From Haloarcula rubra (GTDB lineage: Archaea > Halobacteriota > Halobacteria > Halobacteriales > Haloarculaceae): a DNA stretch of 64,000 nt. The translations under genes were made by a program, and so were the position numbers. Numbering within the stretch: position 1 is the first letter of the stretch; each line of letters opens with the position of its first letter. The stretch spans positions 1 to 64,000 of the forward strand of contig NZ_RKLR01000003.1 of assembly GCF_019599465.1 (NCBI RefSeq), read 5' to 3'. Under the pieces are notes generated by a model that worked only from the letters and a program-made list of their open reading frames with translations, had not been told where the DNA came from and searched no databases. This document shows positions 1 to 64,000 of the stretch, one piece after another.

Positions 1-114
1 TCACCACCGCCGCTGTTGGAGCGGTTGATCGAAGATGCACAGAAGATCCATCAACAGCGACCGATCTTACAGGAGACGCTCGCTACCGCTACGCAACCGA
101 GGTGTGAGTCTTAG
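1..114 (+). CDS. C-terminal end of an unrecognised protein (cut by window edge)
   Basis: Frame 1 is open from the first base to a TAG at 112-114 and gives a 37-residue tail with a charged, helix-like segment (LLERLIEDAQKIHQQRP). I do not recognise the family. It is read in the same AT-richer stretch as the next genes, so it probably belongs to the same accessory element. The open frame is short, so it could also be chance. Confidence 0.3.
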   Translation, partial: SPPPLLERLIEDAQKIHQQRPILQETLATATQPRCES

Positions 115-429
115 CTAAAGACGAATGCCCATCCCACTGTCATTCTGTTTGTTCAGTTCCTCGTCAAGGAAGTCGGACAGGTCGTTCTGGAACTTGCTCT
201 CGTGCCCGTAGTTCTTTGCAGGCCGCCACGCTTCAACCAGTTCAATAACAGTTTGATACGTTTGGTTTCCGTTTCCAATCACAGCTACGTGTGTAGTGTG
301 AGAGATAATAAACATGGGGTGCGGGGCCGCAAATAACAGTTTCCAGCAGATAGTTTTAGGTAGGACACCGGAGGCGAGATCAGATATGGTAGACCGCTTA
401 ATCAAGATTTTAGTATTCACGACAGTCAC
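115..429 (-). CDS. Unrecognised accessory protein, possibly truncated at its C-terminus
   Basis: The frame encodes up to 104 residues from a GTG at 429. An internal ATG at 315 (MFIISHTTHVAV) is an equally plausible start and would give 66 residues. The C-terminal part (about residues 60-98: IELVEAWRPAKNYGHESKFQNDL) has the look of the N-terminal lead-in of restriction-endonuclease-like proteins in which a YQxDL-type segment is followed by a nuclease core with an IELK-like motif. No such core follows here, because the frame stops a few residues later. The region is less G+C-rich than the rest of the window. The family assignment is inference only. Confidence 0.4.
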   Translation of the reverse strand: MTVVNTKILIKRSTISDLASGVLPKTICWKLLFAAPHPMFIISHTTHVAVIGNGNQTYQTVIELVEAWRPAKNYGHESKFQNDLSDFLDEELNKQNDSGMGIRL

Positions 430-718
430 CGCAATTCTTTACCCCGGGATGATTTGGTTTTCAAATAACTTCCCGACAGCCTAATCGAGACCTTCGCTGT
501 GATTCCCTTGGGTGCCGCCTGCGTGACGGAGTAGTCGTCGTAGTGTTGATAGACTTCGGGTTCAGGGCGATGGAAGCACGATACCTGAAAAGTTCGATAT
601 TGACCTTGCTGAAACCCTCAAGTGATGATACGTATTATGAACTTCCCTGAATACACAGCACGTAGTCAGCAAGGTCTCATATTCTCGGAACCGGTTGATA
701 TATCAAGGCGGAAAGAAG

Positions 719-1465
719 ATGGGGAATCGTTTTTATCAATTTGGGACAAATGTGGTGGACAGAGAGCCTATGGAGGGCCAGCCCTATCGCCACATCCTGT
801 ATTATTCGCCGTCACACATTAAGCAACTCTTCGTCGACCGGATTGGGGAGGCAACTCAGGTGACGAAGGAAGAAGAAACCCAGAGGAGTCAGAAGTTGAT
901 GGCTGGATTGAAAGTGTTCCTCAAGAGTGGAGTTGAAGGGCAAAAGCAGGAGCGCAAGAACGTCATGAAATCAGTCAACCAAAGTGAGGAACACATACAG
1001 TCGAAAAAGGTGGTGAACGATTTGCTTCAGGATGACAGTATTCCACGTATCAAGGACTTAGATTTGGATAACATCTCTCCCCTTTACCGTTTTTCATGTG
1101 AATGCCAGTTTTTGTCAACGGAAACCGAGATGGGAGACTCGAAGATGGTTGAGGTCGTCGGGAAGGAAGGTGATTTTAAGTTCCGAGGTATTACATCACT
1201 GGAAAATTGGAGTTCGCTAAGTGACACGCTCTACGCGGTAAAAAATGAGATTCCATATCCGCTTGATGGAATCGTCCAACTCAAAAATATCAACAATCAA
1301 ATGATACGCGAAGATGAAGACGGTGGGAGGGCGCTTGAGCGTGCAGACTGTGATGTGAACTTTGTCTTCATCTCCCAGTCAGACCCAGACGAAGTTCAGA
1401 AATGGTGGAATCGGCGTGACCTGTTGGGTGAGTACTACGAAAAGCAAGCCCACAGTAAATCGTGA
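719..1465 (+). CDS. Unrecognised 248-aa accessory-region protein
   Basis: I start the gene at ATG 719, which has a purine-rich GGCGGAAAG just upstream; an in-frame TTG at 695 would add eight residues. The product opens with YRHILYYSPSHIKQLF, has a lysine-rich helical middle (about residues 60-110), then a beta-rich second half ending in WWNRRDLLGEYYE. The short hydrophobic strand followed by a long charged linker resembles the layout of DUF6414/DUF7019-type proteins, but I cannot confirm the match. Codon use is AT-rich and it is more lysine-rich than neighbouring chromosomal genes, which suggests transfer. No signal peptide or membrane segment is visible. Confidence 0.6.
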   Translation: MGNRFYQFGTNVVDREPMEGQPYRHILYYSPSHIKQLFVDRIGEATQVTKEEETQRSQKLMAGLKVFLKSGVEGQKQERKNVMKSVNQSEEHIQSKKVVNDLLQDDSIPRIKDLDLDNISPLYRFSCECQFLSTETEMGDSKMVEVVGKEGDFKFRGITSLENWSSLSDTLYAVKNEIPYPLDGIVQLKNINNQMIREDEDGGRALERADCDVNFVFISQSDPDEVQKWWNRRDLLGEYYEKQAHSKS

Positions 1466-1624
1466 TAAGGCGGACGCTCCCGAGTCTCACTCGTTCTCGG
1501 GTACATCGGCTCCAACATCGTTCATTCCTGTTACTGTGATGAACACCACGCTGTATGCGCTCTCTGTATTCGGCACACGATTCCTATCACACTCTGAGGA
1601 TTTCAGCAGAGCCGTAGAAGTCAA

Positions 1625-1813
1625 TTAGGAGAACAGCTCGGTCGCGTCCACGTCGCCGTTGTATGCTTGTTCTTCTTCCCATTCAATCTCTCCTTCAACG
1701 CGCCCGAGGATAGTGGAGGCGTGCGCTCGATCTTCATCATCGCGGTCGGGGTCGTCCATGATGTTCTGCATTTCGTGTTCGAGGAAGGCGAGAAGGCGTG
1801 GGTTTAGTTCCAT
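1625..1813 (-). CDS. Small acidic protein, 62 aa, function unknown
   Basis: The 62-residue product is strongly acidic and mostly helical (MELNPRLLAFLEHEM, then a DDPDRDDEDRAHAST linker and a Glu/Trp-rich helix). There are no cysteines and no membrane segment. It runs convergently with the upstream 248-aa gene and is the last gene before the tRNA-Gly fragment. I do not recognise it. The composition is typical of halophile cytosolic proteins, which supports it being translated. Confidence 0.45.
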   Translation of the reverse strand: MELNPRLLAFLEHEMQNIMDDPDRDDEDRAHASTILGRVEGEIEWEEEQAYNGDVDATELFS

Positions 1814-2040
1814 ATTTACACATGGCGTAATGGACTTATATTACTATCGAAACAAATCGAATAGAAATACTTGGGCATGGAGATTTCCCCGATTTTTGCA
1901 CTTAGGACTGGATTTGCATGAGGTCAAGCCCCCGGATCGACCAAAGCTTTATTACAGCTGTTTGGTGTAGATGTGGGTATTGCTGGAGAGTTAGGACGAA
2001 GGAGGAAGGCGTTGCCGCTAAAGCCGGTGAAAACCGGCTT

Positions 2041-2095
2041 TGTAGGACCTGAGCCTTCCAAGCTCATGGCCCGGGTTCAAATCCCGGCCGCCGCA
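2041..2095 (+). other. 3' half of tRNA-Gly(UCC): probable attachment site (att) at the end of an integrated element
   Basis: From 2050 the sequence folds as a perfect anticodon arm (stem TGAGC/GCTCA, loop CTTCCAA, anticodon TCC at 2057-2059), a perfect T arm (CCGGG/CCCGG, loop TTCAAAT, 2071-2087), an acceptor 3' strand CCGCCGC (2088-2094) and discriminator A2095. Upstream there is no partner for the acceptor strand (a GCGGCGG-like sequence) and no D stem matching GACC. Instead a GCCGGT-GAAA-ACCGGC hairpin (2023-2038) sits there. So only the 3' half of the gene is present, as expected where an archaeal integrase has recombined within a tRNA and left a copy of its 3' end. The AT-richer sequence to the left would be the element. 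Confidence 0.65.
2074..2095 (+). repeat. tRNA-Gly 3'-end repeat, copy 1
   Basis: These 22 bases (T loop to discriminator) recur without mismatch at 2204-2225. Copy 1 is part of the tRNA-Gly half-gene. Confidence 0.85.
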
Positions 2096-2203
2096 TCGTG
2101 CGAGGAACGAACGTGACGAGCGGATGCGAAACCCGGCGGTTTGAACCCTACGAGTCGCAGTGTGCGCAGCGAACGAAGTGAGCGAGCACGACCGTCTCGG
2201 TCC

Positions 2204-2225
2204 GGTTCAAATCCCGGCCGCCGCA
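2204..2225 (+). repeat. tRNA-Gly 3'-end repeat, copy 2
   Basis: Exact 22-base copy of 2074-2095, 130 bp downstream and without any anticodon arm. It is preceded by GAGCGAGC (2180-2187) and CGACCGT (2189-2195). The same two motifs, in the same order, precede the displaced tRNA-Arg 3' end at 5983. This looks like a remnant of an earlier integration or duplication at the same tRNA. Confidence 0.85.
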
Positions 2226-2571
2226 TTTCTTTCGCTGAGTGAACTCGACAGGGCAGCTCGAAGCACGCCAGAGGAACGAGTCTCGCTACCGCGAACACGT
2301 CCCGACCAGCGCAGTCTCCCCACGTGCTCGCGGTGTCGACGTCGAACTTTCTCGACGCCGCTGCCTATCGCAGATGGTGACGTGGGTGTACCCCGGGAAA
2401 GCTTTATTACCCCGCCAGACAAATTTTTACGTGAAGACAGAAGGCGCAATTAAATCGCCAACTTCTTCTATCAGTTCCTCGTTCGGACAGTAGCGGGTGT
2501 CGTCAGTCGTCTCTCCGGCGACGTCGAACGCTGTCGCCGGCCCGCACCACGCCACCTGTCAGTGTCCATTC
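2226..2571. other. Intergenic stretch without a convincing gene
   Basis: No frame here has convincing protein-like composition. There is an AT-rich patch (ATTAAAT near 2450) that could be the promoter of the next gene. An in-frame GTG at 2497 could extend the next gene upstream by 25 residues. Confidence 0.5.
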
Positions 2572-3081
2572 ATGACTGCATCCGACTCACGACCCGCGTC
2601 CGGTCCCGGCCCGATTTACGACCCAGAATCGTTGCGTGACAGCGACGACGTGCCGTTCCACGAGGACACGGAGACCGTCGACGAGACTACACTCGACCGA
2701 CTCGAAGCGATGGACGACATGGCACCGGTCGGTGTCACCGACGAGGACGACGAGACGCTGGTGATGCAGGTCACCGAGACCTGCGACTGGAAGATTCCGG
2801 CCGCGAGCGTCGGCCCCGACGACGACTTCGCGGCGACCGCGCGGCGGTGGGTCGAGACGAACGCCGGCGTCGCCGTCGAACTCACCGCCGTCGAGGGCGT
2901 CTGGCGCTTCGAAGCGCGGAGCGCCGACAGCGACCGGACGGCGGAGCGCTACTTCGTCGTCTTCGCGGCGTCGCCGGCCGAGTCACGAAACGCGGACGGT
3001 GAGGCGGTGGATATTGGATGGTTCACCGACCTGCCGGCCGACGCCGTCGCGGTGCCGGGCACCGACCTGTTCTTCGACTGA
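2572..3081 (+). CDS. Haloarchaeal NUDIX-like/hypothetical acidic protein
   Basis: I start at ATG 2572 (MTASDSRPASGPGPIYDPESL), giving 169 residues; a GTG at 2497 would add 25 less typical residues. The N-terminal 60 residues are acidic and probably disordered. The remainder (about 75-169) has strand-helix-strand composition (WKIPAASVGPDDDF, WRFEARSADSDRTAERYFVVFAAS) reminiscent of the first half of a NUDIX fold. I see no complete NUDIX box (GX5EX7REUXEEXGU), so hydrolase activity cannot be inferred. It is likely a conserved haloarchaeal protein of unknown role. Confidence 0.75.
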   Translation: MTASDSRPASGPGPIYDPESLRDSDDVPFHEDTETVDETTLDRLEAMDDMAPVGVTDEDDETLVMQVTETCDWKIPAASVGPDDDFAATARRWVETNAGVAVELTAVEGVWRFEARSADSDRTAERYFVVFAASPAESRNADGEAVDIGWFTDLPADAVAVPGTDLFFD

Positions 3082-3136
3082 GCGGCCGCTGTTCGTCGTT
3101 TCCGTCGCGACACGCCCGTAGAAACGCCAGCGTCGG

Positions 3137-3550
3137 TCAGGGTTCGACGCGCTCCCAGGTGTCGGAGGTGAGGGTCGCGTCGGGATTCTCCGGGAGGGAG
3201 ACGGTCAGTCTGTCGCCCGTCTCGACGCAGACGAGGTCGACCTGATTCCGCTCGCTGTGGTTGCGGGTGGGGTACGTAAACGGGCGGTCGCGTTCGGGGA
3301 AATCGCCGACACGAGGACACTCGGGCGGTTCGACGGCGCGGTCGGCGAGGCCGTCGATGTGGACTCGGGACTGCGGCCGGTCGCCCCCGCGGTCGTCACC
3401 CACCGAGAGCAGTCGGTCCGCACCCGGGAGACGCCGGATGAACTCACGGGCCCGAACGCGAAACCGCTGGACGAGGCCGGGAGCGTCCTGCACCGCTGGG
3501 GACGCTCCGGGGTCGTCACCCCGTGGCTCGTCCATGGGTGTGAGACTCAT
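3137..3550 (-). CDS. Haloarchaeal hypothetical protein, 137 aa
   Basis: The N-terminal half is basic and Arg/Pro-rich, including an amphipathic VQRFRVRAREFIRRL segment. The C-terminal part is a short beta-rich domain (DLVCVETGDRLTVSLPENPDATLTS). The second Met (MDEPRGDDPG) is an alternative start. The reverse frame over 3257-3562 is also open but has shadow-like composition. I do not recognise a family, and there are no metal-binding clusters or membrane helices. Confidence 0.6.
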   Translation of the reverse strand: MSLTPMDEPRGDDPGASPAVQDAPGLVQRFRVRAREFIRRLPGADRLLSVGDDRGGDRPQSRVHIDGLADRAVEPPECPRVGDFPERDRPFTYPTRNHSERNQVDLVCVETGDRLTVSLPENPDATLTSDTWERVEP

Positions 3551-3607
3551 ACGCAGGGGTAGGGTGGCGGGCTACAAAACGGTTGTGTCAGGGACAGGTT
3601 CCGAGTC

Positions 3608-4423
3608 TCAGAGTTCGATTCGCTCGACGATTTGGTTCCCCTCCTCGCGGGAGTTGAGCGCGACGATGCGGATGTGTTCTTCGAGACCGGAGTCGTTCAA
3701 CTTCGCCTTCAACAGGTTGTCGACCTGATAGACGCCGGCGGCGTTGTTCATCTCGATTTCGACGAGCACGGGGTAGTCCTCGCCACTGCTGAGTGTCACC
3801 GTCTCGATGGCCTGACTGGAGACGGTGTTGATGCCCCGGCCGCCCCGTTCGTAGGGGATGCGCGAGCGGCCACGCTCCATGTCCAGTGCGTCGGCGACCC
3901 TGACGACGCCGGCCTCCAGCGTCAGCGGACTCTCCTCGGTGTGGTGACAGAGGATGGCGTGGAGCACCTCGCCTTTCATCCGGACCTGTTCGTTCACGTC
4001 GTAGAACTCCGCGAGGAGTCTGTCCAGCAGGTCGGCCGCGAGCGGGATGGAGTAGTAGGGGTGTTCGTCCCGGTGGACGACGTGCCCGATGTCGTGGAGC
4101 GTCGCCGCGAGGGCGACGATGACGGCCTCGTCCGCCTCTTCGAGGCCGTCGTGGTCGGCGGCGCCGTTGAACTCGACGCCGCCCCGCTTCAGGAGGTCGT
4201 ACAGACACAGCGCCCGGTTGCGGACGATGTCGATGTGTTTCTTCCCGTGGTCGTTGTACCGCTTGCGCGTGACCGGGTTCACGTTCTGCGCGTCGAGATA
4301 CGCCTGCACCTCGTCGTCGGTCGCCAACTGGTCGAGGACGGCGTTGACCCGTTCGTCCGGAAACGCGTGGTCCCGGTCGGGGTCGTAGATACGGCCGGCC
4401 TCTGGAGTCTCCTGTTCACTCAT
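3608..4423 (-). CDS. HD-domain metal-dependent phosphohydrolase
   Basis: The start is ATG 4423 (MSEQETPEAGRIYDPDRDHAF), giving 271 residues. HD-superfamily signatures are visible: NDHGKKH (H59/H63), the HD doublet H110-D111 within ATLHDIGHVVH, and a later HAILCHHTEE segment. These are the usual divalent-metal ligands of HD phosphohydrolases acting on nucleotides or phosphoesters. The C-terminal third (about 195-271) is a separate alpha/beta module with EIEMNNAAGVYQV. It stands alone, downstream of and co-directional with the peroxiredoxin gene. The substrate is unknown. Confidence 0.85.
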   Translation of the reverse strand: MSEQETPEAGRIYDPDRDHAFPDERVNAVLDQLATDDEVQAYLDAQNVNPVTRKRYNDHGKKHIDIVRNRALCLYDLLKRGGVEFNGAADHDGLEEADEAVIVALAATLHDIGHVVHRDEHPYYSIPLAADLLDRLLAEFYDVNEQVRMKGEVLHAILCHHTEESPLTLEAGVVRVADALDMERGRSRIPYERGGRGINTVSSQAIETVTLSSGEDYPVLVEIEMNNAAGVYQVDNLLKAKLNDSGLEEHIRIVALNSREEGNQIVERIEL

Positions 4424-4470
4424 GCGTAGACCAACTAGCGCCAGCGAGAAAAAGCCCGCCCTCCGGTCTC

Positions 4471-4944
4471 TCAGGCCGCCCGAACCGCATCGAGGACGTC
4501 GTCGTAGTTCGGTTCGACGCCGGGGTCGTCGGTCGCCCACGCGTACGTCACTTGCCGGTCGGCGTCGACGACGAACACGGACCGTTTCGCCAGGTCGTAG
4601 ACGCCCAGTCCATCGAAGTCCATCGAGACGCCGTACGCGTCGATTATCGTCCGTCTGGTGTCGCTGAGGAGGGCGAAATCGAGGCCGATTTGGTCGCGGA
4701 AGGCGTTCTGGGCGAACGGCGTGTCGATGCTGACACCGTAGACCGTCGCGTCCGCCGCACCCAGTTCGGGCTGGCGTTCGTCGAACGCCTCCAGTTCGTC
4801 ACTGCAGACGCTCGTGAACGCGCCGGGGAAGAACGCGAGGACGACCGGGCCGTCGGCGACTGCGTCCGAGAGCGAGAGTTCGCCGATGCCACCGTCGGCG
4901 AGCGGCGCGGTGAACTCGGGTGCAACCTCACCCACTGTAATCAT
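4471..4944 (-). CDS. Peroxiredoxin (1-Cys type, AhpE/Bcp-like)
   Basis: The 157-residue thioredoxin-fold protein has the peroxidatic motif PGAFTSVCSDEL, with Cys47 the only cysteine in the protein. It therefore lacks a resolving cysteine and would need an external thiol to be recycled. The Pro-Thr-Cys environment and the GVSIDTPFAQNAF segment are typical of AhpC/TSA-family redoxins that reduce hydroperoxides in the cytoplasm. The HD-domain gene follows on the same strand after about 47 bp. Confidence 0.92.
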   Translation of the reverse strand: MITVGEVAPEFTAPLADGGIGELSLSDAVADGPVVLAFFPGAFTSVCSDELEAFDERQPELGAADATVYGVSIDTPFAQNAFRDQIGLDFALLSDTRRTIIDAYGVSMDFDGLGVYDLAKRSVFVVDADRQVTYAWATDDPGVEPNYDDVLDAVRAA

Positions 4945-5081
4945 GGCCGTGGCTTTCGGCTCCTGTCTGAAATCCCTTGTGACAGTTCTCCCGGTCTCGG
5001 TGTCGCTACGAACGATTCTCCGACGTCTATCCTCTCTGGCGGAGGGGTCGTTTTAACATCTGGGGGTCCCTCGACTCGGAC

Positions 5082-5318
5082 ATGCCCGACACGATGGAGG
5101 TCTACACCGGCATCGAAGTGACGGTCGAACACGTCGACTCGCTCCCTTCCGGCGGCGCTCGCTTCGACATCACCGCCGAGGACGGGCGGAAGTGGCGTAT
5201 CGACCTGACCCGCGACGGCGAGACGGAGGTCGTGACGACGTGGCGCGACGGCACTCTCGCCGACCTCTCCGTCCCCGAGTGGTTAGACGACGTTACGGCA
5301 CGCTTAGCCCAACAGTAG
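5082..5318 (+). CDS. Small haloarchaeal protein, 78 aa
   Basis: The compact 78-residue protein has alternating beta strands (MEVYTGIEVTVEHVDS, ARFDITAEDGRKWRIDL, ETEVVTTWRDG) and a C-terminal amphipathic helix (VPEWLDDVTARLAQQ). There are no cysteines and no membrane segment. The family is not recognised, though the ORF has normal haloarchaeal codon use. It sits between the divergent peroxiredoxin and tatA. Confidence 0.7.
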   Translation: MPDTMEVYTGIEVTVEHVDSLPSGGARFDITAEDGRKWRIDLTRDGETEVVTTWRDGTLADLSVPEWLDDVTARLAQQ

Positions 5319-5434
5319 GTTCTCACTCGTCGGCCACCTGTTGTCCAGTCGGTGTCGGCGTCGGAGCGAATTCCGTGCTCGAAGCGTGAAAAGGCCTATA
5401 CCGCGGTATCACGCGACGACGACGAGCAAAAAGA

Positions 5435-5442
5435 CTATAATA
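5435..5442 (+). promoter_or_regulatory. TATA element of tatA
   Basis: CTATAATA lies about 25 bp before the ATG at 5467, the spacing of a leaderless or near-leaderless haloarchaeal transcript. It is flanked by an A-rich tract (5428-5433). Confidence 0.5.
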
Positions 5443-5466
5443 GCAACCACGTAAACTTCGGTTACA

Positions 5467-5757
5467 ATGTCAGGGACATTCGTACCACTGTTCCCGGGGA
5501 TGCCGGGCACGACGGAGATGATGGTCATCCTCCTCATCGCCGTCCTCCTCTTCGGGGCGAACAAGATTCCGAAACTCGCACGCTCGACCGGCGAGGCGAT
5601 GGGTGAGTTCCAGAAGGGCCGTACAGAAGTCGAGCAGGAACTCGAGGAGATGAAAGAGGGCGGTAGCGACACGGCTACCGAGGAGACGGCCGACACCACC
5701 ACGGAGACGTCGACCACCGAGGAGACGTCGAGCGAATCGAGCAAGTCGAGCAACTAA
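5467..5757 (+). CDS. tatA: Twin-arginine translocase subunit TatA
   Basis: The 96-residue protein has a short N-terminal region, one hydrophobic helix (TEMMVILLIAVLLFGANKIPKL), the conserved F-G hinge, an amphipathic helix (ARSTGEAMGEFQKGR), and a long acidic Thr/Ser/Glu tail typical of haloarchaea. TatA oligomerises in the membrane to form the pore for folded proteins. The nearby halocyanins and sugar dehydrogenase carry Tat lipoprotein signals and are probable substrates, but tatA stands alone here with no tatC in the window. Confidence 0.95.
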   Translation: MSGTFVPLFPGMPGTTEMMVILLIAVLLFGANKIPKLARSTGEAMGEFQKGRTEVEQELEEMKEGGSDTATEETADTTTETSTTEETSSESSKSSN

Positions 5758-5822
5758 GCCCCGGATTTTCCTCTCTCGTCCGAACGAAACCGTTTTCCAG
5801 CAGTCTCGCCACCCTCCCGGCA

Positions 5823-5896
5823 GGGCGTGTGGCCTAGTGGACGAGGGCGAGGGGTTCCTAACCCCTAGAGCGCGGGTTCGAATCCCGCCACGCCCG
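5823..5896 (+). tRNA. tRNA-Arg (CCU)
   Basis: A complete cloverleaf can be drawn: acceptor GGGCGTG (5823-5829) with CACGCCC (5889-5895), D stem GCCT/GGGC, anticodon stem AGGGG/CCCCT with loop TTCCTAA (anticodon CCT at 5857-5859), and T stem GCGGG/CCCGC with loop TTCGAAT. The discriminator is G5896. No CCA is encoded and there is no intron. It is followed by two displaced copies of its own 3' end. Confidence 0.97.
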
Positions 5897-5982
5897 TGCA
5901 GGGAGACGGTGAGCGACGCGAACCGGTAAACGGAATTCGAATCAGAGAGGGCGCGCACAGCGGAGCGAGCGCGTCCGACCGT

Positions 5983-6004
5983 GGTTCGAATCCCGCCACG
6001 CCCG
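5983..6004 (+). repeat. Displaced tRNA-Arg 3'-end copy 1
   Basis: These bases repeat the T loop through acceptor of the tRNA-Arg gene (5875-5896) about 108 bp downstream. GAGCGAGC (5963-5970) and CGACCGT (5976-5982) lie immediately before it, as before the displaced tRNA-Gly copy at 2204. Confidence 0.85.
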
Positions 6005-6063
6005 CTCACTCGCTGCGCTCGGTCGCGGTCGTGGCGAACATCGCGGAACCTTCGGTTCCGCTC

Positions 6064-6082
6064 AATCCCGCCACGCCCGTGC
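6064..6082 (+). repeat. Displaced tRNA-Arg 3'-end copy 2
   Basis: A 19-base match to the end of the tRNA-Arg T loop, the acceptor strand and the bases that follow it (5881-5899), 75 bp after copy 1. The spacer before it carries CACTCGCTGCGCTCGGTCG, the opposite orientation of the GAGCGAGC-type motif, and a small GGAACC/GGTTCC inverted repeat. Confidence 0.8.
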
Positions 6083-6150
6083 TCGGGCGACCGAACGAGG
6101 AGCACGCATGGCCGGCGGGGCGACGCGGTCGGGAGCGCCGTCGGCGACGG

Positions 6151-7032
6151 TTACTCGACGACGACGGCGCCGCGCATCCCGAGTGCCTCGTGGGGTAGAC
6201 AGGCGTAGCGGTACTGTCCCGGGTCGTCGAACGTGTGCTCGAAGGTCGTGCCGGCGTCGCTCGCCACGTCGCCCGAACTGACGTCGGCCTCCTCGAACAC
6301 CACGTTGTGAGCGCCGCCGTCCCCGGTCCACTCCCAGCGGACGGTCGACCCGCGGGCGATCTTCACGAGGGGCGGGTCGAAGGCGAAGGCGCCGCCGTTG
6401 CCCTCGGCGCCGACGGTGACCACCGCGGTATCACTGCCGGTCCGGTCGACCACGGTGCCGTCGAAGTTGCTGGCGTGGGACAGCCACTGGTCGACCTTCG
6501 GGTAGCCCGTCGACGGCGGCTCCCGGACGACAACGGCCCCTTTCATCCCGTCGTCGCGGCGCGGTTCCGAGACGTAGGGGTAGGTCCCGGGCTCCTCGAA
6601 GAGGTACTGGTAGCAGGTCCCGGACTGGGCGTTGGTGCGGCCGCTGTCGAAGGTGCCGTCGAGGGCGACGACGTTGTGCTGGCCGCCGTGGCCGGTCCAG
6701 TCCCACCGGACCTTCGTCATCGGGACGACCTCGACGACCGGCGGGGCGAACGCGAGGCCGTCGTCGGTCGGCTCACCGACCCAGACGGACGGTCGGGAGC
6801 CGGCGCCGTACCGGTGGGGCTCACCGTCGTAGCCGTTGGCGTCTACGAGCCACTCCCCGAGCGAGTCCGGGGGCGTCAGTTCGGCCGTCTCGGTCGACTC
6901 TGTGGATCCTCCGTCGGACGCGTCGCCGACGGCCTGTGACGTCTCGCCGGTCGAGAGACACCCGGCCGTGGCGGCGAGTCCTGTCAGTGCTGTGCTCGCG
7001 AGGAACTGTCTACGGGTGGAGGGCGGTTCCAT
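6151..7032 (-). CDS. Two-domain halocyanin (type 1 copper lipoprotein), first domain degenerate
   Basis: The start is ATG 7032, giving 293 residues. It begins with a Tat motif (TRRQF) and lipobox (TAGC, Cys25), so it should be an exported lipid-anchored protein. There are two plastocyanin/halocyanin domains. Domain 2 (about 180-293) keeps the copper ligands His (AHNVV), Cys278, His281 and Met286. Domain 1 (about 75-170) keeps H119 and M163, but the Cys and second His positions are Ser155 and Arg158 (YVSEPRRDDGM), so it should not bind type 1 copper. The likely role is electron carriage at the outer membrane face. It is paired with a single-domain halocyanin at 7942-8502, with a small regulator pair in between. 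Confidence 0.93.
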   Translation of the reverse strand: MEPPSTRRQFLASTALTGLAATAGCLSTGETSQAVGDASDGGSTESTETAELTPPDSLGEWLVDANGYDGEPHRYGAGSRPSVWVGEPTDDGLAFAPPVVEVVPMTKVRWDWTGHGGQHNVVALDGTFDSGRTNAQSGTCYQYLFEEPGTYPYVSEPRRDDGMKGAVVVREPPSTGYPKVDQWLSHASNFDGTVVDRTGSDTAVVTVGAEGNGGAFAFDPPLVKIARGSTVRWEWTGDGGAHNVVFEEADVSSGDVASDAGTTFEHTFDDPGQYRYACLPHEALGMRGAVVVE

Positions 7033-7243
7033 TGCATCTCCCGCTACGCGGAGACGGCCCGAAAACCGTGCACGTGCTTTCCAGAATCTGGAAATCAGCG
7101 GACGCCCTTTATCTGACGGTCGTTTATCAACGCCCGGAGAGCTGCCACCGACCCGACCGTCACGTTGAAAGCCGCTCCGTGGGAAATCCACCGAGAGTCG
7201 CCGTCCAGACACCGAACGTGTCACCCTACCCGCCGTCGCCCAC

Positions 7244-7250
7244 AGGAGGT
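7244..7250 (+). promoter_or_regulatory. Strong Shine-Dalgarno before the GTG start at 7256
   Basis: AGGAGGT ends five bases before GTG 7256, so this GTG is the start of the regulator gene. Such a full ribosome binding site is unusual in this mostly leaderless window. Confidence 0.7.
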
Positions 7251-7255
7251 CCCCC

Positions 7256-7618
7256 GTGTCAGGAGACGACCCGCCCGACCAGCAGGCCATGTTCGAGGCG
7301 CTGGCCGATTCGGACTGTCGCAGCATCCTCGCGACGCTCGACGACCCGCTCCCGGCGAAACGAGTGGCCGACGTCTGCGAGCTCCCACTGACGAGTACGT
7401 ACCGCAAACTCGAGCAGTTGAGCGACGCCGCGCTCGTCGCCGAGGGAACGGAGGTCAGGGCCGACGGCCACCACGAGACGACGTACGTCAGGGACTGTAC
7501 GGGTGTGTTCGTAGCCCTCGACGGGGACGACTCGTTCGACGTCGACGTCTTGCGGGACCGCGAGACGCCGGACGAACGGCTCGCGCGACTCTGGTCCCGC
7601 GTCAGTGAGGAACTATGA
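7256..7618 (+). CDS. ArsR-like winged helix-turn-helix regulator
   Basis: The 120-residue protein starts at GTG 7256. Residues 8-75 form a winged HTH (MFEALADSDCRSILATLDDPLPAKRVADVC, then a recognition helix LPLTSTYRKLEQL and wing). The C-terminal segment (DGHHETTYVRDCTGVFVALDGD) is the usual haloarchaeal extension. Histidines (GHHE) and Cys could sense metal or redox state, but this is inference. Its stop overlaps the next start (ATGA), so it is co-transcribed with the small membrane protein, a pairing common in haloarchaea. It lies between two halocyanin genes. Confidence 0.85.
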   Translation: MSGDDPPDQQAMFEALADSDCRSILATLDDPLPAKRVADVCELPLTSTYRKLEQLSDAALVAEGTEVRADGHHETTYVRDCTGVFVALDGDDSFDVDVLRDRETPDERLARLWSRVSEEL

Positions 7619-7917
7619 CCGGAGAGATACCACTCGTCGTCGTCGCGTTCAAGACAGTCACGCTGGTACTGGGTGGCCTCATCACCTACTTCGCCGCCAA
7701 AGCGGCGCTGAAGTCCCGTTCGCGGGAGCTGGCGTACCTCGCCATCGGCTTCGGAACGGTCACGTCCGGGTCGCTACTGGCCGGCGTGGCCGACCAGTTG
7801 CTCGGTCTCGACGCCCGGGCGGCGCTGGCGTTCGAGAACGCCGTGACGATGGTCGGGTTCGCCGTCGTCGCGTACTCGCTGTACGTCGCGAGCCAGTCGT
7901 CACTGGTCGGTCGGTGA
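7615..7917 (+). CDS. Small membrane protein paired with wHTH regulator (DUF7521-like)
   Basis: The 100-residue protein has three predicted helices: VVVAFKTVTLVLGGLITYFAA, LAYLAIGFGTVTSGSLLAGVA and AFENAVTMVGFAVVAYSLYVA. It overlaps the upstream regulator by 4 nt. Haloarchaeal genomes often pair such three-helix proteins with a wHTH gene, which suggests a membrane sensor or anti-regulator, but the function is unknown. The DUF number is from memory. Confidence 0.8.
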   Translation: MTGEIPLVVVAFKTVTLVLGGLITYFAAKAALKSRSRELAYLAIGFGTVTSGSLLAGVADQLLGLDARAALAFENAVTMVGFAVVAYSLYVASQSSLVGR

Positions 7918-7941
7918 ACGCGGAGAACCGGAAGACCGCTG

Positions 7942-8502
7942 TTACTCGACGACGACGGCGCCCTTCATGCCGAGGCCCTTGTGTGGTTCACAGTAGTAGA
8001 GGTAGACCCCGGAGGACTCGAAGGTGTGCTGGAAGTCGTTCCCCGAGTCGGAGACGAGGCTGCTCTCGAACTCGCCATCTTCGTGGACGACGTTGTGCGA
8101 GCCACCCTCGCCGGTCCAGGACCAGTTGACGTCGGTGCCGGCGTCGATGCGGACCGCCGCCGGCGCGAAGGCGTAGGCACCGCCGTTGCCCTCGGCGCCG
8201 ACCTCGACGTTGACGTTCCCCGTGCCGGTCTGGTCGGCGACGGTGCCGTCGAAGTTCCCGACGTCCGAGAGGTACTCGCTCACTTCAGACGGGACGTCAC
8301 CGCTGCCGCCGCTCTCGGTGTCCGTCGGCGTGCTCTCCGCCGTCTCGGTGCCACCGTCGTCGCCGCCGGAGTCGCCGTCGGACCCGCCGCTTCCACCGTC
8401 GCCGCCGTCGCCGCCGGACCCGCCACAGCCAGCGAGCAGTCCGGCAACCGAGACGGCCGCAGTACTACGGACGAACGTCCGCCGATCGAGGTGGTCTGTC
8501 AT
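7942..8502 (-). CDS. Halocyanin (type 1 copper protein), Tat lipoprotein
   Basis: The 186-residue protein has a Tat motif (DRRTF), hydrophobic stretch and lipobox (LAGC), then a Gly/Asp/Ser-rich low-complexity linker (about 27-75) and one blue-copper domain. All four copper ligands are present: His136 (SHNVV), Cys171, His174 and Met179 (YCEPHKGLGMKG). It would carry electrons outside the membrane in respiratory chains. The C-terminal domain is close to both domains of the 6151-7032 protein, consistent with local duplication. Confidence 0.95.
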   Translation of the reverse strand: MTDHLDRRTFVRSTAAVSVAGLLAGCGGSGGDGGDGGSGGSDGDSGGDDGGTETAESTPTDTESGGSGDVPSEVSEYLSDVGNFDGTVADQTGTGNVNVEVGAEGNGGAYAFAPAAVRIDAGTDVNWSWTGEGGSHNVVHEDGEFESSLVSDSGNDFQHTFESSGVYLYYCEPHKGLGMKGAVVVE

Positions 8503-8708
8503 GCACTCGTATTTCGGTATCCAGACACTAAAGGTAGTCGCTTCGCCGCTACCGGAATAAACAATTATGGAGGTCTGAGGTGGTTAATATCCGCGGTTTC
8601 GACAGTAAAGAACCCAGAGACGAACACGTTCGTAACAGGATTCTGTCAACCGAAACCTAGCGCTCAGAACGCAAGTAGTACGTACCAACACAGTTTGGAA
8701 GGGGGTTC

Positions 8709-10283
8709 ATGTCCGTCGCCGACGTTGCCACCTCCAATGACACCGAGGTGTCCGTCGTGACGGTGTGGCTACGGGGTGACCACCTCGTCCGACACCGGGG
8801 TCCACTGGCCCGGCGACCGGACGAACGAGTTCTCCTCGTGGAGGCGACGTCGTTCGCTCGGAGACGCCCGTATCACCCCCACAAGCTGACGCTGGTGTTC
8901 AGTGCGATGCGACACTTCGGGGACGACCTCCGGGCGGACGGGCGGACGGTCGATTACCGGCAGGTCGACACCTTCGAGGAGGGCATCGAGGCACACTTCG
9001 GCGCCCACCCGGAGGACACGCTGGTGACGACACGCCCGCAGACCGACGGCGCACGCGAGCGAATAGAGACCCTCGTCGACGATGCGGGCGGCACCGTCGA
9101 GTTCGTCCCGGACGAGCGGTTCCTCTGTTCGCCCGAGCAGTTCGACGAGTGGGCCACCGACGGCCGCTACCGCCACGAGGAGTTCTATCGGTTCGTCCGT
9201 CGTGAGACGGGGTACTTGATGGACGACGGCGACCCGGTCGGCGGCGAGTGGAACTACGACGACCAGAACCGGGAGACGCCGCCCGAGGAGTGGGAACCGG
9301 CCGACCCACCCACGTTCGAACCCGACGAGACGACCGAGGCCGTCGCCGAGTGGGTCCACGAGACGTTCGACGGCGGGTACGACGAACCGCCGTACGGCGG
9401 CGACTGGGCCGACCCGGACCCGTTCCACTGGCCGGTGACCCGTCGGCAGGCCGTGCGGGCGCTGGAGCACTTCGTCACCCACCGTCTCGACGACTTCGGG
9501 CCGTATCAGGACGCGATGCGCGGCGACGAGTGGGCGATGAGTCACAGCCTCCTCTCGACGGCGCTGAACCTCGGCCTCCTCCTGCCCGACGAGGTCGTCG
9601 AGCGCGCTATCGCGGCCTACGACGACGGCGACGCCCCCCTCAACAGCGTCGAGGGGTTCGTCCGGCAGGTCCTGGGCTGGCGGGAGTTCCTCCGCCACGT
9701 CTACCGCCGTGAGATGCCCGCGCTGGCAGAAGCGAACCAACTCGACGCCGACGAGGACTTGCCGGCGTTCTACTGGACGGGCGAGACGGACATGGCTTGT
9801 CTCTCGGACGTGGTCGACGGCGTGCGAGCGCGGGGCTACTCCCACCACATCGAGCGCCTGATGGTGCTCGCGAACTTCGGCCTGATATACGGCGTCGAAC
9901 CGGCCCAGGTGAACCGCTGGTTCCACGCCGGGTACGTCGACGCCTTCCACTGGGTGACGACACCCAACGTCGTGGAGATGGGGCTGTTCGGCGCGGGCGT
10001 CTTCGCCACGAAACCGTACGCGTCCTCGGCGAACTACGTCGACAAGATGAGCGACTACTGCTCGGGGTGCCCGTACTACAAGACGAAGACGACCGGCGAG
10101 GGGGCGTGTCCGTTCAACGCGCTGTACTGGGACTTTCTGGACCGCAACGAGGACGCCCTCCGGTCGAACCACCGGATGGGGCTGATGTACAGTCACGTCG
10201 ACAAGAAGGACGACGAGGAGTGGGCCGAGATACGGGCCCGGGCCGACGAGATACGGGCGATGGCTCGGTCCGGCGACCTCTGA
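8709..10283 (+). CDS. Iron-sulfur photolyase/cryptochrome (FeS-BCP, PhrB-like)
   Basis: The 524-residue protein has an N-terminal alpha/beta antenna domain, then the helical FAD domain (FGPYQDAMRGDEWAMSHSLLSTALNLGLL; EGFVRQVLGWREFLRHVYR). Four cysteines, C364, C451, C454 and C467 (MACLSD, YCSGCPY, GACPFN), match the 4Fe-4S site of the bacterial/archaeal FeS-BCP class, whose studied members repair (6-4) photoproducts. A cryptochrome-like signalling role cannot be excluded. It stands alone and converges with the DUF2270 gene; repair of sunlight damage fits a hypersaline surface organism. Confidence 0.93.
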   Translation: MSVADVATSNDTEVSVVTVWLRGDHLVRHRGPLARRPDERVLLVEATSFARRRPYHPHKLTLVFSAMRHFGDDLRADGRTVDYRQVDTFEEGIEAHFGAHPEDTLVTTRPQTDGARERIETLVDDAGGTVEFVPDERFLCSPEQFDEWATDGRYRHEEFYRFVRRETGYLMDDGDPVGGEWNYDDQNRETPPEEWEPADPPTFEPDETTEAVAEWVHETFDGGYDEPPYGGDWADPDPFHWPVTRRQAVRALEHFVTHRLDDFGPYQDAMRGDEWAMSHSLLSTALNLGLLLPDEVVERAIAAYDDGDAPLNSVEGFVRQVLGWREFLRHVYRREMPALAEANQLDADEDLPAFYWTGETDMACLSDVVDGVRARGYSHHIERLMVLANFGLIYGVEPAQVNRWFHAGYVDAFHWVTTPNVVEMGLFGAGVFATKPYASSANYVDKMSDYCSGCPYYKTKTTGEGACPFNALYWDFLDRNEDALRSNHRMGLMYSHVDKKDDEEWAEIRARADEIRAMARSGDL

Positions 10284-10285
10284 GC

Positions 10286-10990
10286 CTACGTCTCGCGCCA
10301 GTCGTCGACCTCACACCGCCGGAGCTCCGATCGGGAGTGCCACGCTCTGGGTCGGACGGCGACGACGACGGCGGCGAGGTACGCGAGGCCGACGACGGCC
10401 GTGACGACGACGCCCGGTACCATCCCGATGGCCGCACTCTCGGGCCACGACCCCTCCTGTGCGAAGGCGGTCACGCGGATGACCCACGCGCCCGTGACGA
10501 TGCTGAACAGGGCGAGATACACCCGCCGGAGTCGGTGAGCGAGCGCCTCCTCGAACGGCACCTTCAGCGTCGGTTCCCGGTAGTCCTCGCTCAACTTCCG
10601 GCGCCACGACTCGTCGTCGACGGCCGTACTCGGGTCGAGTCCGTGGGCCCAGACGTTCTGCTGGACGAGGCGGACCCGCGACCGCCAGACGTCGAATCCC
10701 CGGTAGCGATGGGCCTCGATGCCGAGGAAGACGGCCAGCGTCACGAGTCCCACGAGGACGAGGTAGTGGGGGTTCGTCGGGTCCGAGAAGGCCCACGTCA
10801 GGATGGCAGCGATGACGGTGACCGCCCAGTTCGTCGTTCGGTCCAGTCGCTCGCGCCACCGGGTCATCCGGTGGACCTCGCCACGGTAGAGGTGGGCCAT
10901 CGACGAACTCGGGCCCATGTCGCGCTCGAAGAGGCCCGCACCGAGGCCGCGTTCGCGTTCGCCGCTCGGGTCGAACTCTTCGTCGCTCAT
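10286..10990 (-). CDS. DUF2270 membrane protein
   Basis: The 234-residue protein has the DUF2270 core MAHLYRGEVHRMTRWRERLD followed by two helices (WAVTVIAAILTWAFS; HYLVLVGLVTLAVFLGIEAHR), a cytosolic RYRGFDVWRSRVRLVQ segment, and two more helices near the C-terminus. The function is unknown. Its start overlaps the stop of the upstream wHTH gene (ATGA at 10987-10990), so it is the last gene of the sulfur-locus minus-strand operon. Confidence 0.88.
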   Translation of the reverse strand: MSDEEFDPSGERERGLGAGLFERDMGPSSSMAHLYRGEVHRMTRWRERLDRTTNWAVTVIAAILTWAFSDPTNPHYLVLVGLVTLAVFLGIEAHRYRGFDVWRSRVRLVQQNVWAHGLDPSTAVDDESWRRKLSEDYREPTLKVPFEEALAHRLRRVYLALFSIVTGAWVIRVTAFAQEGSWPESAAIGMVPGVVVTAVVGLAYLAAVVVAVRPRAWHSRSELRRCEVDDWRET

Positions 10991-11370
10991 CCCTGTTTCT
11001 CGCCGAACTTCTCGCGGAACTCGGCGATGAGTTGGCCCATCTTCGCGTAGTAGTCGTTCAGCTCCCGTTGCATCTGGTCGGCGATCTCGTCCGGGTCCCG
11101 CGGTTCGTACACGTGGTAGTAGCTACTCCCCTCGCCGCTGACCTTCTCCTGTGCGACGAGGTCAGCGTCCAGCAGACGCTGGACCGACCGGTACGCCGTC
11201 GTCCGGTCGCGCTCGACTCGCTCGGCCAGTTCGTCGACGGTCAGTGGACCGTCCGTCTCGACGAGCGTGGCGAAACACTGCCGGTCGAGGTCGGTGAGGC
11301 CGTGGAAGCAGTCCAGCAGGAAGTCACACTCCACGTCTTCCTCCAGCAGGGTGCGGATGGCTTCGGGCAT
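10987..11370 (-). CDS. Winged-helix transcription regulator of the sulfur locus (three N-terminal cysteines)
   Basis: The start is ATG 11370 (MPEAIRTLLEEDVECDF), giving 127 residues; the frame continues upstream without plausible protein. Residues about 24-90 form a MarR/TrmB-like winged HTH (LTDLDRQCFATLVETDGPLTVDELAERV, recognition helix RTTAYRSVQRLL), followed by a coiled C-terminal helix suited to dimerisation. All three cysteines lie near the N-terminus (C15, C21, C32). By analogy with persulfide-sensing repressors such as CstR and SqrR, they could sense reactive sulfur; that is inference. It is encoded directly after the YeeE/YedE pair. Confidence 0.85.
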   Translation of the reverse strand: MPEAIRTLLEEDVECDFLLDCFHGLTDLDRQCFATLVETDGPLTVDELAERVERDRTTAYRSVQRLLDADLVAQEKVSGEGSSYYHVYEPRDPDEIADQMQRELNDYYAKMGQLIAEFREKFGEKQG

Positions 11371-11410
11371 TATCGAACCCTCCGGTCCGGGGCCGTGGTA
11401 ACGCTCACGG

Positions 11411-11899
11411 TCACGCCGGTTCCTCCGTGGCCCCTTCGGTCGCGCCGACGTTCGAACGGACGTATCCCTGCACGTACGCACCGACGAACATCCCGGCGAC
11501 GGCGTAGAGGATGGTGACGTTGCCGACGCCGAGGCTGGCGTAGGCCGCGCCCGGACAGATGCCCGAGAGGCCCCAGCCGACGCCGAAGATACCGCCGCCC
11601 AGCAGGACGTTCCTGTCCATCGACTTCACCCGCTTGCCGAACTGCGTGCCGGTCAGCGGGGCACTTCCGCCGGTCTTCGACATCACGGCGAAGGCGACGC
11701 CGGCGACGACGCTGGCCCCGCCCATCACGAGGAGGAGGCCGAGGTCCGTCAACTGGAGGAACCGCAGGACGACCTCCGGGCGGTACATCTGGCTCAGGCC
11801 GAGGCCGAACCCGAAGACGACACCGCCCACGAGGATGGCGGGCAGGAACAGCGGGTGCCGTTCGGCGTCGTTTCGAGACCCTCGCTGCTCACGGCTCAC
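11411..11899 (-). CDS. YeeE/YedE family transporter, C-terminal half (DUF6691)
   Basis: The start is GTG 11899, overlapping the TGA of the upstream partner in GTGA. The 162-residue protein has four to five helices and the motif GVGWGLSGICPGAA, matching the second half of full-length YeeE/YedE proteins that import thiosulfate or related sulfur species; Cys in the CPG motif is part of the conduction path in the family. A GLSQM motif lies near the N-terminus. With the 157-residue partner it forms a split transporter. Confidence 0.9.
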   Translation of the reverse strand: MSREQRGSRNDAERHPLFLPAILVGGVVFGFGLGLSQMYRPEVVLRFLQLTDLGLLLVMGGASVVAGVAFAVMSKTGGSAPLTGTQFGKRVKSMDRNVLLGGGIFGVGWGLSGICPGAAYASLGVGNVTILYAVAGMFVGAYVQGYVRSNVGATEGATEEPA

Positions 11900-12369
11900 G
11901 GGCTCACCCCCAGCGCGGCGACTATCTGTGCGGTGCCGATGGCGATACCGACGAACGTCGCGACGTTCAGCAGGGACGTCTCCGAGAGCGACCCGACGCC
12001 ACAGACGCCGTGGCCGGAGGTACACCCTTTACCGAGGCGGGTGCCCACGCCGACGAGGACGCCGCCGACGAGCAGTCGCCACCACTGGACGTCGGTCGTC
12101 CAGCCGAACTCGCCGAACGCGAGGCCGTAGACGGCCCCGCCCAGCACGATGCCCAGCGTGAACACGACGCGCCAGTCCCGCGAGGCCCGGAAGCGGTACT
12201 GCTGGAACCGGGACTGGCCGGAGACGTACGACAGCGTGGATTCGAGGAACGTGCTCGCGCCGGCGGTGATGCCCGTCGTGAGGTAGATTATCACGGTGCC
12301 CCCGCCGATGAGCAGGCCCCCCAGCAGGTAGTGGACCCAGCCGTTCGGGAGCAGTGTCTCGGCGAGCAT
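11896..12369 (-). CDS. YeeE/YedE family transporter, N-terminal half
   Basis: The 157-residue, four-to-five-helix membrane protein ends with the signature GVGTRLGKGCTSGHGVCGVGSLS, the first cysteine motif of YeeE/YedE thiosulfate-type transporters. It is followed without a gap by the second half (GTGA overlap), so both should be co-translated and assemble. The upstream neighbour is the rhodanese-MBL enzyme (1 bp apart), pointing to import and oxidation of sulfane sulfur. Confidence 0.92.
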   Translation of the reverse strand: MLAETLLPNGWVHYLLGGLLIGGGTVIIYLTTGITAGASTFLESTLSYVSGQSRFQQYRFRASRDWRVVFTLGIVLGGAVYGLAFGEFGWTTDVQWWRLLVGGVLVGVGTRLGKGCTSGHGVCGVGSLSETSLLNVATFVGIAIGTAQIVAALGVSP

Positions 12370-12370
12370 C

Positions 12371-13561
12371 TCAGTTCCCCGTCATCGCGTCCGTCGTGGC
12401 GGCGCAGTTGTTCGGGCCGCGTTCGAGTTCGGCGGCGGACTCGTCGTCGACGGTCCGCTCGCCCAGGTTCGTGGCGATGATGTCCTCGTAGTTGTCTGGC
12501 CGGGGTGGCATATCCGAGAGGACGAACTCCACGAACGAGGCTCTGTCGTAGTCGAGCGCGTCCATCGCCTCGGCGACGTCACCCAGCGCGTCGGTGTAAC
12601 TCCCGTCGTCGGCCCGTTCGGCCGCGTCGCTGACGTGGCCGGGCGCGACCAGCGTCTCGTCGGGGAGCGAGAGGACTCGGTCGTGAAGCGTGTCGTACAG
12701 CCGTCCGGCCGCCTCGGGCGCGCCCTCGTCGCCGCCCTCTAAGTCCGGGCGGGCGACGCTCTCGACGAACAGGCCGTCGCCGGTCAGCAGGACGGCGTCG
12801 TCGACGAGGTAGGAGGTCATCCCGCTAGTGTGCCCGGGCGTGTGGACGGCCTCGACGCCGACGTCGCCGACGGTGAGGGTCTCGCCGTCCGCGACGGTGT
12901 CGTAGGACAGGTCGTAGTCGATACCGCGCGCTTCGGCCGGTTCGGGGACCAGCGCCTGCACGCCGTGTTCGCGGGCGAGGTCGCGGACGCCGCTGACGTG
13001 GTCGGCGTGGACGTGCGTGTCGACGGCGGCGACGAGTTCGGCGCCGTACGACTCCGCCGCCTCGAGGTATTCCTCGGTGAAGGCGTGGAGCGGGTCCACG
13101 ACGAGCGCCTCGTCGCCGTCGACGACGAGATAGGAGAGACAGCCCGAGGATGGGCGGTGGAACTGGACGACGGTGGCGTCGGTGTCGGCCGAGAGTTCGG
13201 TGGCGGAAAGCACCGTCTCCCAGCCCTCCATGCCGTCCTCGACGGCCACCACGTCGTCGACGCCTGCCTCGTCGAGGACGTCGGCGACGAACTTGCTCGA
13301 CTCGCCTTTGGCACAGACTGTGTACATCGGACGCGCGTCCGGCAGCGATTCGAGCGTGCTGTCTGTGACGCCGTCGAGGAACTCGTAGTACGGGACGTTC
13401 GCGAACGCGACGCTGTCGCCGTCGATGCGCCAGTCGTCGACTTCGGCGGGCGCCCGCGTGTCGAGGACGCTCATGCTCTCGCCCGCCTCGAGTCGGTCGT
13501 AGAGGTCGCTCGGTGCTATCGTCGCAACGTCGTCGGGGATGGTGAACGGTTTGTCGCTCAT
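12371..13561 (-). CDS. Rhodanese / metallo-beta-lactamase fusion (persulfide dioxygenase-like)
   Basis: The start is ATG 13561 (MSDKPFTIPDDVATI), giving 396 residues. Residues about 15-115 are a rhodanese domain with active-site Cys in VCAKGESS. Residues about 130-350 are an MBL domain with HVHADHVSG, an HTPGHTSG loop, TGDGLF and a final GHVSD histidine, as in ETHE1/Blh persulfide dioxygenases. It probably handles sulfane sulfur in the cytoplasm, with the transporter and TusA/DsrE carriers next to it. The domain order is rhodanese first, opposite to CstB-type fusions. Confidence 0.9.
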   Translation of the reverse strand: MSDKPFTIPDDVATIAPSDLYDRLEAGESMSVLDTRAPAEVDDWRIDGDSVAFANVPYYEFLDGVTDSTLESLPDARPMYTVCAKGESSKFVADVLDEAGVDDVVAVEDGMEGWETVLSATELSADTDATVVQFHRPSSGCLSYLVVDGDEALVVDPLHAFTEEYLEAAESYGAELVAAVDTHVHADHVSGVRDLAREHGVQALVPEPAEARGIDYDLSYDTVADGETLTVGDVGVEAVHTPGHTSGMTSYLVDDAVLLTGDGLFVESVARPDLEGGDEGAPEAAGRLYDTLHDRVLSLPDETLVAPGHVSDAAERADDGSYTDALGDVAEAMDALDYDRASFVEFVLSDMPPRPDNYEDIIATNLGERTVDDESAAELERGPNNCAATTDAMTGN

Positions 13562-13588
13562 TCTGTGTCCAAACCTAACCGGGCGTCC

Positions 13589-13617
13589 GTACAAAAGAGT
13601 TGTGGGTATTGTACAAT
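13589..13617. promoter_or_regulatory. Operator-like inverted repeats upstream of the rhodanese-MBL operon
   Basis: GTACAA (13589-13594) and TTGTAC (13609-13614) form an inverted repeat. The second arm lies inside the perfect 10-bp palindrome ATTGTACAAT (13608-13617). The site is 28-56 bp upstream of the ATG at 13561, in the promoter zone. It resembles the site at 13731 in front of the divergent operon. Confidence 0.5.
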
Positions 13618-13712
13618 CTATGTTCTCGGAGGTGTGGTCACGCTGAACTCCATTAGTGTGGGAAAAAGCGCATAAGCGCCCTGATAGTTCGTCCGAGCTC
13701 CTCGTCGACAGA

Positions 13713-13741
13713 TTTATACGAATCTCCCTATATTGCACAAC
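13713..13741 (+). promoter_or_regulatory. TATA element and operator-like site upstream of the tusA-like gene
   Basis: TTTATA (13713-13718) lies about 36-41 bp before ATG 13754. TATTGCACAAC (13731-13741) overlaps the expected transcription start and matches TATTGTACAAT (13607-13617) at 9 of 11 bases, suggesting one regulator for both divergent operons. Confidence 0.55.
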
Positions 13742-13753
13742 TAGCGAAATACA

Positions 13754-14023
13754 ATGACGACCGAAATCCCATCCGACGACGTGACGACCACGATAGACGT
13801 GACCGGCGAGTCCTGCCCGATGCCGGTCGTGCGCACCAAACAGGCGGTCGACGACCTCGCAGTCGGCGACGTGCTGGAGGTGCTCGCCACCGACTCCGGT
13901 AGCGTCAGTGACATCGACGGCTGGGCGGCGTCGGTCGACGACGTGGCACTGCTGGCGCAGTCCGAGACGACAGCGGACGGGCGCACGGTGTACCACCACT
14001 ACGTCGAACGGGTGGACGCATGA
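13754..14023 (+). CDS. TusA-family sulfurtransferase
   Basis: The 89-residue protein has the TusA/SirA signature DVTGESCPMPVVRTKQAV; Cys22 is the expected persulfide carrier. It has the two-helix, four-strand layout and normal length (about 80). It would pass sulfane sulfur between the rhodanese-MBL enzyme and other acceptors. Its stop overlaps the DsrE-like start by 4 nt (ATGA), so both are co-expressed. Confidence 0.95.
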   Translation: MTTEIPSDDVTTTIDVTGESCPMPVVRTKQAVDDLAVGDVLEVLATDSGSVSDIDGWAASVDDVALLAQSETTADGRTVYHHYVERVDA

Positions 14024-14607
14024 GTAGTGAGACGACCGCGCCCGAGTCGGGTAGCGAGCGAGTCGGAGCGGACACGCCGGACGTCGAGGCGCTCTACGAG
14101 CGCATCGAGGACCTCGAATCGACGGTCGACTCGCTCCGCGACGACGGGCCGAAGAAGATGACCATCATCGCGACGAAGGGGTCGCTCGACATGGCGTACC
14201 CGCCGCTCATCCTCGCCAGTACGGCCGCCGCCTTCGGCTGGGACGTCACGGTCTTCCACACGTTCTGGGGCCTCGACATCCTCCACGAGGAGCGCTCGGC
14301 GGAGTTGCAGGTCAGCGCCGTCGGCAACCCGAGCATGCCGATGCCGAACGTACTGGGGGCGCTCCCCGGCGGCGACTCGCTGGCGACGTGGTACATGAAC
14401 CGCGAGATAGCCGACAACGGCACCGCGACCATCGAGGAACTCGTCGAGACGAGTCTGGAGATGGGCGCCGACCTGCAGGCCTGCGAGATGACCACCGAAC
14501 TGTTCGACTACGACCACGACGACTTCTACGACGGCGTGACGACGGACGTGGGGGCGGCCACGGCGCTCCAGCACATGGCCGACGCCGACGTCCAGTTGCT
14601 CGTCTGA
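14020..14607 (+). CDS. DsrE/DsrF/DrsH-like sulfur carrier
   Basis: The 195-residue protein has an N-terminal coiled-coil-like helix (ALYERIEDLESTVDSLRDD), then a DsrE-like alpha/beta fold with KKMTIIATKGSLDMAYPPLILA and FHTFWGLDIL. The conserved cysteine in ADLQACEMTTELF is the probable sulfur-binding residue. It matches the peroxiredoxin-family/DsrE2 group usually adjacent to TusA and YeeE genes. Cytosolic or membrane-peripheral; no transmembrane helix is clear. Confidence 0.92.
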   Translation: MSSETTAPESGSERVGADTPDVEALYERIEDLESTVDSLRDDGPKKMTIIATKGSLDMAYPPLILASTAAAFGWDVTVFHTFWGLDILHEERSAELQVSAVGNPSMPMPNVLGALPGGDSLATWYMNREIADNGTATIEELVETSLEMGADLQACEMTTELFDYDHDDFYDGVTTDVGAATALQHMADADVQLLV

Positions 14608-14608
14608 A

Positions 14609-16348
14609 TCACCCTTCGTCTTCGCGCCGCCGCATCTCGTGGCGCGTGAACTGTGGCGTCGTCAGCGCCGCCCGCCGCTGACGCCGGAACGACCACAACA
14701 GCAGTCCGAGCGTCGTGACCGTCCCGCCCACCGCCAGCAGCGTCGACGGGAGCGACGCGTCGACGTAGAAGAACGCCGCCACCGGGATGCCGGCGGCGGC
14801 GACCATCCCGAGGAAGAGTCGTCTGGCCATCTGTCGGGCGAGGCCGTCACTGTCCTTCAGCATCGTCTCCAGCACCAACTCCCCTCGACCGGCGGTGTCG
14901 AGGGCGGCCTCCGCCTTCGGCGCCGTCGTCACGAGCGAGCGTGCGGTCCGGGTCACCGTCTCCTGGACTTCCTCGCGGACTGCCTCGCCAGCGTCGGCCG
15001 CACCCTGTTCCATCACGTACTCCGTGATTATCTCGATGAAGTCGAAGTCCGGGTCGAGCGTCCGACAGACTCCTTCGAGCACCGTCGTCACGCGCACGAC
15101 CAGCGCGAGGTCCTGCGGGAGGCGCATCGGGAACTCGTACAACTGGGTCTCGAACTGGCCGACCAACTGCTCGACGCGGTACTCGCTGATGTCCTCGCCG
15201 CGGAACTGCTCGATGACGATCTCGAACGCCTCCCGCATCACCTCGCGGTCGGCCGCCGGGTCGAGGGCGCCCATCGCGACGAATGCGTCCATCACCCGGT
15301 CGACGTCGTCCGTCGCCAACCCGACGTAGAACTCCATCAACTGCTCGCGCGTCCGCGGCCCGAGACGGCCCGTCATCCCGAAGTCGTAGAACACGAGCGT
15401 CCCGTCGGGTTGGACTGCCAGGTTACCTGGGTGGGGGTCTGCGTGGAACCGGCCGTCCTCCACGATCATCTGGATGTACACCTCTTCGAGGCGCTGGACG
15501 AGAGCCGCGCGGTCGATGCCCATCTCGTCGAGTCGCGCCACGTCGTCTATCTTGACGCCGTCGACGTACTCCATCGTCACCACGCGGTCCGTCGTGTGAC
15601 TCTCGACGACGTCCGGGATAGCGACGCCGTCGTCGTCGGCGAAACTGTCGCCGATTTCACGGAGCATCCGCGCCTCGTGGGCGTAGTCCATCTCGCGGCG
15701 GATAGTCGCCGAGAACTCCTCGGTGAGGTTCTCCAGCGTGAACGCCTGTCCCGGTTCGGCCCCCGACGCCAGAATCGGCGTCAACGTCGCCAGCACGCGC
15801 AGGTCCGACTCGACGCGCTCCCGGATGCCGGGCCGCAACACCTTCACGGCGACGCGCCGGCCGTCGAGTTCGGCCTCGTACACCTGCCCGAGGGACGCGC
15901 CGCTGATGGGCGACGTGTCGAACGCCGCGAACCGCTCCTCGACGGAGCCGTCGAGTTCCCGTTCGAGCAAGGGTTCGATGTCGGCCCACGGGTCCGGCGG
16001 GACCTTGTCCTGCAGTTCGGAGAGCACCTCGATGTACTCGGCCGGCAACGCGTCGGGCCGCGTCGAGAGCATCTGCCCGAGTTTGATGAACGCAGGGCCG
16101 AGGTCCAGAAACGTCTCTTTGAGGCGTCGAGCGCGTCGGGTTCGGTCCTCGCTCGAGACGGAGCGCGACCGACCGAAAACGAGGAACCGCTTCCGGTCGC
16201 GGGCCCACGCGAGGACGAAGGGGACGAACTGCCAGACGATGACGAGAGCACGCCACAGCGCCCGGAGTTTGACACCTAACCCCGTCGGCTGCCTGCCCGC
16301 TGTCGAGGCCGACCGGTCGTCTGCGCGCTGCGAGTCGCTCACTGCCAC
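14609..16348 (-). CDS. ABC1 kinase-like (AarF/UbiB/COQ8) protein
   Basis: The 579-residue protein has a basic N-terminal extension, the family signature AFIKLGQMLSTRPDALP (KxGQ motif), an ATP-binding lysine in VAVKVLRPGI, the catalytic-loop region FHADPHPGNLAV and a DFGMTG metal motif. Two hydrophobic helices lie at the C-terminus (AAGIPVAAFFYVDAS; LLAVGGTVTTLGLLLW), so it is membrane-anchored like UbiB. Members support isoprenoid-quinone or lipid metabolism. It converges with the DsrE-like gene. Confidence 0.95.
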   Translation of the reverse strand: MAVSDSQRADDRSASTAGRQPTGLGVKLRALWRALVIVWQFVPFVLAWARDRKRFLVFGRSRSVSSEDRTRRARRLKETFLDLGPAFIKLGQMLSTRPDALPAEYIEVLSELQDKVPPDPWADIEPLLERELDGSVEERFAAFDTSPISGASLGQVYEAELDGRRVAVKVLRPGIRERVESDLRVLATLTPILASGAEPGQAFTLENLTEEFSATIRREMDYAHEARMLREIGDSFADDDGVAIPDVVESHTTDRVVTMEYVDGVKIDDVARLDEMGIDRAALVQRLEEVYIQMIVEDGRFHADPHPGNLAVQPDGTLVFYDFGMTGRLGPRTREQLMEFYVGLATDDVDRVMDAFVAMGALDPAADREVMREAFEIVIEQFRGEDISEYRVEQLVGQFETQLYEFPMRLPQDLALVVRVTTVLEGVCRTLDPDFDFIEIITEYVMEQGAADAGEAVREEVQETVTRTARSLVTTAPKAEAALDTAGRGELVLETMLKDSDGLARQMARRLFLGMVAAAGIPVAAFFYVDASLPSTLLAVGGTVTTLGLLLWSFRRQRRAALTTPQFTRHEMRRREDEG

Positions 16349-16391
16349 CGACTCGGGCCTCGCGGCAAATGAGTGTACTGGAACCCCCCGG

Positions 16392-18995
16392 TCAGGGTCG
16401 GAGGAACCCCAGCAGTTCGTAGTCCTCGTCGGGAGTGTAGCGCTTGAACGCGAGGCTGTTGGCCAGCACGGACACCGAGGAGGCGGCCATCGCCGCCGCC
16501 GCCAGCGCCGGTTGGAGCAGACCCAGCGAAGCCAGCGGAATCATCACGGTGTTGTACCCCAGCGCCCAGAAGAGGTTCTGCTTGATCTTCTGGAGGGTCG
16601 CCGACGAGATGCGGATGGCCTTCAGCACGTCCGCCGGGTCGTCGCGCAGGAGCGTCACGTCGGCCGCCTCGATCGCGACGTCCGTGCCGGACCCGATGGC
16701 ACACCCGACGGCGGCCGTCGCCAGCGCCGGGGCGTCGTTGACGCCGTCGCCGACCATCATCGCCCGGCGGCCGTCCGACTGGATGTCCTCGACGGCCGCG
16801 GCCTTGTCCTCGGGCAGGACCCCGGCACGGACGTTCTCGGGGTCGATACCGACCTGTTCGGCGACGGCGCGGGCCGTGCGTTCGTTGTCCCCGGTGATCA
16901 TCCAGACCTCGGTCCCGCGTTCGTGGAGGCCGCTGACGGCCGCGGCGGCGCTCTCCTTGACCGTGTCCGCGTCGGCGACGACGCCGACGAGGCGGAACCC
17001 CGAGTCCGTGTCGTCGACGGCGACCAACATCGCCGTCTTCCCCTCCCGTTCGAGGGCGTCCATCTGCTCCTCGGCGGGCGAGGTGTCGACGCCCTCGTCT
17101 TCGAGCAGTTTGCGGTTGCCGACCAGCACCTCGCCGTGGGGCGTCGTCGCCCGCACGCCGTGGCCCGGGACGTTCTCGAAGTCCTCGGCGTCCGGCACCT
17201 CGATGCCGCGTTCGCGGGCACCCTCGACGATGGCCTGTGCGAGGGGGTGTTCGCTCCCGCTCTCGGCACTCGCGGCCAGTTCGAGGACGTACGCCTCGGT
17301 GAGTTCGGGGGCTTCCTGCAACTCGCCGCCGTCGGCCGCCGCTCCGACGACTTCCACGTCGGTCAGTTCCATCTCGCCCTCGGTGAGCGTCCCCGTCTTG
17401 TCGAAGACGACGGTGTCGACGTCCCGGACCTGTTCCAACACGTCGCCGCCCTTGAACAGGACGCCGTTGCGGGCACCGATTGCGGTGCCGACCATCGTCG
17501 CCGCGGGCGTCGCCAGTCCCAGCGCGCAGGGACAGGCGATGAGCACCGCCGAGGCGAAGACGACGACGGCGAACTCGGTGACGCCGACGGTCGCGGGACC
17601 GCCGGCCGCCAGCCCCCACACGGGAAGACTGCTCACGAAACTCGCCAGCGCGTCGGGCGCGACGGTCCAGACGGCGCCCCACAGGAGGGCGTTCGCGATG
17701 ACCGCCGGGACGAAGTACGCGGAGATGCGGTCGGCGAGGTTCTGAATCTCCGGCTGACGTGACTGGGCCTGCTTGACGCGCTCGACGATCTGCTGGAGCG
17801 CCGTCTCGGACCCGACCTTCGTCGCCTCGACTTCGAGGACGCCGTTCTGGTTCACCGTCGCGCCGATGACCTCGTCGCCCTCGCCCTTCTCGACGGGAAC
17901 GGACTCGCCGGTGACCATCGACTCGTCGACGGCCGAATCGCCGTCGACGACGACGCCGTCCGTCGGAATCTTCTCGCCGGGCCGGACTTTCAGGCGGTCA
18001 CCGACCTCGACCTCGTCCAGCGGAATCTCTTCCTCGGTGCCGTCCTCGTTGACCACCGTCGCCGTGTCCGCCTCCATCTCCAGCAGTTCGCGGATAGCCG
18101 CGCCGGCCTGACTCTTCGACCGGGCTTCGAGGTAGTTCCCCAGCGTGATGAACACGAGGATGAACGCCGCCGTGTCGAAGTACAGCCCCGTGCTGGCGAT
18201 GAGGTCCAGCAGCGCGACGAGCGAGTAGCCGTACGCCGTCGACGACCCCAGCGCGATGAGCACGTCCATGTTGGCCCGCTTGTTCCGGACGAGCGCCTTG
18301 TACGCGTTCTCGTAGAAGGGCTTCCCGAGCGCTATCTGGACTGGCGTCGCGAGCGCGAACTGCACCCAGCCGAGCGGAACCCCGAACAGCGTCGACTCGA
18401 ACAGCCCCAGCGAGAGGAGGTGGTCCGTCATGAAGACGAGGAGGGGGAGCGACAGCGCCGCACCGAACAGCGTCAGTCGCAGTTGCTTCTTCACCTCGGC
18501 GTTCCGGGCGGCGTCGCGGCGGTCCGACGAGGACTGTTTGTCCTCGCCGCCGTCGCCGCCCTCGCCGCTCTCGTCCTCGCGCACCGGCGCGTAGCCCGCC
18601 GCCTCGATGGCGTCGTAGAGGTCCGACAGCGACGCCGCCGACGGGAGGTAGGTCACCTGCGCCTCGTCGGTGGCGTAGTTCACGTCGGCCGAGACGACGC
18701 CCTCGGTGCGTTCCAGCGCCTCGGCGTTCGTCTCGGCGCAGTTCGCACACGACATGTCGGTGATGCCTATCGTCGCCGTCTCCGTCACGACGCCGTAGCC
18801 CGCGTCCTCGACGGCCGCCACGACGTCGCCGAGCGACACCGTCTCGGGGTCGTAGGTGACGCTCCCCTCGTCGGTGGCGTAGTTCGCGTCGACGGACTCG
18901 ACGCCGTCTAGCTCGGCGACGCGCTCCTCGATGGTCGCCGAGCAGTTCGCACAACTCATCCCCGTCAGTTCGAGGCGGACTGTCCGTTCGGTCAT
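16392..18995 (-). CDS. copA: Copper-translocating P-type ATPase (CopA)
   Basis: The 867-residue P1B ATPase has two N-terminal heavy-metal-associated domains with GMSCANC (C15/C18) and DMSCANC (C83/C86). An acidic/Gly linker precedes the membrane part. It has the TGE actuator motif ([12 protein letters not shown]), the CPC metal site (IACPCALGL), the phosphorylation site DKTGTLT, the HP motif (SEHPLAQAI) and [15 protein letters not shown] and paired CxxC domains indicate Cu(I) export. A palindromic operator-like site lies just upstream of the start, and a TRASH-domain regulator follows on the map, so copper control is likely. Confidence 0.97.
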
Positions 18996-18999
18996 CTTA

Positions 19000-19047
19000 C
19001 GTACTAGTACGGGATGCTCTTTGATGCGGTTTGTCCTTGTAAAACAA
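19000..19047 (-). promoter_or_regulatory. copA promoter with a 12-bp palindrome
   Basis: CGTACTAGTACG (19000-19011) is a perfect palindrome starting four bases upstream of the copA ATG codon. TTGTTTTACAA on the minus strand (19037-19047) can serve as the TATA region. With a start point expected about 25 bp downstream of it, the palindrome would cover the transcription start, a good repressor position. Confidence 0.5.
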
Positions 19048-19129
19048 ATGCGGAACGGCAGGTGAACCTTCGATTCGAAACTCTACGCCCCTCCGAGTTT
19101 TGCTGTCGATTCCGTAGTTTCACTCCGGC

Positions 19130-19720
19130 TTACGCGCCCTCCTTGAGCGATTCGTACCGCTCGACGAACCGCGACTCGCAGGACCCACAGCAGAAGTAGT
19201 AGGTGTCACCGTCGAGGACCGTCCGCTCGCCCTCCTCGTCGACGGTGTTGCCACACTCGGCACACTCGGGCGCGAACTCGGCCGTGCCGAGGCCGGGCGA
19301 CCACTCGCTGTCGGCGACGAGTCGCACCTCGTAGCCGTCCACGTCGGCCAAGTCGACGTGGGTGTCGAGCAGTTCGGTGACCTCCGTCTGCGGGACTGTC
19401 GCCGTCGCCGTCACCCGTCCGTCGGCCGTCCGAAACACGTGTTCGACGGCGTCTGCGCCGGCGAGTGCGTCTCGAACCGCGGTCGCACGGCCCGGTTCGG
19501 CGTCGATTTCGAGGAGGACGGGGACCCCCGAGCGGAGCAACGAGCGGTCGAGGTCCAGCGTGAACCCGCGGACGACGCCCATCTCACGGAGGCGGTCGAC
19601 CCGGTCGGAGACGGCCGGGGCCGAGAGACCGACCTCCTCGGCGATGTCGCTGAACGGACGTCGCGAGTCCGCGAGCAGGAGTCTGACTATCTCACGGTCG
19701 GTGTCGTCGAGGCCGCGCAT
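19130..19720 (-). CDS. Lrp/AsnC-type regulator with C-terminal TRASH metal-binding domain
   Basis: The 196-residue protein has an AsnC-type HTH (DDTDREIVRLLLADSRRPFSDIAEEVGLSAPAVSDRVDRL, residues 4-45), a ligand-binding middle domain, and a C-terminal TRASH zinc/copper module with C153, C156, C177, C178 and C181 (CAEC, CCGSC). TRASH-type regulators in archaea sense copper and control CopA-type pumps. It lies directly upstream of copA on the same strand, about 134 bp away, so it is the obvious candidate regulator of that pump. Confidence 0.93.
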   Translation of the reverse strand: MRGLDDTDREIVRLLLADSRRPFSDIAEEVGLSAPAVSDRVDRLREMGVVRGFTLDLDRSLLRSGVPVLLEIDAEPGRATAVRDALAGADAVEHVFRTADGRVTATATVPQTEVTELLDTHVDLADVDGYEVRLVADSEWSPGLGTAEFAPECAECGNTVDEEGERTVLDGDTYYFCCGSCESRFVERYESLKEGA

Positions 19721-19761
19721 ACCCGAACTCGTCGGGCCTGCCTAATGAGTCTCCCCGTCGG

Positions 19762-20469
19762 TCAGAACGGGAGCGCCCCGGCCATCGCACCCACGGCCGT
19801 CTCCCAGACGGAGACCCCGAAGAGGACGTTCACGGCGAAGTCGGCGGCGAAGAAGAGGAACAGCGCCGCCCCGGCGAAGTGCGCCTTCCGAACGTCGAAG
19901 GAGTGCGAGAAGCGGTAGAAGAACAGTGCGTTGAGCATACTCACGGGGATGATTGCGAGCATCTCGCCGGTCCAGATAGCGGTCGGGAAGGCGGCGTACT
20001 GGGCGGCCAGCGAGATGGTGACCAGTTGCGTCTTGTCGCCGAACTCGCCGAAGGCCATCATCGCGAAGATGGGGAGGAACCCACCCATCTTGTTCGGGAC
20101 CTTCCAGTCGGCGACCGGCACGCGCACGTCGAGTTCACCGCCGTCGGTCAGGACGCCGCTGGCCGGTTCTCGTTCGGGGGCGTCCGACGCCGGTGCGGTC
20201 CGGACCAACAGGACGGCGAAGACGAGGAACAGGCCCGCCGTCATGGCGTCGAGGTAGATTCCGGGGAGTAGCGTCGTCACCGTCTGGCCGAGCCATATCT
20301 CGACGGCGGTCCAGCCAGCGAAGGCTGTCCCGGCCGCCGCGACGACCATGTAGGGGCTGAAGCGGGTCGACAGGCCGGCGATGATGAACTGCACTTTCTC
20401 GCCGGGGAGGACGGCCAACTGTGCGCCGGCGGCGACGACGACGACGGTGAGCCACGTCGCCTCGCTCAC
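19762..20469 (-). CDS. GDT1/TMEM165-family cation exporter (probable Mn2+)
   Basis: The 235-residue protein has six or seven helices in two repeats. The second repeat carries the signature EFGDKTQ (E142-Q148), while the first has only a weak counterpart (PGEKVQ, 22-27). GDT1 proteins export Mn2+ or exchange Ca2+/Mn2+ for protons. It overlaps the DtxR-type regulator by 4 nt, strongly suggesting manganese homeostasis. Confidence 0.9.
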   Translation of the reverse strand: MSEATWLTVVVVAAGAQLAVLPGEKVQFIIAGLSTRFSPYMVVAAAGTAFAGWTAVEIWLGQTVTTLLPGIYLDAMTAGLFLVFAVLLVRTAPASDAPEREPASGVLTDGGELDVRVPVADWKVPNKMGGFLPIFAMMAFGEFGDKTQLVTISLAAQYAAFPTAIWTGEMLAIIPVSMLNALFFYRFSHSFDVRKAHFAGAALFLFFAADFAVNVLFGVSVWETAVGAMAGALPF

Positions 20470-21158
20470 ACCTCGCTCACCCCATCGGCGACGGCGTCTT
20501 CGGGCGTCCGAACCTGAATCGCGTCGGCGATGTGGTCTGGGAGTGACACGGTCTCACCGCCGTCGAGGCGCACCGTCACCATCCCGATGGGTGCGACCTC
20601 TTCGACGACGAGTTTCGTACCCGGTGTGATGCCGGCGTCGTCGAGATAGGTGAGTTCCTCGGAGTCGCGGTCACGCACGCGGGCGACCTCCAACCGAGCG
20701 CCCTCGCCGTGGTCTGCCAGTGCCGACGCCGAGTGGTCGTCGATGGGTTCGAGTTCGTCGTTGGGTATCGGGTCGCCGTGGGGGTCGACGGCCGGTTCGT
20801 CCAGCGCGGCGGCCACCCGGCGCTCGAACTCCTCGCTGATGTGGTGTTCCAGAATCTCGGCTTCCTCGTGGACCTCCGACCAGTCGTAGCCCAGTTCCTC
20901 GGTGAGGAACGTCTCCAGCAGCCGATGGTGGCGGATGACCTCCAGCGCGACCGTCTCCCCCTCGGGAGTGAGCGTGACGCCCTTGTACTTCTCCCGCTCG
21001 ACGAGGTCTCGGTCTTCGAGCTTCTCGACCATGCTCGTCGCCGTCGGCGGCGTCACCTCCAGTGTCTCCGCGATAGTCGACGTGGCGACCGGCGGTTCCC
21101 CCTCCCGTTCGAGCCGATAGATCGCCTTCAGGTAGTCCTCCATCTTCGCGCTCAACAT
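20466..21158 (-). CDS. DtxR/MntR-family metal-dependent regulator
   Basis: The 230-residue protein has an N-terminal winged HTH (KMEDYLKAIYRLE, ATSTIAETLEVTPPTATSMVEKLEDRDLV), a dimerisation and metal-binding domain (VIRHHRLLETFLTEEL, EEAEILEHHISEEFERRV), and a C-terminal FeoA/SH3-like domain (about 155-230). DtxR-family members bind Mn2+ or Fe2+. It is translationally coupled to a GDT1-type exporter, so Mn2+ is the better guess, and an inverted repeat just upstream suggests autoregulation. Confidence 0.94.
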   Translation of the reverse strand: MLSAKMEDYLKAIYRLEREGEPPVATSTIAETLEVTPPTATSMVEKLEDRDLVEREKYKGVTLTPEGETVALEVIRHHRLLETFLTEELGYDWSEVHEEAEILEHHISEEFERRVAAALDEPAVDPHGDPIPNDELEPIDDHSASALADHGEGARLEVARVRDRDSEELTYLDDAGITPGTKLVVEEVAPIGMVTVRLDGGETVSLPDHIADAIQVRTPEDAVADGVSEV

Positions 21159-21165
21159 AGAGAGA

Positions 21166-21181
21166 ATTAGACGAGTCTAAT
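21166..21181. promoter_or_regulatory. DtxR/MntR-box-like palindrome
   Basis: ATTAGAC-GA-GTCTAAT is a 7-bp perfect inverted repeat with a two-base spacer, starting seven bases upstream of the regulator's ATG. A minus-strand TTTAGTA near 21198-21204 can be the TATA element, putting the repeat over the transcription start. Confidence 0.65.
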
Positions 21182-21221
21182 GCAAAAGCGTGGCGGTACT
21201 AAACTACCGAGTTCGGTGCGC

Positions 21222-21374
21222 TCACTCGTCGTCGGCCGTGTACGTCTCGCGCTGGGACCGAGTCAGGAACCACAGGAACAGGTAGCCGATAGCGCCGAGG
21301 ACGAACAGCGTCGCCGGGATGAGGAAGGGGCCGAACGTCTCCACGAGGAGGTTTATCCCCGGCGTCACGAACAT
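21222..21374 (-). CDS. Small single-helix membrane protein, 50 aa
   Basis: The 50-residue product (MFVTPGINLLVETFG) has one long hydrophobic helix (PFLIPATLFVLGAIGYLFLWFL) followed by a charged cytosolic tail (TRSQRETYTADDE). Codon use and the acidic tail support a real gene, although it is too short for family recognition. It lies between the DtxR gene and a YdjM-like hydrolase. Confidence 0.65.
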   Translation of the reverse strand: MFVTPGINLLVETFGPFLIPATLFVLGAIGYLFLWFLTRSQRETYTADDE

Positions 21375-21459
21375 ACAGAGCCTTTGGAAGCACCCTACAT
21401 AAACCGCAAGGGTACTCGGACACGCCAGCTACAAGCCACTGGAGCGCAAGCGTGCGCCC

Positions 21460-21960
21460 ATGTACCGACCGGGTCACTACGGGGCCGCGCTGCTCGCGTA
21501 CGCGCCGCTAGGCCTCGGACTCATCCTCCTCGACGCACCGGGCCTCGCCGTGGCGGGCGGGGCGCTCTCGCTCGTGCTGGCGCCGGTTCCGGACTACGAC
21601 CAGCGCGTCCCTTTCGTCAGTCATCGCGGCGTCACCCACACGTTGTTGTTCGCGGTCGTCGTGGGCCTCCTCCTCGGTGGCGCCGGGTGGCTGGTCGGGT
21701 CCGCGAGCGGCGTCGCCACGGCGACGCGACTGGCGGCGTTCGGCCTCGTCGTCGGTCTGACCGGTATCGTCTCACACCTGCTCGCGGACGTGGTCACGCC
21801 CGCCGGTATCGCGCCGTTCTGGCCGCTCTCGGGGAAGAACTACACCTTGGGGCTGACGCGGGCGGACAACACCGTGGCGAACTACCTCGTCCTCGCGCTT
21901 GGCGTGTTCGCCGTCGCGTTCGTCGTCGCCGTCGCTCGCCCGTCCGTACTGACGGCTTAG
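21460..21960 (+). CDS. YdjM-like metal-dependent membrane hydrolase (LexA-binding family)
   Basis: The 166-residue protein has four to five helices and the metal-binding pattern of the YdjM family: RPGHYG near the N-terminus, VPDYDQRVPFVSHRGVTHT (Asp/His cluster) and SHLLADVVTPAGIAPFWPL. These proteins are predicted membrane-embedded metal hydrolases. The stop overlaps the stop of the convergent MTH865 gene. Confidence 0.9.
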   Translation: MYRPGHYGAALLAYAPLGLGLILLDAPGLAVAGGALSLVLAPVPDYDQRVPFVSHRGVTHTLLFAVVVGLLLGGAGWLVGSASGVATATRLAAFGLVVGLTGIVSHLLADVVTPAGIAPFWPLSGKNYTLGLTRADNTVANYLVLALGVFAVAFVVAVARPSVLTA

Positions 21961-22205
21961 ATGAGGTCCTGATTCTCCAGCGACTCCATCACGTCGTCGA
22001 CGAAGTCGTCCACGCTCTCGTAGGGGAACTCCCCGTCGAGTTTGGTGTTGAGTTCCATCGCAGTCATCGAGAAGTCCCCGGACTCGAACTTCGTGGACGG
22101 CCCGCTGGGCAGGGCTGGGACGAGGTCCATCGGACTGGAAATCGGGTAGTCTGCGTCTTCGAACGCCTCGGTGAACTGTTCGCGAAGGTCCGCTTTGTCG
22201 ACCAT
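21957..22205 (-). CDS. MTH865-family small protein
   Basis: I start at ATG 22205 (MVDKADLREQFTEAFEDADYPISSPMDL), giving 82 residues; an upstream Met at 22238 adds a basic stretch and is less likely. The pattern with SPMDLVPALPSGPSTKFESGDFSMTAMELNTKL matches the MTH865 fold family, EF-hand-like all-alpha proteins of unknown function in archaea. No binding loop residues can be confirmed. Confidence 0.88.
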   Translation of the reverse strand: MVDKADLREQFTEAFEDADYPISSPMDLVPALPSGPSTKFESGDFSMTAMELNTKLDGEFPYESVDDFVDDVMESLENQDLI

Positions 22206-22327
22206 GACTCGTTGTGTCCATTGCGCCAGCCGTTTCATAAAGGGTTCGACATCGGTACACTTTCCCGTTGTTCTGAGTTTATTGGCGGCCGGCGAATACT
22301 CTTGCGTCTGGCCCCCCTGCCTCCGCT

Positions 22328-23653
22328 ATGGACGCTACGACGCGACGCCGATTCCTCGAAGCGAGCGGGCTGGCGTTGACGGCACTCGCCGGGTGCGTCG
22401 ACGGCGGAGCGGGGAGCGGACAGTCGACGGCGACGACTGAGAACGGCACGAGCGACCCGTCGCTCGACTCGCTCGAACTCCTGGCCGACCCCGTAGCCAC
22501 GGGGTTCACCTCCCCGCTGGACGTGGTCGTGCCACGGAGCGAGGAGTACTGGGTCGTCGACCAGGCGGGACAGGTGGCCGTCGTCGACGGGGCCGACGCC
22601 GATCCACAGGTCGCACTCGACGTCACCGACCGGATGGTGGACGTGGGCGGGTACGACGAACGCGGGTTGCTGGGACTGGCCTTCCACCCCGAGTACGACG
22701 GGGCCGGCCGGGCGTACGTCAGATACAGCGCTCCGCGGCGGGAGGGGACGCCCGACGACTACTCGCACACGTTCGTCCTCTCGGAGTTCGAGGTGTCCGA
22801 CCGGACGATAGACCCCGACAGCGAGCGGACGGTGCTGGAGATTCCGGAACCGCAGGGCAACCACAACGCCGGTGCCGTCACGTTCGGCCCGGACGGCTAC
22901 CTCTACGTCGGCGTCGGTGACGGCGGGGCGGGCAACGACCAGGGCCGGGGTCACGTCGAGGACTGGTACGACGCGGTCGACGGCGGTAACGGACAGGACG
23001 TCACCGAGAACCTGCTGGGCAGTATCCTCCGCATCGACGTCGACGGCGACGGGACGGACGGGCGACCGTACGCCGTCCCCGACGACAACCCGCTGGTCGG
23101 TAAGGAGGGGTTACCGGAGCAGTTCGCGTGGGGGTTCCGGAACCCGTGGCGGTTCTCGTTCGGCCCCGACGGACGGTTCTTCGTCGCCGACGTGGGCCAG
23201 TCGAAGTGGGAGGAGGTCAGCGTGGTCGAACGCGGCGGCAACTACGGCTGGAACGTCAGAGAGGGCGCCAACTGCTTCCGCGCGGCCGACTGCCCGACGG
23301 AGACACCCGACGGCGCGCCCCTCCGGGACCCCATCGTCCAGTATCCACACGACGGGGGCGAGGTCTCGGGTATCTCCGTCATCGGGGGGTACCTCTACGA
23401 CGGCGAGAACGTCCCGCCCTTGCGGGGCCGCTACGTCTTCGCCGACTGGCGGGCCCGGGGGACCCTCTTCGTCGCCACGGACCGCGGCGACCAGCGCTGG
23501 CCGGTGACGGCCGTCCCGGTCGACGGCGACGGACTCGGGTCGAACGTGCTCTCGTTCGGGGAGACCCCGGCCGGCGAACTGCTCGTCTGTACCACGAACG
23601 AACAGGGCGTCACGGGCGAGACGGGGGCCGTCCACCTGCTCCGGTCGGCCTGA
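22328..23653 (+). CDS. PQQ-dependent sugar dehydrogenase family (glucose/sorbosone dehydrogenase-like) lipoprotein
   Basis: The 441-residue protein has a Tat motif (TRRRF) and lipobox (LAGC). The mature part is a six-bladed beta-propeller of the soluble glucose/sorbosone dehydrogenase family: DQAGQVAVVDGADADP, GLLGLAFHPEYDGAGRAYV, NHNAGAVTFGPDGYLYVGVGDGG, FAWGFRNPWRFSFGPDGR and GGNYGWNVREG. It would oxidise a sugar at the cell surface and pass electrons to membrane carriers, possibly halocyanins. Cofactor and substrate cannot be fixed. Confidence 0.93.
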   Translation: MDATTRRRFLEASGLALTALAGCVDGGAGSGQSTATTENGTSDPSLDSLELLADPVATGFTSPLDVVVPRSEEYWVVDQAGQVAVVDGADADPQVALDVTDRMVDVGGYDERGLLGLAFHPEYDGAGRAYVRYSAPRREGTPDDYSHTFVLSEFEVSDRTIDPDSERTVLEIPEPQGNHNAGAVTFGPDGYLYVGVGDGGAGNDQGRGHVEDWYDAVDGGNGQDVTENLLGSILRIDVDGDGTDGRPYAVPDDNPLVGKEGLPEQFAWGFRNPWRFSFGPDGRFFVADVGQSKWEEVSVVERGGNYGWNVREGANCFRAADCPTETPDGAPLRDPIVQYPHDGGEVSGISVIGGYLYDGENVPPLRGRYVFADWRARGTLFVATDRGDQRWPVTAVPVDGDGLGSNVLSFGETPAGELLVCTTNEQGVTGETGAVHLLRSA

Positions 23654-23713
23654 CACCGGAGCGACGTCGACCGCTCTCGGTCACTCGACCACCCGGTCCG
23701 AGCGGACCGTTCC

Positions 23714-23830
23714 TCAGCGGTTCGCCTCGATTCGACGGCTTCGCCCACCTTTGAGCAGGAGATAGAGCATCGCTGGGAGGGCAATCCCGGCCAGCGCGAA
23801 CAGGCCGAGAAGTGCGGTGCTTGCGACCAT
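23714..23830 (-). CDS. Small single-helix membrane protein, 38 aa
   Basis: ATG 23830 to TGA 23714 encodes MVASTALLGLFALAGIALP followed by AMLYLLLKGG and a basic tail RSRRIEANR. It is a one-helix membrane peptide with haloarchaeal codon use, located between the sugar dehydrogenase and DJ-1 genes. The family is unknown. Confidence 0.55.
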   Translation of the reverse strand: MVASTALLGLFALAGIALPAMLYLLLKGGRSRRIEANR

Positions 23831-23890
23831 TACACCCCAGTGTTGGGGAGCGTGCTATACAAATATTATCCTGCTAACCATTTCTCGCGC

Positions 23891-24484
23891 TCAGTCGTCG
23901 GCGGCTACCGCCGCGTCCCCGTGACTGACCTCGTCGCCGAGCAGGGTCATGAACTCGCTGAGCCACTCGGGGTGGTCCGGCCACGCCTGCCCGGTGACGA
24001 GGTTCCGGTCGCGGGTGACGCCGTCGACCCACGAACAGCCGGCGGCCTCACACTCGGCCCGGCAGGCCGGATACGCGGTCATCTCGTAGCCGTCGAGGAC
24101 GCCGGCGGCCGCGAGAATCTGCGGGCCGTGGCAGAGCGCCGCCACCGGTTTGTCGGCCTCGAAGAAGTGCTGAACGGCGTCGGTGACCTCGTCGTGGGTC
24201 CGGAGGTACTCCGGCGCCCGTCCGCCGGGGACGACGAGGGCGTCGTAGTCGCTCGGGTCGACGTCGGCCATCGTCGCGTTCAGTTCGAAGTTGTGGCCGC
24301 GCGACTCCATGTACGTCTGGTCGCCCCGGAAGTCGTGGACGGCCGTCTTGATAGTGTCGCCCGCCTCTTTGTCCGGACAGACCGCGTCGACGCTGTGCCC
24401 GACGGTCTGGAGCGTCTGGTACGGGACCATTATCTCGTAGTCTTCGCCGAAGTCACCGACTATCATCAGGATGTCTTTGGGCAT
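23891..24484 (-). CDS. DJ-1/PfpI family protein
   Basis: I start at ATG 24484 (MPKDILMIVGDFGEDYEIMVPYQ), giving 197 residues; upstream Met codons add little. The nucleophile elbow ALCHGPQILAAAG carries the reactive Cys next to His, with an acidic residue in GDFGEDYE as in DJ-1/PfpI glutamine-amidotransferase-like proteins. Activities in the family include deglycase, glyoxalase and chaperone roles. A minus-strand ATTTATGG at 24518-24525 fits as promoter. Confidence 0.93.
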   Translation of the reverse strand: MPKDILMIVGDFGEDYEIMVPYQTLQTVGHSVDAVCPDKEAGDTIKTAVHDFRGDQTYMESRGHNFELNATMADVDPSDYDALVVPGGRAPEYLRTHDEVTDAVQHFFEADKPVAALCHGPQILAAAGVLDGYEMTAYPACRAECEAAGCSWVDGVTRDRNLVTGQAWPDHPEWLSEFMTLLGDEVSHGDAAVAADD

Positions 24485-24550
24485 CGGTATCACCAATCAG
24501 CGTTACGACTCCACGGGCCATAAATTCGTAGGTGAGATTACACGACGGAC

Positions 24551-25342
24551 TCAGCGACGGCCGTCGAGCAGGGCCGTGACGTCCGCCAGCGAGTCGACGA
24601 CGTGGTCCGGCGTCACCTCGCTCCGTTCGACGTCGTCGTCGTCGCTCACGCCCGTCCTGACGAGGACCGTCTCCATCCCCGCGCGTTCGCCCATGGCGAC
24701 GTCAGTGTCCAGTCTGTCGCCGACGACCAGACACTCTTCGGGGGCACACCCGACCCGTTCGAGGGCCGCCTCGACGGCCACGTCGGAGGGCTTCCCGAGG
24801 ACGAGGTCCGGGTCCCGTTCGACGACGCCGCCGATGGCCCGGATTATCGCGCCCGACCCCGGCGTCGGGTTGCCGTCCTCGTCGGGGAAGGTCCGGTCCG
24901 GGTCGGTGCCGAGGAACGCCGTCTCCTCGTCTATCGCCCGGAGAGCGTCGACCATGTCGCGGTAGTGGAACTCGTCGGTCCACGAGGCGAGCAATACGTC
25001 GGCGGCCCGTGGGTCCGAGACGAGTTCCGCGGCGGTCGCTCGAACCCGGTCACGGAGCGAGGGCGTCCCGACGACGAAGACGGCGTCGCCGGCGTGGTTC
25101 GCGTCGAGGTACTCTCGCGTGACCACGGCCGACGAGCAGGCCTCGCCCGGCCGGGCGTCGACGCCCATCTCGGTCAGCCGGTCGACGTACTCCGCGCCGT
25201 CGTGTAACGGGTTGTTCGAGAAGAAGCACAGCGACGTGCCACGCTCGCGCAACCGGTCGACTGCGGCGGCGGCGCCGGGCAACAGGCGGTCGCCGTGGTA
25301 GACGGTCCCGTCCAAATCTACGATAACGCCCCGAACTGTCAT
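24551..25342 (-). CDS. HAD-IIA (NagD-like) phosphatase
   Basis: I start at ATG 25342 (MTVRGVIVDLDGTVYHGD), giving 263 residues. The HAD motifs are clear: VDLDGTVYHGD (motif I), FFSNNP (motif II) and KPSDVAVEAAL with VVGDRLDTDVAMGERAGM (motifs III/IV). The cap domain in the middle marks subfamily IIA, acting on small phosphorylated metabolites such as glycerol- or glyceraldehyde-phosphates and nucleotides. The substrate is unknown. Confidence 0.93.
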   Translation of the reverse strand: MTVRGVIVDLDGTVYHGDRLLPGAAAAVDRLRERGTSLCFFSNNPLHDGAEYVDRLTEMGVDARPGEACSSAVVTREYLDANHAGDAVFVVGTPSLRDRVRATAAELVSDPRAADVLLASWTDEFHYRDMVDALRAIDEETAFLGTDPDRTFPDEDGNPTPGSGAIIRAIGGVVERDPDLVLGKPSDVAVEAALERVGCAPEECLVVGDRLDTDVAMGERAGMETVLVRTGVSDDDDVERSEVTPDHVVDSLADVTALLDGRR

Positions 25343-25460
25343 CGACTCCGCTAGGGAGTCCGGCGTCAAAAACCCCTCTCAGGTCGTCGTCTCGACGCCA
25401 CGCACTCGGACCGTACGCCGCCGTCGCCGTTTGGCCGACGAGGTCCGTGCGATAGCGGCG

Positions 25461-26093
25461 CTACCCCGGTGCGGCGACGCGGCCGTCAGTCGGTGCCCGC
25501 TCGCCGGCCAGATGCCAGTGAGCGGTCCAGACGACCCACGCGCTGAACAGGGCCGCACCGACGATTTCGGGTATCGCGAGCCCCCCGCGGGTCAGCGACC
25601 CACCGCTCGCCCACCACCACCAGACGCCGACGTGGGCGAGGACCAGTCCCAGCGTCACGGCACCACGCCCCCGTGCTCCGGCGAGGACGTTCCCGAGCGC
25701 GTACACCGCCATCGCGACCATCGAACCGAGGTACAGCGTCAGGGCGGCGGGGGCGTGGAGGGGCCGACTCGACGGGAAGACGCCGACGCCGGCCATCCCG
25801 ACCAGCGCCACGGCGAAGGGGAGGACCGCAAGCCGTTCGACGGCGTTCTCTCCGGCCATCCAGAGCGTGTACGTGAAGGCGAGGCCGACGACGCCGCCGA
25901 GGACGAGGCCACCGTCGAACAGCAGCGTCGTCACCGGCGTCGCCACCGCCGTCCCGGGTTGCCCGAGATCCGACAGCGCGTTGCCGGTCCACGCGAACGA
26001 CGGCGACGCGAGCGTGGCGCCCACCGTCGCCACGTTCGTCAGGAGTACCGATGCGACACCCGCCCACCCGCTGACTCTGTCGACGTCTGTCAC
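25461..26093 (-). CDS. DUF998 membrane protein
   Basis: I start at GTG 26093 (then TDVDRVSGWAGVASVLLTNV), giving 210 residues; a TTG at 26102 is an alternative. Six helices are predicted, with the DUF998 features PSFAWTGNALSDLGQPG after helix 1 and VGVFPSSRPLHAPAALTLY in the middle. The family is of unknown function. The next genes on the strand are two DUF2071 paralogues. Confidence 0.88.
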   Translation of the reverse strand: MTDVDRVSGWAGVASVLLTNVATVGATLASPSFAWTGNALSDLGQPGTAVATPVTTLLFDGGLVLGGVVGLAFTYTLWMAGENAVERLAVLPFAVALVGMAGVGVFPSSRPLHAPAALTLYLGSMVAMAVYALGNVLAGARGRGAVTLGLVLAHVGVWWWWASGGSLTRGGLAIPEIVGAALFSAWVVWTAHWHLAGERAPTDGRVAAPG

Positions 26094-26136
26094 GATATAC
26101 AACTGTCCACTCGCGGCGAGTTCTAAAGTGTCGGGG

Positions 26137-26832
26137 TCAGTCCAGCCACAGGGGCCGTGGCGGCGAGAGGCCGAGTTCCGTGCCGGGACTGTAGTGGACG
26201 AGCGGTGGTCCCGCTGGGTCCGGCAGTCCGAGCGCCGACAGGAGCGACCCAGAGACGTCGGCGTCGACGCTCCCGAGAGGCCACGGGTCGTGGCCGACGC
26301 TCCCGACGAGACGCGTCCCGAAGCCGTCCGTCGTGAAGTAGCGGTGGCGCTCGACGAGGAAGGCGGCTACCGAGTCCGGCGGGGCCGTCGTCGTCTCGCC
26401 GTCGCCCGGGGTGTACCGAACGTCGAGGACACGGCGTCCGTCCACGTCGAGCGTTCGCCGGGTACGGTACTCGCCGTCGTCGTCTCGTCTGTCGAGTCGC
26501 CCCTCGCGGTACGGCAGGCGGAGCGCGGGTTTCGAGAACGTCGCCGCCAGCGGGTCGTCGGTGAAGACGGCGAGGAAGCGGACGCCCCGCTGTCCGTCCG
26601 GGCCGCGGACGTAGGTCCGCACGTTGACGGCTTCGGCCGGACGCGTCAGGTCGACGCCGAACGAGGCGACGCCGGTCACGGTGTGGGCGACGGCCGATAC
26701 CCACGCGTCGCCGTCGGCCGTCTCGACGGTCAGCCAGTCGGGGACTGACCGCGAGAGGACGTCCGCGTCGACCGGCCAGTGGCAGAAGCAGACGTCGTCG
26801 ACTGTCACCGCGAGCGGTCGGGTCGAGAACAC
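26137..26832 (-). CDS. DUF2071/YqjF-family protein, paralogue A
   Basis: I start at GTG 26832 (VFSTRPLAVTVDDVCFCHWPVD), giving 231 residues; the longer open frame runs into the paralogue's region out of frame. DUF2071 marks are CHWPVDADVLSRSVPDWLTVETADGDAWV near the N-terminus, RTYVRGPDGQRGVRFLAVFTDDP in the middle, and VHYSPGTELG at the end. It is clearly homologous along its length to the neighbour at 26886-27572, so this is a tandem duplication. The function is unknown; the fold is related to acetoacetate decarboxylase-like barrels. Confidence 0.88.
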   Translation of the reverse strand: MFSTRPLAVTVDDVCFCHWPVDADVLSRSVPDWLTVETADGDAWVSAVAHTVTGVASFGVDLTRPAEAVNVRTYVRGPDGQRGVRFLAVFTDDPLAATFSKPALRLPYREGRLDRRDDDGEYRTRRTLDVDGRRVLDVRYTPGDGETTTAPPDSVAAFLVERHRYFTTDGFGTRLVGSVGHDPWPLGSVDADVSGSLLSALGLPDPAGPPLVHYSPGTELGLSPPRPLWLD

Positions 26833-26885
26833 GTGACACGATGGGGTGGGCAGGACAATCAGTGTAGCGGCGCGCCGCGGCCGGG

Positions 26886-27572
26886 TCAGTCCCGGTGCAG
26901 ACGGCCGGCGGTGACGGCGATACCGGGGCTGTAGTGGACCACGGGGTCGCCGGTCGGGTCGGCGAACCCGTTGGCCGAGAACAGGTCGTTGTGACGCAGT
27001 TCGACAGTGCCCTCCTGCAGGGGCCACGGGTCGTGGTCGATGTCGGCGTAGTAGATGCGCCCGTCTTCGTCGGCCACGTAGAACCGATAGCGGGAGACGA
27101 GGAACGCCTCCAGACTCCCCGGTTCCGGCCGGTGGAGGTCGCCGTCCGCCGCCGGGCCGTACGTGGCGTCGAAGTTCGCCGCGGGTGCGCGGGCGTCGGT
27201 CCGCCGACTCCGGAACCGCACCTCGTCGTCGCGGCGGGCTATCTCCATCGACGCGCGGTAGTACGGCAACTCGAAGAAGCGCCGGGCGATGCCGACGCTC
27301 AGGCGGTCGTCGGCATCTAAGTTGTAGAAGTACACCCCCGGCGTCTCGCCGTCGGTGACGTACGTCCGGAGGTTCAACTCGCCGAACGAGCGGCCGACGG
27401 GACTGCCTCGCGGGCGGATGTCGGCCATCTCGAAGGGCACGACGCCCAGCCACGCGCGTCCGTCGTAGGTGTCGACGGTGAGGCCCTCCGGGAGGGTGGC
27501 CGTCACCGTCTCCGGGTCGACCGGCCAGTGGACGAACCCCACGTCACGCCACTCCATCCTGAGCAGGTCCAT
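26886..27572 (-). CDS. DUF2071/YqjF-family protein, paralogue B
   Basis: The start is ATG 27572 (MDLLRMEWRDVGFVHWPVDPE), giving 228 residues. It shows the same blocks as paralogue A: VHWPVDPETVTATLPEGLTVD, LNLRTYVTDGETPGVYFYNLDA, DHDPWPL and VVHYSPGIAV. It is upstream of paralogue A on the same strand with a 53-bp gap, so they are probably one operon. Some YqjF proteins are induced by aromatic compounds in bacteria; nothing here shows the ligand. Confidence 0.9.
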   Translation of the reverse strand: MDLLRMEWRDVGFVHWPVDPETVTATLPEGLTVDTYDGRAWLGVVPFEMADIRPRGSPVGRSFGELNLRTYVTDGETPGVYFYNLDADDRLSVGIARRFFELPYYRASMEIARRDDEVRFRSRRTDARAPAANFDATYGPAADGDLHRPEPGSLEAFLVSRYRFYVADEDGRIYYADIDHDPWPLQEGTVELRHNDLFSANGFADPTGDPVVHYSPGIAVTAGRLHRD

Positions 27573-27665
27573 GCGTGTAGTATGGACTGGACGGGTTTCG
27601 GGCTGGCGTGAGACGGTATCGCACGGCCCCGTAGTTCTTTGAGGGAGACGGTCCCACCGTCTGCC

Positions 27666-28166
27666 ATGGAGTTCGAGGTCATCCAGGGCGACATCGCCGC
27701 CCAGTCCGCGGACGCACTGGTCAACGCCGCGAACACGAGTCTCCGGATGGGGTCCGGCGTCGCCGGGGCGCTCAAACGTGCCGCCGGGTCCGGCATCGAC
27801 GACGAGGCCGTCGCGAAGGGGCCCGTGGAACTCGGCGGCGTCGCCACGACGGACGCCTACGACCTGGACGCCGACTATGTCGTCCACGCCGCGGCGATGC
27901 CGCCCGGCGGCCAGTCGACGGCCGAGAGCATCCGCGACGCCACCCGCAACGCGCTGGCGGAGGCCGACGCGCTGAACTGCGAGTCGGTGGTCCTGCCGGC
28001 CATCGGGTGTGGCATCGCGGGCTTCGACTTCGAGGATGGCGTCAGAATCATCTGCGAGGAACTGGCGGCGTTCGAACCGGCGTCGCTGACCGACGTGCGG
28101 CTCGTCGCCTACGACGACGCCGAGTTCGAGACGATGCGGCGGGTCGCCGACGAGGTGCGGGCGTGA
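27666..28166 (+). CDS. Macro-domain protein (ADP-ribose-binding)
   Basis: I start at ATG 27666 (MEFEVIQGDIAAQSADALVNAANTS), giving 166 residues. The macro-domain fingerprints are VNAANTSLRMGSGVAGALKRAAG, YVVHAAAMPPGG and VLPAIGCGIAGFDFEDGVRII. Such proteins bind or hydrolyse ADP-ribose derivatives and can reverse ADP-ribosylation. The stop overlaps a GTG start (GTGA), so it is coupled to a small CxxC protein. Confidence 0.95.
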   Translation: MEFEVIQGDIAAQSADALVNAANTSLRMGSGVAGALKRAAGSGIDDEAVAKGPVELGGVATTDAYDLDADYVVHAAAMPPGGQSTAESIRDATRNALAEADALNCESVVLPAIGCGIAGFDFEDGVRIICEELAAFEPASLTDVRLVAYDDAEFETMRRVADEVRA

Positions 28167-28408
28167 CGAACGAGGCCGAGGGCGAGGACGGCCCTGTAGT
28201 CTGTCCGGTCTGTGGCGCGGACTTCGAGTCGGTGTCGCTCCACGACGAGGGCCTGATGGTGAACCTGCTCGACAACGACCGGTACCGGCGGGTCTGTTTC
28301 CAACCGGTCAGCGACGACGACGGGACGCCGCTGATTCGCTTCTTCCACCACACCCACGAGCAGTCGGGGACCGACCAGCCCGGGACCGCCGGCGGGCGGG
28401 TCCCGTAA
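28163..28408 (+). CDS. Small CxxC zinc-binding protein coupled to the macro-domain gene
   Basis: The start is GTG 28163, four bases inside the macro-domain stop. The 81-residue protein has CPVCGADFESVSLHDEGL near the N-terminus, a lone later cysteine (RRVCFQPV) and FFHHTHEQ, so Cys/His zinc coordination is plausible. The longer open frame upstream is a shadow of the macro-domain gene. It resembles conserved small haloarchaeal proteins, of unknown function. Confidence 0.75.
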   Translation: MTNEAEGEDGPVVCPVCGADFESVSLHDEGLMVNLLDNDRYRRVCFQPVSDDDGTPLIRFFHHTHEQSGTDQPGTAGGRVP

Positions 28409-28417
28409 TCGCCCCGC

Positions 28418-28840
28418 TCACTCGTCGAGGAGCGACGTGATAGCGGTCGCCGCGTCCTCGAACGCGTCCACGTCTATCCCGTCGGTCGTCAGCAGCACGC
28501 CGGCGTCGGCGCCGAGAACGCGGACCACGAACCCGTCCTCGTGGATGCGGACGGTGAACTCGTAGGCCCCGATGCTCTCCGCCTCGGCGGGGACGGCGAG
28601 GGCCGTCCGGACCGGCGCCTCGGCGAAGCCGACGCGCTCGAACTCGACGAGACGGGACTTCGCCTCGAGGGCGCTCTCCCGCGACTCGTAGAGGTCCCGC
28701 CTGACGTAGAGGAGGTCCATCGCCGACGGCGTGAAGTAGATGACGCTCCGGAGGGAGTCTCCGATGCTCGTCCGGGCGGTGCTCACGACGCTGTCGGCGA
28801 ACGGCGTTTCGATGTCACTCTGGAACGGGACGTCGTACAT
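28418..28840 (-). CDS. Conserved haloarchaeal protein, 140 aa (DUF7522-like)
   Basis: The soluble 140-residue protein contains FADSVVSTARTSIGDSLRSVIYFTPSAMDLLYVRRDLYE and a C-terminal beta-helix module (YEFTVRIHEDGFVVRVLGADAGVLLTTDG). This arrangement occurs in many haloarchaea, in my recollection as DUF7522, but its role is unknown. It converges with the macro/CxxC pair. Confidence 0.75.
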   Translation of the reverse strand: MYDVPFQSDIETPFADSVVSTARTSIGDSLRSVIYFTPSAMDLLYVRRDLYESRESALEAKSRLVEFERVGFAEAPVRTALAVPAEAESIGAYEFTVRIHEDGFVVRVLGADAGVLLTTDGIDVDAFEDAATAITSLLDE

Positions 28841-28920
28841 GCTACTCGGAGGACGGCCGACGTATTTAAACTGACCGACACTTCAGACAGCCTGCCGACA
28901 GCATCCGGCGGTAGGGACCC

Positions 28921-29898
28921 TCACTCGTGCCCCGACACCCGAACCGGTTCGTAGGGCGCCTCCAGATACTCGACGTCGCTCGCCGAGAGGTCGATGTCGA
29001 GCGCTTCGACCGCCTGTTCGAGGTGCTCGATGCTGGTGGTCCCCACGATGGGGGCGTCGACCCACTCCTTGTCCAACAGCCACGCCAGCCCGATTTGAGC
29101 CATCGTGGCGTCGTACTCAGCGGCGAGTTCCTCGACGCGCTCGTTGACCTCGCGGCCGCCGCCCTCGAAGTACGGGTGTTCGCGGGCGTAGTCGTCCGTC
29201 TGGCCGCGCGTCGTCGCCTCGAACTCCTCGTGGGGGCGCGTGAGGTAGCCGCGCGCCAGCGGACTCCACGGGAGCACGCCGACGTCCTTCTCGTCACAGA
29301 GCGGGAGCATCTCCCGTTCTTCCTCCCGGTAGAGCAGATTGTAGTGGTTCTGCATCGTCTCGAACCGTTCGAGGTCCTCGCGCTCGCTGACCCGGAGCGA
29401 GTCGGCGAACTGGTAGGCCCACATCGACGACGCGCCGGCGTACCGAATCTGGCCGCGCCGGACCGCGTCGTCGAGCGTCCAGAGGGTCTCCTCGATGGGC
29501 GTGTCGTAGTCCCAGCGGTGAATCTGGTAGAGGTCGACGGTGTCCATCCCCAACCGGTCGAGCGAGTTCGACAGTTCCTGTTCGAGCGCCTTCCGCGAGA
29601 GACCGCCGGAGTTGGGGTTGCGGTCGTCCATCTGGAAGTACCCCTTCGTGGCGACGACCTGCCCGTCGCGTTCGTAGTCCGCGAGGACGTTGCCGAGGAC
29701 GCGTTCGGACTCGCCCATCGAGTACATGTTGGCCGTGTCGAAGAAGTTGATGCCGAGGTCGATGGCCCGCTCGATTATCTCGCGACCCTCGTCCTCGTCG
29801 AGGACCCAGTCGCGCCACTCCGACGTCCCGAAGCTCATACAGCCCAGACAGAGGCGGCTGACTTCCATGCCGGTCGAACCGAGTGTGGTGTACTCCAT
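28921..29898 (-). CDS. Aldo/keto reductase
   Basis: I start at ATG 29898 (MEYTTLGSTGMEVSRLCLGCMSFG), giving 325 residues. It is a TIM-barrel AKR with the catalytic tetrad in context: Asp in FFDTANMYS with Tyr, Lys in VVATKGYF, and His in LYQIHRWD. The C-terminal NADPH-binding part includes PIVGTTSIEHLEQAVEAL. It probably reduces aldehydes or ketones with NADPH; no specific substrate is evident. Confidence 0.95.
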   Translation of the reverse strand: MEYTTLGSTGMEVSRLCLGCMSFGTSEWRDWVLDEDEGREIIERAIDLGINFFDTANMYSMGESERVLGNVLADYERDGQVVATKGYFQMDDRNPNSGGLSRKALEQELSNSLDRLGMDTVDLYQIHRWDYDTPIEETLWTLDDAVRRGQIRYAGASSMWAYQFADSLRVSEREDLERFETMQNHYNLLYREEEREMLPLCDEKDVGVLPWSPLARGYLTRPHEEFEATTRGQTDDYAREHPYFEGGGREVNERVEELAAEYDATMAQIGLAWLLDKEWVDAPIVGTTSIEHLEQAVEALDIDLSASDVEYLEAPYEPVRVSGHE

Positions 29899-29939
29899 AC
29901 CGGACCGGCGGGCGGCGAGGACAAAAACCTCCGTGCCGG

Positions 29940-31028
29940 TCAGAGCGCGTCGGCGTCCACGTCGGCGACGTACCGCCGGGCGACCGCGTAGGCGGCTACC
30001 GCCAGCAGCGTGCCCCCGGCGACGTGCCCGTAGGTCAGGAGCGTCGGGCTGTCGACGGCGAGTTTCGCCACCGTCGTCGCCGGGTGCTCCGGGAGCAGCA
30101 CCGCGGCCCCGAAGACGACGAGCGTCAGGACGGAGTACAGCAACTGCGCCGGCCGACGGCGCCGCATCGCCACGCCGAGGACGACGCCGATAGTGACGAC
30201 CAGCGCGGCGACAGCCGTGACGAACAGCAGGATAGCGGGGACGTTCGACACCGGGATGCCGTTGACCAACAGCAGGAGGACCCACAGGAGCGCCTGCGCG
30301 GGCGCGAGCAGGACCATCCCCAGCGCCTTCCCGTCGACGACGTCGAGGAGCGACACCGGGGCCACCCGAAGGAGTTCCAGCGTCCCGCGCTCTATCTCCT
30401 CCGTGATGGTGTCGACGACCACCGACCCGCTGATGAACGCGGGGAGGAACAGTAGCAACGGGACGAGGACGGTGTAGGTGAAGCCGAAGTACGGACTCGC
30501 GCTGGCTTCGGGCGGCAGCGGCACGGGGTCGGTGTCGAGCGAGTCGGCGCGCTCGAAGCGTTCCTGTCGCTCCAGCGCGTTCAGCACCCGCCGCACCTCC
30601 ACGACGACGAGCGTCGAGCGCACGCTCCCCTCGGGGACGCGAGCGGTCACCGCTATCCGGTTTCCGTCACCGGACGCCGCCTCGACGTAGCGGGCGTTCA
30701 ACACCGCGTCGACGCGGCGCTCCTGGAACGCGAGTATCGCGGCGTCGGGGTTCCGGTAGGCGACGGCGTCGGCCCCCTCCTGTTCGGCGGCCGCGTCGAG
30801 GAGCGCGTCCCGCGCGTCGCCCGTGACGGCCATCTCCACCTCGCCCGCCGAGACGGACCCGGGGTCGTACAGCGAGGTGAGGCCGACGACGAGGAACGAG
30901 GAGAACCCCGCCACGAACAACTGGATGAGCAGGGCCAGCACGATGGTCTTCTCCCGCGAGAGCGAGGCCACGTCGCGGCGCGCGACGACGACTCGGGGGT
31001 CGCGGTACCACGGCCGGTCCTCAGGCAA
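29940..31028 (-). CDS. ABC-2 type transporter permease (NatB-like)
   Basis: I start at TTG 31028 (LPEDRPWYRDPRVVVARRDVASLSREK), overlapping the upstream stop by 8 nt; this gives 362 residues and keeps the typical N-terminal amphipathic segment. There is one N-terminal helix (IVLALLIQLFVAGFSSFLVVGL), a large external domain (about 55-190), then five helices including TITEEIERGTLELLRVAPVSLLDVV, the ABC-2 permease signature. It forms the second membrane subunit of a three-gene exporter. Confidence 0.88.
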   Translation of the reverse strand: MPEDRPWYRDPRVVVARRDVASLSREKTIVLALLIQLFVAGFSSFLVVGLTSLYDPGSVSAGEVEMAVTGDARDALLDAAAEQEGADAVAYRNPDAAILAFQERRVDAVLNARYVEAASGDGNRIAVTARVPEGSVRSTLVVVEVRRVLNALERQERFERADSLDTDPVPLPPEASASPYFGFTYTVLVPLLLFLPAFISGSVVVDTITEEIERGTLELLRVAPVSLLDVVDGKALGMVLLAPAQALLWVLLLLVNGIPVSNVPAILLFVTAVAALVVTIGVVLGVAMRRRRPAQLLYSVLTLVVFGAAVLLPEHPATTVAKLAVDSPTLLTYGHVAGGTLLAVAAYAVARRYVADVDADAL

Positions 31029-32922
31029 GGCTGACCACCACCGTGAGGTTGTACGCGATGTGGACGAGGACGGCCACGCCCACACCGGCGGCGTAGGCGC
31101 CGCGCCCCCGCTGGGCGCCGACCGAGGAGATGGCGGCGGTCACCGAGTGTAGCGCCAGCGGCGCGAACAGGAACAGGAGCGCGACGACCCACAGCGGAAC
31201 CCCGGACGGCGGCGTCGCCCCCTGCAAGGCCGCGTTCCCGACCGGCAGACTCTCCAGATTGGAGAGGCGGGCGATGAGCAGGCCCTTCTCGGCGACGAAG
31301 AAGCCGAGTCCGGAGAGCACCCCGAGGCCGATAGCCGACCGGAGCGTGCGCTCGTAGCGAGCGTGGGCGTACCCGGCGTAGAGGTGGAGGCTCTTGGCCA
31401 GTTCCTCGACGACGGCGACGACGCCGAGGACGATGACGACGGCCAGCGTCTGGTTCGTCCCGAAGACGTTCAGCGATACCGAGTCCAGCACGAACAGGAA
31501 CGCGACGGCGACCAGTTCCGCGACGACGACCAGCGGCAGGAGGATGGCGCTCATCTTCAGGGCGCTCTTCCGGGACTTGATGCGGCCCGCCAGCGCGTCC
31601 AGCACCTTCAGCGGGATGGCCCGCTGGGTGAACATGTCCTCCTCGCGGTAGAGGCCGGCACCGAGGCCGAACAACACCAGCGCCGTCACCAGCGGCGGGA
31701 CCGTCGAGAACGCGAACTCCGAGAGCGAGACGGACTGGCCGGTGAGGTCCATCACGACCAGCGTCAGCGGCGAGATGAGCGCGATGGGGGTCACGTCGGT
31801 GAAGATGGCCGGGATGAACGCGTAGGAGGTCAGCGAGACGGTGATGGTGACGGTGACGAAGGTCAGTTCCTTGAACGACCGCGCGAACATCGCGCCGCAG
31901 AACGTCGCCGCGAGGAAGAGCATCGCGATGGGGACGATTGCGAGCACTGCAATCGCGCTCCCGGAGGGCGCGACGCCGCTGAACCGGAGCGCCGCCGTGA
32001 TGGCCGCCGCGACGCCGACGGCCCCGAGGAAGTACGGGAGCGTCTTCCCGCCGACGATGTCACCCCGCGAGGCTGGCGTCACGAGCAGCAGTTCGCCGCG
32101 GCGGTTCAACCGTTCGGACAGCATCGAGGACCCGTAGGCCTGGATGACGAAGTTCATCGGGACGATGTAGAGGAACGCCAGCACCAGCGACTCGAACGGG
32201 AACGGGGGCGCGATGTCCGAGGGCGTGCCGCCCTGTACGTCGCCGGTCAGTCGCGCGCCGATGTTGCCGAGGTTCGCACCGCCACCGCCGCCGGCCGCGC
32301 CGTCACCACTGGCGCTCGAGCCTCCACCGCCGTCACCGGCGCCCGTCCCGCCGTCGCCGTCGGTCGTCGTGCCCTCACCGCTCCCGTCCGTGGCACCGCC
32401 GCCCCCACTGCTCCCGTCTGTCCCCCCGTCGTCGCCCGTCGCCTCCCCACGCGGGTCCAGCGGGTTCGGGCCGCCCTGCTCCTGATACACGACGGTCACC
32501 GACACCGGGAACGCGGCGGTCTGGTTGTCCTCGCGGGCCAGCGTCCGGTCGTTGTAGCTCTCGGTGCTGTCCCGGAGGGCCGACAGCGCGGCCGCTTGCT
32601 TGCCCGACTGCGGGGGCACCAGCAGCCTGTCACCGTCGAACGCCAGTTCCTGTTCCCCGCGGCGGACGGCCTTCGGGTTCGGGTCCTGTATCCTGAAGCT
32701 CCCGTCGGCCGCCGCGACGCCGTAGTACGGACTCGACTCCTCGACGCCGACGCGGTAGATGTCGGCGTTCAGGCCGGGACTCGCGCCCGCGACGGCGATA
32801 GCCGCGACGCCGCCCATCGCCACGACGGCGACGGCCGTGATGGCGAGCGTCCGTCTGTCGATACCGCCCGCGTTCTTGGTCACCTCCCACTTCGCGACCC
32901 GGCGGAGTTTGTCCCACTGCAT
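31021..32922 (-). CDS. ABC-2 permease fused to a PrsW-type intramembrane protease domain
   Basis: The 633-residue protein has an N-terminal helix, an external domain with a long Gly/Ser/Asp/Thr-rich low-complexity segment (about 155-240), and a six-helix ABC-2 permease core (SERLNRRGELLLVTPASRGDIVGG). The C-terminal third (about 440-633) has PrsW-type protease residues: E506-E507 in VVEELAKSLHLY, E545 in FFVAEKG, H592 in PLALHSVT, and H621/N625 in VHIAYN. It may process the exporter's substrate, or a membrane partner; that is inference. It is contiguous with the ATPase gene. Confidence 0.85.
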   Translation of the reverse strand: MQWDKLRRVAKWEVTKNAGGIDRRTLAITAVAVVAMGGVAAIAVAGASPGLNADIYRVGVEESSPYYGVAAADGSFRIQDPNPKAVRRGEQELAFDGDRLLVPPQSGKQAAALSALRDSTESYNDRTLAREDNQTAAFPVSVTVVYQEQGGPNPLDPRGEATGDDGGTDGSSGGGGATDGSGEGTTTDGDGGTGAGDGGGGSSASGDGAAGGGGGANLGNIGARLTGDVQGGTPSDIAPPFPFESLVLAFLYIVPMNFVIQAYGSSMLSERLNRRGELLLVTPASRGDIVGGKTLPYFLGAVGVAAAITAALRFSGVAPSGSAIAVLAIVPIAMLFLAATFCGAMFARSFKELTFVTVTITVSLTSYAFIPAIFTDVTPIALISPLTLVVMDLTGQSVSLSEFAFSTVPPLVTALVLFGLGAGLYREEDMFTQRAIPLKVLDALAGRIKSRKSALKMSAILLPLVVVAELVAVAFLFVLDSVSLNVFGTNQTLAVVIVLGVVAVVEELAKSLHLYAGYAHARYERTLRSAIGLGVLSGLGFFVAEKGLLIARLSNLESLPVGNAALQGATPPSGVPLWVVALLFLFAPLALHSVTAAISSVGAQRGRGAYAAGVGVAVLVHIAYNLTVVVSLA

Positions 32923-33825
32923 CTACTCCGCGTCCTCCCCGACGTAGCGGGTCCCGCGGGTGCCTGCCTCGGCGACGTTGAGGAACACCTCTTCGAGGCT
33001 CGACTCCTCGGTCCGGATGTCGACCACCGTGCCGCCGGCGGATTCGGCGGCCGCCCGCGTCTCCTCGACGGCGTCCATGCTGCCGACGACCCGTACGAAG
33101 TGGCCGTTCTCCTTCGCGGCCTCCGGGACGTCGACGGTGGTGTAGACGTGATAGCGCGTCTCGCCGTACTCGTCCTGTAACTGTTCGAGGTCACCACGGG
33201 CGACGATTTGCCCTTCGTTCATGATGACGACGCGGTCGCAGATAGACTCGACGTGGAAGAGGTTGTGCGCCGAGAAGACGATGGTCTTGCCCTGCTCGGC
33301 GAGTTGCTCGGTGAACTCGATGACGTAGTTCGTCGTCAGCGGGTCCAGCCCCGACGCCGGTTCGTCGTAGACGAGTACGTCGGGGTCGTTGATGAGCGAC
33401 CGGGCGATGGCGACCTTCCGCTTCATCCCCTTCGACATGTCGCCGAGTTTCCGGTCGCGGTGTTCCAGGTCCAGTTCGTCCAGCGTGTCGTGCATCCGCT
33501 GGTGGGCTACGTCGCTCGGGACGTCGTAGAGGTCCGCGAAGAACTCCAGATAGGAGACGGGCGTCATCTCCTCGTACAGCGGCGACTCCTCCGGGAGAAA
33601 GCCCAGTCGTTCCCGCATCTCGGTCGTCTGCGTGTCGAGGTCCGCAATCTCGGCTTCGCCGGCGGTCGGTTCCAGCAGGCCCGCGAGCATCTTCAGCGTC
33701 GTCGTCTTGCCGGCCCCGTTCGGGCCGATGATGCCGAAGACTTCCCCGCTCTCGACCGAGAAGGTGCTGCCCTCTACGGCGACGAAATCGCCGTACTCCT
33801 TGCGAAGGTCCCGGGCGTCTATCAT
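32923..33825 (-). CDS. ABC transporter ATP-binding protein
   Basis: The 300-residue protein has Walker A (GPNGAGKTT, about 36-44), the Q loop, signature (LGDMSKGMKRK), Walker B (VLVYDEPASGLDP) and an H-loop (SAHNLFHVE). The C-terminal extension (about 225-300) is typical of NatA/CcmA-like exporter ATPases. It is first in the operon with the two permeases, giving an ABC-2 exporter, for example for Na+, peptides or antibiotics. Confidence 0.96.
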   Translation of the reverse strand: MIDARDLRKEYGDFVAVEGSTFSVESGEVFGIIGPNGAGKTTTLKMLAGLLEPTAGEAEIADLDTQTTEMRERLGFLPEESPLYEEMTPVSYLEFFADLYDVPSDVAHQRMHDTLDELDLEHRDRKLGDMSKGMKRKVAIARSLINDPDVLVYDEPASGLDPLTTNYVIEFTEQLAEQGKTIVFSAHNLFHVESICDRVVIMNEGQIVARGDLEQLQDEYGETRYHVYTTVDVPEAAKENGHFVRVVGSMDAVEETRAAAESAGGTVVDIRTEESSLEEVFLNVAEAGTRGTRYVGEDAE

Positions 33826-33885
33826 CTGGCGCTTCGTAATGACCGGACCAACCTATACTTTGGCTCCGGCCTATTGGAACTGATA

Positions 33886-34326
33886 ATGGTGGTCTCAGTC
33901 GGCGGTATCGACGTCGAACTGGCACAGACGCCCGACGGCCGCCGTCTCGTCGTCCGCCGAGCAGTCGACGCGCCGGTCGAGGCTGTCTGGGACGTCCTGA
34001 CCGACACCGAACGGTGGCCCGAGTGGGGCCCGTCGATTAGCGCCGTCGACTGTGATACCCGCTACGTCGAGGCGGGGACGACCGGCCGCGTGAGAACCGT
34101 CGGCGGCCTCTGGGTGCGGTTTCGCGTGACGACGTGTGTGAACCACCGCTGGACGTGGTCGGTGGCGGGCGTCCCGGCGACCGGCCACTTCGTCGAGGCT
34201 CACCCCGCCGGAGCCGTCGTCGGCTTCGAGATACCCGTCCTCGCGACGGGCTACGCGCCGGTGTGTGCGCGTGCCTGCGGCCGAATCGCGGCCATCGCGA
34301 CGGCCGACGCTCGCGAGGAGGAGTGA
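33886..34326 (+). CDS. SRPBCC (START-like) domain protein
   Basis: I start at ATG 33886 (MVVSVGGIDVELAQTPDGRRLVV), giving 146 residues. The polyketide-cyclase/START pattern is DAPVEAVWDVLTDTERWPEWGPSI followed by TTGRVRTVGGLWVRFRVTT and a C-terminal helix. Such helix-grip folds bind small lipids or aromatic ligands. The gene diverges from the ABC operon. Confidence 0.87.
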   Translation: MVVSVGGIDVELAQTPDGRRLVVRRAVDAPVEAVWDVLTDTERWPEWGPSISAVDCDTRYVEAGTTGRVRTVGGLWVRFRVTTCVNHRWTWSVAGVPATGHFVEAHPAGAVVGFEIPVLATGYAPVCARACGRIAAIATADAREEE

Positions 34327-34347
34327 GCGAGACGGCGGCGTCCAGAA

Positions 34348-34584
34348 TTACTGTTTGGCGACGCGAGCGTCGGATACGCGGTGGATGTCCTCGTCGATTC
34401 CCTTCCCGTCGCAGTCGTCGTTCGGACAGCGATAGTGCCAGCCGTCCTCCGTGGCCGCTCGCTCCGTGAACCGGTCGCCACACTCGTCACAGTACAACTG
34501 GCCCGCCGAGCAGGTGTCGAGGTGGAGTTCGAGCTCGAGTTCTGTCCCGAAGGTCCGCTTGCAGTTCCGGCAGGTGTGGGGCAT
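34348..34584 (-). CDS. Small zinc-finger protein, 78 aa
   Basis: It begins with a C2H2-like finger (HTCRNCKRTFGTELELELHLDTC), followed by LYCDECGDRF and a YRCPNDDCDG knuckle, so at least two zinc sites are possible. The length and pattern match small haloarchaeal zinc-finger proteins of unknown role, probably nucleic-acid or protein binding. Confidence 0.88.
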   Translation of the reverse strand: MPHTCRNCKRTFGTELELELHLDTCSAGQLYCDECGDRFTERAATEDGWHYRCPNDDCDGKGIDEDIHRVSDARVAKQ

Positions 34585-34613
34585 ACCCGAACGTTGATAT
34601 TCGTGCCTTATAG

Positions 34614-34727
34614 CTACACCGGAACGTTCACGTCTCCGCGTCCGTGGTATTGATTCACACTATCTGTCCGCAGTACGGTGGTCATCTGTCCAGTCTCGGT
34701 ACCACACCCCGTACAGTCGGTGGACAC
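34614..34727 (-). CDS. Possible 37-aa CxxC mini-protein
   Basis: GTG 34727 to TAG 34614 would encode VSTDCTGCGTETGQMTTVL followed by a polar tail ending NVPV. The CTGC knuckle and composition resemble small haloarchaeal zinc proteins, but no strong start signal is visible, and it could be a chance frame in this 180-bp gap between the zinc-finger and kinase genes. Confidence 0.3.
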   Translation of the reverse strand: MSTDCTGCGTETGQMTTVLRTDSVNQYHGRGDVNVPV

Positions 34728-34765
34728 ACGGTCAGACGATTCAGACGGCCCTACCTCGGCACGGG

Positions 34766-35767
34766 TCAGCGGACTGCCACGTCGAACCGGGCGCCGCCGC
34801 TCTCGCTCTCCCCCACGTCGACGGTCCACCCGTGTGCCGCCGCGGCCCGTGCGACGACGAACAGGCCGTACCCCTCTCCGGACCGGACGGTCCCGTATCC
34901 CTGTTCGAACACCTGCTCGCGGTCGTCTTCGGGGATTCCCGGACCGTCGTCGGCGACGTAGAACCCCTCGTCCGTCGCGCCGACGGTGACGGACACGTCG
35001 TCGCCGCCGTGGAGGACCGCGTTCTCGAAGAGGCGTTCGAGGACCACGTCCAGACGGTCGGGGTCGACGGTGAGTGTCCCGTCGGCGACGACGGTGAGCG
35101 TCGCGTCGAGGGCGTCGAGTCGACCCCAGACCTCGTTAGCGACGTCCCCGAGCGAGACCGTCTCCGTGGCGCCGACGGGTCCCGAGACGGTGGCGACCGT
35201 CGACAGTTCGTCGAGCATCGCCTCGACGCGAGCGATGGAGCGGTTCATCGCCTCGCTGTGGGTGGCCTCGACGTCCAACAGTTCGAGTCGCCCGGTGACG
35301 ACGTTGAGCGGATTCTTCGCGTCGTGTGCGAGCGACCCGAGGACGGCGTCCCAGCGGGCGGCCTGCGTGGTCCCGTCGCGGCACGGTTGCCGGAGCAGGG
35401 CACGGAGGCGACCGGCCAGTTCGGCCCCGCTGTCGTCGCTCTGCCAGCGGACGTAGTCGCTCACGCCCGCCACCAGCGCCGCCTCGACGCGGTCGGCGTC
35501 GACGGCGGTCCCGACGGCGAGGACGGGGAGCGTGACGCCGGCCGCTCGAATCTCGTCGAGCACCGCCACGGCGTCCTGTTCCGGTGGCCGGTCCCCGACG
35601 ACCACGGCGTCGAACTCGCCGCCGTTCAGGCGGTCCAGCAGGTCCGACTGGCCGACCGCCGCTGTTTCGAACCCGTCGGTATCTGCCAGCACACTGGCCA
35701 ATCCGTCGAGAGCCTCAGAACCGTGCCCCGTCAGTGCGACGTGTCTTGGGTGTCCCCACTCACTCAT
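34766..35767 (-). CDS. Histidine kinase with N-terminal receiver-like domain
   Basis: The 333-residue soluble protein has a receiver-like alpha/beta domain (about 5-120, with VVVGDRPPEQDAV where the phospho-acceptor Asp would be, but lacking the usual N-terminal acidic pair). It has an HisKA H box with His148 (LGSLAHDAKNPLNVVTGRLELL) and an ATPase domain with N box FENAVLHG and G1 box DDGPGIP. No transmembrane segment is present, so it senses an internal or partner-delivered signal. Confidence 0.9.
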   Translation of the reverse strand: MSEWGHPRHVALTGHGSEALDGLASVLADTDGFETAAVGQSDLLDRLNGGEFDAVVVGDRPPEQDAVAVLDEIRAAGVTLPVLAVGTAVDADRVEAALVAGVSDYVRWQSDDSGAELAGRLRALLRQPCRDGTTQAARWDAVLGSLAHDAKNPLNVVTGRLELLDVEATHSEAMNRSIARVEAMLDELSTVATVSGPVGATETVSLGDVANEVWGRLDALDATLTVVADGTLTVDPDRLDVVLERLFENAVLHGGDDVSVTVGATDEGFYVADDGPGIPEDDREQVFEQGYGTVRSGEGYGLFVVARAAAAHGWTVDVGESESGGARFDVAVR

Positions 35768-35806
35768 TCACCCGACGTACGAAAAGCGAGAATAAGAAAG
35801 GGCGGG

Positions 35807-36679
35807 TTACAGCAGGTCTTCGATGTGGTCGGCGACTTCCTCGGGCGTGTCGCCCACCGGGACGCCGTTGTCTTCGAGCGCCGAAATCTTCGACTCGGCG
35901 GTGCCCGTACCGCTCCCGGAGACGATGGCGCCGGCGTGGCCCATGCGCTTGCCCGGCGGGGCCGTGCGGCCGGCGATGAACCCGGCGACGGGTGTGTCCA
36001 TGTGTTCACCGATGTAGCGGGCGGCCTCCTCCTCGTCCTCGCCGCCGATTTCGCCACACATGGCGACGGCGTGCGTGTCGGGGTCCGCCTCGAACAGTTC
36101 CAGCGCGTCGATGAAGTCCGTCCCGATGATGGGGTCGCCGCCGATGCCGATAGCGGTGGACTGGCCCAGACCACGTTCGGTCAGGTTGTCGACGACCTGA
36201 TAGGTGAGAGTTCCAGAACGAGAGACGAGGCCGACGTTCCCCGACGAGAAGATGTTGCCCGGCAGGATGCCGAGTTTGGCGACGCCGGGGGTGATGAGAC
36301 CGGGGCAGTTCGGGCCGACGAGGTAGGTGTCGGTCTCTTGCAGTTTGCGGTAGACGCGGGCCATGTCCTGCGTCGGGACGCCCTCCGTGATGGCGACGAC
36401 GAGGTCGATGCCCTTCGCGTCCATCGCCTCGAAACAGGCGTCCGCGGCGAACGCGGGCGGGACGAACACGACGGAGGCGTTGGCGTCCTCCTCGCGGGCG
36501 GCCTGCTGGACGGTGTCGTAGACCGGGACGCCGGCCACCTCTTGACCGCCGCGGCCGGGGACGGCGCCGGCGACCACGTTGGTCCCGTACTCCAGCATCT
36601 GCTCGGTGTGGAACTTGCCCTCACCGCCGGTGATACCCTGCACGACGACGCGCGTGTCTTCGTCGACTAGAACACTCAT
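35807..36679 (-). CDS. sucD: Succinate-CoA ligase (ADP-forming) subunit alpha
   Basis: The start is ATG 36679 ([28 protein letters not shown]), giving 290 residues. The CoA-binding domain is N-terminal; the phospho-histidine loop [10 protein letters not shown] and PGKRMG mark the ligase domain. It catalyses the TCA step succinyl-CoA to succinate with NTP formation. The start overlaps the sucC stop by 4 nt (ATGA), as expected for the two-subunit enzyme. Confidence 0.98.
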
Positions 36680-37824
36680 GCTTCCACCTCCTGTGCGAAC
36701 TCGACGGCACGTTGGACAGCGTCCTCCAGCGTATACTCGACCGTGACGAGTTCTTCGTTCAGAATCTCCATCCCTTCTTCGGCGTTGGTCCCGGCCAGTC
36801 GGACGACGACGGGCTTGGGAATCTCGTCGAACTGTTCGAGGGCCTGATTGATACCCTGTGCCACCTCGTCGCCGCGCGTGATGCCGCCGAAGATGTTGAA
36901 CACGACGGAGTCGACGTTGTCGTCGGAGAACACCATGTCGAGGGCGTTGGCGATGCGGTCCGCTTTCGCGCCGCCACCGACGTCGAGGAAGTTGGCGGGT
37001 TTCCCGCCGTAGTAGTCCACGAGGTCCAGCGTCGTCATCACGAGGCCCGCGCCGTTGCCGATGATGCCGACGTTGCCCGACAGGCGGACGTAGTCGAAGC
37101 CGTACTCGTCGGCCTTCTGTTCGAGTTCGTCGCCCTCCGCGGCCTCCTCGCCCATCTCGGCGAGTTCCGGCTGGCGGAACAGCGCGTCGCCGTCGATGTT
37201 CATCACGGCGTCGGCGGCGATTACCTCGTCGTCGCTCGTGATCATCAGCGGGTTGACCTCGACGTCTGCGCCGTCGCGGTCGTCCCATAGCTGGTAGAGC
37301 GTCGTCAGGACCGAGGCCACGTCGTTGGCCACGTCACGGTCGACGCCGGCCTCGTAGACGACCTTTCGGGCTTGGAAGGGGTGCATCCCGAAGGCGGGGT
37401 CGATGTGCTCGCGAGCGATGGCGTCTGGGTCTTCCTCGGCCACTTCCTCGATGTTGACGCCGCCTTTCGTCGACACCATGGCGACGGGCTTGCCCTCGCC
37501 GCGATCCATCGTCACGCCGACGTACAGTTCGTTGACGAAGTCGACGGCCTCCTCTACGAGCACCTTCGAGACGTGGTACCCCTTGAGGTCCATCCCGAGG
37601 ATGGCGTCGGCGGCCTCGCGGGCCTCCTCCTTGGACTCGACGAGTTTGATGCCCCCGGCCTTCCCGCGTCCACCGACGTGGACCTGTGCCTTGATGGCGA
37701 CGGGATAGCCGATGTCCTCGGCCGCGTCGACGGCCTCGTCAACTGTCTCGGCCAACTGCGAAGCGGGTGTCGGAACGCCCGCGTCGGCGAAGACTTGCTT
37801 CGCCTGGTATTCGTGCAATCGCAT
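36676..37824 (-). CDS. sucC: Succinate-CoA ligase (ADP-forming) subunit beta
   Basis: The 382-residue protein begins [20 protein letters not shown] and has an ATP-grasp domain ([50 protein letters not shown]) and a C-terminal CoA-ligase domain ([32 protein letters not shown]). The length is normal for the family. It is first in the sucCD operon. Confidence 0.98.
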
Positions 37825-37962
37825 GTCATACTATGAGGCGCGCGGCGACGGTTTAAATCCGTCTTTCTCGGTCGCAGTGGCCGGAGAGTTCGACCCGACA
37901 GAAGTGGCGAACCGTCCGGAAATACGACCCGTCAGCGACCGAGTCCACACAATCGCCGTCGG

Positions 37963-38256
37963 TTATGTCGATTCGGTGGGCGTCGCCGCGTCGCCGTCGC
38001 GCAAACGCGTTCGGGCCCTGAGGACGCCCGCACCGAGGAGCAACAGCACTTGGTGGAGTGCCGTTCCGAGCGCGACGGCGCCGGCGACGCTCGCGATTAC
38101 GAGCCACGCCGGTGCGCCCTCGAACAGCAACACCGCGAGGACGACGACGCCGGCCATCGCGCCGTTGCGGAGCGCACAGACCGTCTCCGTCCGAAGGAGG
38201 TCGACGGCGCTCGTCTCGGCCACGTCGTCGTCGTTCACGAGTCGGTCGTAACACAT
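37963..38256 (-). CDS. Small two-to-three-helix membrane protein, 97 aa
   Basis: The 97-residue protein has a short N-terminal cytosolic part, then hydrophobic segments AMAGVVVLAVLLFEGAPAWLVIASVAGAVALG and TALHQVLLLLGAGVL, and a basic C-terminus. No family is recognised. It lies upstream of sucC on the same strand with a 138-bp gap. Confidence 0.6.
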   Translation of the reverse strand: MCYDRLVNDDDVAETSAVDLLRTETVCALRNGAMAGVVVLAVLLFEGAPAWLVIASVAGAVALGTALHQVLLLLGAGVLRARTRLRDGDAATPTEST

Positions 38257-38398
38257 GCGGCCGACTGAGGACTGCGTTGACTTAAATCGACGTGTCGGAA
38301 AATATCACCTCGAACGTGTGTAGATTATTCAGAGGGAGCCGCTGTAACTACGATGCATTCGCGTACCGTGGTGGTACGGCGTCGTCCTCTCGACGGCG

Positions 38399-38608
38399 GT
38401 GTGGGTGGTCGGGTCGCTGTTCCTTGGCGGGGTTCCGGACTCGTCGCCGGTGGACCAGCAACTCGGGGCACCGGTCGTCCTCGCGATGCTCGTCGCGTGG
38501 CTGGCGATGTCGCTGTCGATAGCACTCGACCAGCGGGCCGCCGGAGACGACCTCGCGTGGGACCCGACGAGGGCGGGCCCGCGAGAAGCGGGGGCCGCCA
38601 CCGAGTGA
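38399..38608 (+). CDS. Small membrane protein with uncertain or missing start
   Basis: The frame from 38348 to TGA 38608 encodes WWYGVVLSTAVWVVGSLFLGG, a PDSSPVDQQLGAPVVLAM linker, a second helix and a polar tail, like other small haloarchaeal membrane proteins. The first available GTG (38399) falls inside the first helix. An ATG at 38354 (MHSR) is one frame off, so the gene may be frameshifted, or may start at a rare codon such as ATT 38357. Confidence 0.45.
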   Translation: MWVVGSLFLGGVPDSSPVDQQLGAPVVLAMLVAWLAMSLSIALDQRAAGDDLAWDPTRAGPREAGAATE

Positions 38609-38646
38609 CCGACAGAGACACGGTCGACGCCCCGTAATGGCCGTCC

Positions 38647-39405
38647 ATGAGCGAGGCCTACGACGACGCAGTCTCGGCCGTGGTCGACGCGCTCCGAGTC
38701 GCCGACGACGCGGTGGCGCTGACCGGCGCCGGCGTCTCGACGGCCTCTGGTATCCCGTCGTTCCGCGGCGAGGACGGCCTCTGGGAGCGACGCGACCCGA
38801 CGGACTTCCACCGGCGCCGTCTCGACGCCGACCCCGCGGGGTTCTGGCAGGACCGCCTCGAGTTACGCGAGGAGTTCTTCGGCGACGTGGACCCGACGCC
38901 CAACGCCGCGCATCTGGCGCTCGCCGAGCTAGAGTCGGCGGGCCACCTCGACGCCGTCGTGACCCAGAACGTCGACGGCCTCCACGACGAGGCGGGGTCC
39001 GAGCGCGTCGTCGAACTGCACGGGACGAACCGTCGGGTGCGCTGTGACGACTGTGGCGACCGCCTGCCGGTTGAGGCGGCGTTCGACCGTGCGGCCGACG
39101 GGGACCTGCCCCCGCGCTGTGACTGCGGCGGCGTCTACCGGCCCGACGTGGTGCTGTTCGGCGAGGCACTGCCCGACGCGGCGATGAGCGAGGCCCAGCG
39201 ACTCGCCCGCGAGAGCGACGTGTTCCTCGCCGTCGGGTCGTCGCTGTCTGTCAGGCCAGCGTCGCTGCTGCCGAAGATAGCGGTCGACGCGGGCGCGACG
39301 CTCGTCGTCGTGAACTTCGAGGAGACGCCGCGGGATTCGGCGGCCGACCACGTGATACGGGCGGACGTGACCGACGTGTTGCCGGCGCTCGTCGACGCCC
39401 TCTAG
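38647..39405 (+). CDS. NAD-dependent protein deacylase (sirtuin, Sir2/CobB)
   Basis: The 252-residue sirtuin has NAD-binding TGAGVSTASGIPSFRG, the TQNVDGLH motif, the catalytic-histidine region VVELHGTNRRVRCDDCGD with zinc ligands CxxC plus CDC (RCDCGGVYRPDVVLFGE), and SSLSVRPASLLP. It removes acyl groups from lysines, in archaea including chromatin proteins and acetyl-CoA synthetase. It converges with a DUF5793-type gene, sharing bases at the stops. Confidence 0.97.
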   Translation: MSEAYDDAVSAVVDALRVADDAVALTGAGVSTASGIPSFRGEDGLWERRDPTDFHRRRLDADPAGFWQDRLELREEFFGDVDPTPNAAHLALAELESAGHLDAVVTQNVDGLHDEAGSERVVELHGTNRRVRCDDCGDRLPVEAAFDRAADGDLPPRCDCGGVYRPDVVLFGEALPDAAMSEAQRLARESDVFLAVGSSLSVRPASLLPKIAVDAGATLVVVNFEETPRDSAADHVIRADVTDVLPALVDAL

Positions 39406-39833
39406 AGTTCGACGCCGCCGGGGATGAGACTCCGCTGTCGGAGGAGACTGCCGTCGTGGTCGTAGACGAGGAGCGTCCGCTTCTCGTAGACGAGTGACTT
39501 CCCGCCGCTGTCGGTCAGTCGAACCTCGAACTCGCCGTCGTCGTCGTGGCGCTCTGCGGCGCTGACGAGCGCCTGCATCGCCTCGGTGTCTGCGACCACT
39601 TCGAGGATGAACTCGCCAGTCAGGCGGTTCGTCAGCGAGAGGACGCCGCTGTCCGCGCCGGCCTGTCGACGGAACGTGACGTCTATCTCGTCCGCGTCGA
39701 GTGTCCCGTCCGTGGTCGTCGTGAGGCGCTCGCGCAGTGTCCCCGACGGGCCGTCGTAGTCGATACTGATGGTGGGAGTGCCGTCGTCGTCGGGTTCGCT
39801 GTCGATATCGACGGTGAAGTTGTCGCGCCTCAT
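39402..39833 (-). CDS. DUF5793-like haloarchaeal protein
   Basis: I start at ATG 39833 (MRRDNFTVDIDSEPDDDG), giving 143 residues; further upstream frame is unlikely. It is a soluble beta-rich protein (TISIDYDGPSGTLRERLTTTTDGTLDADEIDVTFR) with C-terminal LVYEKRTLLVYDHDGSLLRQRSLIPGGVEL, a layout I associate with DUF5793. The function is unknown. Confidence 0.8.
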   Translation of the reverse strand: MRRDNFTVDIDSEPDDDGTPTISIDYDGPSGTLRERLTTTTDGTLDADEIDVTFRRQAGADSGVLSLTNRLTGEFILEVVADTEAMQALVSAAERHDDDGEFEVRLTDSGGKSLVYEKRTLLVYDHDGSLLRQRSLIPGGVEL

Positions 39834-39954
39834 TCGGGTGGTTAGAGGTTGGGGACCGCCCGCCATGAACGTAACGGCGGTGGCACCACCGCAAGGGTCT
39901 TGCCGTCGCCCTTTCGGTAGCTTTTACCCACTCCCCGAAGCCCGTCCAGTCAGG

Positions 39955-40455
39955 ATGGCGTGGGTCAAGTCTGAGTACGCCGGAGAACTGGCCGTGCTGT
40001 CGACGTGGCTGGTCGCGCTCGCGCCGTGGTCCGCCTCGATATTCGAGGTGTCGGGCCTCACGGTCGTCGCGCTCCGCTTCCTCCCGTTCCGGTTCCAGTT
40101 CATCTTCGGTGCGACGCTGGACGACGAACGCCCGTTCCTCTGGGCGTGGGAGGTGGCGGGCTTCCAGTCGTCGCCGGAACTCACGCTGGCCGGCTACCTC
40201 GGCTTCGCCGCTTTCGTCGTGTTCTCGGTCCCGTTCGCGTTGAGCCTGTTCTACTACTTCGAAGAGGACCGCCTCGCGGCGGCGCTCCCGACGGACCCCG
40301 TCCGCCTGTTCGGCGGTCTACTGGGGACCGTCGCACTCCTGACCGTCGGGGCGACGGCGCTGTTCCTCCGGTACTTCCCGGGGCTGACGCTCCCGGTCGG
40401 CGCCCTCGTCGCGGCCGTCCTCGCGTCCCTCCTGCTCACGGTCGACCGGACGTAA
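39955..40455 (+). CDS. Haloarchaeal four-helix membrane protein
   Basis: The 166-residue protein starts MAWVKSEYAGELAVLSTWLVALAPWSAS and has four or five helices, including VALRFLPFRFQFIFG, LAGYLGFAAFVVFSVPFALSLFYYFEEDR and GGLLGTVALLTVGATALF. It is common in haloarchaea (TIGR04206/DUF7549-like from memory) and of unknown function. It lies immediately before the pilus genes but does not overlap them. Confidence 0.75.
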   Translation: MAWVKSEYAGELAVLSTWLVALAPWSASIFEVSGLTVVALRFLPFRFQFIFGATLDDERPFLWAWEVAGFQSSPELTLAGYLGFAAFVVFSVPFALSLFYYFEEDRLAAALPTDPVRLFGGLLGTVALLTVGATALFLRYFPGLTLPVGALVAAVLASLLLTVDRT

Positions 40456-40538
40456 CGAGCGGCGAGCCGGCGAGCGAATTTAAGTAGATGGCCACACTAT
40501 GGCACGTAAATCGCGACCGCGGACGGCTCTCACTACAG

Positions 40539-42161
40539 ATGTCTAATCCCGAGACACCCGACCCCGGCGACGTCGTCAAGGACCCTCTGGGTCACGTCCA
40601 GTCGTGGCTCTCTCGAACCGCGACGATTCTCTCCGGCTCTGCCGTCCCGGAGTCGAACTACGACCCCGGCCGCCACGGTTCGCTCGTCAGCTACGACGGC
40701 CTCGACGGGTTCGAGGAGATAGAACGCTACTGGCTCAACGCACCGTTCGCGTTCGTCTCCATCAACCGGGACCCGGAGAACGACGAGTACCGCTACCACG
40801 TCGTCGAGCCCTCGTTGACCGACGTCGAGCGAGAACTGCTAGACCGGTTGTTCGAGGACATCAGGGGCCCGCTCATCTACCGGAGCGACGTCGACGACGA
40901 CCCGGAACGGGCCCTCCGCGAGGCGTTGCGTAACCGCCTCGAAGAGTACGGCGTCGTCGTCGAATCCGAGACGTTCTACCGCCTGTTCTACTACCTCTAC
41001 CGCTCGTTTCAGGGGTACGGCCTCATCGACCCGCTGATGCACGACCCCAACATCGAGGACATATCGTGTGACGGGCCGAACCTACCCATCTTCGTCTACC
41101 ACGACGGCTACACCGACGTCGAGACGAACGTCGTCTTCGACGAGGGTGAACTGGACGACTTCGTCATCCAACTGGCACAGCGCTCGGGCCAGCACGTCTC
41201 CGTCTCCGACCCCGTCGTCTCGACGACGCTGCCCGACGGGTCGCGCATCGAACTCGCTCTCGGTCAGGAGGTGACCCCGCGCGGGTCCGCGTTCACCATC
41301 CGGAAGTACGCCGACGAACCGTTCACGCCCATCGACTTACTGGAGTACGGCACGTTCTCGCTGGAGATGCTGGCGTACCTCTGGCTGGCCATCGAGTCCA
41401 ACAAGTCGCTCATCTTCGCCGGGGGGACGGCGGCCGGCAAGACCACGTCGATGAACGCGCTGGCGATGTTCATCCCGCCCCGCTCGAAGGTGCTGACCAT
41501 CGAGGACACCCGAGAACTGTCGCTGTACCACGACAACTGGCTCTCGTCGGTGACCCGGGAGCGCCTCGACGACTCCGACATCACGATGTACGACCTCCTG
41601 CGCTCCGCACTCCGGCATCGCCCGGAGTACATCATCGTCGGCGAGGTGCGCGGGGAGGAGGCCATCACGCTGTTCCAGGCGATGAACACCGGCCACACGA
41701 CGTTCTCGACGATGCACGCCGACTCCGTCCAGACCGTCATCAACAGGCTGGAGAACGAACCCATCAACGTCCCGCGGCCGATGGTCCAGAGCCTCGACAT
41801 CCTCTGTGTGCAGGTGCTGGCCCGGTCCGGCGACGAACGGGTCCGCCGCGCGAAGACCCTCGCCGAGATAGAGGGTATCGACCAGCGGACCGGCGAACTG
41901 GACTACTCGACGAGTTACTCGTGGCAGGCCACCGAGGACCGCTTCGCCGAGCGCAACAGCGAACTCGTCGACGAGATTCGACAGGAGCGGGGGTGGAGCC
42001 AGTCCGAACTGCTCCGGGAGATGAACCACCGGAAGCGCTTCCTCCGGTACCTCCACGACGAGGGCGTCTCCGACTACCGCCGGTTCACGGCGATGGTCAA
42101 CAAGTACTACGCAGACAAGGACGCGGTGCTGGCCCGAATCGGGGCCGACGTGACGGTCTGA
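40539..42161 (+). CDS. Type II/IV secretion ATPase (PilB/VirB11-like, archaeal pilus)
   Basis: I start at ATG 40539 (MSNPETPDPGDVVKDPLGHVQSW), giving 540 residues; an in-frame ATG at 40488 is close behind a TATA-like TTTAAG and so probably upstream of the transcription start. The VirB11/GspE core has Walker A GGTAAGKTT (K301), an Asp box (EDTRELSLY), Walker B (YIIVGEVRGEEA) and a His box (GHTTFSTMHADS). It powers assembly of a type IV pilus-like adhesin; the membrane platform gene follows after one base. Confidence 0.95.
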   Translation: MSNPETPDPGDVVKDPLGHVQSWLSRTATILSGSAVPESNYDPGRHGSLVSYDGLDGFEEIERYWLNAPFAFVSINRDPENDEYRYHVVEPSLTDVERELLDRLFEDIRGPLIYRSDVDDDPERALREALRNRLEEYGVVVESETFYRLFYYLYRSFQGYGLIDPLMHDPNIEDISCDGPNLPIFVYHDGYTDVETNVVFDEGELDDFVIQLAQRSGQHVSVSDPVVSTTLPDGSRIELALGQEVTPRGSAFTIRKYADEPFTPIDLLEYGTFSLEMLAYLWLAIESNKSLIFAGGTAAGKTTSMNALAMFIPPRSKVLTIEDTRELSLYHDNWLSSVTRERLDDSDITMYDLLRSALRHRPEYIIVGEVRGEEAITLFQAMNTGHTTFSTMHADSVQTVINRLENEPINVPRPMVQSLDILCVQVLARSGDERVRRAKTLAEIEGIDQRTGELDYSTSYSWQATEDRFAERNSELVDEIRQERGWSQSELLREMNHRKRFLRYLHDEGVSDYRRFTAMVNKYYADKDAVLARIGADVTV

Positions 42162-42162
42162 C

Positions 42163-44604
42163 ATGGCGCTGAGCCCGCTGGGACTGGCACCACTCGCCGT
42201 CGTCGCCGCCATCCTCGGCGTCGTCGCGTTCGCGTCGGTACACGAGGGGTTCGACCGTCGGCTGACGCGCCTCTCCCGCCGACTGTTCGGCCGCTACGTG
42301 CGAGTGTCGCCCGAGCGGGAACGCCAGCTAGAGGCGGCGTATATCGGGCAGACCTACCGGGGGTACGCCGCTCGCACGTACCTCTACACCGGTCTGGCCG
42401 CCGTCGGTGGGGCCATCGCCGGGGCCTACACCGTCGGCGGGTTCCTGCTCGCCGTCCCGGCCATCGTCGACCTGCTGATGGGCCTGCCACCGACGATGGT
42501 GGCCGCGCTGGGCATCCGCGGGTTCGAACTCGTCCTCACCTCCACGGAGACGTTGCTCGTGCTCGTCGGGAGCGGCGTCGCCGGCGGCGTCCTGATTGCT
42601 GCGCTGACCTACGCTCTCCGGTGGGAGCTCCCGAAGAACACCGCCGAGGTCCGGCGGCGGAACATCGACGAGGGGATGACCCGAACCATCGCGTTCATGT
42701 ACGCCCTCTCCCGCGGTGGCATCGCGTTCCCGGACGTGATTGCGTTGTTGGCTCGGAACGACGAGATATACGGCGACACGGCACGGGAGATGGCCGTCGC
42801 CTACCGGGAGATGAACGTCTTCGGTCGGGACATGATTTCGGCCATCGAGCGGATGTCCTCGCGGACGCCCAGCGACCGGTTCGAGACGTTCGCGGAGAAC
42901 CTCTCCAGCGTCCTCCAGAGCGGCCAGTCGCTCTCGACGTTCCTCCGCAACCAGTACGAGCGCCACCACGAGGAGGCCGCCGAACGGCAGGCCGACCTCC
43001 TGGAGTCGCTCGCCACTATCGCCGAAGCCTACGTCACCATCTTCGTCGCGGGCGTGCTGTTTCTCATCACGATACTGCTCGTCTTCGGCCTGACGACCAC
43101 CGACACGCTCGGGTTCCTCCAGATGCTCGCGTATCTCGCCATCCCGCTCGCGAACCTCGGGTTCATGGTGTACCTGAGCCAGACCCTCGACGCCCTCGGT
43201 ATCGGCGACGACGGGACCACGAGCGTCCTCGACCGGGTGGAGACGGCGACGCTCGGCCGCCCGTCGACCGCGCGAGGTCGGACGGGGCTGACCGACGGCG
43301 GCGTCGTCCCCGGGATGGACGCCAACTGGGCCCGCCTCCGGTTCTACGACCGGGTCCAGTCGGTGCGACGGACGCTCCGCTCCCCGGTTCAGACCCTCCT
43401 CTGGAACCCGACCAACGTGCTCTACTTCGCCGTGCCCGTCGCGCTCGTTCTGTTCGCCGTCCGTGCCCCCGCGGCCCTCCAGACCAGCGTCGTCAACGTC
43501 AGGTTGCTGGACGACCTCGTGGTGCAATCGGTACTGCTCGTCCTCGGCTCGTTCGCCGTCGTTCGGACGCTGTACTCCCAGCGGATTCGGCGCATCGAGG
43601 ACGCGACGCCCGAACTCCTCGAACGGCTCGCCAGCCTCAACGAGGCCGGGATGACGTTCGTCGAGAGCGTCCGCAGAGTCCGGGGCAGTGACGTCGGCGT
43701 CCTCTCCCCGGAGGTCGACCGAATCTGGGCGGACGTACAGATGGGGGCGAACGTCGACGACGCACTCGTCCGGTTCGGCCGCCGCATCCGGACGGTGTCT
43801 GTCACCCGCGTCGTGACGCTGTTGACGAACGCGATGCGCGCGTCGGGTCAGCTCGGGCCCGTCCTGCGTATCGCGGCGACGCAGGCCAGAGCGGACCGGC
43901 GGCTTCGCAAGCGCCGACGCCAGCAGATGCTCACCTATCTGGTCGTCATCTACGTCTCCTTCTTCGTCTTCCTCGTCATCATCGTCGCGGTGCAGGAGGT
44001 GCTGGTCCCGGCGCTCCCGTCGTCGGTGCCGACGCCGCCCTCCGGCAACCGACTGGGCGTGGGGACCGACCAGTTCGCCCGCCTCGGGAGCATCGACAAG
44101 GCCGCCTACACGCTCGTGTTCTTCCACACGGCACTGATTCAGGCCGTCCTGACGGGGTTCATCGGCGGGCAGTTGGGCGAGGGGACGCTCAAGGACGGCG
44201 CGAAACACGCCGCGGCCCTGCTGGGTATCGCCTACCTCGCCTTCGTCCTGCTCTCCTCGCCCGTCGCGTCGCTGACGGTGGACCAGCCGACGGTACAGGA
44301 CGGCGAACTGACGGTCGACTCCGCCTCGCTCTCCTCCGGCGGGTTCGTCGTCGTCCACGCCTACGACGCCGACGGCGAGGTCGTCGGCGTCTCCCCGTAC
44401 CTCGAACCCGGGACGCACCGTGACGTGGCGATACAGCTAGAGAACGCACCGTCCAGTGGCCGCTCCGTCGTCCTCGTCGTCCACCAGGACACGAACGGCA
44501 ACGGATTGTTCGACTACGACTTCGGTGTCTCCGGCGGACCCGACGCTCCCTATCCGGCCCCCGGACAACAAGACGCCGTCGCCATCGAAGTCGAACTCCG
44601 GTGA
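42163..44604 (+). CDS. Type II secretion F-family pilus platform (PilC-like) with C-terminal DUF7282-like domain
   Basis: The 813-residue protein has two T2SSF modules, with conserved segments at about 175-275 (MYALSRGGIAFPDVIALLARN) and 485-580 (LERLASLNEAGMTFVESVRRV). Each is followed by paired helices. The last approx. 110 residues form an extracytoplasmic beta domain (DQPTVQDGELTVDSASLSSGG, then VVLVVHQDTNGNG), DUF7282-like. It anchors the PilB ATPase and pilins. The beta domain is not found in standard PilC and may contact the pilus outside. Confidence 0.92.
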   Translation: MALSPLGLAPLAVVAAILGVVAFASVHEGFDRRLTRLSRRLFGRYVRVSPERERQLEAAYIGQTYRGYAARTYLYTGLAAVGGAIAGAYTVGGFLLAVPAIVDLLMGLPPTMVAALGIRGFELVLTSTETLLVLVGSGVAGGVLIAALTYALRWELPKNTAEVRRRNIDEGMTRTIAFMYALSRGGIAFPDVIALLARNDEIYGDTAREMAVAYREMNVFGRDMISAIERMSSRTPSDRFETFAENLSSVLQSGQSLSTFLRNQYERHHEEAAERQADLLESLATIAEAYVTIFVAGVLFLITILLVFGLTTTDTLGFLQMLAYLAIPLANLGFMVYLSQTLDALGIGDDGTTSVLDRVETATLGRPSTARGRTGLTDGGVVPGMDANWARLRFYDRVQSVRRTLRSPVQTLLWNPTNVLYFAVPVALVLFAVRAPAALQTSVVNVRLLDDLVVQSVLLVLGSFAVVRTLYSQRIRRIEDATPELLERLASLNEAGMTFVESVRRVRGSDVGVLSPEVDRIWADVQMGANVDDALVRFGRRIRTVSVTRVVTLLTNAMRASGQLGPVLRIAATQARADRRLRKRRRQQMLTYLVVIYVSFFVFLVIIVAVQEVLVPALPSSVPTPPSGNRLGVGTDQFARLGSIDKAAYTLVFFHTALIQAVLTGFIGGQLGEGTLKDGAKHAAALLGIAYLAFVLLSSPVASLTVDQPTVQDGELTVDSASLSSGGFVVVHAYDADGEVVGVSPYLEPGTHRDVAIQLENAPSSGRSVVLVVHQDTNGNGLFDYDFGVSGGPDAPYPAPGQQDAVAIEVELR

Positions 44605-44642
44605 CGCTGGGTTTACGGTCGCCTGTCGGGTAGGGGTGGCTG

Positions 44643-46295
44643 ATGGAGTTCGCCGCCTTCGCCGACCGCGCCGCCACTATCGAAGCCGAGAGTGCCGACA
44701 CCGCCATCACCGAGTCCGTCACCGACCTGCTGGCCGACGCCGGAGACGACCTCGCGACGCTCGCCCGGTTCGTACAGGGCCGCGTGTTCCCGGCCCACGA
44801 GTCGACCACGCTCGACGTCGGACCACGCCTCTGTTACGAGGCCATCGCCCGCGCCGCCGGGCAGAACGTGAGCGCCGACGACGTGGAGGCACGACTCGCG
44901 GAGACGGGCGAAATCGGCGAGGTGGCCGCGAGCTACGACTTCGGCGGCCAGCGAGGGCTGGCGGCGTTCGGCGGTGGCGGGGCGGACGCGCTCACCGTCG
45001 CCGAAGTCGAGAGGGAACTGACCGACCTCGCTGCCGTCGCCGGCGACGGCAGTCAGGAGACGAAGGTCGACGTCCTCTTCGGCCTGTTCAACCGCTGTGA
45101 CCCCGACGAAGCACGCTATCTCGCTCGACTCGTCCTCTCGGAGATGCGCATCGGCGTGGGCGACGGGACGGTCCGGGACGCCGTGGCCGCGGCGTTCGAC
45201 GTCCCGGTCGACGCCGTCGAACGTGCGTTGCAGGTGTCGAACGACTACGGTTACGTCGCCGAGGTGGCCCGCGACGAGGGCGAGACGGGCCTCGACGCGA
45301 TAGACCTCGAAGTCGGCCGCCCGGTACAGGCGATGCTCGCACAGGCCGGCACCGTCACCGGTGCGCTGGAGGACTGGAACGAGGTGGCCGTCGAGTGGAA
45401 GTACGACGGCGCCCGCGTACAGGTCCACTACGACGGCGAGGCCGCCCGCCTGTTCTCGCGGAACATGGAGGACGTGACCGACCCGCTCCCCGAAGTCGTC
45501 GCCACGGTCGAGGCGTCGCTCGACGCGCCCGCCATCCTCGACGGCGAGGTGGTCGCGGTGGCCGACGACGGCGCGCCGCTCCCGTTCCAGGAGGTGCTCC
45601 GTCGGTTCCGGCGGAAACACGACGTCGCCGCCGCCCGCGAGGACGTCACCGTCCGCCTCCACCTGTTCGACTGTCTGCACGTCGACGGCGAGGACTTACT
45701 CGACGCGTCGCTCCGCGAGCGACACGACCGCCTGGCCGCCCTGTTTGACGACGACGTGGTCTCGGACCTCTGGCTCTCGGCCGACGCCGACGAAATCGGC
45801 GACGTGGAGGCCGAGGCACTCGACGCGGGCCACGAGGGCATCATGCTGAAAGACCCCGAGGCGGCCTACACCCCGGGCAAACGCGGGAAGCACTGGCGCA
45901 AGCGGAAACCGGACGTCGAGACGCTCGACTGCGTCGTGACGGGTGCGGAGTGGGGCGAGGGTCGCCGGGCGAACGTCCTCGGGACGTTCGAACTGTCGGT
46001 CCGGACCGACGACGGATACGCGCAAGTCGGCAACGTCGCCACCGGTATCACCGACGCGGAACTCGACGCGGTGACCGACCGCCTCGAACCGCACGTCACC
46101 GCCGAGGAGGGGCGGAGCGTCGCCATCGCTCCCGAAGTCGTCTTCGAAGTGGGGTACGAGGAGATACAGACGTCGACGACGTACGACTCGGGCTACGCCC
46201 TCCGATTCCCGCGCTTTCTGGCGGTTCGTGAGGACAAGACGCCGGCCGACGCCGACTCGCTCTCTCGGGTCGAACGCCTCGCCGAGAACGCGTGA
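44643..46295 (+). CDS. lig: ATP-dependent DNA ligase
   Basis: The 550-residue protein has an N-terminal helical DNA-binding domain (about 1-225), an adenylation domain with motif I KYDGAR (nucleophile K253), ILDGEVVAVAD, LFDCLHVDGEDLL, EGIMLKDPEAAYTPGKRGKHW, and a C-terminal OB fold (NVLGTFELSVRTDDGYAQVG). It seals nicks in replication and repair and is the normal archaeal replicative ligase. Confidence 0.97.
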   Translation: MEFAAFADRAATIEAESADTAITESVTDLLADAGDDLATLARFVQGRVFPAHESTTLDVGPRLCYEAIARAAGQNVSADDVEARLAETGEIGEVAASYDFGGQRGLAAFGGGGADALTVAEVERELTDLAAVAGDGSQETKVDVLFGLFNRCDPDEARYLARLVLSEMRIGVGDGTVRDAVAAAFDVPVDAVERALQVSNDYGYVAEVARDEGETGLDAIDLEVGRPVQAMLAQAGTVTGALEDWNEVAVEWKYDGARVQVHYDGEAARLFSRNMEDVTDPLPEVVATVEASLDAPAILDGEVVAVADDGAPLPFQEVLRRFRRKHDVAAAREDVTVRLHLFDCLHVDGEDLLDASLRERHDRLAALFDDDVVSDLWLSADADEIGDVEAEALDAGHEGIMLKDPEAAYTPGKRGKHWRKRKPDVETLDCVVTGAEWGEGRRANVLGTFELSVRTDDGYAQVGNVATGITDAELDAVTDRLEPHVTAEEGRSVAIAPEVVFEVGYEEIQTSTTYDSGYALRFPRFLAVREDKTPADADSLSRVERLAENA

Positions 46296-46354
46296 CGGCG
46301 CGCCGACCGGCGCTGACCGACAGTCGTATCCCGTCGGTGACGCTATCCCGCCAC

Positions 46355-47098
46355 ATGACCATCCGACACGACGGCATCACGGCCGAATGGCTCGGTTACG
46401 CCACGCTCAGACTCGAAGGCGACGACACCGTCGTCTACCTCGACCCCGGCCGGTACGGCGTGCTGACCGGCGAATGGGAACCCGATACTCCGGGCGTCGG
46501 ACACCCCGAGACGAGAGACTACGCCCCGAAGGACGGCGACGTCGTCTGTGTCACCCACGTCCACCACTACGATCCGGACGGCATCCGTCGGGTCGCGGCC
46601 GACGACGCCACCGTCGTCGCGTTCGATGGCATCGACGTCCACGCCAGCGACCGCGACCTCGACCGACTCTCGGACCTCGACTACGAGGTTCGGAAGGTCG
46701 GTATGGAGGACGAACTGCTGGTCGACGGCGTCCCTATCTGGACGGTCCCGGCGTACAACCACGAGGACGGGCCGAACGTCGGCGCCGACGGCGAACCCAT
46801 CCATCCGAGGGGCATCGGCTGTGGCTTCCTGCTCGCAATCGACGACACCCGGGTGTTCTGGACGGGCGATACGGACGTTCTCGAAGGCCACGCCGAACTG
46901 GACGTCTCGCTGTTCGTCCCATCTATCTCCCAGAATTTTACGATGGACCGACACGAGGCGGCCGAACTGGCCGAGGCGATGGACCCGGACCTCGTCCTCC
47001 CGATGCACTACAACACGTTCGAGGCACTGGAAGCCGACGACGAAGCGTTCGCGGCCGACGTCGCGAGCAGGCGTGTGCCAGTCGTCCTCGACCGATAG
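46355..47098 (+). CDS. Metallo-beta-lactamase-like metal-dependent hydrolase (UlaG/L-ascorbate lactonase type)
   Basis: I start at ATG 46355 (MTIRHDGITAEWLGYATLRLEG), giving 247 residues; the longer frame is a tail of the ligase region. It shows WLGYATLRLE, THVHHYDPDG in place of the usual HxHxDH (second His and Asp retained), WTGDTDVLEG and PMHYNTFEAL, as in the UlaG-like family. The substrate is unknown. It converges with the ebo-like cluster. Confidence 0.88.
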   Translation: MTIRHDGITAEWLGYATLRLEGDDTVVYLDPGRYGVLTGEWEPDTPGVGHPETRDYAPKDGDVVCVTHVHHYDPDGIRRVAADDATVVAFDGIDVHASDRDLDRLSDLDYEVRKVGMEDELLVDGVPIWTVPAYNHEDGPNVGADGEPIHPRGIGCGFLLAIDDTRVFWTGDTDVLEGHAELDVSLFVPSISQNFTMDRHEAAELAEAMDPDLVLPMHYNTFEALEADDEAFAADVASRRVPVVLDR

Positions 47099-47113
47099 CG
47101 ACCCCGGAGCCGG

Positions 47114-47962
47114 TTACAGGTACCGGGCGAGCGCCTCGAAGGACTCCCGGGCGGCCCGGTCGGGTTCGTCGGGATACGTGTACAGTTCCAGCGTGGCGTA
47201 GCCGTCGTACCCGACGTCGTCGAACGCGTCGAATATCGCCCTGAAATCTAGGTCGCCTTCGCCCGGGATTCGGTGGTAGTGCGTCCCACCACGGCCGCCG
47301 ACGATGTCTTCGAGGTGAACGCCGGTGATGTGACCCGCCGCTCGGCGAATCGCCGTGTGGACGTCTTCGCCACTGACGGCGGCGTGGCCGACGTCGAGAT
47401 TGACGCCCAGTCGGTCGTGCCCGACCGCCTCGACGAGTTCGAGTACGTCGTCGGTTTCGCCTACGAGGAGGTCCGGTTCGTACTCGATGCCGACGTCGAC
47501 GCCCTTCTCGTCGGCGTACTCGAGTATCTCCCGTAGCGATTCGTGGAGGAGTCGCTCGGCTTCCGCCGGTTCTGTCCCGGGTACCGGTTGGCCGCTCGTG
47601 AGACTGATAGCCGGTGCCCCCGTCGCCGCGGCGAGGTCTATCGCGCGCTTCGTGTACTCGATGCGCCACCGACGGGCGGAATCGTCGGCGCGAATCACGC
47701 TCGGTTCGAAGAACGGGGTCGGTGGTGCGTCGTCGTAGTACCCCATCGCCGTGTTCGCGTTGACGTTCGCGACTGCGACGTCGACGTCGGCGAGCGCCGT
47801 CGCGAGTCGGTCGATTTCCTGCTCGTCGAACGACGGGAAGTATGCGTGTGGTTCGTCACCCAGTATCTCGACCCCAGCGTATCCGTGGCCTGCGATACGT
47901 TCGACGGCCTCCAGCAGCGAGTAGTCGGTGTAAGCGTTCGTCGAGAACGCGAGGCTGACCAT
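47114..47962 (-). CDS. TIM-barrel sugar-phosphate isomerase/epimerase-like protein A (EboE-like position)
   Basis: I start at ATG 47962 (MVSLAFSTNAYTDYSLLEAVERI), giving 282 residues. It has xylose-isomerase/AP-endonuclease-2 barrel features: metal-type ligands E in GIEYEPDL, D/H in NLDVGHAAVSG, H in GVHLEDI and a terminal E in YATLELYTYP. It is the last gene of the eboB-like operon, 70 bp after the prenyltransferase, and a paralogue of 48956-49786. It would act on a metabolite shared by the cluster. The substrate is unknown. Confidence 0.9.
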   Translation of the reverse strand: MVSLAFSTNAYTDYSLLEAVERIAGHGYAGVEILGDEPHAYFPSFDEQEIDRLATALADVDVAVANVNANTAMGYYDDAPPTPFFEPSVIRADDSARRWRIEYTKRAIDLAAATGAPAISLTSGQPVPGTEPAEAERLLHESLREILEYADEKGVDVGIEYEPDLLVGETDDVLELVEAVGHDRLGVNLDVGHAAVSGEDVHTAIRRAAGHITGVHLEDIVGGRGGTHYHRIPGEGDLDFRAIFDAFDDVGYDGYATLELYTYPDEPDRAARESFEALARYL

Positions 47963-48032
47963 ACCTCCCGTCACGCCTACCTCCGGATAGTTACCAATCA
48001 CGTACCACACGTTAGTGCCGGTCTACAGGTGG

Positions 48033-48965
48033 CTACGAGACGTCGAACGTCCCGGACAACCACCGGGCGACGGCGAAACACGAGAGCGCGGCCCCCGTCC
48101 ACACGAGACCGGCGACTGTCGCGGCGGCGGCCTGCACGACGGCGAGACCGAGGACTGACCGTCCGACCGCGGGCCCGACGACGGACGGCGACGGGTCGTG
48201 GTACGCGGCCACCAGCGGTCGCCCGACGACGGCGAGGAAGGCGACGCCAAGACATCCAGCGATTGCCGACAGGAGTAAATCTGCACCCGCCGCGAACGTT
48301 ACGGCCGGCGGGACGACCGCCAGCATCGTGGCTGCTGCTCCGACGGACGCGATGGCGGTTCGGTTCGCGCCGTGGGCCTCGTCGTCTGCCATCCACGTTA
48401 CGGCGATGACGTACCCCGTGACGACGAGGGGGAGCACGACTTGCCACCACCGTCCCGTGAGCAGTCCACCGCCGACCGTCGTCCCCAGCACCACGTTCGC
48501 GCCGCGAGTCGTCCCCATGACGCTCCACCCGAGTGGTGTCCCCTTCGCCACCCCGTCGTAGAGGACGACGAGGGTCGCCAGCGCCGCCGTCACGACGCCC
48601 GACAGGAAGCCACCGGCCGCGAGTGCGACGGCGACACCACCGACGAGGAGTGCCACACCGAGCACCACCGCTCGACGTCGAGAGACCCGCCCCGCGGGAA
48701 TCGGTCGTTCCGGTCGTTCGACGGCGTCGACGTCGGCGTCGAAGTAGTCGTTCAACGTGGTTCCGCCGGCGTACACGAAGGCCGAGGCCAGCGCCAGTCC
48801 CCCGACTTCGACGGGGCCGAACCGCGCTCCCGATGCGACCGCGAGTGCTGCGCCTGCCAACACGTCGGGTGGGGCCGTGAACACGTTCGGCAGGCGCACG
48901 AGCGCCGCGTACACCAGAATCCGGTCCCTGACGCTGTCACTAGCCGCCCCGGTGGTCAGGCCCAT
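48033..48965 (-). CDS. eboC: UbiA-family prenyltransferase, EboC-like
   Basis: The 310-residue protein has about nine helices. The first aspartate-rich motif is NDYFDADVDAVERPERPIPAGRVSRR; the second region (VTWMADDEAHGANRTA) is weak relative to the usual DxxxD. EboC proteins share the NDxxDxxxDAxERPERPIPSG-type motif and the LVRLPNVFTAPPDVLAG opening, from memory. It overlaps the upstream TIM-barrel gene by 10 nt, so translation is coupled. It probably transfers a prenyl or isoprenoid group to a lipid-like acceptor in the membrane. Confidence 0.85.
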   Translation of the reverse strand: MGLTTGAASDSVRDRILVYAALVRLPNVFTAPPDVLAGAALAVASGARFGPVEVGGLALASAFVYAGGTTLNDYFDADVDAVERPERPIPAGRVSRRRAVVLGVALLVGGVAVALAAGGFLSGVVTAALATLVVLYDGVAKGTPLGWSVMGTTRGANVVLGTTVGGGLLTGRWWQVVLPLVVTGYVIAVTWMADDEAHGANRTAIASVGAAATMLAVVPPAVTFAAGADLLLSAIAGCLGVAFLAVVGRPLVAAYHDPSPSVVGPAVGRSVLGLAVVQAAAATVAGLVWTGAALSCFAVARWLSGTFDVS

Positions 48966-49786
48966 CCGTGGGCTTCGAGGTAGGCCATGGCCTCCTCGGC
49001 CGTCGCGACCGGCGTCTCGCCGTAGGGGTACAGTTCCACGGTCACGAAGCCGTCGTACCCGCTCGCTTCGAGGGCTTCGAGGAACCCGTCGACGTCCATC
49101 GCCCCCTCGCCCAGTTGCGTGTGTTCGTGACTGCGGTCGGCCGGTATGTCCTCGAGGTGGACGTGTTCGACGTAGGGAAGCAGGTCTTCCAGCGCCGTCG
49201 CCGGGTCCTCTCCCACGCAGAAGAGATGTCCGGCGTCGAAGTTACAGCCGACCCTGTCCGAGTCGACCCGGTCCAGCAGGTCGAGGAACTGCGCACTCGT
49301 CTCGACGAGCAGGTCCGGTTCGGGTTCGACCAACACGTCGACGCCGACGTCTTCCGCCCGGTCGGCCAGTTCCCTGAGGCCCTCGACGAACCGGTCTTCG
49401 GCCCACTCGCGTGACTTGCCGTCGGGAATCGGGCCACCCGGTTCGATGGACGCAGTCTCCACGTCGAGGGCCGCCGCGAGCTCCAGTGCGTCGTGCGTGT
49501 AGTCGACGCGGCGTCGTCGGTACGCCTCGTCGGGTTCGACGAACGACGGGTGGTGAAACCCCTCGATAGCCGTCAGCATGAACGCGTTCGCGTTACTGAC
49601 GGCGATATCTGCGTCGGCGAGCGTCTCGCGAACCTCGTCGAGGTCCGCCTCAGTCGCCGTCTCGGGGTAGAGGTGTGGCTCGTCGAACAGTAACTCGACG
49701 CCGTCGTAGCCGGCGGCCGCGACGTGGTCGATGGCGTCGGGCAGACTGTACTCGCGGAACGCGTTGGTAGAGAATCCGAACTGCAT
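48956..49786 (-). CDS. TIM-barrel sugar-phosphate isomerase/epimerase-like protein B (EboE-like position)
   Basis: The 276-residue protein begins MQFGFSTNAFREYSLPDAIDHVAAAGYDGVELLFDEPHLYPE and has barrel ligand segments VDVLVEPEPDL, NFDAGHLFCVG, HVHLEDIPADR and FVTVELYPYG. It is clearly paralogous to 47114-47962 (same blocks, same length). It lies between eboB-like (1 bp gap) and eboC-like (10-nt overlap) genes. In the bacterial ebo cluster this role is filled by EboE, a TIM-barrel protein that is usually longer, so exact orthology is uncertain. Confidence 0.9.
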   Translation of the reverse strand: MQFGFSTNAFREYSLPDAIDHVAAAGYDGVELLFDEPHLYPETATEADLDEVRETLADADIAVSNANAFMLTAIEGFHHPSFVEPDEAYRRRRVDYTHDALELAAALDVETASIEPGGPIPDGKSREWAEDRFVEGLRELADRAEDVGVDVLVEPEPDLLVETSAQFLDLLDRVDSDRVGCNFDAGHLFCVGEDPATALEDLLPYVEHVHLEDIPADRSHEHTQLGEGAMDVDGFLEALEASGYDGFVTVELYPYGETPVATAEEAMAYLEAHGWA

Positions 49787-49787
49787 G

Positions 49788-50588
49788 TTAGCGGGAGTAC
49801 TCGAAGTTCGGCGATTGGTCGAAGAACTCGTAGGGGTTCTCGAAGACGACCTGCCGGACCGTCTCGCGGTCCCAACCCCGGTCTAGCATCTCGTCGCGCG
49901 CCCTCGGGACGGCGAGCGGGTCGGACGGATCCCAGTCGGCCGCGCTGTTGAGTATCATCTTCTCCGTCCCGTAGGCTTCGAGCAGGTCGATAGCATCGTC
50001 GACCGCTATCTTCCCGGGATAGAGCGTGAAACCGAGCCAACAGTCCGTCTCGAGCGCGGTGTCGATGGTTCGCTCGGTGTTGTGGTCGATGATGATTCGT
50101 TCCTGTGTGACGCCTTCGTCTTCGATCATATCGACGATTCGGCGCGTCCCTTCGGGCTTGTTCTCGTGGGGGGTGTGGACGATGACTGGCAGTTCCCGCT
50201 CGTCGGCGATTCGGAGTTGTTTGCGGAAGGCCCACTCCTCGTCCTCGGTGTCCTGGTCGAGGCCGATTTCGCCGACGCCGACCACCGGGTCCCGGTCGAG
50301 GTACTCCGGGAGGCGTTCGAGCACCGTCTCGGCCATCTCCCGGTAGTTCGCTTCCTTCGGTTCGAGGCCGATAGTGACGTAGTGGTCCATACCCGCCACG
50401 CGCTCCGCGCGCCGTGTCTCGTGGCCGATTATCTGCTCGAAGTAGTCGAAGAACGCGCCGGCGTTGTGCTTGTCCTGCCCGCTCCAGAAGGCCGGTTCGA
50501 TACAGCACTCGATGCCCGCACGTCTGGCGCGCTCGTAGTCGTCGGTCGAGCGCGACACCATGTGCATGTGTGGGTCGATGATTCGCAT
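49788..50588 (-). CDS. eboB: TatD-family metal-dependent hydrolase, EboB-like
   Basis: The start is ATG 50588 (MRIIDPHMHMVSRSTDDYERA), giving 266 residues. The amidohydrolase-type metal sites are DPHMHM, GEIGLD, VIVHTPH and IIIDHN. Segments AFWSGQDKHNAGAFFDYFEQI, TIGLEPKEANYREM and MILNSAADWDPSDPLAVPRA are strongly reminiscent of EboB rather than of generic TatD nucleases. It leads the minus-strand operon eboB-TIM B-eboC-TIM A. Confidence 0.9.
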   Translation of the reverse strand: MRIIDPHMHMVSRSTDDYERARRAGIECCIEPAFWSGQDKHNAGAFFDYFEQIIGHETRRAERVAGMDHYVTIGLEPKEANYREMAETVLERLPEYLDRDPVVGVGEIGLDQDTEDEEWAFRKQLRIADERELPVIVHTPHENKPEGTRRIVDMIEDEGVTQERIIIDHNTERTIDTALETDCWLGFTLYPGKIAVDDAIDLLEAYGTEKMILNSAADWDPSDPLAVPRARDEMLDRGWDRETVRQVVFENPYEFFDQSPNFEYSR

Positions 50589-50849
50589 CGCTGGAGCCGA
50601 CGGCACACCCGCATGAAGTTATTCTCCGTGTACGTCCTAGTTACTTACAGAATAGACACACTAACTAAACACCGGTCGCCCGACGATACCGACGTTCCGG
50701 GGGTTAGACAGTATGTACGAACCCGTCGCCAGGCCCGTCTCCGGCCACCGTCCCGTCGAATCGACCGAACCGACTCACGTTCGTCTCCGCACTCCGTCGG
50801 CGCCGAACAGTTCGACAGTCGAGGGGTCACTCTCTCTGCGGGGGCGACC
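50589..50849. promoter_or_regulatory. Divergent promoter region between eboB-like and eboF-like genes
   Basis: This 261-bp gap has an AT-rich core (about 50637-50670) with CTAGTTACTTAC and ACTAACTAAAC, in which AGTTA repeats in both orientations, in otherwise G+C-rich sequence. It probably holds both divergent promoters and perhaps a shared operator. No gene is evident; the in-frame extension of eboF here has poor composition. Confidence 0.45.
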
Positions 50850-52244
50850 GTGACCGTCTCGACGCCGGCCGGTCGGGTTATCGTACTGGACGTGGTTGGC
50901 CTCCAGCCGTCCCACCTCGACGCTGCACCGAACATCAGCCGTCTCGTCGGCGGCCCGGAGGCACCCTCGACTGCTCGGCTCCGTCCGCCGTTCCCGGCCG
51001 TCACCGTCACGAGTCAGACGACGCTCGCGACTGGACAGTCCCCCGCCGACCACGGCGACGTGGCGAACGGCCACTACGACCGCGAGAGCGACACGGTGAC
51101 GTTCTGGGGTCGAGAGCGGGGTGACCGGACTCGGCTCTGGGAGTCGGCCAGCGACGCCGGCGCGACGACCGGCGTCCTGTTCTTCCAGCATCTCGTCGGC
51201 ACGAACGCCGACGTCGCGGTGACGCCCTCGCCTATCGAGGACGAGAACAACGACATGCTAGAGATGAACTGCTGGACGAATCCCGACGGCTTCTACGACG
51301 CCCTCGAAGCGGAACACGGTCACTTCCCCCTGCATCGCTACTGGGGACCCGGGGCGAACGCGGAGAGTAGCGAGTGGATTCTGACGGCCGCCACCGAGGC
51401 CGTCGACCGGTACGACCCGGACTTGCTCTGGGTGTACCTCCCACATCTCGACTACGACGCCCAGCGTTACGGGCCGTCTTCCGACGAGGTGACTGTTGCC
51501 GTCGAAACGGTGGACGAGATGGTCGGGTCGTTCCTCACACACCTCCGAGCGACCGATAGATGGGGCGAGACGGCGGTCGCAGTCCTGAGCGAGTACGGTT
51601 TCCACGACGTCGACAGCCCTGTGTTCCCGAACAGAGTACTGGCCCGTGAGGGCTATCTGACCGTCGGCGCGGACGGAGACGTCGACCTCCCGGACTCGGA
51701 CGCGTTCGCCGTCGTGGACCATCAGGTCGGCCACGTGTACGCCGACCGGCGGGTACGGGGCGCGGTCAGAGACGAACTCGCGGGACTCGACGGCGTCGAT
51801 ACCGTCCTCGGAGACGCGGAGAAACGCGCCTTGGGAATCGACCACCCCGACGCCGGCGACTTCGTCCTCGTCGCGGACGAATCGGCGTGGTTCCAGTACT
51901 ACTGGTGGGAGCGAGACGGCCGAACCCCTCCGTACGCGACCGACGTCGACATCCACGACAAGCCGGGGTTCGACCCCTGTGAATTGTTCCTCGGCGACGA
52001 GGGGATGGTCTCGATGGACCCCTCGCTCGTCGGCGGGTCCCACGGGCGCGTCGACCCGGAGACGATGGGCATCTTCGCACTCGGTGGTCCCGCCACGCCG
52101 ACGCCGTCGGTCGGAGACCCGGTGGACGCGCGCGCCGTCGCCCCGTCCCTCGCGGACCTAGTCGACGTACGAGCCCACTTGCCGAGCCATCTGACCGGAC
52201 GGTCGGTGTTCGACGACGAGCGGGACGGCTCCAAAACCGACTGA
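50850..52244 (+). CDS. eboF: Alkaline phosphatase-superfamily protein, EboF-like
   Basis: I start at GTG 50850 (VTVSTPAGRVIVLDVVGLQPSHL), giving 464 residues. It has the phosphodiesterase/phosphatase superfamily layout: Asp in VIVLDVVG, the nucleophile region PPFPAVTVTSQTTLATG, LLWVYLPHLDYDAQRYGP, and DHQVGHVY. The canonical SDHG metal motif is replaced by SEYGF. ADESAWFQYYWW and VDIHDKPGFDPCELFL near residues 350-390 match EboF as I remember it. It is divergent from the eboB-like operon. The likely role is removal of a phosphate or nucleotide from a trafficked metabolite; no signal peptide is seen. Confidence 0.88.
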   Translation: MTVSTPAGRVIVLDVVGLQPSHLDAAPNISRLVGGPEAPSTARLRPPFPAVTVTSQTTLATGQSPADHGDVANGHYDRESDTVTFWGRERGDRTRLWESASDAGATTGVLFFQHLVGTNADVAVTPSPIEDENNDMLEMNCWTNPDGFYDALEAEHGHFPLHRYWGPGANAESSEWILTAATEAVDRYDPDLLWVYLPHLDYDAQRYGPSSDEVTVAVETVDEMVGSFLTHLRATDRWGETAVAVLSEYGFHDVDSPVFPNRVLAREGYLTVGADGDVDLPDSDAFAVVDHQVGHVYADRRVRGAVRDELAGLDGVDTVLGDAEKRALGIDHPDAGDFVLVADESAWFQYYWWERDGRTPPYATDVDIHDKPGFDPCELFLGDEGMVSMDPSLVGGSHGRVDPETMGIFALGGPATPTPSVGDPVDARAVAPSLADLVDVRAHLPSHLTGRSVFDDERDGSKTD

Positions 52245-52245
52245 C

Positions 52246-52395
52246 GCTTCCGTGGCGGAGGCTGTCGACACTCGCTCGGACCCGCGTATCGAGCAGCACT
52301 TCGCTCTCAGTCTCGGCCGCACACCGGATGGGCACCCGGTCTCCGGTCGTCACGTCGGTGAGGCGTACCAGCTCACCCGCCGTCACCGTCGCCAC
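52246..52395 (-). pseudogene. Short coding-like remnant between eboF-like and top6A genes
   Basis: From a GTG at 52395 the frame reads VATVTAGELVRLTDVTTGDRV and stays protein-like (PIRCAAETESEVLLDTRV) to about 52246, then turns Arg/Pro-rich antisense to eboF. An ATG at 52399 (MSGDGDGG, then stop) lies one frame off, so a frameshifted or truncated small gene is possible. The evidence is weak. Confidence 0.25.
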
Positions 52396-52459
52396 TCATC
52401 AGCTCGCCGTACTCGCATCAAAAGATAGCCCTTCGGATGTCGAGAGAACGTCGGTGCCC

Positions 52460-53563
52460 TCAGAGGACGCCCATCTCCGTCAACCGTTCGGGCAGGTAGG
52501 TGTCGGTGACGAAGTCGAGGCCCCGCGAGGCGAGCGCCTGCTGTTCGGCCTTCTTCCCGATGTCGAGCTGGAGTTCTATCTGCTCTCTCCAGAAGTCCGT
52601 CTGGAAGCGCGGGTCCTCCAGTTCGGACTCCAGCGCGTTGACGTCCGAGTCGGACAGGGGGTCCGTCGGCAGGTCGTACTCCACGATGTCGGCCGGCCGG
52701 ATGCCGACGAACTGCGCCGCCGGCGTCGCCAGATACTCCGAGAGGTGGGCCGACTTGATAGAACCGTACGCGACGGAACCGTAGATGCGGTACGACCACG
52801 GGTCACCGTCGGTGAACACCACGACCGGCAGGTCGAGTTCGTCGTGGAGTCGCTTGGTGATGCGCCGGGTCGCCCGTGCGGGCTGGCCCTTGAGGTGGAC
52901 GACGATGACGTTGTACTCCTCGTCGAAGCCGTTCTCGACCAGTCGGTCGCGCATGCCACCGGTCTCCACGCAGAGGACGAAGTCGGCGTCGTTCTCTAAG
53001 AACTCGATGGTGTCGGGGTTGTTCGGAATCTGGTAGCCGCCCTCGCCGACGTCTTTCTGACAGTGGATCTCGCGTTCGCCCCGGCGGGTCTGCTCGCGGA
53101 GTTTCAGGGGCCCCATGATGGTCGCCCCGGACTCCTCTGGGCGCATGTGGAAGTCCTCGCGGGTGACTTCCGAGACGATCTCCAGGTCCTCGACGAGGTC
53201 GTTTGACTCGTCCTGACTGTTGAACTGCGCCGCTTCGAGGTCCCACGACTCCGAGAGGTAGTACAGTTCACGCAGGGTCGACGAGCGGTCCTCTTCGAGT
53301 TGCTGGGCGAGGAAGTCGATGGTGTAGGTCGCCTTCAGGAGCTTCTCGGCCCCGGAGACGGTCTTGGCCGACCGCGTGGAGGTGCGGTCGCCGTACACCC
53401 AGACGTCCTTGTCCTCGTCGTACTCGATGTTGGACTTCGTCCGGGTGGGAATCGTCATCGTCGGGACGTCCCCGTCGGCGAACTGGTCGTAGAACTCGGC
53501 CGCGAGGTCGATGAGTTTCTCGCGGGCCTCCTCGCTGTCTGGTGTGGTACTCTCTGAACTCAT
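52460..53563 (-). CDS. top6A: DNA topoisomerase VI subunit A
   Basis: The 367-residue protein has the Spo11-type 5Y-CAP domain with the catalytic tyrosine in [14 protein letters not shown] (Y101/Y102) and a Toprim domain ([38 protein letters not shown]). It cleaves double-stranded DNA as the A2B2 heterotetramer to relax and decatenate. It follows top6B with a 1-bp gap, so they form one operon. Confidence 0.97.
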
Positions 53564-53564
53564 G

Positions 53565-55955
53565 TTAGGCGTCCACCGTCAGTTTCTCGTCCTCGACACC
53601 GTCGACGGAGACGGTGAACTCGGCGTCGTCTGCCACGCTGTACTCCAGTACCGCCCGCTCGTCGGCCGCCACGGTCGGCGACCACTTCACGAACCACTCG
53701 CCGTCCATCTCGACGACCGTCGCGCCGTTGGTGTCCTGCGGTTCGGCGGTGACGATGTCGGTCAGGTCGACGTCGGCGTTCGTGTCGTCGTTGTTCTCGA
53801 CCACGAGACGGACGGTCCCGTCCTCGACCTCTCGCTCGACGAGGACGTTGTTCATGATGCGGGCCAGCGAGTCGTCGATGTGTAACTCGTCGCTCCCGGT
53901 GACCTCGGTCAACTTCTCGGCCATCTCCGGCAGGATGGTCGCGAGTTTGTCCTGTTTCTCTCGGCGCTGCTGGAGCGACCGGCGCTTGTTGAGGTAGCTC
54001 TTGAGTTCGCGGGCGGCCTCCCGGATGGCGAGTTCTATCTCGTCTTCCATCTCGGGGACGTTCGCGATGGCGTCTTTGGACTCGCTCGTGAAGGGGACGT
54101 TCGTCGAGGCGACGTGGACCATGATGACCGCCGGGCCGTTCGGGATACCGGACCCGCCCGGTTGGTCGAGGTTGTAGTTACGCCAGTTGATGTTCTTGAC
54201 TACGTCCGTCGTGGCACAGGCACCCCGCTGGTAGACAAGGGGGACGCGGTTCGCAAAGCGCATCACGTCGACGCTCCCTTCGGCGGGCAGGTCACCGCCG
54301 TAGGCGATGCCGGCCTCGACGATGAACGGGTCGCCGCCGTGGACCGAGGCGTCCCGCGTCGAGGCAGCATAGAAGTCCGCCTCGAACTCTTTCCGCAGGC
54401 CTTCCTCGACGAGTTCGGCGCCGATGGGTGCCAGACAGTCCGTCGGCGGGGCGATGATGTCCGTCTCCCGCATCGCGTCCAGCAGTCGGCTGGCGGTGTC
54501 CCGGTCGTCGGCCACCGCCGAGACGTTGGGCGGGTCGTCCGGAACCGGGACGGCCGCGCCCCACAGTTCGTCGACGACGTTCTCGCGGGCCGTCTCGCCG
54601 AAGGTGGCGTCGTCGTGCTCTTCGGTCATGTCGGCCGCTCGGTCGACGTACTTCCGGAACTCGTCCCGTGTCAGTCGGTGGGGGCCGTCGCCGTCGAACT
54701 TCTCGGCCAGTCTGCTCGCGAGGCCCTCGACGGCCGCGTCGTCCTTCCGGACCGTCGTCGCCGCGTCGACCAGTTCGTAGAGGTCGCTGGACCGCTCGGC
54801 GGTGACGCAGTGCCACGCGGCCTCCACGGCGTTCTCCCGGACCGTCGACCCGAACGTCGTGTCGTGGTCGGCTTCGACCGTCTCGGCGGCGTCGGCGACG
54901 ATGGCCTCGATTTCGTGGTGGGCGACCCGGTCCCGGTCGTGGACGGCGTCGCTCACGGCGGCGGCGAACTCGGCCGTCGCGGTAGCGTCCTTGTTGGCGA
55001 CGGCGTCCTCGACGGCCGTCTCGATATCCGCGTCCTCGTGGGTCTGGGGCGGTTTCCACGCCATCCCGCGGCCGAAGTGCCGGTCGTTGAAGTTCGCGAC
55101 GATGCTGTCGGCCGTCTTCCCGCCGACGCGCGTGAACTCCCCCTGGACGAATCCGGAGATAGAGTACGAGTCGGTGGCTTCGAGCATCTTCAGGAGCGTC
55201 CCGAGTTCGACGCCGTGGGGGTGTGGGCGAATCTCCTCCGTCTCGTCGGGGAGTTGTGCGCCCTCGACACGTTCGAACTTCAGCGGTTCGTCGAGACCGG
55301 GTTCGTCGAACTCGATGCGGGCGTGGGGGTTGACGACGGCCGTGTCCTGTATGTAGTCGTGGAGGCTGTTGCGTGCGCGCATGTTGGCCTCCATCTCCAG
55401 TTCGATTCGGGTCCCGTGGGGCCGCTCCCAAGAGGTAGACTCGTCGACGCTGATCTCGGGTTCGTTGGTGTCGGTGTCGACGATGAGTTCGAAGTACTGG
55501 GCGTCGGCCTGACCCTTCGGTCGAGAGGTAATCTTCGCGGGCTTGCCGGAGGTGAGCTGAGAGTAGAGAACGGCGGCGGAGATACCGATACCCTGCTGGC
55601 CGCGGTTCTGCTCGCGCGCGTGGAACCGTGACCCGTAGAGGAGTTTCCCGAAGATTTTCGGCAACTGCTCTTTCGTGATGCCGGGGCCGTTGTCCTCGAC
55701 GACCAGTCTGTAGTAGTCACCGGCCTCCTGTATCTCGACGTAGATGTCGGGCTTGATGCCGGCCTCCTCGCAGGCGTCGAGCGCGTTGTCCACCGCCTCC
55801 TTGACGGCGGTGACGAGCGCTCGGGCCTCCGAGTCGAACCCCAGCATGTGCTTGTTCTTCTCGAAGAACTCGGCGATGGAGATGGCCCGCTGTGATTCGG
55901 CCAACTCCTCGGCGATGCCCTCGCCTTCCCCGAGTCGCGACTGATACGAGGTCAT
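53565..55955 (-). CDS. top6B: DNA topoisomerase VI subunit B, with a long internal insertion
   Basis: The 796-residue protein has a GHKL ATPase domain ([24 protein letters not shown], about 25-240), an H2TH/transducer region and a C-terminal Ig-like domain (about 700-796). Typical Top6B is near 530 residues. Here residues about 305-495 are an extra acidic helical segment that contains a repeated motif, [14 protein letters not shown] (368-381) and [14 protein letters not shown] (452-465). Gyrase is encoded divergently, so supercoiling homeostasis genes cluster here. Confidence 0.96.
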
Positions 55956-60514
<4,559 letters not shown>

Positions 60515-60624
60515 CTCGCGAGCGGACGGCCTCTTTCGCACGGTTTCGACCCCCACACTGACGGCGAGCGCCCGCGAACGAGGCCTATGAGACACCGGTC
60601 GACCCGGAATCCGGGGGGACAACC

Positions 60625-61413
60625 GTGACGACGCCCACCGTCGTCGCGCACCGCGGGTTCGCGGGTCAGTACCCCGAGAACACCGTCGCCGCCGTACAGG
60701 CGGCCGCGGCCGACGGCGCCGACGCCGTCGAGATAGACGTACAGGCCACCGCCGACGGCGACGTGGTGGTGTTCCACGACAGACGACTCGACGGTCGGGG
60801 GGAGAGTCGCGGTATCACCGACGGCACCGGCGTCGTCTGGAGACAGTCGACGGCGACCGTGACCGGAGCACGAGTTCTCGGGACGGACGAGCGAGTCCCG
60901 ACGCTGGAGGCCGTGTTGAGCGCTGTTCCAGCGCACGTCACCGTCAACGTGGAGTTGAAGAACCCCGGGAGCGACGCCACTCGGCCGGCGACAGCGCTCG
61001 ACGCCGACGCGAGAGAACGAGCGACCGAGCGGTGGGCGCCGTTCGTCGAGTCCGTCGTCGGCGTCGTCGACCAGTTCGGGGCCGACGTCGTCTACTCGTC
61101 GTTCTACGAGGGGGCTATCTCCGCACTGCGAACACGGGCACCCGACGCGCCCGTCGCCGTCCTCGTCGCCCCGGATAGCGTCACTGCTGGATGCGCGGTC
61201 GCTCGACGGTACGACGTCGACGCGGTCAACCTCCCGCTCTCGGCCGTCGACGGTGCGAGCGGCGACCGACTGGCGGGCGTCGCCGCCGACCTCGATGCGT
61301 CCCGAAACGTCTGGACCGTCGAGGACTGGCAAGACGCTCGACGAGCGGTCGACAGCGGCGCCGGCGGCATCATCGCGGACTACGCCGGTCTCGACAGCTA
61401 CGTCCGTCCCTAG
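60625..61413 (+). CDS. Glycerophosphodiester phosphodiesterase
   Basis: The GTG at 60625 gives 262 residues beginning TTPTVVAHRGFAGQYPENTVAAVQAA. GDPD marks are AHRGFAGQYPENT, DAVEIDVQATADGDVVVFHD, VNVELKNP and the C-terminal VWTVEDWQDARRAVDSGAGGIIADY. It hydrolyses glycerophosphodiesters to glycerol-3-phosphate, relevant to lipid turnover. It is cytosolic, with no signal peptide. Confidence 0.93.
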   Translation: MTTPTVVAHRGFAGQYPENTVAAVQAAAADGADAVEIDVQATADGDVVVFHDRRLDGRGESRGITDGTGVVWRQSTATVTGARVLGTDERVPTLEAVLSAVPAHVTVNVELKNPGSDATRPATALDADARERATERWAPFVESVVGVVDQFGADVVYSSFYEGAISALRTRAPDAPVAVLVAPDSVTAGCAVARRYDVDAVNLPLSAVDGASGDRLAGVAADLDASRNVWTVEDWQDARRAVDSGAGGIIADYAGLDSYVRP

Positions 61414-62324
61414 AGGACGACCTTTCCGAAGGCGCTCGCGGCCAGTTCGCAGGCGAGTTCCGCCGTCCGGTTGTGGTCGTCGAGAATGGGGTTCACCTCG
61501 ACCAGTTCCATCGAGCGAATCGCCTCGCGCCGTTCGGCGACGTACTCCATCGCGACGTGGGCTTCCCGGTAGGAGACGCCGCCACGGACCGGCGTCCCGA
61601 CGCCGGGCGCCTCCGTCGGGTCAAGCCAGTCGAGGTCCAGCGAGACGTGGATGGCGTCGGTACCGTCGGTGGCGATGTCCAGCGCTTCCTCCACCACCGA
61701 GGGGACGCTCCGGGCGTCGATGTCCGACATCGTGTAGGCCGTCACGTCGCTCTCGTTGAGGAGGTCGCGTTCCCGGTCGTCGACGTCCCGTAGCCCGACC
61801 AACACGACGTTCTCCTCGCTGACTGCGGGGGTGTGTGCCCACGCCTCGTCGGCGAACGACCCCTTGCCGAGGATAGCGGCCAGCGACATCCCGTGGATGT
61901 TCCCGCTGGGCGTCGTCTGCGGGGTGTTGAAGTCGCCGTGCGCGTCGAACCAGACGATGCCCAGCGACTCGTCGGGGTCGGCGGCGCCGGCGACGGTCCC
62001 GATGGCGATGGAGTGGTCACCCCCGAGGACCAGCGGAAACTCACCGTCGTCGATGGTGGCCCGAACCGCGGTCCTGACGTCCTGACACACTTCGCCCGTC
62101 TCCCGACGGAACTTCGCCCGCCCCCCGCTCGGTTGGTCGGCGTCGGGGTCCCGCTCCTCCGGCCGGGGCACCGCGAGGTCGCCGCCGTCGACGCAGGCCA
62201 TCCCGAGGGCCTCCAACTGGTCTGCGAGCCCGCCGTATCGTATCGCCGAGGGCCCCATGTCGACGCCCCGGCGGTCTGCGCCGAGGTCCATCGGAACACC
62301 GAGCACGCGAACTGTCCTGTCCAT
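61410..62324 (-). CDS. rocF: Arginase / arginase-family ureohydrolase
   Basis: The 304-residue ureohydrolase has the manganese-ligand motifs VLGGDHSIAIG, WFDAHGDFN and SLDLDWLDP and the arginase-typical GNIHGMSLAAILG and MELVEVNPILD. It starts MDRTVRVLGVPMDLGADRRGVDMGPSAIRY, which is arginase- rather than agmatinase-like. The reaction would be arginine to ornithine plus urea. DAHGD in place of the more usual DAHTD/DAHAD is a variant. Confidence 0.95.
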   Translation of the reverse strand: MDRTVRVLGVPMDLGADRRGVDMGPSAIRYGGLADQLEALGMACVDGGDLAVPRPEERDPDADQPSGGRAKFRRETGEVCQDVRTAVRATIDDGEFPLVLGGDHSIAIGTVAGAADPDESLGIVWFDAHGDFNTPQTTPSGNIHGMSLAAILGKGSFADEAWAHTPAVSEENVVLVGLRDVDDRERDLLNESDVTAYTMSDIDARSVPSVVEEALDIATDGTDAIHVSLDLDWLDPTEAPGVGTPVRGGVSYREAHVAMEYVAERREAIRSMELVEVNPILDDHNRTAELACELAASAFGKVVL

Positions 62325-62399
62325 ATCGACGGTTGTCGGTCCAGCGGATAAAGGACGGGGGCACCAGTTAAGTTGCCGCCACGGTAAGCATCGTCATCG

Positions 62400-63929
62400 A
62401 TGGGGCACGACGAGAGCGCCGCCGCTGATCACGTCCTCTACCTCGACACCGTCGAGTCACGCGTTACGACCGTCACACGGGAACTCGAGTCCCGGGCGGA
62501 CGTGACTGTCTACGCCGCCACGTCGGTAGAGGACGCGCTCGATCGGTTGGCGTGGCCCGACATCGACTGTCTGGTCGTCGCGCATCGCGCCGAACAGTTC
62601 GACGGTATCGAGGCCGCAGAACGGATCTGTGAGACCCACCCCTGTCTCCCCGTGATTCTGTTCGTGAGTCCGGACAGCGAGTCGGCAGCCTCGCGCGCGG
62701 TCGGTACCGCCGTCGACGAGTTCGTCGTCCACGAGGGTCCGGCGGCGTTCGACACGCTGGCGACCGCGATAGCGGACGAGCGCATCGACGACGACATCGG
62801 CGACGAACACACGACCGCCGACCCAGCGGGGGCGTTCGTCCCGAACGTCGACGACGAGACGGTCGACCGGTTGCTTCGAGACGGCATCGACCGCGCCCAC
62901 CTCGCCGAACTCCTCCACAAGAGCAGGTTGTTCGACACAATCTTCGAATCGATTCCGGTCCACCTCTTCGTCAAAGACGAACAGGGTCGTCACCGGTACG
63001 TGAGTGCCGGCTACTTCGAAGACGAACTGGACGAGTTTCTGGGGAAGACCGACCCCGAAATCGGTCTCGTAGCCAACCGCCACGCCCGGCGAGCCTATCT
63101 CGAGGACATGCACGTCATGGAGGCGGACACGTCGGTCCTCGACAAGGTCGAGTACCTCCCGATGCTCGACCAGTGGAACCTCACCTCGAAGGTGCCGTGG
63201 CGCGACCCGAACGGTGACGTCGTCGGCCTCATCGGCGTCACGCGTGACATCTCCGAACGAAAGGAACGCCAGGAACAGGTCAAACGGCAGAACGAGCGGT
63301 TGAATCGCTTCGCCGACATGGTGAGTCACGACCTGCGCAACCCACTGCAGTTGGCGATGTTGCGACTCGAACTCGCTCGGGATGCCGAGGACGACGAGGA
63401 GTTGGTCGAGAACCTCGACGGCGTCGAGAGCGCGCTCGAACGAATCGACGAACTCGTCGAAGACGTGTTGGCCCTCGCCAGACAGGGGACGCAGGTCGTG
63501 ACGCCGTCACCCGTGGATCTGGACGACGTCGTCGACGTGACGTGGTCGTCGGTCGACGCCCCCGACGCGACGGTCGAACGCGCCGGCAGCCTCGGGACGA
63601 TACTCGGCGACGAGAGTCGCCTCAGACAGATGCTGGCGAACGTCTTCAGAAACGCCATCGAACACGGCGGGCCGTCGGTCACGATTCGGGTCGGCCCGCT
63701 CGACACCGGCCCCGGCTTCTACGTCGAGGACGACGGCTCCGGATTTCCCGACGCGGACGTCGACGACCTGTTCGACGCCGGGTACACCACGTCCGCCGAC
63801 GGGACGGGGTTCGGCCTCTCCATCGTCCAGGAGATCGCGGCGGCACACGGCTGGGACATCTCGGCGACGAACGGAGCGAACGGCGGCGCCAGGCTCGAGT
63901 TCTCGGGCATCGAGCGCCCGGAGGCGTAG
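62400..63929 (+). CDS. Sensor histidine kinase with pseudo-receiver and PAS domain
   Basis: The 509-residue soluble protein has a receiver-like domain (about 10-125) in which the expected phospho-Asp position reads DCLVVAHRAEQFDG, so it probably cannot be phosphorylated. A PAS domain follows (FDTIFESIPVHLFVKDEQGRHRYVS, GDVVGLIGVTRDISERK, about 175-290), then HisKA with His310 (MVSHDLRNPLQLAMLRLEL) and an ATPase domain (FRNAIEHGG, DDGSGFPD). It signals as an orphan kinase; no partner regulator is in view. Confidence 0.93.
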   Translation: MGHDESAAADHVLYLDTVESRVTTVTRELESRADVTVYAATSVEDALDRLAWPDIDCLVVAHRAEQFDGIEAAERICETHPCLPVILFVSPDSESAASRAVGTAVDEFVVHEGPAAFDTLATAIADERIDDDIGDEHTTADPAGAFVPNVDDETVDRLLRDGIDRAHLAELLHKSRLFDTIFESIPVHLFVKDEQGRHRYVSAGYFEDELDEFLGKTDPEIGLVANRHARRAYLEDMHVMEADTSVLDKVEYLPMLDQWNLTSKVPWRDPNGDVVGLIGVTRDISERKERQEQVKRQNERLNRFADMVSHDLRNPLQLAMLRLELARDAEDDEELVENLDGVESALERIDELVEDVLALARQGTQVVTPSPVDLDDVVDVTWSSVDAPDATVERAGSLGTILGDESRLRQMLANVFRNAIEHGGPSVTIRVGPLDTGPGFYVEDDGSGFPDADVDDLFDAGYTTSADGTGFGLSIVQEIAAAHGWDISATNGANGGARLEFSGIERPEA

Positions 63930-63939
63930 GTCGGGAGCC

Positions 63940-64000
63940 TACTCGTACTGATCACAGACGCTTTCGACGCCCGCCTCCAGCGGCGTCTCCGCTGTTCCCC
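63940..64000 (-). CDS. C-terminal end of a gene cut by the window edge (possibly NAD-dependent epimerase-like)
   Basis: The minus-strand frame reading GTAETPLEAGVESVCDQYE to a TAG at 63940-63942 has the look of the terminal helix of an SDR-type sugar epimerase/dehydratase (TPLEEGI...Y pattern). Only 19 residues are visible, so the assignment is tentative. Confidence 0.4.

Follow-up and report, generated by a model that had tools for sequence, protein, structure and literature searches.

The window, i.e., the whole 64,000-nucleotide stretch of Haloarcula rubra DNA analyzed here, contains five adjacent genes related to those of the ebo cluster, and the features of this locus are collected in Table 1. 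The genes and strands originally predicted were borne out, as was their spacing (exactly 1 bp and 70 bp for the two gaps and 10 nt for the overlap), and all five reading frames are intact. The raw open reading frame of TIM1 spans 47114-48010 (-), with a likely start at 47962. Since the raw reading frame of EboF, starting at 50082, overlaps the divergent EboB gene, we preferred a GTG start at 50850. Pfam searches identified AP_endonuc_2 domains in TIM1 and TIM2 (7e-44 and 2e-50), UbiA in the prenyltransferase (4e-22), TatD in EboB (4e-18), and Phosphodiest in EboF (2e-46). A foreign base composition of the cluster was ruled out, as GC content was 0.64-0.70 throughout.

Table 1. Features of the ebo-related cluster (window positions 47114-52244) and of its flanks.
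Feature	Position	Strand	Remarks
Flank: metallo-beta-lactamase (MBL)-fold hydrolase	46292..47098	+	Outside cluster
TIM1, short xylose-isomerase-like TIM barrel	47114..47962	-	PF01261 7e-44; operon's final gene
EboC-like UbiA-superfamily prenyltransferase	48033..48965	-	NCBIfam EboC NF035940 is top match
TIM2, second short TIM barrel	48956..49786	-	PF01261 2e-50
EboB orthologue, TatD/amidohydrolase superfamily	49788..50606	-	Likely start ATG 50588
Divergent intergenic region	50607..50849		INO1 position in most relatives; without INO1 here
EboF orthologue, NPP/alkaline-phosphatase superfamily	50850..52244	+	Divergent; likely GTG start 50850
Flank: topoisomerase VI subunit A (top6A)	52460..53563	-	Outside cluster; far edge of empty site

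The hydrolase, prenyltransferase, and phosphatase-like protein had been predicted to be EboB, EboC, and EboF, partly from short sequence blocks. Across haloarchaeal and bacterial Ebo proteins alike, these blocks (SEYGF, YYWW, HDKPGFDP, and ERPERPIP) vary little or not at all, and the substitutions seen are typical of the families. EboB showed 44-46% identity over 95-97% of its length to EboB of Bacteroidota, Actinomycetota, Pseudomonadota, and Deinococcota, whereas its identity to ordinary TatD proteins of haloarchaea was no more than about 25-29%. It is 96% identical to EboB of H. pellucida, the nearest named genome. Searches of other Halobacteriota, outside Halobacteria, found only AF_1765-like relatives (28-37%) and no true EboB. 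For the prenyltransferase, EboC (NF035940) was the best NCBIfam model at 190.9 bits, below the curated cut-off of 250, and the SCO3242 family was second at 162.6 bits; a Streptomyces SCO3242-type protein reached only 110 bits on the EboC model. Of seven other UbiA proteins scanned from the same genome, none matched the EboC or SCO3242 model at 1e-10. EboC retains the Asp-rich NDxxD and the YDxxxK motifs. EboF and its bacterial counterparts share 32-44% identity, and the E and Y of SEYG, H-K-PG-DP, and GSHG are invariant or nearly invariant in 37 haloarchaeal and 72 bacterial EboF proteins. The EboB identities, the EboF motifs, and the top curated profile of EboC all uphold the predicted homologies, and we regard the Ebo-family assignment of the cluster as almost certain.

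The predicted structure of EboF (pLDDT 80) matched ENPP6 and Xac NPP. In an alignment with ENPP2, however, a zinc-ligand histidine is replaced by Q or L in EboF and a D-H pair by E-Y, so that EboF appears to lack several of the metal ligands that are canonical in its superfamily. Because of these substitutions, the label "phosphatase" should be taken with caution. The altered metal-ligand positions are present in bacterial EboF too.

EboA and EboD had been noted as missing from the window, and we found that their absence extends to the whole genome, with positive controls. The EboA profile (NF035938) found no match in the genome while matching three control records, and a purpose-built HMM detected EboA in none of 43 haloarchaeal loci versus dozens in bacterial loci. 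Likewise, no EboD (a PF01761-type sugar phosphate cyclase) was found in the genome, whereas 11 of 14 control genomes had a match. Searches for EboG by phmmer found none in the haloarchaeal loci and one in Gemmatirosa. TIM1 and TIM2, which are paralogues with 40% identity, were considered as candidates for EboE and rejected: with NF035939, whose cut-off is 250 bits, they reached only 23.8 and 30 bits, and the tree separated them from the clade of EboE. In the suggested search with EboA-F profiles, EboC was thus the best model for the prenyltransferase, although below its cut-off, and the TIM barrels were not EboE. Since EboA, EboD, and EboE were tested and none was found, the locus is not a canonical ebo operon.

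Comparison of neighborhoods in 38 other haloarchaeal genomes revealed a conserved unit, in which EboF shares a strand with an additional gene, INO1 (inositol-3-phosphate synthase), while the opposite strand carries EboB, TIM2, EboC, and TIM1; in most relatives, INO1 lies between EboF and EboB. INO1 resembles the myo-inositol-1-phosphate synthase (mIPS) of A. fulgidus (1u1i, E 1e-79). Among about 40 other haloarchaeal genomes, almost all repeat the order EboB-TIM2-EboC-TIM1. The conserved arrangement with INO1 is also seen in annotated records of Halocatena salina and Halobaculum salinum, and Natronococcus sp. CG52 has the conserved six genes in a different order. TatD and TIM-barrel proteins are common, and unrelated sugar-metabolism genes could conceivably have come to be adjacent by chance. 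However, the anticipated synteny across Halobacteria was found, with gene content and order conserved in about 40 haloarchaeal genomes as well as in bacteria, and this refutes chance adjacency, which we consider virtually impossible. Genomes with EboB are patchily distributed (39/293), and the genes flanking haloarchaeal clusters vary among genera.

INO1 was present in 36 of 39 Halobacteriales genomes with EboB but in only 3 of 254 without it (Fisher p about 4e-39; these are raw genome counts that ignore relatedness). In three genomes with EboB (G077, G093, and G036), INO1 is present but not linked to EboB, although it adjoins EboF in G077 and G093. In the tree, the INO1 copies of the three genomes without EboB, together with that of G086, belong to a second, unlinked INO1 subclade. 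Counting only cluster-type INO1 would make the figures 35/39 and 0/254, respectively, with some copies lying outside the tree. Haloferax volcanii, the sole genome among 14 controls to match the EboE profile, also matched the INO1 profile, and HVO_B0213 has been listed as its INO1 homologue (PMC8305020), so that this species is a possible further carrier of the cluster. Among the open-access papers searched, we found no report of archaeal ebo clusters or of INO1 in ebo clusters, nor did we find inositol mentioned in the three main ebo papers.

An association of INO1 with ebo genes also occurs in bacteria. In Streptomyces and other actinobacteria, the gene order is INO1, SCO3242 prenyltransferase, short TIM, EboA, EboB, EboE, and EboF. 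Counts over 80 GTDB loci plus plasmid records showed the short TIM barrel in 0/31 EboD-type loci versus 27/28 INO1-type loci, and no bacterial locus carried both cyclases; since the INO1-type loci are mostly actinobacterial, few independent events lie behind these counts. The pattern of INO1 with a short TIM is repeated in haloarchaea, Gemmatirosa, and bacterium R3-B46, and in two Streptomyces whose cluster is without INO1, an INO1 of the cluster type is located elsewhere in the genome. TIM1 and TIM2 are relatives of the short TIM barrel of INO1-type clusters, and TIM1 falls in one clade with TIM1 of R3-B46 (support 100/97). The predicted structure of TIM2 (pLDDT 93) matched the D-tagatose 3-epimerase-like protein MJ1311 (Z 31.7, rmsd 2.0 over 257 residues). 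E154, D184, and E251 of TIM2 are invariant and H210 is retained in the haloarchaeal alignment rows; judging from these aligned positions, TIM2 appears to retain the metal ligands expected for its superfamily.

The haloarchaeal cluster can be compared with several known systems. With the ebo operon eboA-F (Yurchenko et al. 2016, PMC5133447; Klicki et al. 2018, PMC6282210), the window shares clustered EboB and EboF orthologues and an EboC-like prenyltransferase, and most haloarchaeal relatives also share a cyclitol-forming cyclase. However, the haloarchaeal cluster is without EboA, EboD, and EboE, it has two short TIM barrels and an archaeal host, and its cyclase in most haloarchaea is INO1. The eboG-type operon of Deinococcus and others (PMC5133447) lacks EboA, as does the haloarchaeal cluster, but has EboD, EboE, and EboG, the last of which was not found in haloarchaeal loci. 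In the EboB tree, the haloarchaeal proteins group with those of clusters lacking EboA; R3-B46, Deinococcus, and Gemmatirosa are nearby, on long branches. The actinobacterial SCO3242-type cluster has INO1 (45% identity), UbiA, short TIM (30-32%), EboB, and EboF in common with the haloarchaeal cluster, but keeps EboA and EboE and has one short TIM rather than two. Bacterium isolate R3-B46 (JAHDNF010000012.1; loci L107/L223), a member of a sparsely sampled class, has the identical six families (INO1, EboF, TIM1, EboB, TIM2, and EboC), although in another gene order and with INO1-EboF about 6.7 kb from the remaining genes. Since it differs from both the EboD-type and the actinobacterial INO1-type gene sets, the haloarchaeal set (INO1, EboF, EboB, EboC, and two short TIMs, without EboA, EboD, and EboE) is a third ebo architecture.

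In the window lineage, a cyclase is not simply missing: in relatives this enzyme is INO1, which has secondarily been lost here. INO1 was absent from the window genome, H. pellucida, Haladaptatus pallidirubidus (G194), and one further genome (G078), whereas the short TIMs are present in the window cluster. This cluster sits between the MBL-fold gene and top6A. Elsewhere in Haloarcula, 15 loci have the MBL gene directly upstream of top6A, with an interval too short for the cluster (55 bp in L194), and EboF adjoins top6A in only 2 of 30 loci read from 32 Haloarcula genomes. Compared with H. pellucida, the five cluster genes have dS values of 0.31-0.44, and the flanks 0.30-0.36. Because the cluster dS resembles that of the flanks and few Haloarcula have the cluster at this site, the data fit a single gain that predates divergence from H. 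pellucida. The absence of INO1 from these four genomes might indicate that the window copy is a decaying remnant left after INO1 loss. However, the five frames are intact, dN/dS versus H. pellucida is 0.05-0.40 (EboC being fastest at 0.40), which indicates that the INO1-less cluster is maintained by purifying selection, and all five other genes have been retained without INO1 in three separate groups. Decay is therefore a very improbable explanation.

The component families and folds suggest a pathway that would prepare a cyclitol and prenylate it at the membrane. In most relatives, INO1 would convert glucose 6-phosphate to inositol 1-phosphate in place of EboD, as expected from its family, and TIM1 and TIM2, with their E-D-H-E metal site, may isomerize or epimerize the cyclitol or its keto form. 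EboB would hydrolyze or rearrange an intermediate, EboC would attach a prenyl chain at the membrane, probably geranylgeranyl in an archaeon, and EboF, with its NPP fold and altered metal site, may bind or process a phosphate-bearing intermediate. As product, we envisage a membrane metabolite that is derived from a cyclitol and bears a prenyl chain, and that might act as a carrier. Since INO1 was lost in the window Haloarcula lineage, this lineage would take up its cyclitol or obtain it in some other way. We tentatively favor this INO1-type, ebo-related pathway of the third architecture, at somewhat short of even chances. Against it, the window genome has neither INO1 nor EboD, the activities of the TIM superfamily are many, and the structure matches do not point specifically to enzymes acting on inositol. 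In addition, UbiA-297 (Ubi-297), an EboC-type enzyme of marine bacteria, prenylates quinolines, farnesylating 8-hydroxyquinoline-2-carboxylic acid (8-HQA) and quinaldic acid in vitro, and a cyclitol acceptor was not reported (PMC9235831). EboC might accordingly prenylate an aromatic or quinoline-like acceptor, while the cyclitol from INO1 or EboD is used in another moiety or at a later stage. The requirement of the ebo cluster for scytonemin, an indole alkaloid (PMC6282210), is consistent with this. However, the quinolines are in vitro acceptors and may differ from the native one, and ebo types carry a cyclitol cyclase whose type tracks a specific TIM barrel. We consider an aromatic acceptor rather unlikely, though still to be taken seriously.

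The original prediction also proposed a phosphorylated product and a role in metabolite traffic, both of which are putative here. The traffic role derives from knock-outs in cyanobacteria, which implicate the ebo cluster of Nostoc in the export of scytonemin precursors to the periplasm (PMC6282210). As proposed for cyanobacterial ebo, the cluster could be an export module in which a prenyl-linked carrier moves another molecule across the membrane, and EboC does belong to a membrane enzyme family. However, the differing flanking genes of haloarchaeal genera offer no common cargo pathway, and EboA, the proposed complex organizer, is absent, making such a module an unlikely explanation; it overlaps with that of a prenylated cyclitol. 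In haloarchaea, there are also polar lipids whose headgroup derives from myo-inositol and whose biosynthesis is only partly worked out (PMC8305020), and the nearest solved relative of EboC is digeranylgeranylglyceryl phosphate synthase. An inositol-headgroup membrane lipid, made by a route related to archaetidylinositol synthesis, might therefore be envisaged, but the cluster occurs in only 39/293 genomes, a CDP-alcohol transferase is absent among its conserved genes, and archaeal lipids are not expected in its bacterial relatives. We thus hold a lipid product to be very unlikely.

Returning to the prenylated cyclitol, it is conceivable, at a little less than an even chance, that EboD and archaeal-type INO1, which are unrelated cyclases, substitute for each other in ebo clusters, each accompanied by a particular set of TIM barrels, that prenylated cyclitols are the products of cyanobacterial, plastid, actinobacterial, and haloarchaeal ebo clusters alike, and that some haloarchaea, including that of the window, use scavenged inositol. 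Ebo clusters are spread over many bacterial phyla and algal plastids, yet we know of no product for this widespread cluster. If INO1 stands in for EboD, inositol 1-phosphate, the product of this well-studied enzyme, would indicate the class of molecule that enters the ebo pathway, and labelled inositol would be a direct probe of it. A pathway known from bacteria and plastids would also extend to archaea, in which membrane prenyl chemistry is tractable.

Several canonical metal ligands of the NPP family are missing from both the bacterial and the archaeal EboF proteins, including the window copy (see table), the substitutions relative to NPP being H to Q or L and D-H to E-Y. The usual annotation of EboF, phosphodiesterase, may be a wrong label. 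For the TatD-type hydrolase EboB, the nearest solved relative is AF_1765 (PDB 3guw). Non-halophilic Halobacteriota commonly encode AF_1765-like TatD proteins that share 28-37% identity with EboB (matches in G312-G576).

Among 14 control genomes, only Haloferax volcanii contained matches to the profile of EboE, the ebo TIM barrel, and the profile of INO1 (inositol-3-phosphate synthase) likewise matched in this genome; the cluster may be present in this model haloarchaeon. A second haloarchaeal INO1 subclade, comprising loci L175-L180 (genomes G086, G102, G190, G264, G118, and G181), showed no linkage to ebo genes. ABC transporter genes lie near the clusters of Halocatena salina (L086) and Haladaptatus pallidirubidus (L189), the latter being one of the INO1-less cases and also carrying a Gfo/Idh/MocA oxidoreductase and a further sugar isomerase nearby. 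Transporter genes near this INO1-less cluster would fit with cyclitol uptake.

Coordinates of the individual genes discussed
Gene	Location	Position	Strand
EboF (NPP/alkaline-phosphatase superfamily)	window	50850-52244	+
ScyD/ScyE family annotation, directly upstream of INO1-type ebo cluster	L082, Streptomyces camelliae plasmid	2096-3298	

The names ScyD and ScyE, found in the annotation of the gene upstream of the INO1-type ebo cluster on the Streptomyces camelliae plasmid (see table), derive from the scytonemin system. On a Gloeothece verrucosa plasmid (L080), eboB and eboD are adjacent, and no other ebo genes were found within 14.8 kb.

All six haloarchaeal families (INO1, EboF, TIM1, EboB, TIM2, and EboC) were also found in the bacterium isolate R3-B46 (loci L107 and L223), and TIM1-EboB-TIM2 in a second member of its class (L224, genome G593), which was represented by only three genomes in the comparison set. 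It is possible that this class is a link in the transfer of the gene set between domains.
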